Source: Mucilaginibacter aurantiaciroseus (lineage in GTDB: Bacteria; Bacteroidota; Bacteroidia; Sphingobacteriales; Sphingobacteriaceae). Taken from it: a stretch of DNA of 64,000 nt. A program made the translations under genes and the position numbers. Positions 1-64,000 of the stretch are shown here, one piece after another (the first letter of the stretch is position 1; every line of letters begins with the position of its first letter). Below the pieces are notes generated by a model that saw nothing but the letters and a program-made list of their open reading frames with translations, was not told the origin of the DNA and did no database searches. Location of the stretch: positions 558,001-622,000 of the forward strand of contig NZ_JAMXOF010000002.1 of NCBI RefSeq assembly GCF_024055595.1, written 5' to 3'.

Positions 1-1746
1 CAATTTATGAAAGAACCTGATCTCGCTCTCTACTTTAGCATACTGGTTAAATATAGTTCCGAAAAGTTTTTTCTCTTTACCGGCAAGTGTATCGGCGCCG
101 GTAACAAGGCCATACAGGTTATTTGATAAACTTACTTTACCACGGAAGAAAATGCTATTGGTGCGATAATCTTCGGTAGTATTATCATAAGTATAAGCAT
201 AGCTTGGGCCTAAAGTAAATTGAGGATCGATAAGATGTTTAAGCGAAGGGTTACGGTTGTTCGGATTATTGATGCTATCCCTGTATAAACTATCTACAGA
301 ACGCGGTTTTACAAAGGTAGCCTCCAGTAAATTCAGTTCGTGCAATTTGTGTTCATTAGTTTTAAACTGGTAGCCAAATGAACCGGTAAATGAGTTTAGC
401 GAATACAGTTTTTGCCTCACAACAGAGGTATAACCCAAACTTAAAACGGTACGTGGTATATATGCGTTTGATGAACTAACGCGCCATGGGGTTATCAATC
501 GTGGCCACGAAAGGCTGGTTTGCACACCATATTGGAACACGTTAAAGCCGTTATTTTTCCCGCCTATTTGCACATCGGTACTTCCAAATAGCGTTACGGT
601 TAGCAATTCGCCGCCTTTAAAGGCGTTGCGGTTTTTCCAGCTCAGGTTTATTTGCGTACCGGTGTAGTTGGCAGATGTGGTACGGCCAATAATCTCGGCC
701 TGTAATGATTTACGTTTGTAAGGGGTAAGGAAGTAGTAAACATCCAGTTTTGGTGAATCAGGCGTCACATCCTCAAACCTGTTTTTTACATAACGGTAAG
801 GGCCTAAGTTAATGAACCTGTTTAACGAATTATTATGCGTGGTGCGGCTGTAAGAATCGTTTGGATGCAGCAAAACAGTATTAGCAAACAAGTAAGGCCT
901 GGCGGTATTACGGGGGTCTACAATGTTGTACCAGCGGTAGGGCTTAGCCTGGTTTAGCTTTAACGCAGTATCCCTTAACGAATAGTTAGGGTACACATAA
1001 ATATTACGGATGGTGTAAATTTCACGGGCACGCTCAGGCGTAGTTTCTTTGATCTTTACTAACAGATCAACTTTGTGGGTATCAACCGTGCTATCAACTT
1101 TTACAATCAATTGCTCGGGCGAGAAGAAGAAGAAACCCTCATCCTTTAAGCGGGTGTCAATACGCACACGTTCCGATTTGATAACGTCTAAATTGTATTT
1201 ATCGCCGGTTTTCAATAGTGTTCCCTTTTGGGCGCCCCTGATCGCGGTATCCAGGTTGTTATCTGTCGCGCTGGGGAAAGTTACATTACGAATGGTGTAA
1301 GATGGCCCGGGCAAAGCTGTAAACAGAGCCGAAGCCGTTTTCTTTTTACCAACAGTATCACCACTTACCGACGCCTGGAAGTAACTTTCGTTTTGGAGGC
1401 GATTGGTCATGATGTCGCTGTTCTTAGCTAAGTTAACCTGACTTACGTAAATAGGTGGCTCGCCATATTTGCTGAAGAATTTTTGGATAAAACCATGGCG
1501 GCCCTTTGTCTTATAATACAACCAAAGTTTAATGCGCATCCCCAATAATGAAGAATTTGGTTTAGGGCGGATAAGCGTTTTCATTTCGGCACTAAGCGCC
1601 TTGGCATCACCTTTTGATATGCTTTTATCATCAACCTTTACAGTACCGCCGGTGTATAATTTTTCACCCTCGGGTACATACTTAGTGGTACTACAAGCGT
1701 TTAATATTACGGCCAGCGATAGTAAATATATTATCCGTTTTATCAT
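1..1746 (-). CDS. tamL: TamA/BamA-like outer-membrane lipoprotein (TamL), 3' end outside window
   Basis: The gene runs off the left edge; 582 codons are present from ATG at 1746. The N-terminus (MIKRIIYLLSLAVILNAC) is a lipoprotein signal with Cys18 in an LNAC lipobox, so the mature protein should be lipid-anchored at the outer membrane. What follows reads as POTRA-type modules and then a beta-strand-rich C-terminal half, as in the Omp85/surface-antigen family. Bacteroidota carry a lipoprotein form of TamA named TamL, which works with TamB in envelope biogenesis. The start codon overlaps the tamB stop (ATGA, 4 bases), so the two are translationally coupled. The beta-barrel end cannot be inspected here. 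TamL versus another BamA-like lipoprotein is decided mainly by the tamB neighbour. Confidence 0.82.
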   Translation of the reverse strand, partial: MIKRIIYLLSLAVILNACSTTKYVPEGEKLYTGGTVKVDDKSISKGDAKALSAEMKTLIRPKPNSSLLGMRIKLWLYYKTKGRHGFIQKFFSKYGEPPIYVSQVNLAKNSDIMTNRLQNESYFQASVSGDTVGKKKTASALFTALPGPSYTIRNVTFPSATDNNLDTAIRGAQKGTLLKTGDKYNLDVIKSERVRIDTRLKDEGFFFFSPEQLIVKVDSTVDTHKVDLLVKIKETTPERAREIYTIRNIYVYPNYSLRDTALKLNQAKPYRWYNIVDPRNTARPYLFANTVLLHPNDSYSRTTHNNSLNRFINLGPYRYVKNRFEDVTPDSPKLDVYYFLTPYKRKSLQAEIIGRTTSANYTGTQINLSWKNRNAFKGGELLTVTLFGSTDVQIGGKNNGFNVFQYGVQTSLSWPRLITPWRVSSSNAYIPRTVLSLGYTSVVRQKLYSLNSFTGSFGYQFKTNEHKLHELNLLEATFVKPRSVDSLYRDSINNPNNRNPSLKHLIDPQFTLGPSYAYTYDNTTEDYRTNSIFFRGKVSLSNNLYGLVTGADTLAGKEKKLFGTIFNQYAKVESEIRFFHKL

Positions 1747-4700
1747 AAGGTGGTAGTCTGGGTCTTAGTTCTGTCTGCTTTATCTTTTTCCTGCGATGCT
1801 TTCTCCTGCTCGTTTTTTACTTTTTGCTCCTCTTTGTATTTACGGCGCATCTCTTTTTCTTCTTCGGTACGTTTGCGGAAGATTTCGCGGAAACGGTTAT
1901 AATCTACCGTTAACGAGAAACCTAAACCGGTTTCAACTATCTGGCCCTGTATCACTACAAATTCGTCCTTACGGTAAGCGCGCAGGGTGTAGCGGCCGTC
2001 TTTACTCAGTTTGTAATTAACCGATACGTTACCGGCAATATTTGATGTTTTTTGCCCCTGTTGCGCACCCTCCAGGTTAAAGTTATTACCTATCGATACC
2101 GTAAGCCTATCGTTAAGGAATCGTTTGGATAGGCCCACGTTCAAGTCTGTTCGGTTGGTGGCCGTACCAGACGAATAATCCTGCCCGGAGGTTAAACCGA
2201 AGTTTAGATCAACCCCCGATATTAAACCACCTGCAAGGCTGTTCAACTGGTCGGTTAATAAACTGCTTACACTATTACGGATAGCACCTTGCACACCTGC
2301 GCTTCCACCCTGGCTTTGCAGCGGGTTATCGCCAATAAAATGGCCAAGCACCAATACACCCAACACCTGTTTGTTTAACTCGTTAGGGTCTTGCCTGATT
2401 TGTGATAGGCGGGTTTCTACCGTATTGGTAACCACGGCGGCAACGTTATAATTGCTATCCGGCAGGGTAATGTCAAAGCTGATGTTTGGTTTCAGCAGTT
2501 CGTTACGCAGGTTAAGGTTTACGTTAAATGGTAGTTTTTGCTTGTATTGGGTCGAGTTTTCGTCGCTAAGTTGGTTAGCTACCAGGTCTATCGGCGGTAC
2601 GTTGGCAACGTAAATTGCGGTCAGGTCAATATTCGCGCTCGTTGGGTCGCCCGTCCATGTTATAGTGCTACCCTTTTTGAAATTGAATTTACGGGATACC
2701 GTTGCGTACGATAGGTTATATGAACCGCGATTTACGATATAGGTACCCGTTAAGCTTGTTTTACCACTTGGGTCGATGCCGCCGCTTAGGTGTGCTTCGC
2801 CTAATAGTTCAACAACGTCACCATTGCGCTCATCAATCACGATAGTGAATTTGGCGTTCTTATCAATATTAACCGTAGCGTTTACATCAAGCCCGGTGAT
2901 CTCAGATTTTTTTAACGAATCTAACTGGCGTGCCATCAGTATCGAATCCATTTGAGGGTCTTTAGAGTTCCAGAACTCCACTACGCCTTTACGATCTTCA
3001 ACACCCGGGTCGCTGGTTGGTAATACAAATACCATTTCGGTTTTGTCGTTTACGGTAAGGCTCGCGTCAACCACGGGTTTGGCCATGTTGCCACGGATCT
3101 TAATATCGGTATCCAAAAACAGTTTGCCGTAAAATAACTTATTATCGGCTTTGTTTGAATTTATCGCGCGGAAATTATTAGCGAGGATATTGATCCCGAA
3201 TTTAAAATCGGTGTAGGTTTTAGTGTAGATAGATCCCGATACAACGGCCTTATTATTGATCGAATCAACCAAAGTGAAATCGTTAAAGCGGATGCCCTCA
3301 TCATTAAATGTAATGCTTTCCTGAGGCATGGTAAAATAGGAGTTAAGCATGCTGACATTAAAGCCCACCTTATTAAAGTTAACATTACCCCGCACTGCCG
3401 GCGCGGCTGTGGTCCCCGTTATTTTTAGGTTACCGGTAATGTTACCACTGGAGTTTTTGATGGTGCCGAAGCTAAAGCCTTCAATACTCTTCATACCCAG
3501 GTTTACAATGTTCAGGTTCAGGTCAAACCTGCTTTCGGGCAAGGTGTAGTACATGCCGTTTAAATCAACCTGGTTACCACGGCCTGTTATGCTCATTTGC
3601 GCGGCGTAGGCATTAGCTGTTTGGTTGTTAACTTTTAGTGCGATGTTACCAACGGTATCGCCTTTAAAGTTAAAGTCGCTTACGTTAAGGGCTGCCGTAA
3701 ATACAGGTAATTTTTGGAAGTTGCTTACCTCGGCATTACCGTTTATGGTACCGCCAACTAAAAGGGAATCCTGCTTAGCCAGCTTGGTTAAAGTTTCGAT
3801 CCGGAAGTTTTTGAAATCGACCGTGATAGGCCCGTTATACTGACCTGATGTGGTATTGGCGCTCAATACCTGGTTGCTGTTGGTAATACTGAAGTTACGG
3901 GCTAAAATGCCTTTGCGGCCAAACATCAACGCGTTATTGGGATTAACCGACCATGCGGTATAATCAAGCAATAAGCCATTCTCCAAAAAGTTAAATTGAT
4001 ATTCATTTGGCATAGCGATAAACTGCCCGGCGATACGGTAGCGATCTTTCTTTTGGTTGTCCCTAACTTGCAGGCTGATCCCCAATTTGTTGTTTAGGGC
4101 GCTGCCCGATACACTGGTAAATAACAGATCAAGCGATGAGCCTACTTTAATCTCATCAACCGTTAGGTTATAATTAAGCGCGTTACCGGTATTAATGGCA
4201 AGCTTAAGATTGTTAACTGTATTGGTGCCATAAATAACTTTTGGTGCCGATCCGTTCAAGATCAGTTCACCGGTGGTGCTGTTAAAGCGGCCGTTGAATA
4301 ATACCGGTTCAAGTTGTTTCAGTTCGGGCACAAACTGTGTTACCAGCGGGGTTTTAACCAAACGGGCATCAAACGTAAACTGTTGCGGCGAGTATTTTAC
4401 CTTTATACGAGGTGTTTTACTGCCGAGGCTGGTGTTGTAATATTTGTCGATAACATCTTGCACTGCAGGAGTAATTTGGGTTAGCTTGTATTTACCGGCC
4501 ATGTGCGCATAAAACATTGGCGCTTTTAAGTAAAGGGTGCTGCTATCGGCAGTGGCTGTAGATACCAGGCTTACCGTATCCAGTTGAATACGCTTTCCGT
4601 TATTGTTAATTAAAAGATCGGTAGCCAATATTTTCGCGTTCAGGTAATCCGGGTCGGCGGTTGGTACATCGGCAACAATTTTACCGTGGAAACGCATTGG

Positions 4701-6857
4701 GTTAGCTGTAAAATGCAGTTTTTGCAGATCGATACTATCTACCATCAGCGTAGCATTTACCGATGGGTATTTTTTGTTCATGTTAGCCTTTGCATCCAAA
4801 CTAAAGTTGATGTTAGGGTCTTTCATGCGGGCTTTAGCCACATAGCTGCCATTGCGTGCCGTGCCGTTCATCACTAAATTACGGTAGGTGTAGCCTTTTA
4901 CATTTGCGCTCGTTACATCGCCGTTAAATTTCAAACTGGCGGTTTTAGGGTCGAGGCCGGTACCGCTAATGTTGGCCTTCATGGTTACAAAACCAACCAT
5001 TTGCGGTTGTTTGGTTAACGCACCTACATTTAGGTTATTGGCTTTAATATTTGCTGTGTAGGTTTCGCTGCCTTTGCGTTCACCGCTCTTCATGGCTGCC
5101 ACCAGGTCAACCGCGCCATAACTGCTGCGCAGGGCCATTTTGGTGTTAAAGTTTTTCATGCTGCCTTTAAAGGTTCCTTTCAGCGCCATATTCTCGGGCA
5201 CAATTACACTTGGCGGGATGGTTCCTTTTGGTACCAGGCGAACAATATCATTACGTGTTGTGCGGAAATCATTAATGGTAACATCAAATACCGACTTCTT
5301 TACATTGGGCAGGCCACGCATGTTAGCCGATGCTTTGATGTAAGTAGTACCAAAACCACTTATCTCAATGTTCGGGATGCGCAGGTTATCAACCGTGCCA
5401 TTAACACGGCCATTGATTTTAATGGTGGAGTTTGGCGACGATTTGAACGGTTCCATTGAAGCCATGGCAGGCATCAAAAGCAACACATCGCGCAAGCCAA
5501 GCTTGCTGCCATCTAAATTTGCGTTGATGTTTAGCTTGCCCAGGTCTTTAGTTAACGATTCGATAGATGGGTAACCCACCTGTAGATCTTTCCGGATAAC
5601 CGAACGTGGTGTTTGCACCAGCAGGTCTTTCAAATAAGCATTCTTTGGCCCGTAGAAAAAGGTAGTGTGGAACTTATCGATCTTTAACCCGCTTTTTTCG
5701 CTAAAAGTAAACGAATTGATACGTCCCGATAAGCTATCCGGCGTGTAGCCAATATTTTCGGCATCGGCATTTAAGTTTTTGATACTCATGTGGGAAAAAT
5801 CTAAACCGCTTGGCATAGGTTTTTTTGTATCGTTATCAAACTTAATATTATCGTTGGTGAAGGTTACTTTACCTAAGTTGGCTGTCCACCCTTTCGCCTG
5901 GGTGGTAGAGGTAAGCGTATCTAATTTCTTAATGGTTTTATCAACCGCTTTGGCTACAGTTGCAGGTTTGGCAAAGGTTAGCCAGGCGGTGGTATTATCT
6001 AACACGATAGATTTGATGCCCACGTGCTGGTTCTTCATGTCTATCTTATCCATGTTCACCAAAAACTTGCCCAAATCAACCTTGGCGGCCATTTCGCTGC
6101 TTTTGTAATCAACTTTAATCTTGTCAATATTGATCTCGCCTAAAGCCAGATCCATATTTAAAGGTTTGGTAGTGGTGTCTATTGTAGCAGCTTGCTTAAT
6201 GGATGAACCGGCAGGTGTTTGGATGATCTTAGCATTTACCCCGCTCAAGTTTATTTTAGGGATAGTGAACTTCATCTTATCCGGGTCAAAATCCTTAATG
6301 CGGGTATCAAAGTGGCCCAGCAAGAATTTCACATCGTTGCCTGTGGTTACATCTTTGTATGTGATATTGATCTTATCAAGTATGATCTTATCTACCGAGA
6401 ACTTCATGGTAGAGGTAGTGTCCTCGGGCTTAACTTCTTTCTTTTGCTCGCCTGCGAATGCCTTAATAATATAATCGAAATTAAAGAGGCTATCTGTCCC
6501 GCGGCTAATGTTAGCCGTAATGCCTTCCAGGTTTATTTCATTTATCTCAACCTTGTTTTTTAACAATTTTAGAAGCGTGATATCGACCTTTAGTTTGTCG
6601 CCTGCGATAAGGGTATCTTTCTTTTGATCCTCAAAGTAAACATCTTCCAGCACCAGTAGTTTGGGCAGCCCCAAACTGATGTGTCCAATCTCAACTTTTG
6701 TGTGAATTTTATTTTGCAAGAAAGTAACCGCCTTATTCTTAGCAAAGTTTTGCACGGCGGGTACCTGTATTAAAATAACCACAAGTAACACCAAAAATAT
6801 GACACTTGCAATTATCCAAAGTATTGTTTTAAGGGCTATGCGTCCAAATCGTTCCAA
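1743..6857 (-). CDS. tamB: TamB-family translocation/assembly module protein (DUF490)
   Basis: About 1704 residues, usual for Bacteroidota TamB. One N-terminal transmembrane anchor (IALKTILWIIASVIFLVLLV) is followed by a very long run of repeated beta-strand AsmA/TamB-type segments and the C-terminal TamB/DUF490 region, which ends in a charged Lys/Glu-rich tail. TamB proteins bridge the periplasm as beta-taco grooves and act in outer-membrane protein insertion or lipid transport with an Omp85 partner. Here that partner is the overlapping tamL. No ATG fits the frame. I chose the TTG at 6857 because it gives MERFGRIALK before the membrane helix. A second in-frame TTG at 6923 would add 22 residues. 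Confidence 0.87.
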   Translation of the reverse strand: MERFGRIALKTILWIIASVIFLVLLVVILIQVPAVQNFAKNKAVTFLQNKIHTKVEIGHISLGLPKLLVLEDVYFEDQKKDTLIAGDKLKVDITLLKLLKNKVEINEINLEGITANISRGTDSLFNFDYIIKAFAGEQKKEVKPEDTTSTMKFSVDKIILDKINITYKDVTTGNDVKFLLGHFDTRIKDFDPDKMKFTIPKINLSGVNAKIIQTPAGSSIKQAATIDTTTKPLNMDLALGEINIDKIKVDYKSSEMAAKVDLGKFLVNMDKIDMKNQHVGIKSIVLDNTTAWLTFAKPATVAKAVDKTIKKLDTLTSTTQAKGWTANLGKVTFTNDNIKFDNDTKKPMPSGLDFSHMSIKNLNADAENIGYTPDSLSGRINSFTFSEKSGLKIDKFHTTFFYGPKNAYLKDLLVQTPRSVIRKDLQVGYPSIESLTKDLGKLNINANLDGSKLGLRDVLLLMPAMASMEPFKSSPNSTIKINGRVNGTVDNLRIPNIEISGFGTTYIKASANMRGLPNVKKSVFDVTINDFRTTRNDIVRLVPKGTIPPSVIVPENMALKGTFKGSMKNFNTKMALRSSYGAVDLVAAMKSGERKGSETYTANIKANNLNVGALTKQPQMVGFVTMKANISGTGLDPKTASLKFNGDVTSANVKGYTYRNLVMNGTARNGSYVAKARMKDPNINFSLDAKANMNKKYPSVNATLMVDSIDLQKLHFTANPMRFHGKIVADVPTADPDYLNAKILATDLLINNNGKRIQLDTVSLVSTATADSSTLYLKAPMFYAHMAGKYKLTQITPAVQDVIDKYYNTSLGSKTPRIKVKYSPQQFTFDARLVKTPLVTQFVPELKQLEPVLFNGRFNSTTGELILNGSAPKVIYGTNTVNNLKLAINTGNALNYNLTVDEIKVGSSLDLLFTSVSGSALNNKLGISLQVRDNQKKDRYRIAGQFIAMPNEYQFNFLENGLLLDYTAWSVNPNNALMFGRKGILARNFSITNSNQVLSANTTSGQYNGPITVDFKNFRIETLTKLAKQDSLLVGGTINGNAEVSNFQKLPVFTAALNVSDFNFKGDTVGNIALKVNNQTANAYAAQMSITGRGNQVDLNGMYYTLPESRFDLNLNIVNLGMKSIEGFSFGTIKNSSGNITGNLKITGTTAAPAVRGNVNFNKVGFNVSMLNSYFTMPQESITFNDEGIRFNDFTLVDSINNKAVVSGSIYTKTYTDFKFGINILANNFRAINSNKADNKLFYGKLFLDTDIKIRGNMAKPVVDASLTVNDKTEMVFVLPTSDPGVEDRKGVVEFWNSKDPQMDSILMARQLDSLKKSEITGLDVNATVNIDKNAKFTIVIDERNGDVVELLGEAHLSGGIDPSGKTSLTGTYIVNRGSYNLSYATVSRKFNFKKGSTITWTGDPTSANIDLTAIYVANVPPIDLVANQLSDENSTQYKQKLPFNVNLNLRNELLKPNISFDITLPDSNYNVAAVVTNTVETRLSQIRQDPNELNKQVLGVLVLGHFIGDNPLQSQGGSAGVQGAIRNSVSSLLTDQLNSLAGGLISGVDLNFGLTSGQDYSSGTATNRTDLNVGLSKRFLNDRLTVSIGNNFNLEGAQQGQKTSNIAGNVSVNYKLSKDGRYTLRAYRKDEFVVIQGQIVETGLGFSLTVDYNRFREIFRKRTEEEKEMRRKYKEEQKVKNEQEKASQEKDKADRTKTQTTTL

Positions 6858-7122
6858 ATTCTTAAAGGTTAGGGTACTACTTGTAGTTAGGGCAATTATT
6901 CGTAAAAAAGGGTTTTTGCACAAATTTTTAACATAAATACAACGCGTTTGTTTTTTCTTATAACGATATATTGGCTATAAATATAAGATTATTGGTATGT
7001 ATTATAAATCTTACAAAAAAATGCAGCGAATACTATCCATATTGAAAATATTTCAATCGTTTCAAGTACAGAATATTACGATGTAATTATCAACAAGGTG
7101 GGCTTAAACTTTTAATTTTTGA

Positions 7123-7130
7123 TAAATTTG
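7123..7130 (+). promoter_or_regulatory. Candidate -7 element of the dnaE promoter
   Basis: TAAATTTG matches the Bacteroidota -7 consensus TAnnTTTG exactly and lies 33 bases before the dnaE ATG, giving a short leader. No convincing TTTG -33 element is seen about 19 bases upstream, so this is half a promoter match. Confidence 0.35.
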
Positions 7131-7162
7131 TATTCCAAAGGATCAGCAGAAAGAGATAACAC

Positions 7163-10100
7163 ATGCCCGAATTTTCGCACTTACACGTACATACCCAGTT
7201 TTCTTTACTTGACGGTGCCGCCGATATATCAAAATTATATAAAAAAGCGGCTGCTGATGGGATGAAAGCCCTGGCCATTACCGACCACGGGAACATGTTT
7301 GGTGCGTTCAAGTTTGTGGCCGAGGCGGGTAAACACAACGTAAAACCTATTGTAGGCTGCGAGTTTTATGTGGTGGATGACAGGCATAAAAAGCAATTTA
7401 CCAAAGAGAAAAGAGACAAGCGTTACCACCAGTTGATGCTGGCCAAAAATGCTGAAGGCTATAAGAACCTCATCAAACTGTGCTCGTTAGGTTATATGGA
7501 AGGCCTTTACAGCAAGTGGCCACGTATTGATAAAGAACTGATCCTGAAATATCATAAAGGGATTATAGCTACCACCTGCTGCCTTGGTGCATCGGTACCG
7601 CAGGCTATTTTGCGCGATGGAGAAGCTGCTGCCGAAATTGAGTTTAAATGGTGGCTGGATCTTTTTGGCGAAGATTTCTATATAGAAATGCAACGCCATG
7701 ACATCCCCGAGCAAAACACTGTTAACCTGGTGCTGGCAAAATTTGCTAAGAAATACAATGTTAAGGTTATCTGTTCAAACGATTCGCACTACGTGGATCA
7801 GCAGGACAGTAACGCCCACGATATTTTGCTTTGTGTAAATACAGGCGATTTACAAAGTACCCCTATAGCCACTGACGAAGAAGGTGGTAAGGGTTATCGA
7901 TTCGGTTTTACCAACGACCAGTTTTATTTTAAAACACAGGCCGAAATGAGCAAACTATTCAGCGATATCCCCGAGTCGCTGGATAATACGCAGGAAATTG
8001 TAGACAAAGTTGATGTGCTGAAACTTAAAAGGGACATCCTGTTGCCTAACTTTGTTATCCCCGAAAAATTTAAGATCCACACCACTGCAGATGCCGATAC
8101 GCTAAACCAGTGGGAATACCTGAAGCACCTTACTTATATGGGTGCCAAGGAGCGATATATAGATATTAGCCCCGAGGCTGAGGAGCGCATTGAATTTGAG
8201 TTGTTCACCATCCGCACCATGGGTTTTGCCGGCTACTTTTTAATCGTAGCTGACTTTATTAGGCATGGCCGCGATATTGGCGTGTTTATCGGTCCCGGCC
8301 GTGGTTCGGCAGCGGGGTCTGTGGTGGCGTATTGTACAGGTATCACTAATATCGACCCCTTAAAATATAACCTCCTGTTCGAGCGTTTTTTGAATCCTGA
8401 CAGGAAGAGCATGCCCGATATTGATACCGATTTTGATGACGCCGGGCGCCAAAAGGTTATCGATTACGTGGTTGATAAGTATGGCAAAAACCAGGTAGCG
8501 CAGATCATCACTTATGGCTCTATGGCCGCCCGTACCAGTATCCAGGATGTGGGCCGCGTGTTGGATATGCCGCTGAGCGATGTGAACGCCATGAAAAAGC
8601 TGGTGCCCGATACCTTGGGGATCAACCTGAAAACAGCCATTGAGCAGGTGCCCGAGTTGCAGGCTATCTACAAATCTACAGATTTGAAAGGGATTGTGCT
8701 CCGCGAGGCTGAAAAGCTGGAAGGGTCGGTACGTAATACAGGTGTGCACGCCGCGGGTATCATCATTGCACCATACGATTTAACAGAGATCGTCCCGGTG
8801 GCTACCGCTAAGGACTCCGATCTGTTGGTTACCCAGTATGATGGCCGCGTAATTGAGGATGCCGGTGTAATTAAGATGGATTTTCTGGGTCTTAAAACCC
8901 TTACCATTATTAAGGACGCGCTAAGGCTTATCAAACAAAACCACGATGTACGCATCGATATAGATTACATTCCGCTGGATGATGAGCAAACTTATGAACT
9001 TTACCAGCGTGGCGATACCAACGGTACTTTCCAGTTTGAAAGCGACGGGATGCAAATGTACCTGCGCGACCTGAAACCCGATAAGTTTGAGGATCTGATT
9101 GCCATGAATGCCCTTTACCGCCCTGGCCCGATTGAGTATATCCCTAACTTTATTAAACGTAAGCATGGTTTAGAGCCCATTGTGTTTGACCTTGCCGACA
9201 TGGAAGAATATCTGGGCGAAACCTATGGTATTACCGTTTACCAGGAGCAGGTGATGCTTCTGTCGCAAAAATTGGCAGGCTTTAGTAAAGGCGACGCTGA
9301 TGTTTTGCGTAAGGCTATGGGTAAAAAGCAAATTGAGGTACTCAACAAAATGGAAGGCCAGTTTATGGATGGGGCCATTGCCAATGGCCACCCTAAAGAT
9401 AAACTTACCAAAATATGGAACGACTGGAAGGCATTTGCCCAGTATGCGTTTAATAAGTCGCACTCTACCTGTTACGCTTTTGTGGCCTACCAAACGGCTT
9501 ACTTAAAGGCGCATTACCCGGCAGAATATATGGCTGCGGTATTAAACAACCAAAATAACATGGAGAAGATCACCTTCTTTATGGAAGAATGCCGCCGTAT
9601 GGGTGTGGAGGTTTTAGGCCCCGATATTAACGAAAGCGACCTCGCCTTTACAGCCAACAGAAAAGGGGTTATTCGTTTTGGATTGACCGGTGTTAAAGGT
9701 GTAGGCGAAAAAGCTGTTGAAAGTATTATTGAAGAGCGTAAAGAACGCGGCCCTTATAAAACCGTTTATGATTTTGCGCAACGGTCTAACACCAGATCGG
9801 TAAACCGTAAATCTTACGAGAATTTGGTTTATGGCGGAGCATTTGATGAATTTGGTTTGAACCGCGCACAGTTTTTCGCCAAAACAGAGAATGGTATTTT
9901 AAGCGGGGTAGAACGCCTGATCAAATATGGTAACGATTACCAGAATACGCAAAGCAGCTCGCAATCATCACTATTTGGTGGTTCGGTAGCATCATACATC
10001 CCCGAGCCGGCTATGCCTGAAGCTGAGGAATGGCCGCTGATAGAAAAGCTGAAATACGAAAAGGATGTAATTGGAATTTACCTTACCGGGCACCCGCTTG

Positions 10101-10747
10101 ATAATTTTAAGCTGGAGATGGACAAGTATTGCAATACCAGCATTACCGAACTAAAGAACATCCAGAAAGCCCGCTCGGGCGAGGGAGGGGAAGGGGTAAT
10201 GGAAAACCTGGCTAATCTGCGTAAACGCGGCGAGATCAACATTGGGGGTTTAGTGGCCAACGTTCAGCATAAAACAACTAAGATGGGTAAGCCATTCGGC
10301 ACGTTTGTGTTAGAAGATTACAACGAAAGCTACGAATTTGTTTTTTTTGGTGAGGACTATGTAAAGTTCCGTAATATGATGGTTGATGGCTATTTTCTGC
10401 ATGTTAAAGGGAGTATCGAGGAGAAATTTCGCCAGAAAGATAACTGGGATTTAAGAGTTACCGTAATGAGTTTACTATCCGAAATGAGGGATAAACTTAC
10501 CAAATCCTTAACCGTTTGCCTTGATGTAAAAGCGCTGAATAACCAGTTATTAGATAGCCTGATGCAGGTGATCACTACAAATAATGAGAAATATCCAGCC
10601 AAAAGCTGTACCCTTAAATTCAAGATCCGTGATGGCGAAGAGGCGATGTATGTTGACCTGCTGTCCAAATCGCACAAGGTAAGCCCAAGCGATGAGTTAA
10701 TGGCTGATATATTTAGCTTGACCAACACGCATGCAGTATTGATGTAG
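7163..10747 (+). CDS. dnaE: DNA polymerase III alpha subunit
   Basis: Replicative polymerase catalytic subunit, 1194 residues, DnaE type. The N-terminal PHP domain starts with HLHVHTQFSLLDG, with DHGNMFG soon after. The polymerase active site PDIDTDF is near residues 418-424, carrying the catalytic aspartates, and GPGRGSAAGS lies just upstream. Then come the fingers/HhH region and an OB fold. QSSLF near residue 934 resembles a beta-clamp binding motif (QxxLF). The length and the single PHP domain fit DnaE rather than PolC or the error-prone DnaE2. It is transcribed alone, divergent from tamB. ATG at 7163 is preceded by an AT-rich leader without a Shine-Dalgarno sequence, which is normal for this phylum. 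Confidence 0.97.
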   Translation: MPEFSHLHVHTQFSLLDGAADISKLYKKAAADGMKALAITDHGNMFGAFKFVAEAGKHNVKPIVGCEFYVVDDRHKKQFTKEKRDKRYHQLMLAKNAEGYKNLIKLCSLGYMEGLYSKWPRIDKELILKYHKGIIATTCCLGASVPQAILRDGEAAAEIEFKWWLDLFGEDFYIEMQRHDIPEQNTVNLVLAKFAKKYNVKVICSNDSHYVDQQDSNAHDILLCVNTGDLQSTPIATDEEGGKGYRFGFTNDQFYFKTQAEMSKLFSDIPESLDNTQEIVDKVDVLKLKRDILLPNFVIPEKFKIHTTADADTLNQWEYLKHLTYMGAKERYIDISPEAEERIEFELFTIRTMGFAGYFLIVADFIRHGRDIGVFIGPGRGSAAGSVVAYCTGITNIDPLKYNLLFERFLNPDRKSMPDIDTDFDDAGRQKVIDYVVDKYGKNQVAQIITYGSMAARTSIQDVGRVLDMPLSDVNAMKKLVPDTLGINLKTAIEQVPELQAIYKSTDLKGIVLREAEKLEGSVRNTGVHAAGIIIAPYDLTEIVPVATAKDSDLLVTQYDGRVIEDAGVIKMDFLGLKTLTIIKDALRLIKQNHDVRIDIDYIPLDDEQTYELYQRGDTNGTFQFESDGMQMYLRDLKPDKFEDLIAMNALYRPGPIEYIPNFIKRKHGLEPIVFDLADMEEYLGETYGITVYQEQVMLLSQKLAGFSKGDADVLRKAMGKKQIEVLNKMEGQFMDGAIANGHPKDKLTKIWNDWKAFAQYAFNKSHSTCYAFVAYQTAYLKAHYPAEYMAAVLNNQNNMEKITFFMEECRRMGVEVLGPDINESDLAFTANRKGVIRFGLTGVKGVGEKAVESIIEERKERGPYKTVYDFAQRSNTRSVNRKSYENLVYGGAFDEFGLNRAQFFAKTENGILSGVERLIKYGNDYQNTQSSSQSSLFGGSVASYIPEPAMPEAEEWPLIEKLKYEKDVIGIYLTGHPLDNFKLEMDKYCNTSITELKNIQKARSGEGGEGVMENLANLRKRGEINIGGLVANVQHKTTKMGKPFGTFVLEDYNESYEFVFFGEDYVKFRNMMVDGYFLHVKGSIEEKFRQKDNWDLRVTVMSLLSEMRDKLTKSLTVCLDVKALNNQLLDSLMQVITTNNEKYPAKSCTLKFKIRDGEEAMYVDLLSKSHKVSPSDELMADIFSLTNTHAVLM

Positions 10748-10763
10748 TTTTATGATGTAACAT

Positions 10764-10910
10764 ATGGATTTATCTACAGAACAAGAGGAGATTATTTTAG
10801 AAAGTCATCGTGCTTACTAAATGGGGAATATGGAAGTCTACTCATTGGAAGAACTAAAATAATTTTTAAATAACGATGAGCTTTTGATGCTTTCTCCACA
10901 CAAAAAATAA
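10764..10910 (+). pseudogene. Decayed micro-gene, possibly an antitoxin-like remnant
   Basis: One reading frame starts ATG at 10764 and reads MDLSTEQEEIILESHRAY, stop, MGNMEVYSLEELK, stop, FLNNDELLMLSPHKK, stop. The two internal TAA codons (10818-10820 and 10860-10862) fall inside what otherwise looks like one continuous small acidic protein. The pattern EQEEIILES...GNMEVYSLEELK resembles small prevent-host-death or 'addiction module' antitoxin-like proteins (ESxxxxxxGxxYSxEEvK). No toxin gene follows. The rest of the dnaE-trxA gap is AT-rich and holds only the trxA promoter. The homology is from memory and unverified, and chance coding is possible. Confidence 0.33.
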
Positions 10911-10990
10911 CCTTACTAAGCGCAAAATAAAGTTGCCTTTGTCATATCTATAGATGTTGATAATATAATTGTCACATTGTGATGCCCCTA

Positions 10991-11023
10991 CTTGTGGCAA
11001 GCTATTTGAATAGTATATATTTG
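10991..11023 (+). promoter_or_regulatory. Candidate trxA promoter
   Basis: CTTG (10991-10994) as a near -33 element, a 21-base spacer, then TATATTTG (11016-11023), a full match to TAnnTTTG. The start site would fall about 5-7 bases further on, leaving a ~20-base leader before trxA. Confidence 0.45.
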
Positions 11024-11049
11024 TATCAAATTATTAAAATATAAAAATC

Positions 11050-11370
11050 ATGGCTTTAGAAATAACTGATGCAAACTTTGACGAACTTGTACTTAAATCA
11101 GATAAACCGGTACTTATCGATTTTTGGGCAGAGTGGTGTGGCCCGTGTAGAATGGTAGGCCCTGTAGTTGAAGAACTTGCTAAAGAATACGAAGGCAAAG
11201 CTGTTGTAGGTAAAGTGAACGTAGATAACAACCCGGGTATATCGATGAAATACGGTATCCGTAACATCCCGGCTTTATTATACTTTAAAGGCGGCGAAAT
11301 TGTTGACAAACAAATTGGCGCTGTACCAAAATCAGTACTTGCAGAAAAGTTAGCTAAACAATTAGCATAA
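11050..11370 (+). CDS. trxA: Thioredoxin
   Basis: A cytoplasmic dithiol-disulfide oxidoreductase that reduces protein disulfides such as those in ribonucleotide reductase and peroxiredoxins. At 106 residues it is the classic single-domain size. The active site WCGPC has Cys30 and Cys33, the buried Asp of the fold is in VLIDFWAEWC, and the cis-proline is Pro74 in IRNIPALLYF. There is no signal peptide or membrane segment. It is monocistronic, with its own promoter and a strong terminator 18 bases after the stop. Confidence 0.97.
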   Translation: MALEITDANFDELVLKSDKPVLIDFWAEWCGPCRMVGPVVEELAKEYEGKAVVGKVNVDNNPGISMKYGIRNIPALLYFKGGEIVDKQIGAVPKSVLAEKLAKQLA

Positions 11371-11388
11371 CTAATCCATATATAAATG

Positions 11389-11420
11389 AAAAGGCTTCGG
11401 GACATCCCGAAGCCTTTTTT
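11389..11420. terminator. Bidirectional intrinsic terminator, trxA / GSGD-protein gene
   Basis: Perfect 13-bp stem AAAAGGCTTCGGG / CCCGAAGCCTTTT with a 4-base ACAT loop and a T-run on the right (A-run on the left). It can end trxA (+) and the convergent gene on the minus strand. Confidence 0.92.
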
Positions 11421-11475
11421 GTGGGCTTTTTTTCGCCCTTTACTTACTTTTTTCCGTCTCTTATTCGCCGGGGAA

Positions 11476-12174
11476 TTACATCCTGCTAACGCTACCGCTA
11501 CCTGCTTTAGAGCTGGAGATATTTTTGGCAGAACCGGTGTAATGTACATCGCCCGAGCCCACAACCGAAGCATCAATTTTGTCGTTCGCGTTCACCCTTG
11601 CATCGCCGCTGCCTGCAACTTTTACCTGGGTGTTGGTAGTCACCAAATTTTGGCCGGTGAAATCACCAGAACCCACTACGCTAACGGTAGAGTTATCTGC
11701 ACGGCCTGATAAAGTGATATCGCCCGAACCGGCAATGCTGCTTTCCAAGTTCTTCACATCAACCTTACCGCTAATATCGCCAGAGCCGGTTAGTTTGATC
11801 TTTAATGATGTTGCCCTTAAGCCATCTTTAAATACCACATCGCCGGAGCCTGCAAGGCTAACCGCGCTGATATCTTTAATAGATACATAAACAATCATCT
11901 TTTTGTTGCCGCTTTCCCAGTTCCAGTTATTGCCTTCTTTGGTGTGGATAACCAACACACCGCCTTTTACTTCGGTGATGATCTTATCAATGATGTTCGC
12001 CGGGGCATCAACCTTTACAGATTCTGACGAACCCTGGGTGATGAATACATCGTACGAACCCGCTACAGCGACTGATGTAAAGCCGGTAAGGTGACGGTCT
12101 TGTGTATCTGCTTTTGCTAAGCCTGCTGTTACTACCAATGCGGTAGCTACTAAAAGTGCATTTAATATTCTCAT
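11476..12174 (-). CDS. Secreted GSGD-repeat beta-helix protein (DUF2807, 'auto-transporter adhesin head GIN' type)
   Basis: 232 residues from ATG at 12174; a longer frame start upstream would put non-signal sequence before the signal peptide. The N-terminus (MRILNALLVATALVVTAGLA) is a Sec signal ending AKA. The mature part has seven repeats spaced roughly 17-25 residues, each carrying [AVT]GSGD or GSGS: AGSGDVVF, TGSGDISG, AGSGDITL, VGSGDFTG, AGSGDARV, VGSGDVHY, AGSGSVSRM. This is the right-handed beta-helix signature of DUF2807 proteins, common in Bacteroidota and of unknown function despite the adhesin-like family name. It stands alone, with a terminator downstream and a palindromic repeat upstream. 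Periplasmic or outer-surface location is inferred. Confidence 0.85.
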   Translation of the reverse strand: MRILNALLVATALVVTAGLAKADTQDRHLTGFTSVAVAGSYDVFITQGSSESVKVDAPANIIDKIITEVKGGVLVIHTKEGNNWNWESGNKKMIVYVSIKDISAVSLAGSGDVVFKDGLRATSLKIKLTGSGDISGKVDVKNLESSIAGSGDITLSGRADNSTVSVVGSGDFTGQNLVTTNTQVKVAGSGDARVNANDKIDASVVGSGDVHYTGSAKNISSSKAGSGSVSRM

Positions 12175-12270
12175 TTTTTGGGGTTGTTTTAGTGTTTGTT
12201 TAGTTATTAGACGCAACCTTGGTTGGGTTAGTTGCATGAAATTGAAAATAAAACATAAAACATAAAAAAT

Positions 12271-12354
12271 TTGTCATCCTGAACGACAGTGAAGGATCCA
12301 ACCGGCTACATACAAGTCGGCGAATAGATGCTTCACTGTCGTTTAGCATTACAA
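12271..12354. repeat. 84-bp imperfect palindrome (TTGTnATnCTnAACGACAGTGAAG family)
   Basis: Arms of 28 bases, TTGTCATCCTGAACGACAGT... and the reverse complement of ...ACTGTCGTTTAGCATTACAA, differ at only a few positions around a ~28-base centre. It fills most of the gap between two minus-strand genes. It is related in form to the TCATTGCGAG elements elsewhere in the window, but its arms differ. Confidence 0.8.
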
Positions 12355-12363
12355 AAGGAAGCA

Positions 12364-14013
12364 TTAATCCACCAACACCCCTATATAATAATTAAAGGTA
12401 TCCACCTCGATATTATCTTTTGTGGCACCCTCTATATTAATTGGGGTAAACCTCATTTTTGGGGTAATATACTGGTACTCGCCACCTTTGACCTTTACAC
12501 GCACCGGCATAGCAAAACCGTTTACATCGGCTATCCAGCGGCTGTATAGTTTATCGTTGATGGTAGCAAACTCCAGCGTTGGCAGGTTCTTATACTTTAA
12601 GTACTGGTCAAATACCGGCGTTAGGTTTTTACCGCTTTGCTCGTTAATGTAGTTAACGATCTGGCCGTTAGTAACGGTTTGGTGGTAAAAAGTTTTGTTT
12701 AACCCACGCAGGATGCCGCGCCATTTTTCATCATCATTAATTACCGTGCGGATCATGTTAAGCAGGTTTGCACCTTTAGGGTACATATCGCCCGAGCCTT
12801 CTTTATTTACATTATAGGGGCCGATGATTGGGCCATCATTTTGGATCCCTGTGCGTAAGCCATGCACATATTCCTGCGCGGCCTGCTTGCCCCAGTTATC
12901 CTCCACAAAAAGCGATTCGCTGTAGGTGGTAAAGCCTTCGTGGATCCACATATCGGCAATATCTTTTGAGGTAATGTTATTGGCGAACCATTCGTGCCCA
13001 CTCTCGTGTACCACAATGTAATCCCATTTCAAACCCCAGCCGGTGCCCGACATATCGCGGCCAAGGTAACCGTTGCGGAATTTGTTACCATAAGCCGTAC
13101 CGCTCTGGTGCTCCATCCCCAGGTGGTGGGTTTCTACCAATTTATAACCATCCTCGTAAAAAGGGTAGGGGCCAAACCAGTGTTCAAAGGCTTTTAACAT
13201 TGGTTTAGCGTTTGCGCCCCAGTGTTTTTTAGCTTTTTCGAGGTCGTAACTTAGTGGCCAAAAATCCATAGTGAGTTTGCCTTTTTCGCCTATGTAGGTA
13301 TCACTGTAATGCACATAATCGCCAATGTTGGCTTCTATGTTATAGTTGTTGATAGGGTTAGCCACAAACCAGTCGAAACGGGTATAGCCATCCTTTAAAT
13401 CGGTAACCTTACGCAGTCGGCCGTTGCTCACATCTTTTAATCCTTTTGGTACACTGATGCTAATGAGCACGCTATCCACTTCATCTGCCTGGTGGTCTTT
13501 TGTAGGCCACCAAACGCTGGCACCCATGCCCTGGCAGGCAGTAGACACCCATTTGTGCCCAAGCGAATCTACATTATACTCCACACCGCCATCCCATGGG
13601 GCGTTTTTGGCAATGGTTGGGTTGCCCGAGTAGTAAACCGTAAATTGGTCCTTACTACCACTTTTTATCGTTTGCGGGAAAGTGACAAATACCGCGTTAA
13701 ACTCGCGGGTGTAGGGCACTTCTTTACCTTTATAAACCACCTTTTCTATCTTGAGGTTAGCAAACAGATCGAACTGAAGTTTGGTAAAATGCTGCGTGGC
13801 CGTGTATTTAAAAAGCACATTGCCGCTAATCGCTTTGTTATCGATATCAAACTTCACATCCAGGTGATAGTAGTTAATATCGTAACAGGTACGCAGCGGT
13901 GTAAGCATACCACGCAAGGTATCGGCACGGGTAAAGGTTTCTTTATGTGTGCCGAGCTGGGCGTGGGCTGTGAAACCGGTTAGGACTAAAAGAACAAGAA
14001 TGCATAATTTCAT
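12364..14013 (-). CDS. Secreted M1-family metallo-aminopeptidase
   Basis: 549 residues with a signal peptide (MKLCILVLLVLTGFTAHAQ). The gluzincin motif HESGHEW near residue 335 is followed by the third zinc ligand Glu in WIHEGFTTYSES, giving HExxH-x18-E. HLGMEHQSGTAYGN is in the place of the family's GxMEN exopeptidase loop. Residues 40-200 are the M1 N-terminal beta domain. It should remove N-terminal residues from peptides in the periplasm or outside. It lacks the large C-terminal ERAP-like domain of PepN, as is usual for this shorter Bacteroidota type. Upstream is the S15-type hydrolase gene, and together they look like peptide scavenging. Confidence 0.9.
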   Translation of the reverse strand: MKLCILVLLVLTGFTAHAQLGTHKETFTRADTLRGMLTPLRTCYDINYYHLDVKFDIDNKAISGNVLFKYTATQHFTKLQFDLFANLKIEKVVYKGKEVPYTREFNAVFVTFPQTIKSGSKDQFTVYYSGNPTIAKNAPWDGGVEYNVDSLGHKWVSTACQGMGASVWWPTKDHQADEVDSVLISISVPKGLKDVSNGRLRKVTDLKDGYTRFDWFVANPINNYNIEANIGDYVHYSDTYIGEKGKLTMDFWPLSYDLEKAKKHWGANAKPMLKAFEHWFGPYPFYEDGYKLVETHHLGMEHQSGTAYGNKFRNGYLGRDMSGTGWGLKWDYIVVHESGHEWFANNITSKDIADMWIHEGFTTYSESLFVEDNWGKQAAQEYVHGLRTGIQNDGPIIGPYNVNKEGSGDMYPKGANLLNMIRTVINDDEKWRGILRGLNKTFYHQTVTNGQIVNYINEQSGKNLTPVFDQYLKYKNLPTLEFATINDKLYSRWIADVNGFAMPVRVKVKGGEYQYITPKMRFTPINIEGATKDNIEVDTFNYYIGVLVD

Positions 14014-14039
14014 TTTTTATATATTTTTCAATTTTTAAT

Positions 14040-14126
14040 ATGTCATTGCGAGCGATAGCGTGGCAATCTCATAGGATAAGAGGATATGCTGAGATTGCCG
14101 CGTCACTACGTTCCTCGCAATGACAT
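14040..14126. repeat. 87-bp interspersed palindrome, TCATTGCGAG family, copy 1
   Basis: Outer arms ATGTCATTGCGAG / CTCGCAATGACAT are perfect. Inner arms (GGCAATCTCA / TGAGATTGCC) extend the hairpin, around a centre containing GGATATGCT. A copy of identical length lies at 31361-31447. Confidence 0.88.
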
Positions 14127-14147
14127 GGTGTAGAAACCTCTAATCTC

Positions 14148-16013
14148 TTACTTCAACACCTCCACGTCAATAAAGCTATCGTTAAATACGGTGTGGGTTG
14201 CTTTTTGGTAATCGCTTGCTTCGGCTTTGTACGGGTTCTCTACAAATTTTTGCGGGTTACGCGCATACAGCGGGAACGATGTGCTTTGTACCTGTATCAT
14301 AATGCGGTGGCCTTTTTTAAAGGTGTGCAACACATCATTCAGGTGAAAGTTCACATCCGTTTTTTGGTTGGCTACCATCGGTACAGCCTTTTCAAACCCA
14401 TTGCGGAAACGTGCCGGCATAATTTGCGAACGCACCATTTGCTGGTAGTTGCTCAAAATAATGTTCTTGTTAGGCATGTACGGGTTGTTCGGCTCGTCGG
14501 CAGGGTAAACATCAACCAGTTTCACTATCCAGTCGGCATCGGTACCGGTGGTAGCAACTTTAAGGTTAGCCATTATTTCGCCGCCCAGGGTAACATCATC
14601 CGTTAAAACATCCGTCTGGAAAACCAATACATCTGTACGGCGGCCTGCAAAACGTTGATCCTCGCTCATGTAATTAAACGGGGTAAAGCCCATGGTGGTG
14701 GTGTTATCCTCGGTGTAGGGTACCGGTTTCATCGGGTCGCTTACAAAGGTGGTGTTTCCTGTCGCGCCTGGCGCCGCGTCGGCCAGTTTGCCATCGGCGT
14801 TCAGGTAAAACTTAACGTGGGTAGCCTCGGTAGCCGGCCATTTATCAAACTTGCGCCACTCGTTTTTACCGGTATTAAACATATAAGCCTCCGGCAAGCC
14901 AGAGTTTTTGTCGCCCTTGCCTTTCAGGAAGTGGTTAAAGAATTTTTGCTCGATATTGGTTTGATAGAACGTTGCAATACTATCGCCAAAGTAAACGTTG
15001 CTGTGCATGGTGTGCCCCGTCTCGCGCGACCACCTGCCGTGCCCAAACGGGCCCATTACAATGGTGTTATAAGCGCTCGGGTCTTTCTTTTCGATGGTTT
15101 TATAAATAGCCAGCGGGCCTGTCAGATCCTCGGCATCAAACCAGCCGCCAACCAGCATTACCGCGGGTTTTACTTTGTTGAAGTGTTTCAGCAAACCACG
15201 TTTTTGCCAAAACTCGTCATAGCTTGGGTGGTTAACCGTTTCCTGCCAAAAAAAGTTGTCCTTGTAATATTTGTCGGCATTTTTAAGCGGGCCAAGGTCC
15301 AGCAAAAACTGGTAGCCATCTTTAGTACCGGGGTTAAACATGGTGTTTTGGTACCATGCTTTGGTAGTGGTATCTGTTTTTTGCACGCCAAATACCGGGA
15401 AAGTGAAAAAGTAGCTTTCGATGAACGCGCCGTTATGGTGGAAATCGTCAAAAAAGAAATCGGAGATTGGTGCCTGCGGCGATGATGCCTTTAGTGCCGG
15501 GTGGTTTGACAGGATACCTGCCGCGGTGTAAAAGCCCGGATAGCTAATACCCCATTGCCCAACCCTGCCGTTGTTACCAACCGAGTTTTTAATCAGCCAG
15601 TCGATGGTATCGTAAGTGTCTGAGCCTTCGTCAACATCAGTTTTGCTTTTTTTATTGTCGATAACCGGGGTCATGTTGGTCCATGTGCCTTCGCTTTTGT
15701 AGCGGCCGCGCACATCCTGGTACACAAAAATGTAACCTTCCTGCATCATGTATTTTGAGGGGCCTACCTGTCCGGGATATTTTGTTTCGCCGTAAGGCGC
15801 GATGCTGTAACAGGTACGCTGCATCATAATAGGATATTTTTTATCCTTTGAGGCATCGTTTGGCGTATAAATGGAGGTGAAAAGTTTCACGCCATCGCGC
15901 ATGGTGATGTAAACATCCTTTTTGGTAAAATTTTCTTTAACGTAGTTGCTTTGGGCAAACACGCCGCTGCAGGTTGCAGCAATAAACAAGATTAATGCGG
16001 AGAGTTTTTTCAT
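14148..16013 (-). CDS. Secreted CocE/NonD (peptidase S15) alpha/beta hydrolase
   Basis: 621 residues with a Sec signal (MKKLSALILFIAATCSGVFAQ). The alpha/beta-hydrolase core carries the nucleophile Ser near residue 158 in GQWGISYPGF. Asp near 293 (GGWFDAEDLTGP) and His near 323 (GPFGHGRWSR) complete a triad. A C-terminal jelly-roll X-Pro dipeptidyl-peptidase domain follows. The family includes X-prolyl dipeptidyl peptidases, glutaryl-7-ACA acylases and cocaine esterase, so the substrate is not set by sequence alone. The secreted M1 aminopeptidase next to it makes peptides or peptide-like esters plausible. Confidence 0.88.
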   Translation of the reverse strand: MKKLSALILFIAATCSGVFAQSNYVKENFTKKDVYITMRDGVKLFTSIYTPNDASKDKKYPIMMQRTCYSIAPYGETKYPGQVGPSKYMMQEGYIFVYQDVRGRYKSEGTWTNMTPVIDNKKSKTDVDEGSDTYDTIDWLIKNSVGNNGRVGQWGISYPGFYTAAGILSNHPALKASSPQAPISDFFFDDFHHNGAFIESYFFTFPVFGVQKTDTTTKAWYQNTMFNPGTKDGYQFLLDLGPLKNADKYYKDNFFWQETVNHPSYDEFWQKRGLLKHFNKVKPAVMLVGGWFDAEDLTGPLAIYKTIEKKDPSAYNTIVMGPFGHGRWSRETGHTMHSNVYFGDSIATFYQTNIEQKFFNHFLKGKGDKNSGLPEAYMFNTGKNEWRKFDKWPATEATHVKFYLNADGKLADAAPGATGNTTFVSDPMKPVPYTEDNTTTMGFTPFNYMSEDQRFAGRRTDVLVFQTDVLTDDVTLGGEIMANLKVATTGTDADWIVKLVDVYPADEPNNPYMPNKNIILSNYQQMVRSQIMPARFRNGFEKAVPMVANQKTDVNFHLNDVLHTFKKGHRIMIQVQSTSFPLYARNPQKFVENPYKAEASDYQKATHTVFNDSFIDVEVLK

Positions 16014-16091
16014 GTTCGGGTCAGTATTAATTGATGAGCCTAATTTAGTAAGTAAATGGGGAATATACTAACGAATGATAAAGGTGTTACA

Positions 16092-16146
16092 AAGCCCCCA
16101 GGGAAGACTTCACAGCCCTCCCTGCCGGGAGGGTTGAGTGGGGCTT
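16092..16146. repeat. Short GC-rich palindrome, CTCCCCGG-type family, copy 1
   Basis: Outer arms AAGCCCC / GGGGCTT and an inner hairpin CCCTCCC-TGCC-GGGAGGG lie between two divergent genes. Its sequence resembles the elements at 28741, 34770 and 39818. Confidence 0.7.
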
Positions 16147-16230
16147 ATGTCAATCCCCTCACATTTTAATCAATTACCTATTTATAAGCCTGCAAACATT
16201 CCTTAACTTCGGCCACCAAAATACACTACT

Positions 16231-17634
16231 ATGCAATATGATGTAATCGTTATAGGTTCTGGTCCGGGTGGTTATGTGGCGGCAATACGCTGCGCCCAGC
16301 TGGGGATGAAAACCGCAATTATCGAAAAATATAACACCCTTGGCGGTACCTGCTTAAACGTAGGTTGTATCCCGTCAAAGGCTTTGCTTGATTCGTCCGA
16401 ACATTACTATAACGCTGCCCACACTTTCACTGCACACGGTATTAAATTAGATAACCTGGGTATTGATTTTGGCCAGATGATAAAACGCAAACAGGAAGTT
16501 GTTGATGCCAACACCAGCGGTATCACTTACCTGATGAAGAAGAATAAAATTGAAGTGCACGTTGGAGTAGGTTCATTTAAAGATAAAAACACCATTATTG
16601 TTACCGCTGCCGATGGTAAAGCTACCGAACTAACCACTGAAAAAGTGATTATTGCTACCGGTTCTAAACCGGCAAGTCTGCCTTTCCTGAAGATCGATAA
16701 GAAACGTATTATTACCTCTACCGAGGCTTTAACGTTGACCGAAATACCCAAACACCTGATATTGATTGGTGGTGGGGTGATTGGTTTAGAGCTGGGTTCG
16801 GTTTACGCGCGTTTGGGTGCAAAGGTATCTGTAATTGAATTTATGGATGGAATTATCCCAACCATGGATAAAGGCTTAGGCCGCGAGTTGCAAAAGGTGT
16901 TGAAGAAAATAGGCATGGAGTTTTACCTGGGCCACAAGGTTACAGGCGCTATTGCCAAAGGCAAAGAGGTTACCGTTACGTTTGATAACCCTAAAGGCGA
17001 AAAACAAGAACTTAAAGGCGACTATTGTATGGTAGCCGTCGGCCGTGTTGCTTATACTGATGGTTTAGGCCTGGATAAAATAGGCATCACCGTTGAAGAG
17101 CGTGGCCGCAAAATTACGGTTGACGAGCACCTGGAAACCAGCGTTAAGGGGGTTTACGCCATTGGCGATGTGGTTAAAGGCGCCATGCTTGCCCACAAGG
17201 CAGAGGATGAAGGCACCTTTGTTGCCGAACTGATAGCCGGACAAAAACCACACATTAATTATAACCTCATCCCGGGTGTTGTTTACACGTGGCCTGAGGT
17301 TGCCGCTGTTGGTTATACCGAAGAGCAATTGAAAGAAGCCGGTACAAAATACAAAGTAGGGTCGTTCCCGTTCAAAGCCAGCGGCCGTGCCCGTGCAAGC
17401 GGCGACCTGGATGGTTTTGTAAAGGTTTTGGCCGATGCTACTACCGACGAGATACTGGGTGTACACATGATAGGCCCCCGTGTTGCGGATATGATAGCCG
17501 AGGCAGTAATTGCCATGGAGTTCCGCGCCTCTGCAGAGGACGTAACCCGCGCCAGCCACGCCCACCCAACCTACACCGAAGCCATGCGCGAAGCTTGCTT
17601 AGCAGCTACGGAGAGCAGGGCGATACATATTTAA
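16231..17634 (+). CDS. lpdA: Dihydrolipoyl dehydrogenase (E3)
   Basis: FAD-dependent oxidation of dihydrolipoyl groups with NAD+, shared by the pyruvate, 2-oxoglutarate and branched-chain 2-oxoacid dehydrogenases. 467 residues. FAD site GSGPGGYVAA; redox disulfide Cys41/Cys46 in GGTCLNVGCIPSK; NAD site GGGVIGLELGS; second FAD motif YAIGDVVKGAMLAHKAEDEG; C-terminal dimer-interface His-Glu pair in HAHPTYTEAM near 445-450. No E1/E2 genes are adjacent, which is common in this phylum. It begins with ATG directly after an AT-rich leader. Confidence 0.96.
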   Translation: MQYDVIVIGSGPGGYVAAIRCAQLGMKTAIIEKYNTLGGTCLNVGCIPSKALLDSSEHYYNAAHTFTAHGIKLDNLGIDFGQMIKRKQEVVDANTSGITYLMKKNKIEVHVGVGSFKDKNTIIVTAADGKATELTTEKVIIATGSKPASLPFLKIDKKRIITSTEALTLTEIPKHLILIGGGVIGLELGSVYARLGAKVSVIEFMDGIIPTMDKGLGRELQKVLKKIGMEFYLGHKVTGAIAKGKEVTVTFDNPKGEKQELKGDYCMVAVGRVAYTDGLGLDKIGITVEERGRKITVDEHLETSVKGVYAIGDVVKGAMLAHKAEDEGTFVAELIAGQKPHINYNLIPGVVYTWPEVAAVGYTEEQLKEAGTKYKVGSFPFKASGRARASGDLDGFVKVLADATTDEILGVHMIGPRVADMIAEAVIAMEFRASAEDVTRASHAHPTYTEAMREACLAATESRAIHI

Positions 17635-17643
17635 GATACCATT

Positions 17644-17704
17644 TGCAGTTGGTAGTGGGCAGTTTGCAAGCTACCCGGCCAAATGCAAACTTTTAACTGC
17701 CAAC
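17644..17704. repeat. 61-bp imperfect palindrome between lpdA and crtZ
   Basis: Arms of about 22 bases (AGTTGGTAGTGGGCAGTTTGCA against the complement of TGCAAACTTTTAACTGCCAACT, about five mismatches) around a centre with CTACCCGGCC. It occupies nearly the whole gap and ends 3 bases before the crtZ ATG, so it could fold in the crtZ leader. Confidence 0.72.
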
Positions 17705-17707
17705 TAA

Positions 17708-18148
17708 ATGCAAGTCCTTAGCAACATCGGTATTATTATTCTTACGATTGCTTTAATGGAGTCCCTTTCCTGGGCTATGCATAAATATTTATTCCATGGG
17801 CCGCTTTGGTTTATCCATAAAACGCACCACCAGCAGCGCCACGGCTGGTTCGAGCTGAATGATCTGTTCAGTATTGGTTTTGCCGCGCTGGCTTTATGGC
17901 TGATGTGGGTGGGGCATACCACTTTAGATTACCGCTTCTGGATTGGTACCGGTATCAGCACCTATGGTACTATTTACTTTATCTTCCACGATTGGTTTAT
18001 CCATAACCGTTTCAAAGCTTTTAAAAGCAGCAACTGGTACCTTTCCGCAATTCGCAGGGCACACAAGATCCATCATAAATCGACAAAGAAGAATCCATCG
18101 GAAGAGTTTGGGTTGCTGGTGGTGGGGAAGAAGTGGTTTAGGAAGTAA
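17708..18148 (+). CDS. crtZ: CrtZ-like beta-carotene hydroxylase (fatty-acid hydroxylase superfamily)
   Basis: A membrane di-iron hydroxylase of 146 residues. The histidine clusters HKYLFH, KTHHQQRH, HDWFIHNR and HKIHHK match the bacterial CrtZ set (HxxxxH, HxxHH). Three to four hydrophobic helices are seen. CrtZ adds 3- and 3'-hydroxyls to the beta-ionone rings of beta-carotene to give zeaxanthin. It lies ~3 kb from the rest of the carotenoid genes, which supports the assignment over a sterol desaturase. The gene converges with the membrane/SRPBCC gene, with only 15 bases between stops. Confidence 0.85.
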   Translation: MQVLSNIGIIILTIALMESLSWAMHKYLFHGPLWFIHKTHHQQRHGWFELNDLFSIGFAALALWLMWVGHTTLDYRFWIGTGISTYGTIYFIFHDWFIHNRFKAFKSSNWYLSAIRRAHKIHHKSTKKNPSEEFGLLVVGKKWFRK

Positions 18149-18163
18149 TTCTGTTAAGACTGT

Positions 18164-19132
18164 CTATGGAGTTTGATTCTTTTCACACCGAACTTTAATG
18201 ACATCCAGCAACCTGCCTTGAAAATCGCTCAGCATGCTGTTACCCCACATAGATGCATACATATTTATGCGTGTGTCGAGTTGATAAGATGATGTTAAGG
18301 TTAATTGTGTTTGTGAGCTGGTTATCTTTTTAAGCTCGTAAGACGCTGTCAAAAACTCAAAGTGTTTGCCTGTTAGCAAATGCTGGTCAAAAACGGTGTT
18401 ACGTAAGGTTGATTGGATTACCTTAATATTAAATGAGATTTTATTTCTTTTGTCCCAGTAGCTTACCGTTTCTTTAAAAAGCAAGCCACCTTCAAAGTGT
18501 CCAATTCGTGTGGCACCAATCGTGTCTTTATCAAGCTCGGCAAATATGGGTTTGGGGATACCTGCATAATTATAAAAGCCCTTGCTGTATTCATTATTTT
18601 TTATTTCTTTAACGCGGATTACGTTTTTCCAGATGTTATCAGGGGATGCATTAATGATCCTGACGGTTCTTATTTCGAAAGCCTGAGAAGGTATTATAAA
18701 TTGCTCTTCAACAATCCCAGCAACAAGCGGGATAAATAATATAGAATAAACTATACCTCGGCGTTCACGATATTTTAAGATCAAGCGCCCGAACGCTAAA
18801 CCGCCAAACATAGCACAAAGTAGAAACGGTAAAGCGATAATGACTATGCAAATGATATCTTCTATCCTTGTTATGAAACAGATGATGGCGAATAGAAGAA
18901 TGCTAAGTAACGGCACAAATGCAGTGTAACCTATATTTTCGAGATATCTTTTTTTGGCGAAGATCAACGGTGCAACGCCCATAATAAAAGGAACTATCCA
19001 AATAAACGTTATCGAAAAAAGATCGGTAAAACTAAAATGATTGCCGTATGGGATATTAAATATTAAGCGCAACACCAAACCATACAAGGCTCCGGGCAAT
19101 ATAGGGGCGTATTTAATTAAAAACTGTTTCAA
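18164..19132 (-). CDS. Membrane protein with C-terminal SRPBCC-like domain, function unknown
   Basis: 322 residues. About five hydrophobic helices fill residues 1-145. A soluble C-terminal part beginning VRIINASPDNIWKNVIRV then looks like a START/SRPBCC (polyketide-cyclase-like) ligand-binding fold, from the opening strand, the NIW motif and the alternating strands up to TSSYQLDTRINMY. Such fusions are seen in Bacteroidota without a known role. The fold call is from pattern only. Single gene, convergent with crtZ. Confidence 0.5.
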   Translation of the reverse strand: MKQFLIKYAPILPGALYGLVLRLIFNIPYGNHFSFTDLFSITFIWIVPFIMGVAPLIFAKKRYLENIGYTAFVPLLSILLFAIICFITRIEDIICIVIIALPFLLCAMFGGLAFGRLILKYRERRGIVYSILFIPLVAGIVEEQFIIPSQAFEIRTVRIINASPDNIWKNVIRVKEIKNNEYSKGFYNYAGIPKPIFAELDKDTIGATRIGHFEGGLLFKETVSYWDKRNKISFNIKVIQSTLRNTVFDQHLLTGKHFEFLTASYELKKITSSQTQLTLTSSYQLDTRINMYASMWGNSMLSDFQGRLLDVIKVRCEKNQTP

Positions 19133-19250
19133 TAGATTTCAAGTTTACCATGTAAATATATCAATTCACAACACGGCTGACGCATATTTAATTTGCTTAA
19201 TCATCTAAAATATATTTCCGAAATTCGCCACAATTCCAAAATCATTATCC

Positions 19251-20273
19251 ATGCTGCAAATACAGGAGAACGTATCGCTTAAAAAATTCAACACTTTTGG
19301 TATTGATGCCAACGCCCGCTATTTCGCCGAGATAAGCCACGAAGATGAACTGGTTGAACTTTTTGCCGACCCACAATGGGCGCAGATAGACCGCCTGGTG
19401 CTTGGCGGCGGCAGCAATATGCTGCTGGTGAATAATTTTGAAGGCCTGGTTATTCGCCTTAACATCCGCGGGATAGAACATCGCATCAGTCACGATGATG
19501 TATTTGTAGAGGCCGGTGCGGGCGAGGTATGGAACGACCTGGTTAACTTCTGTGTAGACCGCAACTACGCAGGTATGGAAAACCTGAGCCTGATACCCGG
19601 TTCGGTTGGTGCATCGCCCATACAAAATATTGGTGCTTATGGGGTAGAACTGAAAGATGTATTTGAAAGCTGCCGCGCGTTCGAGATCTCTACCGGAACT
19701 TTTAGTGTTTTCACTAAAGAGGATTGTAAATTTGGCTACCGCGAGAGTGTTTTTAAAACAGAACTTGCCGGGCAGTATATTATAGTGGGGGTAAAGTTCC
19801 ATTTATCGCTTAAGCCAAACATCAACTTAAAGTATGGGGTTATAGAGCAGGAACTGGCCAACCGCGGCATCAGCAACCCAACAATTGAAGATGTATGTAA
19901 AGTAGTATCCCACATCCGGGTATCCAAACTGCCCGATCCATCAACCATTGGCAACGCGGGGAGTTTCTTTAAAAACCCGGTTATTACTGTAGGGCAATTT
20001 GAAACATTACAACAAAACTTCCCGGAGGTTGTTAATTACCCAACTGTATACGGACAAGTAAAACTGGCCGCCGGCTGGCTGATTGAACAGTGCGGCTGGA
20101 AAGGCAAAACAATAGGCAACACCGGCACATGGAAGAACCAGGCGCTGGTTTTAGTAAACCACGGCGGCGCAACGGGCGAAGAAGTATACAACCTATCGTC
20201 GCAAATCATAGACAGTGTGTACACTAAATTTGGCGTTACGCTACAACGCGAAGTTAATATTATTGTAAAATAA
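19251..20273 (+). CDS. murB: UDP-N-acetylenolpyruvoylglucosamine reductase
   Basis: Second committed step of peptidoglycan precursor synthesis: FAD- and NADPH-dependent reduction of UDP-GlcNAc-enolpyruvate to UDP-MurNAc in the cytoplasm. 340 residues. FAD-binding motifs GGGSNMLLVNNFEGLV and IPGSVGASPIQNIGAYG, conserved FGYRES with the substrate Arg, GNAGSFFKNP with the catalytic Ser, and a C-terminal Glu in REVNIIVK. The retained loop GAYGVELKD marks the type I (E. coli-like) enzyme. No mur cluster is nearby. Confidence 0.96.
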   Translation: MLQIQENVSLKKFNTFGIDANARYFAEISHEDELVELFADPQWAQIDRLVLGGGSNMLLVNNFEGLVIRLNIRGIEHRISHDDVFVEAGAGEVWNDLVNFCVDRNYAGMENLSLIPGSVGASPIQNIGAYGVELKDVFESCRAFEISTGTFSVFTKEDCKFGYRESVFKTELAGQYIIVGVKFHLSLKPNINLKYGVIEQELANRGISNPTIEDVCKVVSHIRVSKLPDPSTIGNAGSFFKNPVITVGQFETLQQNFPEVVNYPTVYGQVKLAAGWLIEQCGWKGKTIGNTGTWKNQALVLVNHGGATGEEVYNLSSQIIDSVYTKFGVTLQREVNIIVK

Positions 20274-20541
20274 AATTAATTATAATTTAATTTTACACTC
20301 CACTCATCTACAGCAAGTTAAAAAATTATTTGTTTTAACTATTTGATAATAATAAGCTAATAAGACAATTCTGTGATAAATTGCTATAAATATCTTGTTT
20401 ATAGCTATTTATGTTAAAATGTCTATTTTTTGAGCAAATTCCTTGCTGTTATTCTGCTAAAACAGGCACATCTGTAATTTCATACGCTTTTCATAAACTG
20501 GTATCATGTTTGCCTACTACTCTATACAAAACATTAACAGA

Positions 20542-21078
20542 ATGACAAAGATTGAGTTTAACACCCTGGTATTACGTCAAGCAACTTCATTAAGGTCATA
20601 CGCCTTACATTTTACACATGATGCTGACGACGCAAACGACCTTGTTCAGGATACAATGTTGAAAGCTATAACTTATTATAACAAGTTTAAAGAAGGAACA
20701 AATTTGAAAGGCTGGTTATATACCATCATGAAAAATACCTTCATTAACAACTATCGCCGTTTTGTTAAAATGAGCACATTTGTTACAAAAAGCGATGAGA
20801 TATCTTCTACGAACCTGGTATTCAGCTCAACAAAAAATCAAGGTGAGGCTAAATTTGTAATGGACGATATTAAACGCGCTTTAGACCGTTTACCGTCAGA
20901 TTACTACGTGCCATTCACTATGTATTTTGAAGGCCATAAATACCACGAAATAGCAGATCATTTAACAATCCCAATCGGTACTGTTAAAACCCGCATCCAC
21001 GTAGCCCGCAAACTGCTTAAAAAGAATTTAAAAGCATACGATAACGGTGTTACAAAACCAATCTACGCCGAAAACTAA
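20542..21078 (+). CDS. RNA polymerase sigma factor, ECF family
   Basis: 178 residues from ATG at 20542 (MTKIEFNTLV); an upstream in-frame ATG at 20506 would add 12 unlikely residues. Sigma region 2 is seen in DADDANDLVQDTMLKAITYYNKF and GWLYTIMKNTFINNYRR. Region 4 is LPSDYYVPFTMYFEGHKYHEIADHL followed by GTVKTRIHVARKLL (recognition helix). No anti-sigma gene lies next to it, so it may be constitutively free or controlled elsewhere. A strong terminator isolates it from the carotenoid genes downstream, so a regulatory link to them is only a possibility. Confidence 0.93.
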   Translation: MTKIEFNTLVLRQATSLRSYALHFTHDADDANDLVQDTMLKAITYYNKFKEGTNLKGWLYTIMKNTFINNYRRFVKMSTFVTKSDEISSTNLVFSSTKNQGEAKFVMDDIKRALDRLPSDYYVPFTMYFEGHKYHEIADHLTIPIGTVKTRIHVARKLLKKNLKAYDNGVTKPIYAEN

Positions 21079-21106
21079 AATATAACAAACTCAATATATA
21101 TATAAA

Positions 21107-21138
21107 GAAACCTGCCCTTAGGCAGGTTTCTTTATTTT
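21107..21138. terminator. Intrinsic terminator after the ECF sigma gene
   Basis: Perfect 10-bp stem GAAACCTGCC / GGCAGGTTTC, 4-base loop CTTA, then TTTATTTT. An A-rich left flank makes partial function on the minus strand possible. Confidence 0.9.
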
Positions 21139-21164
21139 GGTAAGTTTTTAACTTTCACCCGCGC

Positions 21165-21250
21165 GTCATTGCAAGGTAAGAAGCAATCTCATTGCTATAC
21201 AAAGCCGCTCTGCCTATGTAGAGATTGCTTCATACCCTTGCAGCAATGAC
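21165..21250. repeat. 86-bp interspersed palindrome, TCATTGCGAG family, variant with AAGCAATCTC arms
   Basis: Arms GTCATTGCAAGG...AAGCAATCTC and GAGATTGCTT...CTTGCAGCAATGAC flank a centre of about 30 bases. It lies between the sigma-gene terminator and the last gene of the crt operon. A related copy sits at 25300. Confidence 0.83.
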
Positions 21251-21266
21251 GGATATTTAAAAGTTT

Positions 21267-21503
21267 TTAAGCCAACTTCCCAATAGCCGTAAACTTTTCA
21301 AAAACGGTTTCGGTATGCGGTGCGTCAGCGAGCTCTTCGGTGAGGTCCTGCCCGGCCCAGTGCTCGTAGTGTTTGCCATTTCGCCAAAGGCGGCTTTCGG
21401 TAACATCATAAATGATGCCTTTGTAGGCCACCCAAATCTGCGGTTTATCCTGCCCGTTACGCAGGGCGAGTTGTAATTTGGTATATAAAGGCAGGTCGGC
21501 CAT
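21267..21503 (-). CDS. Cytochrome b5-like haem/steroid-binding domain protein
   Basis: A 78-residue single domain without signal or membrane segment. The motif order WVAYKGIIYDVTES...GKHYEHWAGQDLTEELADAPHTETVFEKF matches small prokaryotic b5-like domains. His45 or His48 together with His63 could be the axial haem ligands. It starts one base inside the cyclase stop (TAATG), so it is co-translated with crtY. Being last in a carotenoid operon suggests an electron-carrier or ligand-binding role in pigment synthesis, for example for the di-iron hydroxylase CrtZ. That is inference. Confidence 0.75.
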   Translation of the reverse strand: MADLPLYTKLQLALRNGQDKPQIWVAYKGIIYDVTESRLWRNGKHYEHWAGQDLTEELADAPHTETVFEKFTAIGKLA

Positions 21504-22186
21504 TATGCAGCAAGCTTTTTACTTTTCTTAAAATACTCAAAAAAGCCAACGTTCATCAGCAGCAAGGCCATGCTGTAAAAATGATCTTCGAAAGGGATGG
21601 TCCCCACACGGAAGCCAAGGTTTTGGTTATCGTTATAAAGCACCACAGGGATAGATGTCAGTAACCCGTTCACTAAATAAAACGGAATAAGCGATACCAG
21701 GAAAGCCATGTAAAACCTACCCAGCCAATTGGCCTTAAACACAAATAATAAAAGCAATAGTATAATGGCAAGCAGGCTAAAGGTAACTGCGGTATACAGT
21801 TTGTTAAAATTATCCATCAGTATAAATGCCGACGCTAACGCCAATAAGCCGGAGATGCTGCGCGATACATCACGGCTCAGTTGCCATTTAACATAATGGT
21901 TTAAGCAAACATAAATAAAGATACATGCAAAGGGGACGGTTAAAAAGAACAGGATCTCCTCAAGTGGCAGGCCAAAGAATTTGAGGCCGATTATGTATTT
22001 ATCATTAAACGACCATACGCCGTGAATGGTAAACAGCACATCCCAAAACAAAAACAACAAACCTGTAATAGCCATTCCCGGCCAAATGAACTTCCAGCTT
22101 TTGGCAAAGGCCACGCGCTTATCAAACGATAATACAACCGGGAAAAAGATAGTGGCTATGTTGATAAGCAGGTAGGTGTATTTCAC
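21503..22186 (-). CDS. crtY: Lycopene cyclase, CrtYc-CrtYd fusion type
   Basis: A 227-residue polytopic membrane protein with seven or so helices and two tandem lycopene-cyclase domains. The first carries PLEEILFFLTVP and the second IPFEDHFYSMALLL, the acidic motifs typical of the heterodimeric/fused cyclases of Gram-positives, Bacteroidota and archaea. It would convert lycopene to beta-carotene. The start is GTG, directly after the TAA of the preceding gene (TAAGTG), so re-initiation is likely. It is unrelated to the flavoprotein CrtY/CrtL families. Confidence 0.88.
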   Translation of the reverse strand: MKYTYLLINIATIFFPVVLSFDKRVAFAKSWKFIWPGMAITGLLFLFWDVLFTIHGVWSFNDKYIIGLKFFGLPLEEILFFLTVPFACIFIYVCLNHYVKWQLSRDVSRSISGLLALASAFILMDNFNKLYTAVTFSLLAIILLLLLFVFKANWLGRFYMAFLVSLIPFYLVNGLLTSIPVVLYNDNQNLGFRVGTIPFEDHFYSMALLLMNVGFFEYFKKSKKLAA

Positions 22187-22756
22187 TTATAAGGCGGCTA
22201 AATGCTGTGAAAGGTTGTTGTTTTCTGCAGGAGAGCAGCGTTTAGAATCTATTAAAAAAGCAATGATGGTTTTTACCAAAGCCGCATCTGCCGATGAATA
22301 ATGCTTGCGGTCTATCTGTTTGATGATCTCGGTACGGTCGGCAACCAGGTTTTTGGTGTAGCCTAAAAAGCCCGGAACATTATGCTCAACCGAAAATCGC
22401 ATAAAGCGGATCTCTATATTTGCCGGGTCGCGGGTTACGGCGCCTTTAAAGGACTTTTCGGCGTCGTTGAGGTACTTCACCTTGTAATAGGGGTTCCAGG
22501 CATGCTTAGCTTTTAAAGCTTCCAGTGTGCCCAAATAGCCGGTTATAAGGCCTGTGCGATTTTTAATCGACCCGAGGTTGCGGTAAAGCGAATCTGTTGT
22601 TTTACTGCTGTTGATGGCAGTTAACAATAGCTTACGTATAACATGGAGGTTGGGCTCAACAATATCATCGGGCATAGCGCTGGCATTGCCCCGGTTTAGT
22701 GGTGCAAATAACAGCAGCAAGGCAGGTAATAACAGGTATCTAAATCTTACAAGCAT
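22187..22756 (-). CDS. Conserved-looking secreted protein of the crt operon, function unknown
   Basis: 189 residues. The N-terminus (MLVRFRYLLLPALLLLFAPL) looks like a Sec signal with cleavage after about residue 25. The rest is predicted helical (HVIRKLLLTAINSSKTTDSLYRNLGSIKNRTGLITGYLGTLEALK...), with a repeat-like feel near ARDP residues but no motif I recognise. It sits between crtB and crtY, abutting the latter without a gap, so it is very likely co-expressed with carotenoid synthesis. A scaffold, carrier or membrane-organising role is possible but unsupported. Confidence 0.6.
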   Translation of the reverse strand: MLVRFRYLLLPALLLLFAPLNRGNASAMPDDIVEPNLHVIRKLLLTAINSSKTTDSLYRNLGSIKNRTGLITGYLGTLEALKAKHAWNPYYKVKYLNDAEKSFKGAVTRDPANIEIRFMRFSVEHNVPGFLGYTKNLVADRTEIIKQIDRKHYSSADAALVKTIIAFLIDSKRCSPAENNNLSQHLAAL

Positions 22757-22783
22757 CAGTATTTTATAACGGTACGGGCTGTA

Positions 22784-23617
22784 TTAAATTATATTGAGTT
22801 TTTGATGCAGCTTTGCCTTTAAGTACAGGCTTAGCTTTTGCGTATCAGAAACCCTGATCCTTTTTTGCATAATAGTTAGGGCTGTAGTAGCCTTTATTTT
22901 TTTAAACAGCTGCAGGTAGTAAATATAAGCTACGTAAACGCCCAGCCTGCCGCCGCTTGGTAATAACTTTATCCCTTCCAACGCATCATCAAAATCTTGT
23001 TTGATGTCGGTTTCAATGAGTTGTTTATCCGCCTCGGTAAAGTTGGTGAAATCTACCTCGGGGAAATAAGTGCGGCCACGTTCCTCATAGTCTGACTTGA
23101 TATCCCTCAAAAAGTTTATTTTCTGAAATGCGGAACCCAGGCTACGCGCTTTTGATACCAACTGATTGTAAAGCGCAGCATCGTTTTCGCAAAAAATGCG
23201 CAGGCACATTAGCCCCACTACTTCTGCAGAGCCATAGATATAAGTTTTGTAACCCTCATCATCATAAGCCGTTTTATCCAGGTCCATTTTCATGGAGGTA
23301 AGGAAAGCATCTATCAGTTCTTTTTCAATATTGTATTTGTTAACAACTTGCTGAAAAGATTGCAGCACCGGGTTTGTACTGATGCCGCGGTCAATAGCTT
23401 TAAAAGTTTCTTCCTTAAATTCGTCAATCAACTGGCGTTGGTCGTGGTCGTAAAAAGTATCAACTATCTCATCCGCGTAGCGCACAAAGCCATAAATGGC
23501 ATAAACGGGGTATCTAAAACGTTTGTCGAACGCATTGATGCCGGTACTAAAAGAAGTACTGTATTTGGTGGTTATCAGCTTGCTGCATTCAAAGCATGTT
23601 TCGTCGAAAAGGTTCAT
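22784..23617 (-). CDS. crtB: Phytoene synthase (squalene/phytoene synthase family)
   Basis: Joins two geranylgeranyl diphosphates to 15-cis-phytoene. 277 residues from ATG at 23617 (MNLFDETCFE). Both Mg-diphosphate binding motifs are present: YADEIVDTF (DxxxD) and FLRDIKSDYEERGR (DxxxD). YGSAEVVG and the KYSTSFSTG N-terminal motif are family-typical. It is first in the minus-strand operon crtB-unknown-crtY-b5 and divergent from crtI. GGPP synthase is not in the window. Confidence 0.95.
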   Translation of the reverse strand: MNLFDETCFECSKLITTKYSTSFSTGINAFDKRFRYPVYAIYGFVRYADEIVDTFYDHDQRQLIDEFKEETFKAIDRGISTNPVLQSFQQVVNKYNIEKELIDAFLTSMKMDLDKTAYDDEGYKTYIYGSAEVVGLMCLRIFCENDAALYNQLVSKARSLGSAFQKINFLRDIKSDYEERGRTYFPEVDFTNFTEADKQLIETDIKQDFDDALEGIKLLPSGGRLGVYVAYIYYLQLFKKIKATTALTIMQKRIRVSDTQKLSLYLKAKLHQKLNII

Positions 23618-23804
23618 CACCCAAAAGTACAAAATCAAACCTGTATTGTTTCAAACCCTCACCTAATTTGCGCAGCATTCATAAATACCATAATTATAAT
23701 TAAATAATGCATAGTTCTGTACAAAGTAGACGACTTTAAAAAATTTCACTCCAGCTACCTTGAAGCAGGGCAGGGTGAAGCTTTTTTGCTTAATTTGGCT
23801 GCTG

Positions 23805-25292
23805 ATGGATAAGAATAAGCAAATTATCGTGATCGGGGCAGGTTTTGCCGGGCTGGCTTCGGCCTGTGTGCTGGCAAAAGAGGGTTACAGGGTCACCGTT
23901 TTAGAAAAGAATGACCAGCCTGGCGGCCGCGCGCGCATTTGGGAGAAGGACGGTTTTAAGTTTGACATGGGCCCAAGCTGGTATTGGATGCCCGATGTTT
24001 TCGAGAATTTCTTCGCCATCTTCGGTAAAAAGCCGACAGATTTTTACGACCTGAAACGCCTTGACCCGGGTTACCGTGTTTATTATGGTAAGGATGATGT
24101 GCTGGATATACCCGCCAATATGGGCGAACTGGAAAAATTGTTTGATGAAATTGAACCAGGCAGCAGTGCAGGCCTGCGCAAGTTTTTAGAACAAGCCGCT
24201 TATAAATATAAAGTAGGCATGGGCGAGTATGTATTTCGTCCCTCACATTCCATTACGGAGTTCATCGATTTTAACCTTATCCGTAAAAGCTTTAGCATGC
24301 AGTTACTCACCAACATGAGCAGCCATGTGCGCCAGTATTTCAAAAACCCCAAGCTGATAAAGCTGCTGGAGTTCCCGGTGCTGTTTTTAGGAGCTACCCC
24401 GCAAGACACCCCCGCCATGTACAGCATGATGAACCATGCCGACCTTGCCCTTGGTACGTGGTACCCCATGGGTGGCATGAACGAAATTGTTAAAGCGATG
24501 GTAAACGTTGCCGAAAGCTACGGGGTTGATATTAAACTAAATACCGAGGTAACCAAAATTGACGTTGCGGATGGACAGGCAAAAACCATCCAAACCAACA
24601 ATGGAAGCTACACAGCAGACTTTGTAATTGCCGGTGCCGATTATGAACATATTGATCAGCATGTTTTAGACGCTCCGGACAGAAACTATTCCGAAAAATA
24701 TTGGGATAAGCGCACGATGTCGCCTTCGAGCCTGTTGTTCTACATCGGTACTAACAAAAAGGTAGAGGGCATCCAACACCATAGCTTGTTTTTTGATGAG
24801 GATTTTGAATTGCATGCCAAAGAGATCTATAAAGATCCGCAATGGCCAAGCAAACCGCTGTTTTATGTATGCTGTACCTCCAAAACCGACCCGGATGCGG
24901 CACCCGAGGGAGGGGAGAACCTTTTCTTTTTGATGCCGATAGCACCCGGACTGGATGATGATGATGCCACCCGTGAAAAATATTTTGATGTGATGATAGA
25001 ACGGTTCGAAGATATCACCGGCCAAAGCATCCGGGATAGCATTGTTGTAAAACGAAGTTATGCACTTAAAGATTTTAAAGCCGATTACCATTCCTTTAAA
25101 GGCAATGCCTATGGCTTGGCTAATACCCTTGCCCAAACCGCGTTTTTTAAACCAGGCATGCGGGCAAAGCACATTAAAAATCTTTTGTTTACCGGCCAAC
25201 TAACCGTTCCCGGTCCGGGCGTTCCGCCGGCGTTGATATCAGGGCAAATAGCGGCGTTGGAGGCGATGAAGGTGTTGGAGGGAAAAAAATGA
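23805..25292 (+). CDS. crtI: Phytoene desaturase
   Basis: FAD-dependent four-step desaturation of phytoene to lycopene. 495 residues from ATG at 23805 (MDKNKQIIVIG); an upstream TTG would add an unlikely extension. The dinucleotide fold is VIGAGFAGLASACVLAKEGY with LEKNDQPGGRA. The C-terminal CrtI signature is LLFTGQLTVPGPGVPPALISG. It is divergent from crtB with about 187 bases between starts, a natural place for shared regulation. It converges with ilvA, separated by a palindromic repeat. Confidence 0.95.
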   Translation: MDKNKQIIVIGAGFAGLASACVLAKEGYRVTVLEKNDQPGGRARIWEKDGFKFDMGPSWYWMPDVFENFFAIFGKKPTDFYDLKRLDPGYRVYYGKDDVLDIPANMGELEKLFDEIEPGSSAGLRKFLEQAAYKYKVGMGEYVFRPSHSITEFIDFNLIRKSFSMQLLTNMSSHVRQYFKNPKLIKLLEFPVLFLGATPQDTPAMYSMMNHADLALGTWYPMGGMNEIVKAMVNVAESYGVDIKLNTEVTKIDVADGQAKTIQTNNGSYTADFVIAGADYEHIDQHVLDAPDRNYSEKYWDKRTMSPSSLLFYIGTNKKVEGIQHHSLFFDEDFELHAKEIYKDPQWPSKPLFYVCCTSKTDPDAAPEGGENLFFLMPIAPGLDDDDATREKYFDVMIERFEDITGQSIRDSIVVKRSYALKDFKADYHSFKGNAYGLANTLAQTAFFKPGMRAKHIKNLLFTGQLTVPGPGVPPALISGQIAALEAMKVLEGKK

Positions 25293-25299
25293 ACATTCC

Positions 25300-25392
25300 G
25301 TCACTGCGAGGTACGAAGCAATCTCTTGTGTACAATTATACACTTTGCATAATTGATTTGCTCAAACAGATTGCTTCGTGCCTCGTAATAAC
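25300..25392. repeat. 93-bp interspersed palindrome, TCATTGCGAG family, AAGCAATCTC variant, copy 2
   Basis: Arms GTCACTGCGAGGTACGAAGC... and the complement of ...GCTTCGTGCCTCGTAATAAC, with AATCTC/GATT continuing inward, around an AT-rich centre. It lies between the convergent crtI and ilvA genes. Chance ORFs over such elements read 'LRGTKQSL' and are not genes. Confidence 0.84.
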
Positions 25393-25426
25393 GCATGGGG
25401 GTTACAGGCAATATTCTTTAATTAAT

Positions 25427-26677
25427 CTACACCAAATACTCAAACAAAGTTTTATCTCTGTTCAACTCTATTACTTCAAAACGATGCTCGGCCATACGCT
25501 CTAAAAGGGCCGGGTAATCCTCGGCATTTTTTAGTTCGATACCTACCAGGGCAGGGCCGTTCTCTTTAGAGTTTTTCTTGATGAATTCGAAACGGGTAAT
25601 ATCGTCGCTGGGGGCAAGCACATTATTTACGAACAGCTTAAGTGCGCCCGGGCGTTGTGGGAAACGGACGATGAAGTAATGCTTTAAGCCCTCATATAGC
25701 AGCGATTTCTCCTTGATCTCCTGCATGCGGTCAATATCGTTATTGCCACCGCTTATCACACAAACTACCGTTTTGCCTTTGATCTTTTCTTTTACAGCGT
25801 CTAGCGCAGTAACTGAAAGTGCGCCTGCCGGCTCAACCACAATGGCATCCTCGTTGTATAATTTAAGTATTGTAGTACAAACCTTTCCTTCCGGAACGGT
25901 AAGCATATCGTCCAATATCTCACGGCAAATAGCGAAAGTTTTATCGCCAACACGTTTTACGGCGGCACCATCCACAAAACGGTCAATGTTCGTTAGTGCA
26001 GTGTTTTCGCCATTTGTTATCGACGTAAGCATCGATGCTGCGCCTTCCGGCTCAACACCAATAAGGGTAATATTAGGAAGCTGTTGCCTTAGGTAAGTAC
26101 CCATACCAGCTGCAAGTCCGCCGCCACCAATTGGCATAATAGCAACATCGAATTGGGGCAGATCTTGTAAGATCTCAACACCCACAGTTCCCTGACCTTC
26201 AATGGTGCGGTAATCATCAAACGGGGGAATAAACTCCACGTCATGCTCTTTGGTGTAAATCAAAGCTTCGCGCAGGCAATCGTCAAAGGTATCACCCGTT
26301 AAAACCAGTTTCACATTACCATTGCCAAACATTTCTGTCTGTTTAACTTTTTGTTTCGGGGTGATCTCGGGCATGTAAATAATGCCTTTAACGCCCTTTT
26401 TTTTGCAGGAGTATGCTACACCTTGCGCATGGTTACCCGCGCTGGCGCAAACCACGCCTTTATCTAATTGTTCCTGGCTTAGTTGTGCTATCAGGTTGTA
26501 GGCCCCGCGTAATTTGTAGGAGCGTACTATCTGCAGGTCTTCGCGTTTTAAATATATTTTGCATTCGTATTTTGCCGACAGCCCCTCGTTATACTCCAAC
26601 GGAGTATGTTTTACCACGCCTTTGAGGCGCTGGTAGGCCGCTTCAAAATCTAAATGCATTTCTGTTGCTGTATCCAT
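25427..26677 (-). CDS. ilvA: Threonine dehydratase (biosynthetic)
   Basis: PLP-dependent deamination of threonine to 2-oxobutanoate, the entry to isoleucine. 416 residues from ATG at 26677 (a GTG directly before it, at 26680, is also in frame). The PLP lysine is in SYKLRGAYN, the phosphate loop is GGGGLAAG, and asparagine-containing SAGNHAQG is present. A single C-terminal ACT-like segment from about residue 330 (HYFIVRFPQRPGALKLFVNNV) suggests the shorter Bacteroidota/CTN-like form rather than the double-ACT E. coli IlvA. It is last in the ilv-leu operon, right after leuA. Confidence 0.93.
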   Translation of the reverse strand: MDTATEMHLDFEAAYQRLKGVVKHTPLEYNEGLSAKYECKIYLKREDLQIVRSYKLRGAYNLIAQLSQEQLDKGVVCASAGNHAQGVAYSCKKKGVKGIIYMPEITPKQKVKQTEMFGNGNVKLVLTGDTFDDCLREALIYTKEHDVEFIPPFDDYRTIEGQGTVGVEILQDLPQFDVAIMPIGGGGLAAGMGTYLRQQLPNITLIGVEPEGAASMLTSITNGENTALTNIDRFVDGAAVKRVGDKTFAICREILDDMLTVPEGKVCTTILKLYNEDAIVVEPAGALSVTALDAVKEKIKGKTVVCVISGGNNDIDRMQEIKEKSLLYEGLKHYFIVRFPQRPGALKLFVNNVLAPSDDITRFEFIKKNSKENGPALVGIELKNAEDYPALLERMAEHRFEVIELNRDKTLFEYLV

Positions 26678-26680
26678 CAC

Positions 26681-27847
26681 TTAGTTCTTTACCAACTTGT
26701 AAGCCACAAGGCCTTGCAAGTCGTCATCATTTATATCCAGCTTAGCATCAGCAAGCGTTAAAAAAGTTTTGTAAACCTCGTACAGTTCATCTTTATCCAA
26801 TTTGTGGCCCAATCTCTCCAAATGGAATTTAAGCGCATGGCGACCGCTCCGGGCAGTCAGCACAATGCTTGCACTTGGGAAACCAACATCTTCCGGACGA
26901 ATAATTTCATAGTTCTCGCGGTTTTTCAGGAAACCATCCTGGTGGATGCCCGAGCTATGCGCGAAAGCATTGCTGCCCACAATAGCCTTGTTTGGTTGTA
27001 CCGGCATACGCATCTGGCTGCTGATCATGCGGCTCATTTCAAAAAAGTTTTTGCTGTTGATGTTGCTGTGTAAGCCGAGAATTGCATGCGTTTTCAATAT
27101 CATCACCACTTCTTCGATAGAGGTATTACCCGCGCGTTCGCCAATACCGTTGATGGTGCCTTCTATTTGGCGGGCACCGTTCTGTAAGCCGGCGATAGAG
27201 TTGGCGGTAGCCAAACCAAGGTCATTATGGCAATGCACCGAGATAATGGCCTGGTCGATATTTTTAACGTGCTCCTTTAGATATTTGATCTTGGCACCGT
27301 ACTGGTCTGGCAAACAGTAGCCATTAGTATCCGGGATGTTCACCACAGTAGCACCGGCAGCAATAACGGCTTCGATCATCTGCGCTAAAAAAGCAGAATC
27401 GGCACGGCCGGCGTCTTCTGCGTAGAACTCAATATCCTCAACAGATTTTTTAGCGTATTTAACAGCTTCGACAGCACGCGCTAAAATCTCTTCGCGGGTG
27501 CTGTTAAATTTATGTTTTATATGCTGATCTGATGCGCCGATACCTGTATGGATCCTTGGGCGCTTGGCGTACTTTAATGATTCTACCGCTACGTCAATAT
27601 CGGTTTTATTAGCACGGGTAAGCGCGCAAACAACAGGCTCTTTAACGGCCTTGGAGATCTCGACAACGCTCATGAAATCGCCCGGACTTGAAACCGGGAA
27701 ACCTGCTTCTATAACATCCACGCCCAGTACTTCCAGCTCGCGGGCTATATCGATCTTTTCAGGGGTTGTTAACTGGCAGCCCGGTACCTGCTCGCCATCG
27801 CGAAGTGTGGTATCAAAAACATAAACGCGGTTAGGATCGTGTAACAT
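26681..27847 (-). CDS. leuA: 2-isopropylmalate synthase, short form
   Basis: Condenses acetyl-CoA with 2-oxoisovalerate, the first leucine step. 388 residues: a full HMGL-like TIM barrel with [12 protein letters not shown], metal-binding SVHCHNDLG and GIGERAGN. The downstream segment ends soon after the barrel and linker (residues ~330-388), so the ~120-residue C-terminal LeuA allosteric domain of the usual ~510-residue enzyme is missing. Citramalate or homocitrate synthase are alternatives from the barrel alone, but leuB, leuC and leuD in the same operon favour LeuA. Confidence 0.9.
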
Positions 27848-27973
27848 ATTCTTTAAATTGGGATGTTAGATTTGAGATTTGAGCCTCTTACCTGCCATCG
27901 GGTTATATTCTTTTATTTTTTTTATTTTGATTTGGTCTGATGATGTGAAATCACATTTCTCACATTTTTATAC

Positions 27974-28732
27974 TCATATCTCTTTTACAGCTGTAAACCT
28001 TAATCTCTTATAATCCGAGTACCATTGCCCGTTATCGTTGTAATGGGGTTCAAGTTCGTCGGTAATTTCGTTTAGTATTTGTGGTAATTTGTCTTCTGGC
28101 ACTTCTGCAAAAAATGATGAACCAAACATGGTTAGCCATTTTGCTACCCCTTGCTGCCCATCCTGTAGTTGTGTTTTACGGTCGAAGTGTGCCGTAAATG
28201 TTACTCTAAAGCCTGCTGCTTCAAGCTTTGTTGCATATTCTGCGGTTGACGGAAAATACCATGGGTTACCGTTTTGCGGCACCTGGTAACCGTGCTTGTT
28301 TAGTGCCAGAGTGGTTGCTGCAACCATTTGCTGTACGTTGCCTTTGCCACCCATTTCGGCAACAAAGCGGCCACCGGATTTTAGTGCATTGTAAACCGAT
28401 TTGATAGCACCATCCGCATTTTTTATCCAGTGCAGTGCGGCGTTAGAAAACACGGCGTCAAACTTATCATCGAAATCAAAGTCAGCACCATCGGCAACAA
28501 AAAAATCGGCGTTAAGATAGGTGGCACGTGCTTTTGCTATCATTTCCGGCGAGGTATCTATGCCTGTTGCCACTGCACCCAGTTTCTGGATCTCGCTGGT
28601 TAAATAGCCTGTGCCGCACCCCAAATCGAGAATATGTTCTCCCGGTTTGGCGTTAAGTAATTCCAGCACATTCTCGCCGTATTGAAATACGAAGGAATGT
28701 TTATCGTCATATAATTCAGCGTTCCATTTCAT
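27974..28732 (-). CDS. Class I SAM-dependent methyltransferase
   Basis: 252 residues. SAM motif I is ILDLGCGTGYLTSEI, with acidic GIDTSPEM (motif II region) and DAVFSNAALHWI (motif IV/post). The HWI and the C-terminal WYSDYKRLRFTAVKEI are typical of the trans-aconitate/ubiquinone-type methyltransferases. It lies within the leucine operon between leuB and leuA, separated from leuB by a palindromic element. Substrate unknown. The operon suggests a small carboxylic acid, as trans-aconitate methyltransferases also act on isopropylmalate-like acids, but that is inference. Confidence 0.85.
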   Translation of the reverse strand: MKWNAELYDDKHSFVFQYGENVLELLNAKPGEHILDLGCGTGYLTSEIQKLGAVATGIDTSPEMIAKARATYLNADFFVADGADFDFDDKFDAVFSNAALHWIKNADGAIKSVYNALKSGGRFVAEMGGKGNVQQMVAATTLALNKHGYQVPQNGNPWYFPSTAEYATKLEAAGFRVTFTAHFDRKTQLQDGQQGVAKWLTMFGSSFFAEVPEDKLPQILNEITDELEPHYNDNGQWYSDYKRLRFTAVKEI

Positions 28733-28740
28733 TGTGTAAC

Positions 28741-28820
28741 CACCTTTAAATCTCCCCCGGTAAGGGATACTTTTTATTTTGTTTTTTTATTAAGCCCTCC
28801 CTACCGGGGAGGGCTTGGGT
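28741..28820. repeat. 80-bp GC-rich palindrome, CTCCCCGG-type family, copy 2
   Basis: Arms CACC...TCTCCCCCGGTAAGGGA and TACCGGGGAGGGCTTGGGTG, the second with its own hairpin AAGCCCTCC / GGAGGGCTT, around a T-rich centre. It fills most of the leuB-methyltransferase gap inside the operon. Confidence 0.75.
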
Positions 28821-28826
28821 GAAACC

Positions 28827-29903
28827 CTACAAGTATTCCAATACCTTTTGCCCCATGGCTTTTGTGCCTAATATTTTGCTTTTGTCGGTGTTGGCATCAG
28901 CTATGTCGCCGGTGCGGTAACCGTCTTTCAAAGTTTTGTTGATGGCATCTGTTATCTTTTTGGCTTCATCTTTTAGGCCGAAGCTGATCTCTAACATTAA
29001 GGCTACCGATAGGATAGAAGCCAGCGGGTTGGCTTTGTCCTGCCCGGCAATATCATGTGCCGAACCGTGGATAGGCTCGAAGAAACCTGTACCATCACCA
29101 ATTGAAGCTGATGCCAGCATCCCCATAGAACCTGCTATTTGCGAAGCCTCATCGGTTAGGATATCACCAAAAAGGTTAGCGGTTAATACCACATCAAACT
29201 TTTTAGGGTTTTTAACAAGCTGCATGGCAGCATTATCAATAAACATATGCTCAGTTTCTACATCAGGGTATTGTTTGGCAATCTCCTGTACTACCTCGCG
29301 CCACAGGCGTGATGACTCCAACACGTTAGCCTTATCTACAGAGCATAACCTTTTGCCACGCACACGGGCAGCCTCAAATGCTTTTTTAGCGATGCGTTCT
29401 ACTTCGTAACGATGATAGATCATCAGGTCTGACGCGGTATTGCGGTCTTCGCTGCGTTTCTTCTCACCGAAATAAACATCACCGGTCAATTCACGAAAGA
29501 ACAGTATATCCGTTCCCTTCAGGATCTCGGGTTTTAAGCTTGATGCATCCAGCAGCTCATCAAAAAGCATAATGGGGCGAAGGTTGGCATACAAGCCCAA
29601 TTCCTTGCGGATCTTCAATAATCCCTGCTCAGGCCTAACTTTGGCCGATGGGTCATTATCATATTTGATGTGGCCGATTGCGCCAAATAAAATGGCGTCA
29701 CTGTCTTTTGCTTTTGCAAGTGTTTCATCGGGCAATGGCTCGCCTGTTGCCTCGATACCGGCGTGGCCCATCAGGGCTTCGTCGAAGGTGAACTCGTGGC
29801 CAAAATCGGAACCAATTTTTTCTAATACGGCTTTACCCCAAGTGGTAACCTCAGGGCCAATACCATCACCAGGTATTACTAATATGTGTTTTTTAACTCC
29901 CAT
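28827..29903 (-). CDS. leuB: 3-isopropylmalate dehydrogenase
   Basis: NAD+-dependent oxidative decarboxylation of 3-isopropylmalate to 2-oxoisocaproate. 358 residues. VIPGDGIGPEV at the N-terminus, substrate loop with LYANLRP, catalytic Tyr/Lys region (VDKANVLESSRLWREVV), metal-binding Asp residues in TDEASQIAGSMGMLASASIGDG, and the NAD-binding HGSAHDIAGQDKANP. It starts 6 bases after the stop of the preceding methyltransferase gene. Confidence 0.96.
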   Translation of the reverse strand: MGVKKHILVIPGDGIGPEVTTWGKAVLEKIGSDFGHEFTFDEALMGHAGIEATGEPLPDETLAKAKDSDAILFGAIGHIKYDNDPSAKVRPEQGLLKIRKELGLYANLRPIMLFDELLDASSLKPEILKGTDILFFRELTGDVYFGEKKRSEDRNTASDLMIYHRYEVERIAKKAFEAARVRGKRLCSVDKANVLESSRLWREVVQEIAKQYPDVETEHMFIDNAAMQLVKNPKKFDVVLTANLFGDILTDEASQIAGSMGMLASASIGDGTGFFEPIHGSAHDIAGQDKANPLASILSVALMLEISFGLKDEAKKITDAINKTLKDGYRTGDIADANTDKSKILGTKAMGQKVLEYL

Positions 29904-29909
29904 TGTTAT

Positions 29910-30698
29910 TTATACGTTAGTCCCGCGCACTTCTTTTAGTTTCATCACCATCAGTTGCGCGTCGCTTTCAATCCATTTGTTATAATCTTCGATGGCCTTC
30001 AAGCGGTCATCATCTGTTATGTAACCTTCCTCAACCATCTGGGTGGATTTTGCTACCGACGACCAGATCCCAATCTTCGACAGGAAATTTGGCTCGTCTT
30101 TTTTGTAATATTCATTTGCATCCAAAACCTCAACGCTGCTTAAACCGGCTTCGGTAAAGTAACCGGGCAGGTCTTGGGCAACGTGGTTATTCATACCTGC
30201 ATCGCCGCGCCATCTTAAAAAGGTAGCGTAAAACTGGCGCATACTTGCGGGCGGTTCGGGCTGCCATTCCAAAGCTTCGTGGTTATAATCCAATACGGAT
30301 AATATGCCACCAGGCTTTAGCATGCTTTTTAATTTTACAACAGCTTCCTGCGGATTGTTCAGCCATTGCAGTACCCTTGCGGATACTATCAGGTCGAACT
30401 TTTCTTTTGGCTCAAACGTGAACAAGTCGGCATTTAGTAACTCCAGGTTCTCTACATCAGCATAAGTTTCTTTACCGCTTTCGATAAAGTATGCTGTGTT
30501 ATCAATCCCCGTTACGTGCCCTGCAGAACCAACCATTTGAGCAATGCCCTTAGAAATAGCCCCGGTTCCGCAACCGATATCCAGCACACGCAAGCCTTGC
30601 TTAAGCAGGGGCGGTAACGTGGCATAATCGGCTTCAAGACTACGCTCGTCAAATAACTTCGCAGTACCTTTGCCTTCCCGTTTTATCTCTTTGTTCAT
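29910..30698 (-). CDS. Class I SAM-dependent methyltransferase
   Basis: 262 residues. Motif I is VLDIGCGTGAISKGIAQ, then GIDNTAYFIESGKET and FDLIVSARVLQWL, and GGILSVLDYNHEALEWQPEP before the C-terminal helices. It is only distantly similar to the other methyltransferase of this operon, so it does not look like a recent duplicate. It is spliced between leuD and leuB with short gaps, so it should be co-transcribed with leucine genes. The substrate cannot be read from the sequence. Confidence 0.85.
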   Translation of the reverse strand: MNKEIKREGKGTAKLFDERSLEADYATLPPLLKQGLRVLDIGCGTGAISKGIAQMVGSAGHVTGIDNTAYFIESGKETYADVENLELLNADLFTFEPKEKFDLIVSARVLQWLNNPQEAVVKLKSMLKPGGILSVLDYNHEALEWQPEPPASMRQFYATFLRWRGDAGMNNHVAQDLPGYFTEAGLSSVEVLDANEYYKKDEPNFLSKIGIWSSVAKSTQMVEEGYITDDDRLKAIEDYNKWIESDAQLMVMKLKEVRGTNV

Positions 30699-30756
30699 AG
30701 TTCATTGGTTCAATAGTTATTGGCATTTGCAACCTTTACTTTTTGCCTTTAAGCTT

Positions 30757-31347
30757 TTACCCTCTTCCTTCAAACTCTACAACCAATTCCTTTTTGCTCA
30801 GAATGTAGTCGATATCATCATAGCCATTGGTCATGCAGGCTTTTTTGTAAGGGTTAACCTCAAAGCTTTCTTGCTCACCTGTTGCTACTATTTTAATGAA
30901 CTGGTCTACCAGGTCAATTTCAATTACGGTATGCGGATCGGCATCAACAACTTCAAAAATCCTCTTCAGGAAATCGTCGCTCACTTGTACCGGCAACAAG
31001 CCATTGTTTAGCGCGTTGCCTTTAAAAATATCAGCGAAGAAACTGCTTACCACAGCATCAAAGCCATAATCGGCAATGGCCCAGGCGGCATGCTCGCGGC
31101 TGCTACCGCAACCAAAGTTTTTACCTGCTACCAGGATCTTGCCGCTGTATTTTGGCTCGTTCAAAACGAAATCTTCTTTCGGGTTGCCGTCGTTATCAAA
31201 ACGCCAGTCGCGGAACAGGTTATTGCCAAAGCCCTCGCGGGTAGTGGCCTTTAAAAAACGAGCGGGAATGATCTGGTCCGTATCGATATTCTCGATTGGC
31301 AGAGGCACCACGCTGGTTTGGATATGTTTAAATATTTTGGTACTCAT
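30757..31347 (-). CDS. leuD: 3-isopropylmalate dehydratase small subunit
   Basis: Swivel domain of the isopropylmalate isomerase. 196 residues, with the signature [17 protein letters not shown] that closes the active site, and [13 protein letters not shown]. It pairs with LeuC, encoded just upstream. A palindromic element of the TCATTGCGAG family occupies the leuC-leuD gap. Confidence 0.96.
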
Positions 31348-31360
31348 TGTATTTTCTTTT

Positions 31361-31447
31361 ATGTTATTGCGAGCGATAGCGTGGCAATCTCAGAGGACAA
31401 TCGGATATGCTGCTATTGCCGTGTCACTACATTCCTAGCAATAACAT
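31361..31447. repeat. 87-bp interspersed palindrome, TCATTGCGAG family, copy 2 of the GCGATAGCGTGG type
   Basis: Same length and layout as 14040-14126. Outer arms ATGTTATTGC / GCAATAACAT keep pairing although both sides differ from copy 1 (C to T on the left, G to A on the right). It lies between leuC and leuD inside the operon. Confidence 0.87.
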
Positions 31448-31452
31448 GGTAA

Positions 31453-32868
31453 TTAAACCAATTCCTCTTCTTTCAAAAACTCCCTAATATCTGTAACCAC
31501 TCCCGTAATTGCACTTGCCGCCGCGGTAAGTGGGCTTGCCAGGAAAGTACGTGAGTTTGGCCCTTGCCTGCCCTCGAAGTTCCTGTTTGAAGTAGATACA
31601 CAGTATTTACCTGCCGGGATCTTATCCTCATTCATACCTAAACAGGCGCTGCAACCCGGTTCGCGTAGCGGGAAACCTGCCGCGTCGAAGATCTTATCCA
31701 GACCTTCGCGGATGGCTTGTTCCTGTACTTGTTTTGAACCGGGTACTACCCAAACGATAACGTTATCTGCCTTGTGTTTGCCTTTCACAAACTGTGCAAC
31801 TTCGCGTAAGTCTTCAATACGGCTGTTGGTACAGCTGCCAATAAATACGTAATCGATAGGTTTGCCTAATAGTTGCTGATCGTCATGCAGGCCCATATAG
31901 TTAAGGGCTTTTTTGTATGAGCCTTGTTCCTTTTGCTCAAATGAAGCGGTTTCGGGAACGTGCTGTGTAACGCCAATGCCCATACCGGGGTTTGTTCCAT
32001 AGGTGATCATCGGTTCTATATCTTCGGCTTTAAAGCTTAGTACGCTGTCAAAATCTGCATCTTCATCAGAGTACAGGGTTTGCCAGTAAGCTACTGCCTT
32101 GTCCCACTCTTCGCCTTTGGGGGCAAATTCGCGGCCTTTAACGTAATTAATAGTAGTTTCGTCGGGCGCTATCAATCCGCAACGCGCACCCATTTCGATG
32201 CTCATGTTACAGATGGTCATGCGGCCTTCCATGCTTAAACTGCGGATGGTGTCGCCTGCGTATTCAACAGCGTAACCTGTACCGCCGGCGGCAGATATCT
32301 GCGCGATGATGTACAGGATGATATCTTTTGCGCCAACACCTTTTTGCAATTTGCCGTTCACTTCAATTTTCATCCTTTTTGGGCGAGATTGCAGTAAACA
32401 TTGGGTAGCCATTACTTGTTCTACCTGCGAAGTGCCTATGCCAAACGCTATGGCACCAAAGGCGCCGTGTGTTGAAGTATGACTGTCGCCGCAAACATAG
32501 GTGCTACCCGGACGGGTGATGCCCAGCTCGGGGCCTATAACGTGAACGATACCCTGGAATGGATGCCCTAAACCGTAAAGCTCGATGCCGAACTCCGCGC
32601 AGTTTTTGGTGAGCATATCAACCTGGTATCGGGAAAGTTCTTCTTTAATGGGTAAGTGCTGGTCCCAGGTAGGGACGTTGTGATCGGCCGTGGCAACGGT
32701 TTGTTGTGGCCTGAAAACCGGTAACCCTCTTAAGCGCAAACCATCAAAAGCCTGCGGGCTGGTTACCTCGTGAATGAAGTGCGTATCGATGTATAAAATA
32801 TCGGGAAAGCCCTCGTTGCTACTGACGACGTGTGCATCCCAAATCTTGTCGAATAATGTTTGTCCCAT
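31453..32868 (-). CDS. leuC: 3-isopropylmalate dehydratase large subunit
   Basis: Aconitase-family catalytic subunit, 471 residues, holding the [4Fe-4S] cluster that isomerises 2- to 3-isopropylmalate. Cluster cysteines are in FIGSCTNSR and [10 protein letters not shown] (two). [31 protein letters not shown] is a family signature (given here by its start [15 protein letters not shown]). [15 protein letters not shown] is the usual N-terminus. Confidence 0.96.
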
Positions 32869-32870
32869 TT

Positions 32871-33002
32871 TAGTATCAAGTAGTTAGTGTCAAGTATCAA
32901 GTAAAACTCTGCTACTTAAAACTCATATTTATTATTAAGTAGCAAGTACTTAATATCTGCCATCAATAAATCTTGATATTTGATACTAAATACTTGCTAC
33001 TA
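32871..33002. repeat. 132-bp imperfect palindrome between ilvC and leuC
   Basis: 31-base arms begin TAGTATCAAGTAGTTAG and, on the other strand, TAGTAGCAAGTATTTAG, with about five mismatches, around a ~70-base AT-rich centre that has weaker internal pairing (AAGTAGCAAGTACTT). It fills the ilvC-leuC gap. Confidence 0.82.
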
Positions 33003-33009
33003 AAGAAAA

Positions 33010-34068
33010 TTATGCTTCTACAGCCTGGTTCTCGGGGCGTAAACTGCGTACAGTTTTGCCTGCCTGCCATAATTCGCTATCACGTAATTCTTTCAATTCC
33101 GCGTCTAATTTTTCACGGTAATCATCTTTACTATTGCTGTCGATTGATTTTTGTGATTCAACACCGGTTGCAACGCTTTTGTACAGGTCTTCGAACACCG
33201 GTTTAGTGGCATCACGGAATTTCTTCCACCAGTCTAAAGCACCACGTTGTGCGGTGGTTGAACAATTCGCATACATCCAGTCCATACCGTTCTCTGCAAC
33301 TAATGGCATTAACGATTGGGTAAGCTCTTCAACAGTTTCGTTAAACGACTCTGAAGGTGAGTGGCCGTTAGCACGTAAAACTTCGTACTGCGCGGCAAAA
33401 ATACCTTGGATACAACCCATTAGCGTACCACGTTCGCCGGTTAAATCGCTGTAAACTTCTTTACGGAAATCTGTTTCGAACAGGTAACCGCTACCTACCG
33501 CAATGCCTAAAGCAATAACACGCTCAAAAGCTTTGCCTGTAGCATCCTGGAAAATAGCGTAGCTTGAATTTAAGCCACGGCCCTGCAAAAACATACGGCG
33601 TAATGATGTACCTGAACCTTTAGGAGCAACCAAAAATACATCCACATCAGCAGGAGGGATGATGCCGGTTTGCTCGTTAAAAGTGATACCAAAACCGTGA
33701 GAGAAGTAAAGCGCTTTACCCGGGGTTAAGTGTTTTTTAACGGTTGGCCATAAAGCTATCTGTGCAGCATCGCTCAATAAATAGCAAATAACGGTTCCTC
33801 TTTTAAGGGCTTCTTCAATTTCAAAAAGGGTTTCGCCAGGTACAAAGCCGTCGTTCACAGCTTTATCCCATGTTTTTGTGCCTTTACGCTGGCCAACAAT
33901 TACGTTAATGCCATTGTCTTTTTGGTTGAGCGCCTGGCCCGGACCTTGAACGCCATAGCCAATTACTGCTACAACTTCGTCTTTTAATACGTCCTGAGCT
34001 TTTGCTAAAGGGAACTCTTCGCGGGTTACTACATTTTCTTCACTACCGCCGAAATTTAGTTTTGCCAT
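33010..34068 (-). CDS. ilvC: Ketol-acid reductoisomerase
   Basis: Converts acetolactate or acetohydroxybutyrate to the dihydroxy acids using NAD(P)H and Mg2+. 352 residues. Rossmann motif VIGYGVQGPGQALN, GQRKGTKTW just after it (cofactor choice), LLSDAAQ, substrate-side HGFGI, and the acidic metal ligands in DLTGERGTLMG and FNETVEEL. The order ilvB-ilvN-ilvC on one strand is the standard module. Confidence 0.95.
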   Translation of the reverse strand: MAKLNFGGSEENVVTREEFPLAKAQDVLKDEVVAVIGYGVQGPGQALNQKDNGINVIVGQRKGTKTWDKAVNDGFVPGETLFEIEEALKRGTVICYLLSDAAQIALWPTVKKHLTPGKALYFSHGFGITFNEQTGIIPPADVDVFLVAPKGSGTSLRRMFLQGRGLNSSYAIFQDATGKAFERVIALGIAVGSGYLFETDFRKEVYSDLTGERGTLMGCIQGIFAAQYEVLRANGHSPSESFNETVEELTQSLMPLVAENGMDWMYANCSTTAQRGALDWWKKFRDATKPVFEDLYKSVATGVESQKSIDSNSKDDYREKLDAELKELRDSELWQAGKTVRSLRPENQAVEA

Positions 34069-34179
34069 TGTTTTTACTTTTTGTGATTACACCGATGCTT
34101 TTGATTGTTTACACCGATTATTTTTTATTGTGATTTATAATTGTTCTGTCTTGATTCTTTATTTCTTGCTTCTCCGCAA

Positions 34180-34830
34180 TTACATCGTGAACACTTTTTG
34201 CCCCTTGTTCAGATATTCGTTCTCGATAACGTCTTCGCCCGGTTCAAGCCTTTCAAATTCGCGGAGCTTGCTGTTAAAGCCTTCGCTGTTTTTGATTATG
34301 GCTACGCGTGCGCTGCGTACAAATTCAATTAATCCGTAAGGCTGAAGGATGCTGATCAGGTTATCGGTTTCTTCGCGATGGCCGGTTGTTTCAAATACCG
34401 TATAGTCTTTACGCAATACCACCACTCGGGCGCCGTTCTCGCGCAGTAAACGCTCAACGCTTACCTTTTCGGCAATAACATCGGTAGATACTTTGTATAG
34501 AGCCAGTTCCTGCCAGATTACATCGGCATTGGTATGGAAATATACTTTAAGCACTTCCACCTGTTTTTCAATCTGGCGGGTAAGCTTGCGCACCACTTCC
34601 TCAGATTCGGTTATCACGATGTTAAAACGGTGGATGCTCTCGATCTCGGAAGGAGAGGTGTTTAAACTATCGATATTGATCTTACGACGCGTGAATATGA
34701 TGGCAATACGGTTTAGTAAACCTATCTGGTTTTCCGTGTAAACCGTTATGTTAAATTCCTGCTTTTCAGGCCCCTCTAGATCTCCCCCGGCAGGGGAGAC
34801 TTTTGTAGCGCCATTTGTTTTGTTTTCCAT
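34180..34830 (-). CDS. ilvN: Acetolactate synthase small (regulatory) subunit
   Basis: Binds valine and activates/regulates the catalytic subunit. 216 residues. N-terminal ACT domain EFNITVYTENQIGLLNRIA...RRKINIDSLN, then a second ACT-like half. Residues 2-24 are unusual: residues 10-21 (KVSPAGGDLEGP) are encoded by one arm of a palindromic repeat, and the ATG lies in that repeat's centre. No other start is available between the repeat and the ACT domain. The native protein probably began near EKQEFNITVY. Confidence 0.94.
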   Translation of the reverse strand: MENKTNGATKVSPAGGDLEGPEKQEFNITVYTENQIGLLNRIAIIFTRRKINIDSLNTSPSEIESIHRFNIVITESEEVVRKLTRQIEKQVEVLKVYFHTNADVIWQELALYKVSTDVIAEKVSVERLLRENGARVVVLRKDYTVFETTGHREETDNLISILQPYGLIEFVRSARVAIIKNSEGFNSKLREFERLEPGEDVIENEYLNKGQKVFTM

Positions 34831-34875
34831 TTTTTGTTTTTTTTACTCTTCACCTCCGGAGAGGTTGGGAGGGGC
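34770..34875. repeat. 106-bp GC-rich palindrome, CTCCCCGG-type family, overlapping the ilvN start
   Basis: Perfect outer arms GCCCCTC (34770-34776) / GAGGGGC (34869-34875). Each side has an inner hairpin core, CTCCCCCGGCAGGGGAG and ACCTCCGGAGGT. The T-rich centre contains the ilvN ATG (34830-34828). The left arm is translated in frame as part of IlvN; the right arm ends within a few bases of the ilvB stop. Confidence 0.85.
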
Positions 34876-34881
34876 TGATTT

Positions 34882-36636
34882 CTACTTTAACCTGATCTCG
34901 CTTACACTGCAACCTTGCGGTACCATCGGGAACACGTTGTTCTCTTTGGTTACCATTACTTCTAAAAGGAATGAACCCGGATTGCTCAGCATTTCATTTA
35001 ATGCTGATGGCAGGTCTTTGCGGTCGTCAATTACTTTGCCGGGGATACGGTATGCTGCTGCCAGCGCCACAAAATCGGGGCTTTGGATATCTACGAACGA
35101 GTAACGGCGCGAGTTAAACATTTCCTGCCACTGGCGAACCATGCCCAGGAAACGGTTGTTAAGGATAATGATCTTTACATTGATACCGCTTTGCATTATG
35201 GTACCCAATTCCTGGCAGGTCATCTGGAAACCGCCATCGCCAATAATGGCAACTACGGTACGGTCTTGCGCGCCAAATTTAGCGCCAATGGCTGCAGGCA
35301 GGGCAAAGCCCATGGTGCCTAAACCACCGCTGGTAACGTTACTACGAGTGTTATTAAACTGCGCATAACGGCAGGCTACCATTTGGTGTTGACCCACGTC
35401 GGTTACTATAATTGCCTCACCTTTGGTGATCTCATTTAATTGTTTGATCACCTCGCCCATGGTCATTTCGACCGTGGTGGGGTTAAGTTCTTTATAAATC
35501 ACCTGCTCAACTTCCTGGCGGGTGTAATCGTTAAATTTGGCAAGCCATTCCGTATGCTCTTTTTTCTCAACCAATGCGCTAAGCATCGGGATGGTTTCTT
35601 TACAATCGCCCCAAACAGGTACGGTAGATTTTACGTTCTTGTCGATCTCGGCAGGGTCTATATCCAAATGGATCACCTTTGCCTGCTTGGCGTATTTATC
35701 AAGGCGGCCTGTTACACGGTCATCAAAGCGCATGCCTATTGCGATTAATACATCGCACTCATTAGTTAGAACATTTGGCCCGTAGTTGCCGTGCATTCCC
35801 AGCATACCAACGTTTTGTGGATGGTCTGTAGGTATGGCCCCTGCACCAAGGATGGTCCATGCTGCCGGGATGCCACTTTTTTCTACAAAAGTTTTAAACT
35901 CCTGCTCGGCACTGCCTAATATTACACCTTGTCCCCATAATATGAATGGTTTTTTAGCGGAGTTGATCAGCTCGGCTGCTTCCTGGATATACTGCGGGCG
36001 AACGATTGGTTTTGGCCTGTAGCTACGGATATGGTTACATTTAACGTAGCCTTCGTAATCAAATTTCTGGATTTGCGCGTTTTTAGTTATATCAATCAAA
36101 ACCGGGCCTGGGCGACCACTTTTGGCTATGTAAAATGCCTTGGCAAGCACCTCAGGGATCTCGGTAGCATCGGTTACCTGGTAGTTCCATTTGGTAACCG
36201 GGGTAGTGATGTTTATTACATCCGTTTCCTGGAAGGCATCGGTACCCAAAAGGTGCGCGAAAACCTGGCCGGTGATACAAACCAATGGTGTGCTATCTAT
36301 CTGTGCATCGGCTAAACCGGTAACCAGGTTGGTAGCACCGGGGCCGCTGGTTGCGAAAACAACGCCCACTTTGCCCGATGATCGCGCATAACCCTGGCCG
36401 GCATGTACGCCGCCCTGCTCGTGGCGCACCAGGATGTGGTTCAGCTTTTCGCTATAATCGTACAATGCATCATAAATAGGCATAATAGCACCGCCGGGGT
36501 AACCAAAAATGGTATCCACACCTTCCACGATCAAGGCTTCTAATAATGCTTCCGATCCTGATAGTTGTATTACTGGCGATTTCACCGATTTCTCTGCGAT
36601 CCCTCCGATTTGTTGTGTGATTGTTTGTGTTTCCAT
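34882..36636 (-). CDS. ilvB: Acetolactate synthase large (catalytic) subunit
   Basis: TPP-dependent condensation of pyruvate with pyruvate or 2-oxobutanoate. 584 residues. N-terminal TPP-PYR domain with catalytic Glu in LVRHEQGGVHAGQGYAR, a central FAD-type domain (WGQGVILG...AAWTILGAGAIP), and a C-terminal PP domain with the TPP motif GDGGFQMTCQEL...NN. The gene follows ilvD and precedes ilvN; the gap to ilvN holds the repeat at 34770. Confidence 0.96.
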   Translation of the reverse strand: METQTITQQIGGIAEKSVKSPVIQLSGSEALLEALIVEGVDTIFGYPGGAIMPIYDALYDYSEKLNHILVRHEQGGVHAGQGYARSSGKVGVVFATSGPGATNLVTGLADAQIDSTPLVCITGQVFAHLLGTDAFQETDVINITTPVTKWNYQVTDATEIPEVLAKAFYIAKSGRPGPVLIDITKNAQIQKFDYEGYVKCNHIRSYRPKPIVRPQYIQEAAELINSAKKPFILWGQGVILGSAEQEFKTFVEKSGIPAAWTILGAGAIPTDHPQNVGMLGMHGNYGPNVLTNECDVLIAIGMRFDDRVTGRLDKYAKQAKVIHLDIDPAEIDKNVKSTVPVWGDCKETIPMLSALVEKKEHTEWLAKFNDYTRQEVEQVIYKELNPTTVEMTMGEVIKQLNEITKGEAIIVTDVGQHQMVACRYAQFNNTRSNVTSGGLGTMGFALPAAIGAKFGAQDRTVVAIIGDGGFQMTCQELGTIMQSGINVKIIILNNRFLGMVRQWQEMFNSRRYSFVDIQSPDFVALAAAYRIPGKVIDDRKDLPSALNEMLSNPGSFLLEVMVTKENNVFPMVPQGCSVSEIRLK

Positions 36637-36721
36637 TATTCTGTGATTACACCGATGATTTTTATTACACCGGTTTTATTCTATTCTAACAACTCTTTAA
36701 TTCTAAAAATGCCGGTTCAAA

Positions 36722-38434
36722 CTATGGCATTTCATCTGTTACGCAACCTTCGGCAGCATTACTTACGGTTTTGGCGTATCGGTATAAAAGCCCTCTGCTT
36801 ACTTTTAAAGCCGGTTGTTTCCAGGTGGCTTTGCGGGCGGCAAATTCTTCGTCGCTTATCATTACATTAATGGTGCGGTTTATAGCATCAATAAAGATCC
36901 TGTCTTCATCTTTTACAAATGCTATACCACCACCGTCATAAGCTTCCGGCGTGATGTGGCCTACCACGAAACCGTGTGTGCCACCACTAAAACGGCCATC
37001 AGTAATTAACGCTACCGAACTTCCCAAACCTGCACCAAATATTGCTGAGGTAGGTTTAAGCATCTCGGGCATACCAGGCGCGCCCTTTGGGCCAACGTTA
37101 CGGATAACCACCACATCGCCTTTTTTAACAAAGCCGCTTTGGATTCCGTGGATCAACTCAAACTCGCCATCGAACACGCGGGCGGGGCCTTCAAAGCTGG
37201 TGCCTTCTTTACCGGTGATCTTGGCTACGCTGCCACCTTCAGCAAGGTTTCCGTATAAGATATGTAAGTGCCCGGTTGCTTTAATAGGTGTTTCGGCCGG
37301 GAGTATAATTTTTTGTGTCTCGAAGTTTATTTCGGGAACGGTTTCTAAATTTTCTGCAATTGTTTTACCGGTTACGGTAAGGCAGCTGCCATCCAACCAG
37401 CCTTGTGCTAGGCAATATTTCATTACCGCAGGTACACCGCCAATGTTGTGCAGGTCTTCCATCATATATTTACCGCTTGGCTTCATATCGGCCAGTACCG
37501 GGATGCGGTTACTTACGGTTTGGAAATCATCCTGCGTAACTCTTAAACCAACACTTTTAGCCATTGCAATTAAGTGCAATACCGCGTTGGTAGAACCACC
37601 AAGAACCATGATGATCACTATCGCGTTCTCGAAAGCAGCGCGCGTCATGATATCTGATGGTTTGATATCTTTCTCTAATAAGATCTTTATGGCTTTACCC
37701 GCTGCTAAACACTCTGCTTTTTTATCATCGCTTAAAGCAGGGTTGCTTGAGGAGTAAGGCAAGCTCATACCCAAAGCCTCGATAGCGGCAGCCATCGTAT
37801 TAGCGGTGTAGATACCACCACAGGCACCTGCACTCGGACAGGCGTTTTTAATCACACCTATAAAATCTTCAGGAGTAATTTGGCCTGCTATTTTTTTACC
37901 TAAAGCTTCAAAAGCTGATACAATATTAAGGTCTTCGCCTTTCCAATGGCCGGGTTTAATTGTACCACCATATACCATAATAGAGGGGCGGTTTAAACGG
38001 CCCATTGCCATGATAGAGCCCGGCATGTTTTTATCACAGCCCGGCAGGGTTATTAAACCATCGTAATATTGCGCACCGGTTACTGCTTCAATCGAATCGG
38101 CGATAATATCGCGGCTCATCAAGGAGTAACGCATACCTTCGGTACCGTTGCTCATGCCATCGCTTACGCCAATGGTGTGGAAGATCAGGCCTACCATATC
38201 CTCGTCCCAAATGCCTTGTTTTACCAATTTGGCAAGATCATTCAAGTGCATGTTACAGGTATTACCATCATAACCCATGCTGGCAACACCAACCTGTGCT
38301 TTTTGCATATCATCATCAGTAAGGCCAATACCATACAGCATGGCTTTTGCCGCAGGTTGGGTTTCATCCTGGGTAAAGGTTTTACTGTATTTGTTTATCT
38401 CTACAGCGGTTGTAGTATTTGATGATGAACTCAT
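36722..38434 (-). CDS. ilvD: Dihydroxy-acid dehydratase
   Basis: Fe-S dehydratase giving 2-oxoisovalerate and 2-oxo-3-methylvalerate. 570 residues from ATG at 38434 ([17 protein letters not shown]). Cluster cysteines in [16 protein letters not shown] and [11 protein letters not shown]-terminal [15 protein letters not shown]...[10 protein letters not shown] is typical. It is first gene of the ilv-leu operon, with a long AT-rich upstream region holding an inverted repeat and a candidate promoter. An in-frame start at 38467 would add an implausible 11 residues. Confidence 0.96.
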
Positions 38435-38618
38435 TTTTAAAGCGTTTTTATCTCTCGTACCCGCCAAAGCCGGCGTTAGCGATTAATGTTGTATTGTGTA
38501 TTCGTAAGTTAGATATAGCCTTATGGAATAGCAAGACATTAAACAGTTATTTTAAATAAGCATATTGTATTGTTTATTTTTAATAATCAATATTTAATTT
38601 GTTTATATATTGTAAATA

Positions 38619-38649
38619 TAAAATTATATTTTTATTAATTTATACCAAA
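38619..38649 (-). promoter_or_regulatory. Candidate ilvD-operon promoter
   Basis: Read on the minus strand: TTTG (38649-38646), 19-base spacer, TAATTTTA (38626-38619), seven of the eight -7 positions allowing n. It would give a leader of about 180 bases. The -33 box is inside the inverted repeat at 38642-38670. Confidence 0.35.
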
Positions 38650-38670
38650 GTTTAAAACGGTATTTGGTAT
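38642..38670. promoter_or_regulatory. Inverted repeat, possible operator between ilvD and the ankyrin gene
   Basis: Perfect 8-base arms ATACCAAA / TTTGGTAT with a 13-base spacer, overlapping the candidate -33 element of ilvD. A second exact palindrome GCCGAA-A-TTCGGC is at 38696-38708. The rest of the ~340-base gap is AT-rich. An 18-codon ORF on the minus strand just after the expected start (from ATG near 38540) is noted but not convincing as a leader peptide. Confidence 0.35.
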
Positions 38671-38773
38671 GTTTTTTATGCATGCATAGTAAGTTGCCGA
38701 AATTCGGCGTGAAATGAGTAGAAACGGAAAAAAGTTGACCGGAATTATTACCTTTCTATCTTAAACACACAAT

Positions 38774-39481
38774 ATGAAGAAAATAATACTTTTTATGCTT
38801 TTTGCTTATTCGACAACTTGTTTTGGGCAGGAGATTTTTACAGCCATAAAGGGTAAAGATTATGACAAAATTGCCGAGCTGATAAAATCTAAAAGCAATG
38901 TAAATAAGCGTAACGAAAATAACATGACGCCCTTGCTTATAGCCGTTATCGGGAATGATATTAAAGCTGTAAAGTTGCTTGTAGAGAACGGGGCGGACAT
39001 TTCTTTAACCTCAAAATCTAACTGGACACCATTGATGGTGGCATGCCAAAGCGCCGATGTTGAAGTTGCCGGTTATCTAATTGAAAATGGAGCGGACGTC
39101 AACACGCCGGATGAACATAACTGGAACCCTTTGATAATATCGGCAAGGAACGGACAAACAGAAATTGTTCAATTACTCCTTACTAAAGGGGTTGATATTA
39201 ATTGTAAAGCCCAGGATAAATCGACACCATTATTAATAGCATCCTACAAAGGCCACTTAGCTATTGTAAAACAGTTACTTGAAAAAGGCGCAAATCCAAA
39301 TCCGGTGAACCGTGATAGCGAAACAGCCTTATATCTGGCGGCCCAAAAAGGTAATGCAGAAGTAGTGAAACTACTGCTACTATATCATGCTGATAAAGCC
39401 TTAGTAAATAAGGACGTAAAAAGTATTTGCGATGCGGCAAAAAGTAGCGGCTATAAAGACATTTGTACCCTGCTGCAATAA
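38774..39481 (+). CDS. Secreted ankyrin-repeat protein
   Basis: 235 residues with a signal peptide (MKKIILFMLFAYSTTCFGQ). Residues ~22-235 form six ankyrin repeats of ~33 residues with the marks NNMTPLLIAVIGNDIKAVKLLVENGAD (start), SNWTPLMVACQSADVEVAGYL and so on to GYKDICTLLQ. Ankyrin repeats bind proteins; in the periplasm or outer membrane the partner is unknown. It is monocistronic and divergent from ilvD, with a terminator shared with atpC downstream. Confidence 0.9.
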   Translation: MKKIILFMLFAYSTTCFGQEIFTAIKGKDYDKIAELIKSKSNVNKRNENNMTPLLIAVIGNDIKAVKLLVENGADISLTSKSNWTPLMVACQSADVEVAGYLIENGADVNTPDEHNWNPLIISARNGQTEIVQLLLTKGVDINCKAQDKSTPLLIASYKGHLAIVKQLLEKGANPNPVNRDSETALYLAAQKGNAEVVKLLLLYHADKALVNKDVKSICDAAKSSGYKDICTLLQ

Positions 39482-39512
39482 AAATTTCAAAGAACAAAAA
39501 ACAAGCAAAAAA

Positions 39513-39540
39513 AAAGTCCGGCCAATACTGACCGGACTTT
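39513..39540. terminator. Bidirectional terminator, ankyrin gene / atpC
   Basis: 9-bp stem AAAGTCCGG / CCGGACTTT with a 10-base loop, preceded by a long A-run (serving the minus strand as T-run) and followed by a few T. Its position between convergent genes fits. Confidence 0.85.
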
Positions 39541-39561
39541 CCATATATCAATATACAAAGT

Positions 39562-39816
39562 CTATTTAATAATAATACCCTCCGCTAATACAGTAACCTT
39601 ATTGTTTAAGGCTTCTACCACACCACCCTGGATAAAAAATACTTCTTCTTTAGTACCTGCGGCACCGCGGATGGTTAATTTGCCATCGTTTAAAGTAGAA
39701 ATAATAGGGGCGTGGTTATTCAAGATCTCTAAAAACCCTAATGTACCGGGTAAGGTAACCGAGGTAGCCTCGCCTTCGTAGATCTTTTTATCAGGAGTAA
39801 GAATTTCTAATGTCAT
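39562..39816 (-). CDS. atpC: F1 ATP synthase epsilon subunit, beta-sandwich domain only
   Basis: 84 residues: MTLEILTPDKKIYEGEATSVTLPGTLGFLEILNNHAPIIS is the N-terminal beta-sandwich of epsilon (given by its first motif MTLEILTPDKKIYEG). The usual ~45-residue C-terminal helical hairpin, which can block rotation, is absent; the protein stops after ALNNKVTVLAEGIIIK. Short epsilon is usual in Bacteroidota. It is encoded after atpD, with a 95-base gap taken up by a palindromic element. Confidence 0.93.
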   Translation of the reverse strand: MTLEILTPDKKIYEGEATSVTLPGTLGFLEILNNHAPIISTLNDGKLTIRGAAGTKEEVFFIQGGVVEALNNKVTVLAEGIIIK

Positions 39817-39817
39817 G

Positions 39818-39911
39818 AGCCCCTCTCTAACTCTCCCCGGAAGGGAGAAGATTTTAATTTAATTATTATTATGCCTTTTCTTCCTCCCCTGCGGGGACGT
39901 CTGGTGGGGCT
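39818..39911. repeat. 94-bp GC-rich palindrome, CTCCCCGG-type family, filling the atpD-atpC gap
   Basis: Outer arms AGCCCC / GGGGCT and inner hairpins CTCTCCCCGGAAGGGAG and TCCCCTGCGGGGA. It starts 2 bases from the atpC ATG and ends exactly at the atpD stop, so it makes up the whole intergenic region. Confidence 0.83.
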
Positions 39912-41432
<1,521 letters not shown>

Positions 41433-41568
41433 TTAAATAATTTATAATGAAACAGATGCCTTCTATACAAAACGGTACTATTTCAGAGGTGCAAAGTTAA
41501 GGTTTATTGCCAAATATTTAAATAGTAATGTGAAGAAATTTGCGTGGAATTTTTTAGCGACAATTTTG

Positions 41569-41576
41569 TAGTTTTG
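41569..41576 (+). promoter_or_regulatory. Candidate -7 element for the fadL-SGNH pair
   Basis: TAGTTTTG matches TAnnTTTG and sits 45 bases before the ATG. No good TTTG is found at the expected distance upstream, so confidence is limited. Confidence 0.3.
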
Positions 41577-41620
41577 TTTACCAAATTTAAAACCGGCTTT
41601 ACAGCCTCTTAACGTATTAA

Positions 41621-42844
41621 ATGAAAAAAACTCTACTACTCTTAATATGGTTATCGCCTGGTATTATCTATGCCCAGGGTTTTATGGTTAACCTAAACGG
41701 ACAAAAGCAAATAGGCATGGGCCACACCGGCACCGGCTTGCTGCAGGATGGGGCTTCGGTTGTTTTTAACCCCGGTGCAATGGCCATGTTATCTGAAAAC
41801 TATCTGCAGGCAGGTATAAGTCCGCTCTTTTTTAAGTCGGGTTTTCAGGGTGCGGGTGCATCGGGTACAGCATTTGTAAAAGAAAAAGTTGCTACCCCTT
41901 TTAATGCCTACGCTGTTTGGGGGCCTAAGGCGGCCCGCTGGAAAGTAGGCCTTGGTGTGTACACCCCGTTTGGCGGTTTAATCGACTGGGGCAGCAACTG
42001 GCAAGGTAAATACGTGCTGGAAAGCCTGGATCTAAAAGCGATATTCTTCCAGCCAACGGTTAGCTACAAACTGACTGATTACTTAAGTATTGGTGCAGGT
42101 TTTGTCTATAACCACGCTTCGGTTGACTTACAACGCGCTATCCCGGTGAGTGGCCCTGATGGCAATCCCGGCCAGGCGCGTTTAACAGGCGGCGGCCGCG
42201 GTTACGGGTGGAATGCCGGTATCTTTATTAAACCAAGCAGCAAATTTACTATTGGTTTAGATTACCGCTCGCAGGTTAACACTACTATAAAAAAGGGTGA
42301 TGCTTTTTTTAGTGTGGCAAATTCGCTGCAGGCAAACTTCCCTCAGCCAAACACATTTATGGCAGGTATCCCGTTGCCGGCAAATGCTTCAATCGGTTTT
42401 GGTTATACCCCGGATGCGAAATGGACGGTTGCCTTCGACGCGAATTTTGTGGGATGGCATTCATACAAATCCCTGGCGTTTGATTATGCATCAAACACAT
42501 CCACCTTGCAGGATACCTATTCGCCACGAAACTATAAAGATGCATTCAGCTTAAGGGGTGGTGCGCAATATAAAACAAGCCGTAAGGTTGCCGTACGCCT
42601 TGGTGGTGGTTACGCCAGCACTGCGGTAAATGATGGTTATGTAACCCCGGAAGTGCCGGATGCTAACCGCTATTACTTAACAGCAGGATTGGGTTACAAG
42701 CTTACGAATAAGCTCGATCTGGATTTTTCTTTCGAGTACGAACACTTGTTCTCTCGTTTCCAAACCAATATCGAATCTAACTTATCGGGGACATTCAAAA
42801 GCAATGTTTACATCCCGGGTGTTTCACTTTCTTACCACTGGTAA
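41621..42844 (+). CDS. OmpP1/FadL-family outer-membrane transporter
   Basis: 407 residues. Signal peptide MKKTLLLLIWLSPGIIYAQG, then the FadL hallmark GQKQIGMGHTGTGLLQDGASVVFNPGAMAML (shown by its core GMGHTGTGL, N-terminal hatch with NPA/NPG) and a 14-strand beta-barrel ending VSLSYHW. The family moves long-chain fatty acids and other hydrophobic molecules across the outer membrane. The following gene begins 13 bases after the stop and encodes a lipid-anchored SGNH hydrolase, so the pair may hydrolyse and import lipid or ester substrates. Confidence 0.92.
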   Translation: MKKTLLLLIWLSPGIIYAQGFMVNLNGQKQIGMGHTGTGLLQDGASVVFNPGAMAMLSENYLQAGISPLFFKSGFQGAGASGTAFVKEKVATPFNAYAVWGPKAARWKVGLGVYTPFGGLIDWGSNWQGKYVLESLDLKAIFFQPTVSYKLTDYLSIGAGFVYNHASVDLQRAIPVSGPDGNPGQARLTGGGRGYGWNAGIFIKPSSKFTIGLDYRSQVNTTIKKGDAFFSVANSLQANFPQPNTFMAGIPLPANASIGFGYTPDAKWTVAFDANFVGWHSYKSLAFDYASNTSTLQDTYSPRNYKDAFSLRGGAQYKTSRKVAVRLGGGYASTAVNDGYVTPEVPDANRYYLTAGLGYKLTNKLDLDFSFEYEHLFSRFQTNIESNLSGTFKSNVYIPGVSLSYHW

Positions 42845-42857
42845 TACCATCAAAAAA

Positions 42858-44192
42858 ATGAAAACGTTTAATAAATATATATACTTTGCTGCAACATTTG
42901 CACTATTTGCAGGTTGCAAACCATCTTTCGAGAGCCCCAAGAAAAGCGAAGGAACTGCCGATTTTACCCGCTACATCTCAGTAGGTAACTCGTTAACCGC
43001 AGGTTTTGCCGATAACGGTTTATACCTGGAAGGCCAGCAAAACTCCTACCCAAGCATCATTGCCAAACAAATGGCTTTAGTTGGTGGCGGTACATTTACC
43101 CAGCCATTGTTTACCGAAGCACAGGCAAATGGCTCCACCTATTTGAAATTGACCGGCTTTAATCCTAATGGCACGCCTATTACTACTACTGTTACCGAAA
43201 ATAATGCGGTACGTGGTAAAGTAACCATCCCCGGTTTTGGTGATGTTACTCTATTAACCAAATACAGCGGAGACCTTAATAACTACGGTGTGCCGGGTAT
43301 TAAATTAAAACAGATAACTTACGCGCCTTATGGTAATTTAAACCCATATTTTGAGCGTTTGCTGCCGGGTAACCCACCAACAAATAATACTACTTACCTT
43401 GATTTTGTTACCGCCAAAGATTTCACCTTTTTTACCGACTGGTTGGGTTATAACGATGCCTTAGGTTATGCTACCAGTGGTGGCGCAGGCGATGTATTGA
43501 CTGATAAAACACAATTTGCGCAGCTGTATACTTTATCTATATCAAAACTAACCGAAAAGGGCGCTAAAGGTGCTGTTGCAACTATTCCGGACGTAACATC
43601 GGTACCATATTTTACTACGGTTACAGTTGGTGCTATTTTAGGCGCTGTGCAAAAGGCTAATCCACAAGCCCAGGCACTTTATGTAAATGCACGTGCTACT
43701 GTAGATATTACTAATACAACTTATGCGCCACGTGCCGCGACTGCCTCAGATCTAATCGTATTAACTTTCCCTACAGCAAAAATAGGGGCTATGGTTACTT
43801 CACCTGTAGGTATGGTGCCTTACGGACTAACACCTTACGCGCCTATCGAAAATCAATATGTGTTGGATAATAACGAAGTGACCATAGTAAAAGATTACGT
43901 TACCGACTACAACAAAACTATTAAAGCAGTAGCCGCTACAAAAGGCTTAGCTGTATTTGATGCTTATTTTTACCTTAATGGTGTTAAAGCAAATGGTTTG
44001 TTAATTGATGGTGTGAGTGCAAACTCAAGCTATATTAGTGGTGGTATCTTTTCGCTGGATGGAGTTCACCTAACGCCACGCGGTTATGCTATTGTAGCTA
44101 ACCAGTTCATCAAAGCGATCAACTCAAACTACGGCTCAACAATACCGGCCGTAAATATTTCAAACTACCGCGGAGTTAAGTTCCCGAATTAA
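42858..44192 (+). CDS. SGNH/GDSL-type lipoprotein hydrolase
   Basis: 444 residues from ATG at 42858; an upstream in-frame start at 42804 overlaps fadL and lacks the signal. Lipobox FAGC with Cys20. SGNH block I is SVGNSLTAGF (Ser45 nucleophile), block III has GYND with the oxyanion Asn, and block V is DGVHLTPRG (Asp401, His404). The size, over twice the ~200-residue core, comes from inserts and is common in this group. It sits in tandem with the FadL porin. Substrate unknown: acyl esters of lipids or glycan acetyl groups are possible. Confidence 0.85.
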   Translation: MKTFNKYIYFAATFALFAGCKPSFESPKKSEGTADFTRYISVGNSLTAGFADNGLYLEGQQNSYPSIIAKQMALVGGGTFTQPLFTEAQANGSTYLKLTGFNPNGTPITTTVTENNAVRGKVTIPGFGDVTLLTKYSGDLNNYGVPGIKLKQITYAPYGNLNPYFERLLPGNPPTNNTTYLDFVTAKDFTFFTDWLGYNDALGYATSGGAGDVLTDKTQFAQLYTLSISKLTEKGAKGAVATIPDVTSVPYFTTVTVGAILGAVQKANPQAQALYVNARATVDITNTTYAPRAATASDLIVLTFPTAKIGAMVTSPVGMVPYGLTPYAPIENQYVLDNNEVTIVKDYVTDYNKTIKAVAATKGLAVFDAYFYLNGVKANGLLIDGVSANSSYISGGIFSLDGVHLTPRGYAIVANQFIKAINSNYGSTIPAVNISNYRGVKFPN

Positions 44193-44194
44193 TA

Positions 44195-44237
44195 TTAGTT
44201 GATGGTTCATGGTGTTTTTGCTATGAACCATCAACTA
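44195..44237. terminator. Palindrome between convergent genes, likely terminator
   Basis: Arms of about 16 bases, TAGTTGATGGTTCATG / CATGAACCATCAACTA in near-perfect match (TATGAACC on the right), around GTGTTTTTG. The T-run is in the loop rather than after the stem, so it may be a repeat acting as a terminator. Confidence 0.6.
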
Positions 44238-45227
44238 TAAGCTCTCTTCAAACTTCAACATTATCTTCCCCATATGCTCGCTGCTTTCCATTAACTCGTG
44301 GGCTTTTGCCGCTTCGTCAGCAGTAAATACTTTATAGACTATAGGTTTTATTTTCCCCGATGCCAGTAAGGGCCAAATATGCTCTTCGAGATTTTGGGCG
44401 ATGGCCGCTTTAAACCCCACATCGCGAGAGCGTAACATAGAACCGGTTATGTTGATACGTTTGCGCATTACTTCGCTTAGGTCAACCTCTACTGTTTTAC
44501 CCTTCATGGTATTGATGAGCACCAACCGGCCTTCGGTAGCAAGGCTTTTAATGTTGAGGGAAGTGTAAGCACCGCCTATCATATCTAATATTACATCCAC
44601 GCCTTTACTATCAGTTAGCCCGGCTATCACATCGTTAAACTTCTCTTCGTTATAATTCATGGCTTTTATCGCGCCAAGGTCTTCACAGAATTTACACTTC
44701 TCTTTGCTGCCTGCTGTAACGTAAACTTTGCTGCCCAAGGCAGTTGCCATTTGGATGGCCGCTACACCAATGCCGCTGCTGCCGCCATGTACAAGCAAGC
44801 TTTCGCACGGTTGCAATTTAGCCCTGTCGAACACATTGCTCCATACGGTAAAGAAGGTTTCCGGGAGGGATGCCGCTTCGGCGAATGAAAGGTTATCGGG
44901 TATGGGAAGACATTGGCCCTCGGGTGCATTGCAATATTCCGCATAGCCTCCGCCAATCACAAGGGCGCAAACCTTATCGCCAACTTTCCAGCGGGTAACG
45001 TCGCTGCCAACTTCGGACACAATACCTGCTATTTCCAATCCGGGAATGTCAACAGGCGCACCCGCAGGTGGTGGATAGTTGCCTTTACGCTGCGCCACGT
45101 CCGGCCGGTTAATGCCCGCTGCCATCACTTTGATGAGTACCTCGGTTGAGGTATAGGCAGGAATAGGACTTTCTTCAATTTGCAAAACTTCGGGCCCGCC
45201 GGGCTGGGTTATGATGATGGCTTTCAT
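44235..45227 (-). CDS. NAD(P)H-quinone oxidoreductase, zinc-free MDR family
   Basis: 330 residues from ATG at 45227 (MKAIIITQPG). GroES-like N-terminal part (GINRPDVAQRKGNYPPP, GLEIAGIV) and Rossmann fold with VHGGSSGIGVAAIQMA. The zinc ligands of true alcohol dehydrogenases are missing, which fits the QOR/PIG3 (TP53I3-like) branch that reduces quinones or other enones. Electron donor and substrate are inferred. Stand-alone gene, convergent with the SGNH gene. Confidence 0.9.
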   Translation of the reverse strand: MKAIIITQPGGPEVLQIEESPIPAYTSTEVLIKVMAAGINRPDVAQRKGNYPPPAGAPVDIPGLEIAGIVSEVGSDVTRWKVGDKVCALVIGGGYAEYCNAPEGQCLPIPDNLSFAEAASLPETFFTVWSNVFDRAKLQPCESLLVHGGSSGIGVAAIQMATALGSKVYVTAGSKEKCKFCEDLGAIKAMNYNEEKFNDVIAGLTDSKGVDVILDMIGGAYTSLNIKSLATEGRLVLINTMKGKTVEVDLSEVMRKRINITGSMLRSRDVGFKAAIAQNLEEHIWPLLASGKIKPIVYKVFTADEAAKAHELMESSEHMGKIMLKFEESL

Positions 45228-45274
45228 ATCTATTGGTAACACATCAAACCATAAAAAATGTTTTGCAATGCATA

Positions 45275-46015
45275 TTATTGTTGCATTGCCTTTAGTGATT
45301 TGCCCGAAAGTATAACTGCTGCACTATCTGCCAGATTAAGGTTTAATTTAGCTGCATAGCCGTGCCCAATATCCAGCAAAGTATAGTCCTTTAACAAGGC
45401 GGTAACGTTTTTAAATGTCATGTTTTGAGTGCCTTTTAATTCTGGCGACATTTCGAACGATACCTGGCTCGAATCTGCCTGGGTAACACTTAGCGTGTCG
45501 AAATTGTGATTATAACTTTCTACCTCCAGGCGCGATTTTCCGTTTAATTTAATGCTGATATTAGCTTGTCTCAACTTTTGTAATTCAAGGTTGGTGTTGC
45601 TGCCATCTATTGATAGTAATTGCTGGGCAAATAAACGCACTAACACTGTGCGGCTCATCCAGTCGCGTTCATTTAAGTTTTTATATTTATTGGGGAAGAT
45701 AAAGTGTAGCGTGTCATTTTTAACAAAAGCTCTAAAAGTAACATCTTTCTCGTACTCTCTCCAGTCGTTTAGCACCCGCACTGATGGTTTCGTGTTTTGT
45801 TCGAAAATAATGTTGGTTATATTTCCGCCTTCTATTTTTAGGTGATGGTAAGGTTGTTCCAGTATACGGTTGTAATTCCAATAAAGGTCGCTTTTATCTA
45901 TTTTGTCGTATACATGTTTTAATACTAAATTTGATGCAAAGACACCTATCACCATTAATGTTAAAACCGTAAGTAATATGGCAGTACTTATTTTAAGGCC
46001 TGTTTTATTTTTCAT
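45275..46015 (-). CDS. Membrane-anchored beta-helix-like protein of the GntR-ABC operon
   Basis: 246 residues. One N-terminal membrane helix (ISTAILLTVLTLMVIGVFAS) and a periplasmic part with short parallel strands, for example LKIEGGNITNIIF, LSIDGSNTNLELQKL, LEVESYNHNFDTLSV and VTALLKDYTLLDIGHGYAAKLNLNLAD. The pattern resembles DUF2807-type beta-helices but the GSGD mark is absent, so family assignment is weak. It overlaps the GntR gene by 11 bases, so it is the last gene of that operon and presumably serves the same stress or envelope function. Confidence 0.65.
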   Translation of the reverse strand: MKNKTGLKISTAILLTVLTLMVIGVFASNLVLKHVYDKIDKSDLYWNYNRILEQPYHHLKIEGGNITNIIFEQNTKPSVRVLNDWREYEKDVTFRAFVKNDTLHFIFPNKYKNLNERDWMSRTVLVRLFAQQLLSIDGSNTNLELQKLRQANISIKLNGKSRLEVESYNHNFDTLSVTQADSSQVSFEMSPELKGTQNMTFKNVTALLKDYTLLDIGHGYAAKLNLNLADSAAVILSGKSLKAMQQ

Positions 46016-46394
46016 CTTTATTATCTTTGAAATTTTGATTTATAAATGATTTGTAACGTACACTTATGTCTTCTATCGGGACATTAAGAAGATAGATGTT
46101 GCGGAAAAATAGGGGCAATTCGTTTTCTATAAACTGTTCTTTCCGAAAGCTGACCACTCGGTTTACTGCATCATCATCAGCAAAGTAACCTATGCCACGT
46201 TTGTTGGTTATAATTTCTCGCTGTTGCAAAAAATCGTACGCGCGCTGTACAGTATTGGGGTTAACCTCCATCATCACAGCCAAATCACGGATGCTTAGTA
46301 TTTTATTGCCGCATTGCCAATGTTTTAGTAGTATCTGATCGCAAACGTACTCGGCTATTTGTAGATATATTGCTTGTTTTTCTCTAAAATCCAT
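46005..46394 (-). CDS. GntR-family regulator, YtrA subfamily
   Basis: 129 residues: a winged helix (YLQIAEYVCDQILLKHWQCGNKILSIRDLAVMMEVNPNTVQRAYDFLQQ... starts with this core) followed by only a ~45-residue C-terminal tail without an effector domain, as in the YtrA subfamily. These repress their own ABC-transporter operons. It lies in the operon it most likely controls, and an inverted repeat at the operon promoter is a good fit for its operator. Confidence 0.9.
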   Translation of the reverse strand: MDFREKQAIYLQIAEYVCDQILLKHWQCGNKILSIRDLAVMMEVNPNTVQRAYDFLQQREIITNKRGIGYFADDDAVNRVVSFRKEQFIENELPLFFRNIYLLNVPIEDISVRYKSFINQNFKDNKDEK

Positions 46395-46395
46395 T

Positions 46396-47193
46396 CTAAA
46401 TTTCTTTCTCTCTAAGCCTTATATAGGCCGTTATCCACAATGTAGCAGGTAAAATATAATTAATAAATATATCTGACATCTGGTATGCTCTTTGCGGTAA
46501 CTGTATCACACCAACCTCCGATCGTACTTTTATCAGCACCGTATAAAATGGAAAGGCGACATCAATATTGCTAAATAATGCACTTGCAACGGCCAAATTT
46601 AAAAAGTAAATGCACCCAAGCACTACACAAACTAATAAGGATACTTTTACAATTGCCACCCGGTTAAAATACAGCGAGCCAATCAGCATTACTCCGGCGC
46701 AATTAGCCCATATTATATATACCTTGTTTACCACATTATTTTGGTAAAGGGGATATAGGTACACATGGTCGTAAAGCCGCTGATAGAGAGGGCTTGTATG
46801 GTCTAACCCTTTATGGTACGCTGTTACAAAAATATAATCCATAACCCGGTAGAAACTCAAAAAGATAACAAGGAAAAATATGCCAGCTATTAAAACACTG
46901 CAAAGCCATTTCTCAAGCGCCGAGGCAGGCAATGTTAAATAAGCAGAGCCACCTGCATTGGTATTAAAATAGCCGAAAACAAAGGATGCTAACACAGTAC
47001 CGCCGCCAATAAACCCCCATATAAAAGAGATGTTTTGAGCAGACCCATAATCAATACTATATAATACAAGCGAATATAAAATGAGTGTAAAACATAAAAT
47101 TAGCCCCATAAGGCCGATAAGTTGTACGGGGCGTTCTAAAACTGTTTTCTTTAACAACAAGCTAAACCGGGTTAGGTTAAAAGTATCGTTCAT
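46396..47193 (-). CDS. ABC transporter permease-like membrane protein
   Basis: 265 residues with about six hydrophobic helices (IGLMGLILCFTLILYSLVLY, FIWGFIGGGTVLASFVF, VLIAGIFFLVIFLSFY, and three in the second half) and no recognisable enzyme motif. Its place directly between the ATPase and the GntR gene (1 base from the latter) makes it the membrane partner of the ATPase, the usual ABC-2-like arrangement of YtrA-linked exporters. The substrate is unknown. Confidence 0.8.
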   Translation of the reverse strand: MNDTFNLTRFSLLLKKTVLERPVQLIGLMGLILCFTLILYSLVLYSIDYGSAQNISFIWGFIGGGTVLASFVFGYFNTNAGGSAYLTLPASALEKWLCSVLIAGIFFLVIFLSFYRVMDYIFVTAYHKGLDHTSPLYQRLYDHVYLYPLYQNNVVNKVYIIWANCAGVMLIGSLYFNRVAIVKVSLLVCVVLGCIYFLNLAVASALFSNIDVAFPFYTVLIKVRSEVGVIQLPQRAYQMSDIFINYILPATLWITAYIRLREKEI

Positions 47194-47201
47194 ATCAGGC
47201 G

Positions 47202-48041
47202 TTAGTTAAGTGGGAATAATTGTTTGGCCATCGCTGGGTTTTCTGTAACTCCGTTAAATAGGTGTTCGAGGTTGAGAGCCGAATCTTCGCCGTTTATGTT
47301 TTCTATAACTACCGATGTACCCCTAAGCATTTTTTCTGTGTATAGTACTTTTACTCCTATCGGAGGGGAGGTTACAGTTTTAAAGCAAAGTTTTTCGGCA
47401 ATAGTTGTAATAGAAGAGTGTAACAGCAGGTTGCCGTCATCCACAATCATTACCTTGTCTATCATGTTCTCCAAATCGCGTATTTGATGGGTGGACATGA
47501 AAATGATGCGGTCTTCATTCATCACTGACGCGATAAGTTTTCTGAATTGCGCTTTAGATGGGATATCCAACCCGTTAGTGGGTTCGTCCATTAATAGTAC
47601 TTCGGTATTGCAGGCTAATGCAAAAGCAATAACAAATTTTTTTTGCTGCCCAAATGATAATTTATTCAACTTGCCATCAATGCTTACTTCCAGTTCCAAT
47701 AAATACTTGTAAAAACTTTCTTTATTAAATAAAGGATAAAAAGGGGCGAAGAGCCTTTCATATTGTTTAATAGTTACAGGTGGCACAAATACATCCTCGG
47801 CTATGTAATAAATAGTTTGAAGAAAAGATGGCTTACGGCTTTTTGGTTCTTTACCATTTATAGATATTGTGCCCTCCAATGGGAATAATGTACCTACCAT
47901 GTTTTTTAACAGTGTAGACTTGCCTGCTCCGTTTTTACCTAATAAGCCATATATGCTGCCATTTTCGATTGATAGCGTTAAATTTTTGTAAAGAAGTCGT
48001 TTTCGAGAATAACCAAAAGATAAATTGTTGAATTGTATCAT
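47202..48041 (-). CDS. ABC transporter ATP-binding protein
   Basis: 279 residues. Walker A GLLGKNGAGKSTLL, Q-loop QTIYYIAED, signature LSFGQQKKFVIAFALA, Walker B VLLMDEPTNGLD, and H-loop STHQIRDLE. The ~75-residue C-terminal extension after the NBD fits YtrB-type ATPases. First gene of the operon, with the promoter and operator directly in front. Confidence 0.94.
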   Translation of the reverse strand: MIQFNNLSFGYSRKRLLYKNLTLSIENGSIYGLLGKNGAGKSTLLKNMVGTLFPLEGTISINGKEPKSRKPSFLQTIYYIAEDVFVPPVTIKQYERLFAPFYPLFNKESFYKYLLELEVSIDGKLNKLSFGQQKKFVIAFALACNTEVLLMDEPTNGLDIPSKAQFRKLIASVMNEDRIIFMSTHQIRDLENMIDKVMIVDDGNLLLHSSITTIAEKLCFKTVTSPPIGVKVLYTEKMLRGTSVVIENINGEDSALNLEHLFNGVTENPAMAKQLFPLN

Positions 48042-48066
48042 AGTGTATTAGTTAAGTAGTACACTA
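48041..48066. promoter_or_regulatory. Probable GntR (YtrA-type) operator at the ABC operon start
   Basis: Perfect 7-base inverted repeat TAGTGTA (48041-48047) / TACACTA (48060-48066), 12-base spacer. YtrA operators are reported, to my memory, as AGTGTA-N13-TACACT; here AGTGTA and TACACT are intact with a 12-base spacer. It runs from the expected start site to the ATG, so bound repressor would block initiation. Confidence 0.75.
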
Positions 48067-48096
48067 CAAATGTACCATGATTTTTATTATTTCAAA
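48067..48096 (-). promoter_or_regulatory. Promoter of the GntR-ABC operon
   Basis: On the minus strand TTTG (48096-48093), 18-base spacer, then TACATTTG (48074-48067), a full match to the Bacteroidota consensus. The start site falls within the operator that follows. Confidence 0.8.
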
Positions 48097-48188
48097 ATTT
48101 TTAGATATATTTTTTTATAAATAACATCGCTGTTATAATAAATAGGCGAATAATCATTTTATTTGCAGCACAAAAACATAAAAACAAC

Positions 48189-48650
48189 ATGTCGATAACA
48201 GTAGGCCAGGCCGCACCGCATTTTAAATTAACCTCGTCAGATCTTAAAGAAGTTTCATTAACCGACTTTAAGGACAAAAAAGTGGTGATTCATTTCTTCC
48301 CGTTGGCATTTACTGGTGTATGTACCACGCAGCTTTGCACCATGCGCGATAGCTTTGGTTATTACGATGGCTTAAACGCCCAAATTTTAGGCATCTCTGT
48401 CGACTCGCCATTTACCCTGGCTAAGTTTAAAGAAGAAAATTCTTACCAATTTCCTTTACTTTCTGATTTTAACAAAGAAGTTTCTGCAGCCTATGGTGCA
48501 TTATACGCCGAGTTTGCTTTTGGTATGAAAGGCGTATCGCAACGTGCTGCTTTTGTGATAGATGAGGAGCAAAATGTGATCTATGCCGAGGTGTTAGAGA
48601 ACGCCGGCGACCTGCCAAATTTTGAGGCGATTGCCGAAAAAGTAAAGTAA
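48189..48650 (+). CDS. Peroxiredoxin (AhpE/BCP-like)
   Basis: A thiol peroxidase of 153 residues. Peroxidatic Cys45 is in PLAFTGVC (PxxxTxxC), and Cys50 is five residues on, as in BCP-type enzymes with a nearby resolving cysteine. GISVDSPFTLAKFK and the RAAFVID strand are family-typical. It should reduce peroxides using thioredoxin (trxA is elsewhere in the window). Divergent from the ABC operon. Confidence 0.9.
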   Translation: MSITVGQAAPHFKLTSSDLKEVSLTDFKDKKVVIHFFPLAFTGVCTTQLCTMRDSFGYYDGLNAQILGISVDSPFTLAKFKEENSYQFPLLSDFNKEVSAAYGALYAEFAFGMKGVSQRAAFVIDEEQNVIYAEVLENAGDLPNFEAIAEKVK

Positions 48651-48662
48651 TTGATAAAAAAG

Positions 48663-48693
48663 TTTGCAATGGATGTAGAAAATCTTATTTTTG
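48663..48693 (+). promoter_or_regulatory. Promoter of the tRNA-Arg gene
   Basis: TTTG (48663-48666), 19-base spacer, TATTTTTG (48686-48693), a perfect Bacteroidota-type promoter ending 57 bases before the tRNA. It starts only 12 bases after the peroxiredoxin stop. Confidence 0.8.
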
Positions 48694-48750
48694 CAGTCCG
48701 TAAAAAACGGGGCGGTTGCCGGTTTAGTCGGTAACAGTTTATATCTAAAT

Positions 48751-48824
48751 GCATTTGTAGCTCAATTGGATAGAGCATCTCACTACGGATGAGAAGGTTT
48801 GGGGTTCGAATCCCTACAAGTGCA
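48751..48824 (+). tRNA. tRNA-Arg(ACG)
   Basis: 74 bases. Acceptor stem GCATTTG / CAAGTGC pairs fully (one G-T). D-arm GCTC...GAGC, anticodon stem TCTCA / TGAGA with loop CTACGGA (anticodon ACG, Arg CGN codons after A34 to inosine), and a T-arm with TTCGAAT. The genomic sequence has discriminator A and no encoded CCA. Confidence 0.97.
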
Positions 48825-48834
48825 CACTAAAATT

Positions 48835-48868
48835 AAGCCTTTCCGTTTTGAATAACTGAAAGGCTTTT
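48835..48868 (+). terminator. Terminator after tRNA-Arg
   Basis: 9-bp stem AAGCCTTTC / GAAAGGCTT with a 14-base loop and TT after it, lying 11 bases beyond the tRNA and 18 bases before adk. Confidence 0.75.
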
Positions 48869-48886
48869 AACTTTAATCACAAAGGG

Positions 48887-49459
48887 ATGCTTAACTTAGT
48901 ACTGTTTGGCCCGCCCGGAGCAGGGAAGGGTACCCAATCACAAAATCTTATCGAGAAATTTGGCTTAATTCACCTTTCAACCGGTGATTTGTTACGCGGC
49001 GAGATTTCGCAAGGTACCGAGCTTGGCCTCGAAGCAAAAAAACTGATGGACGAGGGCATGCTTGTTCCGGACAGTGTTGTGATTGGTATGATCAGCAATA
49101 AGCTTGATGCTAATAAAAACGCAAAAGGCTTTATTTTTGATGGTTTCCCCCGCACGGTTGCACAGGCCGAAGCGTTGGACAATTTACTTGAATCAAAAGA
49201 TTCAGCAATCTCGGGCATGATAGCCCTGGAAGTTACCGACGGCGAATTGGAGCAACGTTTATTGAAACGTGGCGAAACCTCGGGCAGGCCGGATGATGCC
49301 AACCCCGAAGTAATTCGCAAGCGTATTAAAGAATATAATGATAAGACTGCACCGGTTGCAGGCTTCTACAAAAAGCAGGATAAATATAAAAGCATCAATG
49401 GTATTGGCTCTATAGATGAGATATTATCTTCTATAAATTCGGTTATCGACGCTTATTAA
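48887..49459 (+). CDS. adk: Adenylate kinase
   Basis: ATP + AMP = 2 ADP. 190 residues, the short-LID form. P-loop GPPGAGKGTQS, AMP site LSTGDLLR, FDGFPRTVAQAEAL, and a short lid RGETSGRPDDANPEVIRKRI without zinc cysteines. It precedes obg, with which it may be co-transcribed through a palindromic spacer. Confidence 0.96.
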   Translation: MLNLVLFGPPGAGKGTQSQNLIEKFGLIHLSTGDLLRGEISQGTELGLEAKKLMDEGMLVPDSVVIGMISNKLDANKNAKGFIFDGFPRTVAQAEALDNLLESKDSAISGMIALEVTDGELEQRLLKRGETSGRPDDANPEVIRKRIKEYNDKTAPVAGFYKKQDKYKSINGIGSIDEILSSINSVIDAY

Positions 49460-49488
49460 TCATATAGTCCGAAAGTAGGCAAGGCAGT

Positions 49489-49536
49489 AAAGTCCGGAAG
49501 TTGGTAAAGCAGTTTGCTTACCGTCTTTCGGACTTT
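49489..49536. repeat. 48-bp palindrome in the adk-obg gap
   Basis: Arms AAAGTCCGGAAG...GGTAAAGC and GCTTACC...CTTTCGGACTTT, a few mismatches, 5-base loop AGTTT. Flanking AGTCCGAAAG (49466) and CTTTCCGAC (49549) extend the symmetry weakly to about 90 bases. It would form in an adk-obg transcript and may act as an attenuator or processing site. Confidence 0.7.
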
Positions 49537-49572
49537 CAGTCTAAAAAACTTTCCGACTCAAAACATAAAACT

Positions 49573-50589
49573 ATGTCTCAAGGCTCAAATTTTGTTGATT
49601 ACGTAAAAATATGCTGCCGTTCGGGACATGGTGGTCCGGGTTCATCGCATTTACACCGCGATATTTTAACCTCAAAAGGTGGCCCAGATGGTGGCGATGG
49701 CGGCCGCGGCGGGCACGTTATTGTAAAAGGTAACGCCCAGTTATGGACGCTGCTTCACCTAAAATTCCGCAAGCACGTTATTGCCGGAGACGGCGATTCG
49801 GGTGGTAGCTCGTTACGATCTGGTAAAACCGGCCGCGATGAGATCTTAGAAGTTCCTTTAGGTACTATAGCCAAAAACGCCGAAACGGGTGAAGTGCTTT
49901 TTGAAATAAGCGCCGATGGCGAAACCAGGATCTTATCAAAAGGTGGCCGTGGTGGCCAGGGTAACTGGCACTTTAAAACGGCTACCCAGCAAACCCCGCG
50001 CTACTCACAACCCGGCGAGGATGGCGAAGAAGACTGGAACATCCTTGAACTAAAATTATTGGCCGATGTTGGTTTAGTAGGTTTTCCAAACGCTGGTAAA
50101 TCAACCTTGCTTTCGGTAGTATCTGCTGCTAAGCCGGAGATCGCCGATTACGCCTTTACAACACTGGTGCCTAATTTGGGTATAGTTGGCTACCGCGATA
50201 ACAGATCGTTTGTTATGGCCGATATTCCGGGTATTATAGAGGGTGCATCACAGGGCAAAGGGCTTGGCATCCGTTTCTTACGCCACATTGAGCGTAACTC
50301 GGTGTTGTTGTTTATGGTACCTGCCGATACCAACCGCACTATTAAAGAAGAATACGATATCCTGTTAAGAGAACTTAACGAATACAACCCCGAACTGATA
50401 CACAAGCCGCGGGTATTAGCTATAACCAAATCTGATATGCTTGACGCTGAATTGCAGGAAGAGATGGAGAAGGAAGTGCCTAAAGATATCCCTTACGTAT
50501 TCATATCCTCGGTTGCCCAACGGAATATTACTGAATTGAAGGATCTACTTTGGAAAGAAATTAACAAAGACGCTATCGCGCCTCAGTAG
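49573..50589 (+). CDS. obg: GTPase Obg/CgtA
   Basis: A ribosome-associated GTPase for 50S maturation and stress control. 338 residues from ATG at 49573 ([12 protein letters not shown]); the longer frame start lies in the palindrome. Glycine-rich Obg domain ([28 protein letters not shown]), then a G domain with G1 [10 protein letters not shown]3 [11 protein letters not shown] and G4 TKSD. No extra C-terminal OCT domain. Its last 17 bases overlap the convergent EPS gene. Confidence 0.96.
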
Positions 50590-52153
50590 CAAAGTAAAGT
50601 ACATAGTTGTCACTCATTTCTTTAAGTGAAAAGCCTTTGTACCCCGGGAAAGATTTTAGGATTACAGATGCCCTTATGCCTACATAATATACTGGCATTA
50701 TGATATATAGGGGGCCTGCGTGGCCTTTGTGGATATACTGGTTAAAGTCGATATTGATATCGGAATTTAGTGCGTCAAGTGTAATTATCCTGTTGTGCTT
50801 AATCTCCAGACCAAGATCGGGGCTAAAGAAAACGAAGGTGGCATTCCTGTACTTATCGTCAAGCTGTTTAACATAATTAAGGCTTTCCTGATCTATAAAT
50901 TGCTGGCCAACGCCCGATGTTCCGTACGCTGTATATTGATGCAAACCATGCGACCCGGTGTAATAAAACACGACCGAAAAACAGCCAATAACCGCCACAA
51001 AAACACCTAAAAACGCCCTATAAACCATCTTGTACTGACTGAATAAGTACAGCACCCCCGGTGTGATCAATAAGCCTATAATTCTAAAGTGTCTTGCCTC
51101 GTAAGAAATATCTAACCGGCGCAAAAATGCTGAGCCAAAGAATAACAAGGATACACCATAAAATATAATGATGATGTGGCGATAGTTTTTATCGGGCACT
51201 TTGGTGATAATCTTACATACTAATACAATGCTCAATATGGCCAGCAGGATTAGCACGGCGGCCGCCCAGCCCGCAGATAGTACCGCATCATCATTATGAA
51301 AAATAAAACCATTCACCAGGTCGTCGGCAGAAAAGCCTGCGAGTATTGGCGAGGCGATGGGGAAGGAGAATACCTTCCAGCTCAGATCGATACCGTTTGA
51401 CCTGGACGCGGGATTTTGGCCTTTTGAAAAATATAGCCAGTAGATAGCAACAACCGATATTAAGGCCGGGATACCTATCCGGAAACCTTTAAAGAGCCAT
51501 GCTTTTGCGCTACGGTTCCCGGCAGATAGCTGTACCCACAAAAATAGTAACCCCGCGAAATAGATCCAGATGAATGATGATTTGCAGATAAAACCTATCC
51601 AGCCGGAGAACAGTATAAAAAGGATCAGCTTCCAATCGGGTTTATTGAATATGAGGCATCCGTACAGGAACCATCCCGCGAAAGCGAACAACAAAGTTTC
51701 GCCGCCGATGTAAAAGATGTATGGGGTTAAAAATGCCTGCTGGCAAATGATCACCAGTAAACTTAAAGCGCTGATGAACCGGCTAAAACCTGCCTTCTTA
51801 AAGAATTTGTAGAACCCTATTAAGCCAATTAACTGGCAAAACATGGTGGTTAAAGCCGCAGCATGACCGGTATTTACCCCAAACAAGGTTTTAAAAAAGT
51901 ATGGGACAAGATACTGCCCCGGCGACCACCAAGAGATAAACTCGCTGGTGTTTAAAGCGATATTTGCCTGGCTTGGTTTGGTAAGCACATTAAACGGCCC
52001 GCCCAACTCCATCGATCGTAAAACCTGGAAACCCCAGCTTGCATCGGGGAAGATTGCTGCCGGTGTAATGATAACCAATACGCCAAGTACAGCAACAATT
52101 ATAAATACTGTTAGCAGGATAATACGATGTGCAGGTAGGTTTTTATAACGCAT
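50573..52153 (-). CDS. Polytopic membrane protein, GT-C/ArnT-like glycosyltransferase candidate
   Basis: 526 residues with at least ten hydrophobic helices and a C-terminal periplasmic domain (from about residue 400: [17 protein letters not shown]...). The N-terminal loop [22 protein letters not shown] carries acidic residues where GT-C glycosyltransferases (ArnT, PMT types) have their catalytic Asp. It ends the EPS operon, 8 bases after the acetyltransferase gene. Transfer of a lipid-linked sugar in the periplasm is inferred; a flippase or ligase remains possible. Confidence 0.6.
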
Positions 52154-52161
52154 AACAGGTT

Positions 52162-52713
52162 TTATTCGATAGAACGACTGCGCAGTTTAATGGCAGGGTT
52201 ACCCTGATAAATGGTATAATTTTCAAGATCTTTTGTAGCAACAGAGCCACTCGTTAGTACAGCGTGGCTTGCTACGGTAATACCCTGGTTAACAATTGCC
52301 CCGCAACCTATCCAAACGCCGTCTTCTAAAGTGATTGGCCCGGTTACGAGATCGAACGTAGGCTTTTTGTAGTTATGGCTGCCGGTTTGCAAAATTGCGC
52401 CCTGTGATATACAAACGTTGCTGCCAATAATAACCGTGGTTAAGCTATCTATCCAAACGGCTTCGCCTACCCAGCTGTGGTTACCAATTTTAAGGTGCCA
52501 TGGATATTTGATATTTACGCAGGGCTTAATGACCACCCCCTTACCAACACTCGCGCCAAATAAGCGCAATAGAACAACTTTAACTCCGCTTACAGGCAAC
52601 CAGCCCGATCTGAAAAACAAACCGTTCACATAATACCACAACAGCCTTTTGAAGGCATTGCCGCCCGGGTGGTAAGGGTGATTATTATATACCGATAGGT
52701 TTGTTTGCTGCAT
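52162..52713 (-). CDS. WcaF-like hexapeptide acetyltransferase
   Basis: 183 residues. Left-handed beta-helix with hexapeptide repeats (GKGVVIKPCVNIKYPWHLKIGNHSWVGE... begins it), and the coenzyme-A side His in TGSHNYKKPTFDLVTGPI. WcaF/colanic-acid type transferases O-acetylate exopolysaccharide sugars. Its 5' end overlaps the exosortase-like gene by 29 bases, so expression is tightly linked. Confidence 0.88.
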   Translation of the reverse strand: MQQTNLSVYNNHPYHPGGNAFKRLLWYYVNGLFFRSGWLPVSGVKVVLLRLFGASVGKGVVIKPCVNIKYPWHLKIGNHSWVGEAVWIDSLTTVIIGSNVCISQGAILQTGSHNYKKPTFDLVTGPITLEDGVWIGCGAIVNQGITVASHAVLTSGSVATKDLENYTIYQGNPAIKLRSRSIE

Positions 52714-53266
52714 TTAAAGTAGTGGCTTTGTCTTGATAGCGGGTATAAAAATACAAGCTGATAGCGATGAGTATGTAAACAACGATGTTAAATATTGTAT
52801 GATGGTCAGAAAGATAAATATTGGTATTGTGTTTCCAATACAGGCCAAGTAAAACAAACCGCGATATATTTAATAATTGTATGGTAACCAAGCCCATTGT
52901 ACAAAATAACAATTTAGATTTAAAACTGCCGGGATAAGAAACCACAAACGAACTAAAAAAACACATTACCCCAAAACCAAGGCAATCAAACCCTACACGT
53001 AATATATTATGGCCAACGGTAAGCAGTTGGTTAATGTTTGTGCGCGTTTGGTAACCAAGTATATTTAAGACCCTGGCGCTGCTTTCTATCAATATATACC
53101 TTAAGCCGCTTATAAAGTTTAGGTGTTTTTCAAAAAAGGAGATGTGCATACCACCGGGAGTGGTGATGCTGAGATAAACTATGTAAAACCCGTACAACAG
53201 GCCAAACAAGCATAAAAACTTTAATACAAAAACCAATGCCGGGTTTAGTTTCGGTTTATTTCCCAT
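52685..53266 (-). CDS. Exosortase-like membrane cysteine transpeptidase
   Basis: 193 residues with about six membrane helices. Candidate triad: Cys95 (FDCLGFGVMCFF), Arg136 (NISRFVLL) and His155/156 (SDHHTIFN), in the Cys-Arg-His order and spacing of the exosortase/archaeosortase family (C-x-G, N..R, H..FN). In Bacteroidota such proteins sit in EPS loci, and the type paired with a Wzy-like protein has been called XrtY in NCBI models, to my recollection. The role would be cleavage and anchoring of a protein C-terminus to a glycan or lipid. No PEP-CTERM-like target is seen in the window. Confidence 0.72.
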   Translation of the reverse strand: MGNKPKLNPALVFVLKFLCLFGLLYGFYIVYLSITTPGGMHISFFEKHLNFISGLRYILIESSARVLNILGYQTRTNINQLLTVGHNILRVGFDCLGFGVMCFFSSFVVSYPGSFKSKLLFCTMGLVTIQLLNISRFVLLGLYWKHNTNIYLSDHHTIFNIVVYILIAISLYFYTRYQDKATTLNAANKPIGI

Positions 53267-54122
53267 CAGTGTTTTGTTGTTTTAAAAGTTCGTCAATTTT
53301 TATATCGACAACAAGCCGGAACCAAAATGCCTGCATAAAATGAAAAATTAAGCCTGTGCGGCCGTCTAATATACCCAGTTTAAATATAACGCGATAAATG
53401 AAATACAGCATGGGCCTTACATAGCGTGGCAGTTTCCACCATTTGCGTTTAAGCCATGCGGTGCGTTCATCCGGCGAACCCCAAAACCTTGGCGTAACGG
53501 TTTGTAGCCTTAGGTTCAACATCCGTTCTGTTTCTTCGGTGGCAAGCAAATCGCTGTATGTGTTATGCTTGGCTATCCAAAAGCTTATTTTATTTTCTTT
53601 TAGGTTCTCTTCTAACAGGTGGCCATCCTTCCAGATCATGGTGTTACCTGGCACCACAAGGCGATGATCCATATTTTCACTGGTATCTGAAAAGCCTACA
53701 CCAAACCTGATCATTTTTAGCAAATAGAACGGGTAATAACCACCATACTTTATCCACCGGCCTTTAAAAAAGTTTTTGCGGTTAAAGTAAATACCGTTGA
53801 TATTCTGGCAGGCCTCATTTTTAAAGTTTTGCAACAGCGTAAATAATTCGGGCGTTACAACCTGGTCTGCATCAAGGCAAATTACCCACGGGGTTTTAAC
53901 GTCAAAGTTTTTTAAGGCGAAGTCCCACTGTTTTGGGTGGTTCTCAAACTTATTATGTAAAACGGTCGCATTTGCATCAGCTGCAATTTTAAGTGTACCA
54001 TCTGTACTGCCCGAGTCTAAAATGTACGTTGCCGCGTTTAACCCCGCTACCGAGGCAAGCCACCTGGGCAAATGAATTTCTTCGTTATAGGTGAGTATTA
54101 TAAAAGAAAATTGCGTGTTCAA
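53256..54122 (-). CDS. Family 2 glycosyltransferase
   Basis: 288 residues, GT-A fold: FIILTYNEEIHLPRWLASV, ILDSGSTDGT, and DXD-like VICLDADQVVTPEL. The C-terminal PERxAWLKRKWWK...RYVRP resembles WaaE/KdtX-like transferases that elongate cell-surface glycans from the cytoplasmic face. It overlaps both neighbours by 11 and 4 bases. Confidence 0.93.
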   Translation of the reverse strand: MNTQFSFIILTYNEEIHLPRWLASVAGLNAATYILDSGSTDGTLKIAADANATVLHNKFENHPKQWDFALKNFDVKTPWVICLDADQVVTPELFTLLQNFKNEACQNINGIYFNRKNFFKGRWIKYGGYYPFYLLKMIRFGVGFSDTSENMDHRLVVPGNTMIWKDGHLLEENLKENKISFWIAKHNTYSDLLATEETERMLNLRLQTVTPRFWGSPDERTAWLKRKWWKLPRYVRPMLYFIYRVIFKLGILDGRTGLIFHFMQAFWFRLVVDIKIDELLKQQNTDGK

Positions 54123-54739
54123 TTCAACCGGGCTTTAATCAACATAGATTTCCAAAGATAAGGGATCCTGCCGCAACCTTTAAAATGGGTTACTGTAAAT
54201 CCGTTAGCTGTTAACACTTTGCTCAGCGTCGCCCTCGACCACATTTTTATGTGGCCGCCAAGCCACAGCGGGCTAATATGGCTATCCCACTTATTAAAAA
54301 CGCTTAATACCAGGTTTTTTAAATACCCGTGGTAGGGGGTAGAGAGTATGATTTCGCCTTTTGCAGCCAATGCCTGCCTGCAAAATTTAATAAAGCCTTC
54401 CGGGTCGTATAGGTGTTCAATAACCTCGGTAGATATAATGGTGTTAAAACTTAACCCCTGTAATTGTATGGGCAGTTTCCCTGTCGATAAATCCTGAACA
54501 AAAAATCTGTCGGCATTTTTTTGTTTGGCTATCTCGATGCCTTTCTCTGAAGCATCGGTACCATAAGCATTGTAACCTAAAGTTATCAAATGATTTACCA
54601 GAAACCCATTACCACAGCCCAGGTCTAAAATACACAGGTTTTTATTTATATCCAGCATATTTAGCAGCGGCTGCAATACGTAATCAAAATTGTAGGTTAT
54701 GGCACTGCTGTGGTACCCATAATCTTTATAATCGCTCAT
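54119..54739 (-). CDS. Class I SAM-dependent methyltransferase of the EPS operon
   Basis: 206 residues. Motif I LDLGCGNGFLVNHL, acidic GTDASEKGIE, and NTIISTEVIEHL (motif IV). Ubiquinone-type fold. It overlaps both neighbours (4 and 14 bases), so it probably methylates an EPS sugar or its lipid carrier. Confidence 0.88.
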   Translation of the reverse strand: MSDYKDYGYHSSAITYNFDYVLQPLLNMLDINKNLCILDLGCGNGFLVNHLITLGYNAYGTDASEKGIEIAKQKNADRFFVQDLSTGKLPIQLQGLSFNTIISTEVIEHLYDPEGFIKFCRQALAAKGEIILSTPYHGYLKNLVLSVFNKWDSHISPLWLGGHIKMWSRATLSKVLTANGFTVTHFKGCGRIPYLWKSMLIKARLN

Positions 54740-55871
54740 GTGCTAAAATATCTTTATAAAAATTAATGTATTGCTGCTGTAACCGCGAGCCCGAAAAGTC
54801 TGCCCTGATTATACCCGGTGCTTTTTTTTGTATTTCAGTTATTTTTGTATTGTAGTCGGTCATGTTATTAATAGCATCACTTACCGATGCCGCATCGGTA
54901 TCGCAGATCCAGCCCAGATTATGGTCTTTAACGTAATTGGCAAGGCCAACGTTGTAGCTAATTAATACGGGCGTGCCTACGCTAAGGCTTTCTATTACTA
55001 CATTGCCAAAGTTTTCATCGTGCGATGGTAATACTAACAAGTCGTGTTGGCTAAGTAATATAAACTTATCATCGTTATAAAACCCGGCCCAGGTTATTTT
55101 AGCGGTAATGGCCGGGTCTGTTACGGATGCTTTAAGTTTGTTGATATAAGTAATGTCACCATCGCCCGCAATGGTTACGTGAAAAGGGATGGTTACGGTA
55201 TTAAGTGCCTGTAATAAAATATCCAGTCCTTTTTTTTCTTCTATACGCGAAAAGAAAAGCAGTTTAATAGGCCCATCGGCTACTGCGGGTCTTTCAACAT
55301 TCGCTGTCGGCAACTTTACAAAGTTTGGTATGGTGGTAATATTTAAGGGTTTTACAACATCAAGTATAGATACGCTTTCTCTTGCGGCGGTTACATGGAT
55401 ATGGCATTTAGCCAATAATTTTTTGCCTAACAGGGCATGGATAATCCTTTTTTTACCGGTGTTGTTGTTAGCGAACGAATAATTACTTAATGTGCCACGC
55501 GGCGATAATATAACCGGCACCCCTTTAGCTAAAGCAATAGCGCAGGATAATACCGACACGAGGTTCCACCACGCATGGATATGGATCACATCAAACTCTT
55601 TGGCCCTTTTCCACAACGCTTTTAGCAAGGCGGGCGAAAAATGGGTGTGATCTTTAGTGATCCGTTTAAAATAGGTAACGGTTACGCCATCTACATTAAC
55701 CGGTTTATTTATACTAACGGGCAGTTCTTCAACGCCATTTGCGGTGGTGGTAAATACCTCTGTGTGTAAACCGGCCCGGTTTAATTCCTCGCACAACATC
55801 GCTACAGACATTGTAGGGCCACCATAAATAACGGCCGGTTTATAAGCGGCAATAATGTTTAGTGCCTTCAA
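54726..55871 (-). CDS. Family 4 glycosyltransferase
   Basis: 381 residues. GT-B with N-terminal KPAVIYGGPTMSVAMLCEEL and C-terminal nucleotide-sugar motif PSHDENFGNVVIESLSVGTPVL (the E-x7-E pattern). This begins like the transferases linked to XrtY-type exosortase loci. It overlaps the polymerase gene by 4 bases. Confidence 0.92.
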   Translation of the reverse strand: MKALNIIAAYKPAVIYGGPTMSVAMLCEELNRAGLHTEVFTTTANGVEELPVSINKPVNVDGVTVTYFKRITKDHTHFSPALLKALWKRAKEFDVIHIHAWWNLVSVLSCAIALAKGVPVILSPRGTLSNYSFANNNTGKKRIIHALLGKKLLAKCHIHVTAARESVSILDVVKPLNITTIPNFVKLPTANVERPAVADGPIKLLFFSRIEEKKGLDILLQALNTVTIPFHVTIAGDGDITYINKLKASVTDPAITAKITWAGFYNDDKFILLSQHDLLVLPSHDENFGNVVIESLSVGTPVLISYNVGLANYVKDHNLGWICDTDAASVSDAINNMTDYNTKITEIQKKAPGIIRADFSGSRLQQQYINFYKDILAHERL

Positions 55872-57268
55872 ACCCGTTTAAGAAAATTAGTGCCCAATAA
55901 AATTTTTTGTATGACAACCATCGTTACATAGCTCCAAAAAACGGAGTTAATTAAAAACTCAAAACTTAAACCACGCCAAAAGATTTGGAAAAGCCCGCTA
56001 AATATTAATGCCGAGCCCAGGATATAGCCACCAAAAAGCTGTTCGGCTTTTTTAGAGATAAGCTGAGCTATAGCACCATAAGCAAATAGCGTAATAAATA
56101 TGCCAATAAGGCCGCCGGACAAGTAAGCATCTACCACAAACGCGGGCTTGGCAGATACATTTGACAGCCTGTTAGCTACACCGGCATCGTACACGCGCTG
56201 CATTACCAGGTCTTCTGTAACGGGTTTGTCGGGCCAAAATACGCGTGGTACAATTACAATTAACGATTGCTCCAGTAACTTAACCCCGTAGTAATCTACA
56301 TTTTGCGGGGTAGATTGCGCGAAGGTGATAAACATATCTATTTCGCTTAAACGGTAAACAAAAAACGACCAGTTAGAGTCATCATTATCGTTATTCAACG
56401 TGGCATCCAGTGCTAACTGGGATGACTCTTCTGCATCAGAATCTCCCGACCATGCATTTTGGCGAAAATTGGTTACGTAGGTAGGTAACAGTATAAAAGC
56501 AGCTAATAACAAGGGGATAAACGTTACCGTAATTATTTTTTTGTAGTTGGGGTATAAAAATACACCCAGTACCATTATGCTGATAATAACCGGTTCTTTA
56601 AACCCCGAATGAAACGCCTCGTAAAGGTTAAACAGATACAGCAATGTACAAATAATAGTGTTTAACGATTTGTTTAGCGGTATGGCAAAAGCCAAAGCCA
56701 GCGTACCCGCGATAAAACTAAGTGAGCTAAGTTGGAAGTAGAACTGGGTTAGCCCCGGTATACTAAGGAATGCTATAGATACCGGGAAGCTGATAAAAGC
56801 TACCCTTAACAGTAAATTAGCAAGTACTTCTTTCTCTATGTAGTATTTTTTTTCCTGGGGATACTTCATGAAAACTAAGATCCCGGTAACAAATGATGCG
56901 TGTGCAAGGCTGTAATAGCGCTGGCATTGCGCTGTAAACATTAACCTTGTTTGGTCGGTTAAAATTAGGCTGGTTGTTTTTTTGAAATCGCTGTAGCCCA
57001 ATACATCAAAAAAGTAAAATATTGATGTGCAACACATAAAACCGGCAAATATTATTTGCATAATAAATAGCGGGCGCATTAGTTGCTCGCTAAAGCTGCG
57101 GTCTGGCGGTAACGGTTTTACCCAACCCGATAAGGTTATGTAAAATATAAGGAATGACCCCAGCCAGGCTATAATGTAAGACAAGACGGCATCGGCCCTA
57201 AATATCGATGCTAAAAGCCAGGGTAAATAAAGTACCAGGTACCTTTCCAGCTTTTGTTTGTTAGCCAT
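55868..57268 (-). CDS. Wzy-like O-antigen/EPS polymerase family membrane protein
   Basis: 466 residues with eleven or so helices. A large extracytoplasmic loop between residues ~270 and 360 holds NFRQNAWSGDSDAEESS and conserved FWPDKP; such loops are catalytic in Wzy polymerases. It would join oligosaccharide repeat units at the periplasmic face. Co-occurrence with an exosortase-like protein favours the 'exosortase-associated Wzy-like' group. The stop-start overlap with the FkbM gene is one base (TAATG). Confidence 0.78.
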   Translation of the reverse strand: MANKQKLERYLVLYLPWLLASIFRADAVLSYIIAWLGSFLIFYITLSGWVKPLPPDRSFSEQLMRPLFIMQIIFAGFMCCTSIFYFFDVLGYSDFKKTTSLILTDQTRLMFTAQCQRYYSLAHASFVTGILVFMKYPQEKKYYIEKEVLANLLLRVAFISFPVSIAFLSIPGLTQFYFQLSSLSFIAGTLALAFAIPLNKSLNTIICTLLYLFNLYEAFHSGFKEPVIISIMVLGVFLYPNYKKIITVTFIPLLLAAFILLPTYVTNFRQNAWSGDSDAEESSQLALDATLNNDNDDSNWSFFVYRLSEIDMFITFAQSTPQNVDYYGVKLLEQSLIVIVPRVFWPDKPVTEDLVMQRVYDAGVANRLSNVSAKPAFVVDAYLSGGLIGIFITLFAYGAIAQLISKKAEQLFGGYILGSALIFSGLFQIFWRGLSFEFLINSVFWSYVTMVVIQKILLGTNFLKRV

Positions 57269-58116
57269 TATTTAAGCGGTATGCAAAACAGGTTTCCACT
57301 TTCAATTTTTTTAACATCAGTTATCAATTCGCAGCCAACAGATGTTATTTGGTATAGCGTATAGCCCAATGATAGTAAAAAGGCTGTACAGTCTATTATA
57401 CTTTGGCCAATTGTAGCCCAGTAATTGCTATCGTACTCAAAAATAATGCGGGGCTTATGTTGCTTTAAAGTATTTGTAAGGCCGCGTAAAACCTGGTATT
57501 CATACCCTTCAACATCTATTTTTATTAATGCCAGGTGGTTTAAGGATTGTACCTCCGACAGGTTATCGGCAATTTTTACATACACGGTTTGCTTATCGGT
57601 ATGCACTTGTGAATCATTTAAACTAAAAGTGCCCTGGTTCCAGGCATTTTTGTTGATGCTAAATTCGGCCTCGGTTTCGGTATCCGATAAAGCAAACGGG
57701 AGCAGTGTTACATTAACCGCCTTGTTAAGCGATACGTTTTTTTTGAATTTTTCCTGCAGGTGGTTAAGCGGCTCAAAGGCATAAACCTTACCGCCATTGC
57801 CAACACATTGCGACATGCGGATGCTTTGCAAACCAATATTGCCCCCAATATCTAAAGCGTTCTCGCCTGGTTTTAACGATATCCTGATTAGTTTATTTAT
57901 CTCGTCTTCGTAAGTGCCGGTGCTTAAAATGGTCCATTCTATATAATTATCGGCAGTTGTATATATGGCAATATCCTCGGTATTTAACCATACAATCCCA
58001 TCCTTAATTTGGGTTTTAAGCTGATTTGATGGACTGAAAAAATGAGCCAGCCGTTCTTTACCGGGCAAATTCCAATTACGGATAAAATTCAGCTTGATGC
58101 GGTCAGTTCGTTTCAT
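57268..58116 (-). CDS. FkbM-family methyltransferase
   Basis: 282 residues. Motif I ALDIGGNIGLQSIRMSQ, VYAFEPLNHLQEKF, and the FkbM C-terminal block ALIKIDVEGYEYQVLRGL (given by its core KIDVEGYE). These enzymes O-methylate sugars and other hydroxyls. It overlaps the next GT gene by 14 bases. Confidence 0.9.
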   Translation of the reverse strand: MKRTDRIKLNFIRNWNLPGKERLAHFFSPSNQLKTQIKDGIVWLNTEDIAIYTTADNYIEWTILSTGTYEDEINKLIRISLKPGENALDIGGNIGLQSIRMSQCVGNGGKVYAFEPLNHLQEKFKKNVSLNKAVNVTLLPFALSDTETEAEFSINKNAWNQGTFSLNDSQVHTDKQTVYVKIADNLSEVQSLNHLALIKIDVEGYEYQVLRGLTNTLKQHKPRIIFEYDSNYWATIGQSIIDCTAFLLSLGYTLYQITSVGCELITDVKKIESGNLFCIPLK

Positions 58117-59254
58117 TCAATAGTTTATTTTCAATTGCAATCGCAATTTTGGTAAAGTCCCAGTCTTTTATGATGATACCCGAGTGTTTACCAAGCTCGG
58201 TTAATTCGTTGGCAGATCCGGTTAGTGCTATCAGGTTTTTAAGCAGGCTTTTTTCATCGCCACTTTTAAATATAGCGCCATTATAACCGGGTTTAACCAG
58301 GTCAACAGCACAGCCTACCTTATCGGACACTAATATAGCCTTATTGCAAGCCATAGCTTCGTTAACAGCAAGCCCCCATGTTTCGCCGGGCCCGCCTGAT
58401 GGCAGGCAAAATAAATTGCAGGCCTGGTAAATTACCGGCATATAGGTTTGGTTCTGAAAATCCATAAAATGGACGTTTTGGTTTGGGACAGCTTTTAAAG
58501 GCCCTTCTAAGATACCATTCCCGGTAAATAATAAATGTACGTTGGGTTTATTTAACAATAAAAAGGCTTTGAGCAGCAGCAGGGGCGCTTTTTTATTTTC
58601 AAACTTGCCTGCAAAAAGTATGAGCAGATCGTTTGTACCAATCCCCAGTTTTTGGCGGAGGTGTTGTGCTTCTAAGCTTCTGTCAGCCGCAAACCTAAGG
58701 TTATCGGTAGCATGAGGTGCAAAACTTAGCTGGCTTTCTTTTAAGCCGAATTTTTTAAAGTATGCTTTATTGCTTGTACCCACATAAAAGGCATGGTTTA
58801 CATGTTTGTAAACCCACTTAAGCAATACTGATTTTACAAGAGACCTTATTCCCCCTGTTTCATCTAATAAGGTAGAATCCCCGCGGAAAAGCACAGGTAT
58901 GCGATTCTTAAAATGCCTGATAGCCTTTAGATGGCTTTGATATGCCCAGCCAAAAACTAATAGGGCATCGGGGTTGTAATTTTCGATAAGCGTTATAAGA
59001 CCGGGGTTAACAATGCCTTTATAGTGATGCGATCCGGGCTGTTTGGCTGTGTTGGGTACCCAATGGTACGGATAGCCTTCCAGCAGGGGGACATCCCATA
59101 TTATTTGTTTGCCAAAACCGGGGTCGTGCTTATCGAGGGATTGCTGCCCCCAGGTATAAAAAACTTGTATATTGATGTTTCCACGTTGGCTAAGCAGCTT
59201 AAAAACGGGTGCGTAATATTGAATAGGGTGTGTGGTAATAATAGCTAATCTCAT
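58103..59254 (-). CDS. Family 4 glycosyltransferase
   Basis: 383 residues. N-terminal THPIQYYAPVFKLLSQRG, linker with LFAGKFENKKAPLLLLKAF, and C-terminal PSGGPGETWGLAVNEAMACN (nucleotide-sugar site, E-x7-E). Start and stop overlap the neighbours (ATGA with the next GT). Confidence 0.93.
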   Translation of the reverse strand: MRLAIITTHPIQYYAPVFKLLSQRGNINIQVFYTWGQQSLDKHDPGFGKQIIWDVPLLEGYPYHWVPNTAKQPGSHHYKGIVNPGLITLIENYNPDALLVFGWAYQSHLKAIRHFKNRIPVLFRGDSTLLDETGGIRSLVKSVLLKWVYKHVNHAFYVGTSNKAYFKKFGLKESQLSFAPHATDNLRFAADRSLEAQHLRQKLGIGTNDLLILFAGKFENKKAPLLLLKAFLLLNKPNVHLLFTGNGILEGPLKAVPNQNVHFMDFQNQTYMPVIYQACNLFCLPSGGPGETWGLAVNEAMACNKAILVSDKVGCAVDLVKPGYNGAIFKSGDEKSLLKNLIALTGSANELTELGKHSGIIIKDWDFTKIAIAIENKLLNETN

Positions 59255-60522
59255 TTGCTTACCACCGCGTTAAAAAGCAGGCATTGCTGGCTTGCCATAT
59301 TATTGGCCGAGTACCGTTCTACTGCGTCATTATTATAATCTTGCGCAATGGCAACTCCATTGGCAACTTCATTTATAAAGCCCGCTATCCCGTCAACATT
59401 ATCAAATGTATAAACATGCTTAGCCCCATATTCGCCAAGCGTGGCAATTGCCGGGCTTTTAGGATTAAAGACTGCCAAAAGGGGCCTTTTGCTAAGTAAA
59501 TATGGGTAAATTTTAGATGCTGTATATGCCGGATCGTCAGATCCGGGGATAAATAGCGCATCAGCCTGTTGCAGGGTAAGCAAGGTATGATAATAACTAA
59601 TTCGATCAGTAATTTCGATGATGTTACTTTCCATCCCATGCTGTTTTGCCAGCGGTAATAGGGTTGGTATGCCTTGCCCTGCCGCGGCGTAACTTGTACC
59701 AATAAAGTAGAACCTTATTTTATTCAGTAAACCGGGGTTTGTATCCGCACATTGTTTAAACGCGGTAAACAAAGCGTTTACCGCTTTGTGCATATCGGTA
59801 CCTCCGCGGCCAACATAAACTATATTTTTATGATTGGTGTCAAGCAGTGATGTGAAGTTTTGAGCGTTATTTGCCGCTATGGTAAGATCTGGTTGGTAAG
59901 CGCCAAAAGTAATGGTAGCCTGCGGAATGTTCTGTATTTGCGGGTAGCGCTCTTTAAGTGTAGCTATATAACTTTCTGATACGCTTATTAAGCCATCCAC
60001 CTGTTTCATGGCCAAAGGTTCCAGGTATTTATTTAGCCGGTATGAAAACCAGTATTTTGGTGGTTGCTGTTCTTTAGGCTTATCCCGGTAATAGTCAGAA
60101 TGCCATGGGTCTTGCATATCTATCACATACGGGGTCCCGAAACGCTTTTTCCAATAACTGCCAAGGATACAAACCGGGAATTGCGTGGTGGAAAAATAAA
60201 TAAGATCGAACTTTTGTTGGGCCAGCAACTTGTTTACTGTTTTACGGTAATACCATAAAGAACGTAGTGCCAGGCTCCCCAAACCAAATTTAGCCGTAAA
60301 GTTTTTACTTAATGCGCTAACACGATGGACCTTAATAGTGCCGGGCACACTTTGCAGCAGTAATTGATCCGTCGCCATATCGGTGTATTGTTCATCAACA
60401 CAAACCACCTCTGCATCCCAGCCAAAATTTGCATAATAAGGCAGACTCATCCTAACCCTCTGCATATCCGCAGCGTTTACCGGCGGGAAGTATGGCGATA
60501 TGATGAGCACTTTGCGTTTCAA
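59251..60522 (-). CDS. Family 4 glycosyltransferase
   Basis: 423 residues. Opens ISPYFPPVNAADMQRVR; IYVGRGGTDMHKAVNALF-like linker (seen as NIVYVGRGG), and GSDDPAYTASKIYPYLLSKRP in the C-terminal Rossmann part. The GT4 E-x7-E motif is weak, so acceptor and donor are unknown. Overlaps neighbours by 4 bases on both sides. Confidence 0.88.
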   Translation of the reverse strand: MKRKVLIISPYFPPVNAADMQRVRMSLPYYANFGWDAEVVCVDEQYTDMATDQLLLQSVPGTIKVHRVSALSKNFTAKFGLGSLALRSLWYYRKTVNKLLAQQKFDLIYFSTTQFPVCILGSYWKKRFGTPYVIDMQDPWHSDYYRDKPKEQQPPKYWFSYRLNKYLEPLAMKQVDGLISVSESYIATLKERYPQIQNIPQATITFGAYQPDLTIAANNAQNFTSLLDTNHKNIVYVGRGGTDMHKAVNALFTAFKQCADTNPGLLNKIRFYFIGTSYAAAGQGIPTLLPLAKQHGMESNIIEITDRISYYHTLLTLQQADALFIPGSDDPAYTASKIYPYLLSKRPLLAVFNPKSPAIATLGEYGAKHVYTFDNVDGIAGFINEVANGVAIAQDYNNDAVERYSANNMASQQCLLFNAVVSK

Positions 60523-61736
60523 GATACTTGCAATGTTTTTTGCACGGTTTGTAAGAAGGTTATACTTTCCTGTTCCCAGTTAAACTTTTCCTGCGCTAAT
60601 TTAAACGAGGCTTGCTTTGCATCTGCAAGGGCATTGTTAGTTTCGGAATAATGCCTTAGTGCAGCAGCCAAAGAATGGATAGGATTGTTTTGGTACACCA
60701 GTCCTATTGCAGGATATTGGGTTAGTAACGCCTGTTGTGCGGTGGTATCGCTGGCTATTACAGCAAGCCCGGCCTGCATGTATGTAAATATTTTGTTGGT
60801 TAGGCAAATATCCCTGTTATATGGTGTGTTGTTTTCGGCGGCTATACCTATATCAAACTGCATGGCAAATTCTATAAGCTTATTTGGGTTAACCGGTTGA
60901 TGGAAATAAACAGGGAGCCCGCCCAAATCAAAGCTTTCTTTAAAGGCATCATCAGTCTGGCCTAATAAATGAAGTTCGAACGGGTTGTTTTCTAAAAGTT
61001 TTAAAGCGCTAATGATGTTGCTTAAGCCGCGCCCGTTACCTATGGTTTGAGAAAACCAAAAGAGTTTTATTGGTTCATTTTTGTTTTGATGCAGATGATT
61101 AACCGCACTGCTTTTTGGAAATACATTTAATATAGTGACCGGGTTGGTATTTGGAAACAGCCTGCGGTACTCATCGGCAATAAGCGGACTGCTTGCCGTT
61201 AAATAATCTGTTAACGGCAGGTATTTATCATCAATATATTTGGAGATAACATACTCATATGAAGTGGTATCATCGGTAACCTCGTGTCGGTGAAAATCTT
61301 CGATGTCGAAACCGCATTTTACAAGACGTTTTTTTGCCGCTTTCACGGCTACAGGCAGTGCCGCTTGTATATGGGCGATATACAGATCAGCCTTTATAGC
61401 AATTGCTTTTTTCAGTAATTCCGGGTAAGTTCTGCCAAGGGCGATTTCTGCAATGCCAAATTTGAGTGTGATGTGTTTAGCAATAAACCGGGCTGCCTTT
61501 ACCCTTAACCGGGTAAAAAAATAGGTTGATCGTGCTTCAAACGGCGAGCCGCCTGCCAATATCGGAGTCCAGTTAATTTCTTTGAACAGTTGTTTGTCTG
61601 TTTCCCAGGCCCATTGTGTCCAAAAAGTATAGATCACGTAAACCTCATACCCCGCATTTTGTAAAGCGTTAGCTTCTTTTACTAACCGGGGGTTGGTAGA
61701 GGGCTGGCCTACTGAAATAAGAACAACTTTTTTCAA
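60519..61736 (-). CDS. GT-B glycosyltransferase
   Basis: 405 residues. Begins VLISVGQPSTNPRLVKEANAL. KLFWFSQTIGNGRGLSNIISAL opens the C-terminal Rossmann half; TNKIFTYMQAGLAVIAS is the nucleotide-sugar region. It is separated from the methyltransferase gene by a single base. Confidence 0.87.
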   Translation of the reverse strand: MKKVVLISVGQPSTNPRLVKEANALQNAGYEVYVIYTFWTQWAWETDKQLFKEINWTPILAGGSPFEARSTYFFTRLRVKAARFIAKHITLKFGIAEIALGRTYPELLKKAIAIKADLYIAHIQAALPVAVKAAKKRLVKCGFDIEDFHRHEVTDDTTSYEYVISKYIDDKYLPLTDYLTASSPLIADEYRRLFPNTNPVTILNVFPKSSAVNHLHQNKNEPIKLFWFSQTIGNGRGLSNIISALKLLENNPFELHLLGQTDDAFKESFDLGGLPVYFHQPVNPNKLIEFAMQFDIGIAAENNTPYNRDICLTNKIFTYMQAGLAVIASDTTAQQALLTQYPAIGLVYQNNPIHSLAAALRHYSETNNALADAKQASFKLAQEKFNWEQESITFLQTVQKTLQVS

Positions 61737-61737
61737 G

Positions 61738-62457
61738 CTATTTTACGCAATCTACGTATAGGGAATGGTTGCTGTGGTTAAACTGGTCTTCAACTAGCTG
61801 TTCGTCTAATGACTGCCTGTACTGTTGCCTGGTAATATTTTTGAACCCGTGCTTTGTTAAAAGGAACTGCAGTGCTTCCCAGTCGTAAGCATATTTATGT
61901 TCACCATCCTGCCTGAAAATGTGGTTCAGGATAGCAATTTTTGTATCAAAACCATTTGGAAGGTTATTGATGTTGTAACCAAGGGCTTTCCATGATTCTT
62001 CATCGTTATGATAATAGGCGTTAATAAATTTCTCCACATCGGGTACCGCTATTCTTAAAACTGCTCTGGGTTTCATTACTCTTTTACATTCCTCTAAAAA
62101 AAAGGGTGCTTCAAATGATTTATCTATGTGCTCAAAAAAGTGTTCTACCCTTATCCTTTCAACAGAATCATCTTTAAATGGCAGGTGCTTACGGGTATCA
62201 TAAGTAAAAGAAACATTTTCCAGGGCCATTAGGTCTACATTTACCCATCCATCGTGCCCAAAAGGGCCACAGCCAACATTTAAGCTGATGTTGGAGGCAT
62301 TGATGATTTTTTTTACTGCCGCTTTTTTAAAGGGATTAAGGCGATAATTTAACCTGTTCCTGAAAGCGCGAAATTCGCCCCTTAGTATTGAAAATATCTC
62401 CGGAGATACGGGGGCATTTTTAACGATAAGAGATCCGATCTTTTGTTTAAAAGTCAT
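61738..62457 (-). CDS. SAM-dependent methyltransferase (COG4627-like)
   Basis: 239 residues. SAM motif LNVGCGPFGHDGWVNVDL and RIRVEHFFEHI are diagnostic of the predicted methyltransferases found in surface-polysaccharide loci. Five bases separate it from the upstream GT4 gene. Acceptor unknown. Confidence 0.88.
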   Translation of the reverse strand: MTFKQKIGSLIVKNAPVSPEIFSILRGEFRAFRNRLNYRLNPFKKAAVKKIINASNISLNVGCGPFGHDGWVNVDLMALENVSFTYDTRKHLPFKDDSVERIRVEHFFEHIDKSFEAPFFLEECKRVMKPRAVLRIAVPDVEKFINAYYHNDEESWKALGYNINNLPNGFDTKIAILNHIFRQDGEHKYAYDWEALQFLLTKHGFKNITRQQYRQSLDEQLVEDQFNHSNHSLYVDCVK

Positions 62458-62462
62458 ATAAA

Positions 62463-63485
62463 TTACGTTGTTTTTAGTGATAGGTATTGGCTTGCTATGA
62501 TACTAACGTCAAACCGTTGTATCGCAGCCCGCCTGCAGGCAGATCGGTCAATAAGCTGTATGCCATCTATTTTTTTGATCATTTCATCAGCATTGTTAAC
62601 CCTAAAGCCGTTTACCCCGTCCTCAACGACCTCCGGCACCGATCCCCGGTTAAATGCGATCACAGGCGTGCCGCATGCCATGGCCTCGATCATCACAATG
62701 CCAAATGGTTCATCCCACTCAATCGGGAACAATAAGGCTTTTGCCTGCCCTAAATAATGGTTTTTTTCTTTGTCATTTAATGCCCCCAAGTAAACTACGC
62801 GGTCGTTATCAATATGCGGCTCGATCTCGGTTTTAAAATACTGATAGTTATCTTCGGTATGTGAAATGTTACCGGCTATCAGTAGTTTATTACCGGTTGC
62901 ATTTGCCGCTTTAATAGCGGTATGCACGCCCTTGATTTTATCAAGCCGGCCCAAAAACATTAACGGGGCATCTATGGCTACGTTTTTGTTTAGCTGGTAT
63001 TGGTTAAAATCTATCGCATTATAAACGGTATGCCATTGGCCTGCCACATTACCTGTTGCCACGCAGTAGTTACTGCAGCCTGTAAAAACCAGGTTTTTAT
63101 TGGGTAAAGCATTTATGATGCGTATACCACGCCTGCTAACCGGCCGGCCATAGGTCATTAGTTTCTTTACGGGTTTGTTAAGTATAGGCAGGTAATATAT
63201 AAGCCGCCCAAAGTTGTGTACGAGGTCAAAACCTTTGTGGTTTTGGATAAGGTATTTCCAAACAAACAAAACCTCTTTGTATTGCTGCGTTTTTGACCTG
63301 TTAAGGTCATTTATACCGAACGTTACAACTTTGCCGCTGCAATTTGAATCGGGCCCGGCAAGCAGGGTTACTTCGTGGCCTAATTTATTGTATTCCTCGG
63401 CGAAAAGATATACCAGGCGTTCGTGGCCCCCATATAATTTGGGAGGCACCGGGATACCGGGATCCATGATGAGCAGGATCTTCAT
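62463..63485 (-). CDS. Family 4 glycosyltransferase
   Basis: 340 residues. N-terminal PPKLYGGHERLVYLFAEEY, LFLGRLDKIKGVHTAIKAA (seen as MFLGRLDKIKGVHTAIKA), and the donor-site FPIEWDEPFGIVMIEAMACG (E-x7-E). The clearest GT4 of the locus. It overlaps the right-hand gene by 4 bases. Confidence 0.94.
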   Translation of the reverse strand: MKILLIMDPGIPVPPKLYGGHERLVYLFAEEYNKLGHEVTLLAGPDSNCSGKVVTFGINDLNRSKTQQYKEVLFVWKYLIQNHKGFDLVHNFGRLIYYLPILNKPVKKLMTYGRPVSRRGIRIINALPNKNLVFTGCSNYCVATGNVAGQWHTVYNAIDFNQYQLNKNVAIDAPLMFLGRLDKIKGVHTAIKAANATGNKLLIAGNISHTEDNYQYFKTEIEPHIDNDRVVYLGALNDKEKNHYLGQAKALLFPIEWDEPFGIVMIEAMACGTPVIAFNRGSVPEVVEDGVNGFRVNNADEMIKKIDGIQLIDRSACRRAAIQRFDVSIIASQYLSLKTT

Positions 63486-64000
63486 GAATAAACGCTATTA
63501 ATGATATCCAGCATTTTTTGCGCGCTTTTTTTTAATGTGATATTTTCTAAAATATATTCGCGGGGTTTAAAACCATTGGTGGTTAGCGTGTGCCAAAATT
63601 GATCGATGGATGCTTCAAAACCTTCCATGTTTTTAAATTGCATACCACATCTCGTATCAAAAAATGGAATGGATGATGCCGGCACCGGTTCTGTTTCGCC
63701 CCACGCGAAGCGATTGGGGTCTAACCATTGGCCCTTGTTCCAGGCAAATACGGGTACATTGGTAGCCATTGCTTCGCAGCAGGCAAAGCCCTGGCTTTCG
63801 TGCTCGCAAAGGAATATCATGGCTTTGCTTTGTTGCAATAGGTCAAAGTATTTCGCCTCTTTATAATCGCCGTAGGTTATTTCTGCATATGATAACCCAA
63901 GTTTATTTAGTTTTTCTAAAATAGGTGCCTTTAATTGTTTGCGGGTTTCATCTTTATCCCACATGATTTTATCGTACACCAGTATATCATATTTTTTTGT
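63482..64000 (-). CDS. GT-B glycosyltransferase, 5' part outside window
   Basis: The 172 codons seen are the C-terminal domain: KYDILVYDKIMWDKDE at the edge, then AMIFLCEHESQGFACCEAMATNVPVFAW (donor-binding E-x7-E type, here EHESQGFACCEAM) and a final helix. The frame is open to the window end, so a GTG seen at 63979 is not the start. It is the first visible gene of the EPS operon. Confidence 0.87.
   Translation of the reverse strand, partial: TKKYDILVYDKIMWDKDETRKQLKAPILEKLNKLGLSYAEITYGDYKEAKYFDLLQQSKAMIFLCEHESQGFACCEAMATNVPVFAWNKGQWLDPNRFAWGETEPVPASSIPFFDTRCGMQFKNMEGFEASIDQFWHTLTTNGFKPREYILENITLKKSAQKMLDIINSVYS

Follow-up and report, generated by a model that had tools for sequence, protein, structure and literature searches.

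Why is the gap between atpD and atpC in Mucilaginibacter aurantiaciroseus occupied almost completely by a palindrome, and what might such an element do between the genes of two subunits that enter the ATP synthase in different numbers (a1 b2 c ~10, delta1 alpha3 gamma1 beta3 epsilon1)? In the window, i. e. the whole stretch of 64,000 nucleotides that was analysed, both genes lie on the minus strand. The atpD gene for F1 subunit beta (501 aa; 39912..41417; NCBIfam TIGR01039, 784.7 bits, cut-off 462.85) ends with the TAA stop codon at 39914-39912, and atpC for F1 subunit epsilon (39564..39816; NCBIfam TIGR01216, 77.3 bits, cut-off 67.25) begins with the ATG at 39816. The gap measures 95 nt, 94 nt of which form an inverted repeat (39818..39911, minus strand) with the outer arms AGCCCC (39911-39906) and GGGGCT (39823-39818). 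Its architecture is that of two C/G hairpins placed face to face: the upstream half (39883..39911, minus strand) consists of AGCCCCACCAGACG followed by the hairpin TCCCC-GCA-GGGGA (39897-39885), the downstream half (39818..39851, minus strand) of a hairpin core (39832-39848) followed by GTTAGAGAGGGGCT, and an A/T-rich spacer (39852..39882, minus strand) separates the two. On the mRNA strand, the predicted fold of 39818-39911 reaches -38.2 kcal/mol, shuffles averaging -24.6 kcal/mol (z -4.35; 0/200 shuffles as good), and on the opposite strand z is -2.97 with 3/200 shuffles as good. The gapped inverted-repeat score of the gap also exceeded those of 100/100 dinucleotide shuffles. The initial annotation had described a palindrome that fills the whole gap, which is borne out by the element abutting the atpD stop codon and by its mRNA fold beating all 200 shuffles; the distance to the atpC start is one base instead of the two given there. 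Judged from the sequence, we propose that the element acts in the manner of intercistronic hairpins that affect message stability or translation.

The same family had also been placed in the leu operon and at ilvN, and the hairpin core indeed recurs near leuB and at ilvB-ilvN. Two C/G hairpin cores of the window-element type (28743-28774 and from 28797 onwards) lie at the joint of leuB and the next methyltransferase-like gene (28743..28814), and C/G half elements with cores at 34773-34804 and 34845-34876 at the ilvB-ilvN joint (34773..34881). One of the two hairpin halves at the latter joint is located inside the called ilvN reading frame (34773-34830). As the ilvN family match starts at residue 28, the true ilvN start may be further downstream, and the called start codon may be mis-set, with the hairpin copy lying within the frame. 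Palindromes are present at only part of the nearby ilv/leu joints; among them, a different type from the same genome, a word-array palindrome of AAGTATC/AAGTAGC words (32869..33009, minus strand), fills the ilvC-leuC gap. Within 464 kb of this genome, one regular expression found 11 window-type hairpin cores, 9 of them intergenic, and a genome-wide search with the whole window element gave one second, weak match. Palindromic gaps of any type make up 33/122 of the co-directional, 3/21 of the divergent and 14/18 of the convergent gaps in these 464 kb; for 21 sequences of the genus, the counts are 65/140 for co-directional gaps of 45-220 nt (21 = atpD-atpC), 4/23 for divergent and 17/22 for convergent ones.

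Is the atpD-atpC gap (D-C; other ATP synthase joints are named likewise) filled in relatives as well? AtpC was detected in 54/60 genomes and in 116/121 of the family sample; genes in the compared loci were called with a simple codon-score caller, which may misplace start codons and err on small genes, and the loci of each search are the best 30 by score and no random draw. In Mucilaginibacter, all 40 D-C gaps are 77-145 nt long and 39 of them passed the inverted-repeat test, the 40th, that of L035, being weaker (6/100 shuffles); the gaps scored across all sampled loci exclude L047, for want of a gap, and L084, with an overlap of 1. A second Mucilaginibacter set of 70 loci, assembled without L399 and L408, for which there was no gap, and compared pairwise by ungapped identity without a tree, contains 67 gaps that pass and three failures that still measure 78-122 nt. 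An empty D-C gap was found neither in the 40 genomes nor in the 70 loci of the genus. Across the whole family (n = 76), 64 gaps are palindromic, 11 are short (0-30 nt) without a palindrome and one (L068) contains Ns; the short, non-palindromic gaps thus amount to 11/36 of those scorable outside the genus. Other families of the class have palindromic D-C gaps in L041, L044, L048, L051 and L052, some gaps of less than 20 nt, and longer gaps that yet fail the test in L036, L043, L049 and L053. The comparison with related genomes that the initial annotation had recommended therefore uncovered empty sites (gaps of at most 30 nt), all of them outside the genus. An identical gap sequence shared by distant genera was not observed; the gap sequences are largely unrelated.

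This lack of relationship extends into the genus itself, where the D-C palindromes are built from words such as GAGATTT, CAAGAATC, AAGTATC, TGTGCAGA or GTTGTAG, or belong to the C-rich window type. As the C-rich type accounts for only 3/40 of the genus gaps, a single inserting repeat family at D-C was rejected, and the earlier notion of one family that inserts into operon joints does not hold as worded, because the C-rich element is one among many unrelated types. On a tree of atpD and atpC from which the gap was excluded, 39 genus rows (L035 was omitted, since a contig end cuts its atpD) require no fewer than 23 family switches and neither a loss nor any other presence change, and the 76 rows of the whole family at least 37 switches and at least 9 presence changes; the families are 6-mer clusters with an uncalibrated cut of 0.20, and shuffled gaps reach up to 0.68, so that the tally of small switches may be too high or too low. 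Comparisons of close pairs, which at 95-98% atpD identity often have unrelated palindromes, are independent of this cut. In L010, L011 and L012, the last 700 nt of atpD are 97% identical and atpC is 97.5-100% identical, and the palindromes are composed of GAGAT (140 nt), TGCAAAT (83 nt) and CAAGAATC (83 nt), respectively. Even L010 and L011, with 97% identity in atpD and 100% in atpC, carry unrelated gap palindromes. The last nine atpD codons of these three loci diverge more than the remainder of the gene, which hints at short conversion tracts. Fifteen Mucilaginibacter pairs reach an atpD identity of 95% or more; their gaps share less than 25% of the 6-mers in nine cases and more than half in six. 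Gradual drift of a single ancestral palindrome is unlikely, since near-identical genomes bear unrelated ones. A search for a donor of the L011 palindrome in its own genome found none, the best other match being 76% over 69 nt.

A plausible reason for keeping a hairpin at D-C would be the subunit ratio, and the remaining joints of the operon were compared in this respect. Subunits of the atp and ribosomal loci were named from one family match each, plus gene order and length; gene calls were missing for L150, L154 and L200 in the genus set and for L302, L308 and L312 in the set of other genera. Among the listed loci of the genus, the two joints at which the subunit number rises are free of palindromes (B-E, 34-60 nt, 0/27; H-A, 19-43 nt, 0/28). 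At the joints with a drop, E-F contains a conserved hairpin whose fold beats all 100 shuffles in 23/28 of the listed loci, and palindromes by a loose test are present in 20/28 (F-H) and 28/29 (A-G), along with the 39/40 at D-C. For the listed loci of 14-16 other genera, the values are 0/27 (B-E), 21/27 (E-F), 6/27 (F-H), 0/27 (H-A) and 17/28 (A-G). Hence, hairpins occur at every step-down joint of the ATP synthase operon (E-F, F-H, A-G, D-C), with lower occupancy outside the genus, and at neither of the step-up joints B-E and H-A, which have short A-rich leaders instead. Taken over genomes, a Fisher test yields 7e-32, but the genomes are related, and the sample size that counts is that of the joints, which are few. 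Since 11/36 of the D-C gaps outside the genus are short and F-H passes in only 6/27 there, the hairpin is not required; as far as these genomes tell, the D-C hairpin is dispensable for the ATP synthase, being missing from several genera.

The E-F hairpin has a conserved GRTTG loop on a variable stem, often followed by a U run (L141-L170 and L291-L320, e. g. L156), and looks like an attenuator-like RNA motif. By a simple rule, the GRTTG-loop hairpin was recognized in 39/55 loci from all genera, with 34 different 5' stems; in 22 loci, TTTT lies at the stem or directly behind it. Such terminator-like hairpins, together with the strong GC stems of the window element, would fit partial intrinsic termination between the two genes atpD and atpC, one of the two routes to a tuned ratio named in the initial annotation. 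Yet a single base separates the D-C stem from the atpC start, no U run lies 3' of the hairpin, and the word-array palindromes of this joint usually end in A-rich leaders; partial termination at D-C is hence very improbable. For the window element itself, in which the stem is followed by a C and then by the ATG without a U run, identity with an intrinsic terminator was rejected. Internal terminators reported to set stoichiometry within operons (PMC9045158, PMC10450193) are alike in fixing an expression ratio inside an operon and differ in being terminators; the D-C hairpin lacks a U run.

Ribosomal operons show how far the association with stoichiometric drops reaches. In the best 30 loci, the rplA-rplJ gap of 2-4 nt (0/30) and the rising joint rplJ-rplL (0/30) are not palindromic, and at the dropping joint rplL-rpoB the fold beats all 100 shuffles in 30/30, with an inverted repeat in 18/30. 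The listed rplL-rpoB gaps (L201-L230) contain a conserved terminator-like hairpin, AGACTCCGACC...GGTCGGGGTCT. Palindromes are also found at the drop from rpsD to rpoA (16/28 of the listed loci). Against a step-down rule, they occur in 18/29 of the listed loci at rpoA-rplQ, where the number rises, and in 25/30 of the best 30 loci at rpsN-rpsH, a 1:1 joint; the remaining spc joints are mostly below 25 nt and gave no palindrome match. A general law by which hairpins mark stoichiometric drops only is thus rejected by rpsN-rpsH and rpoA-rplQ, and from these two joints the palindromes are read as marking joints with a separately tuned downstream gene, of which a stoichiometric drop is one case. The tuning of beta to epsilon suggested at the outset stands in part: it is supported by hairpins at the step-down and none at the step-up joints of the ATP synthase and by a D-C hairpin that is kept despite swaps of its sequence, and it is weakened by the palindromes at two ribosomal joints without a drop. 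Conceivably, the palindromes are general boundary markers, i. e. insulators or processing sites between independently tuned operon segments, be it a drop or a gene with its own leader, with no specific tie to stoichiometry. This would explain rpsN-rpsH and rpoA-rplQ, where conserved leader-like sequence comes after the palindrome, and it overlaps with the favoured explanation at atpD-atpC. The leader-like stretches right upstream of rplQ (L231-L260) and rpsH (L261-L290), possibly autoregulatory leaders, were judged by eye, however, and the loci tried had no Rfam match at curated score, which leaves the boundary-marker reading unlikely, if well worth considering. With Rfam 15, ten loci including L001 gave no match at curated score, and the E-F and leader loci tried gave three sub-threshold matches, far under the gathering scores.

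We favour a positioned intercistronic hairpin at D-C whose structure, and not its sequence, is kept. A large stem-loop takes up the space between the atpD stop and the last base or bases ahead of the atpC start, and over time it has been exchanged for unrelated palindromes, mostly arrays of 7-nt words. In the mRNA, this stem may lower atpC relative to atpD and thereby help to set three beta to one epsilon, either because the upstream message is protected after cleavage or because initiation at the adjacent atpC start is hindered. Median distances from the palindrome to stop and start codon are 3/9 nt at D-C, 3/9 at F-H and 4/8 at A-G, and a spacing of about 9 nt would permit direct hindrance. 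Such a post-transcriptional role is favoured over termination. That the D-C hairpin is kept and lowers atpC output relative to atpD is a claim for which we see the balance as even. In E. coli and Rhodobacter, intra-operon structures that steer differential mRNA decay are established, as in malEFG, pufBALMX and tatABC (PMC5927463). According to the parts of this source that were consulted, those structures resemble the D-C hairpins in lying within an operon, in accompanying the need for an excess of one gene product and in being conserved as structures in related species; in contrast, they are conserved and mostly located in coding regions, whereas the D-C ones fill a gap and are swapped wholesale in sequence. 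A literature search in an open-access library found no description of these D-C elements. If the favoured explanation is true, this would be a case of regulatory turnover with function residing in position and fold instead of sequence, and scans for sequence conservation would overlook such function. An unrelated hairpin swapped in at D-C should then have no effect, and an unstructured spacer should shift the epsilon:beta ratio. Moreover, step-downs of expression within operons of Bacteroidota could be guessed from genomes alone.

Most D-C palindromes are arrays of degenerate 7-nt words, to which the C-rich double hairpin of the window is a minority alternative. For 5' arms of 24 nt or more, the self-match of D-C palindromes is 0.52 at offset 7 and 0.57 at offset 14 in the genus and 0.68 at both offsets in the other genera, that of F-H palindromes 0.71 and 0.70, and that of A-G palindromes 0.48 at both, as compared with 0.29-0.32 in shuffles throughout; at most remaining offsets it is at or under shuffle level. 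Other co-directional gaps sampled from the genus show this periodicity more faintly (0.39 at offset 7), and it is nearly gone in the sample of the own genome (0.32). The first arm contains more G than C in 62/65 (D-C), 17/17 (F-H) and 27/28 (A-G) palindromes; its orientation was dropped as a signal of transcription, since a palindrome is identical on both strands, and is retained as a property of the type. More tentatively, the Mucilaginibacter family may possess a stock of exchangeable parts, degenerate palindromes of 7-nt words with the G-rich arm first, which set an expression ratio from between stop and start codons, with selection that preserves the presence of a hairpin at every joint, takes no account of its sequence and lets it be swapped faster than the flanking genes change; we lean somewhat against this broader proposal. 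The consulted parts of PMC4679880 describe TAACTGA heptamer repeats of Beggiatoaceae, Cyanobacteria and some Bacteroidetes, which are likewise intergenic, have a 7-nt unit and often lie just before a start codon; they differ as exact direct repeats of one heptamer from the many degenerate heptamers in inverted repeats at D-C.

Alternatively, the palindromes could be selfish or neutral elements that are tolerated at joints with loose leaders and not at tight or A-rich ones, with turnover by ordinary insertion, deletion and recombination. Palindromes are common at many joints, CGTC-type REPs occur at joints likewise, the D-C gap is empty in several genera, and the short A-rich leaders of the step-up joints could be damaged by an insert. 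Mismatches in the arms are G-U versus A-C in 72 v 78 (D-C), 13 v 23 (F-H) and 39 v 39 (A-G) cases; with no G-U excess, selection at the RNA level on individual base pairs is not visible, as would be expected if selection acted on entire elements or not at all. Tolerance, however, predicts common empty sites within the genus, of which neither the 40 nor the 70 loci provided one, and replacements almost always yield another palindrome. Furthermore, no near-identical donor was found for one recent replacement, that in L011, and other repeats flank both Y1-transposase genes of the own genome. A selfish or neutral origin is therefore, in our view, less likely than not.

The window element is not a RAYT-driven REP; this identity was rejected, as the element is untagged and the flanks of the Y1 transposases hold other repeats. 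No GTAG or CGTC tag was found at the foot of its stem, which begins with AGCCCC; one CGTC overlaps the inner stem and is missing from the D-C elements of the same type in L026 and L029. Next to the two Y1_Tnp matches in the genome, there are no copies of the element. REP/BIME and GTAG-/CGTC-tagged REPs, as covered by the consulted parts of PMC3733652 and PMC6006769, share with the D-C elements that they are short extragenic palindromes, and differ in that the latter are untagged at the stem foot, have no tie to a Y1 transposase and commonly are 7-nt word arrays.

Further palindromes at gene joints of the window lie at 25299-25393, 14032-14138, 31353-31459 and 12270-12355. CGTC-type REP-like repeats (CGTCACTGCGAGG) are among the repeats at such joints, with CGTC-like copies at 25299-25393, as are two copies, 83% identical, of a 107-nt repeat of the TGTCATTGCGAGG type, and palindromes of the TTTGTCATCCTGAACG type represent another kind. 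Of the two Y1-transposase matches, the second (L004:1501-1821) has an internal TAA stop and a palindrome alongside, and a tandem array of 117-nt units with GGCTAAAGCCA palindromes (L003:1850-2500) adjoins a Y1-transposase gene.
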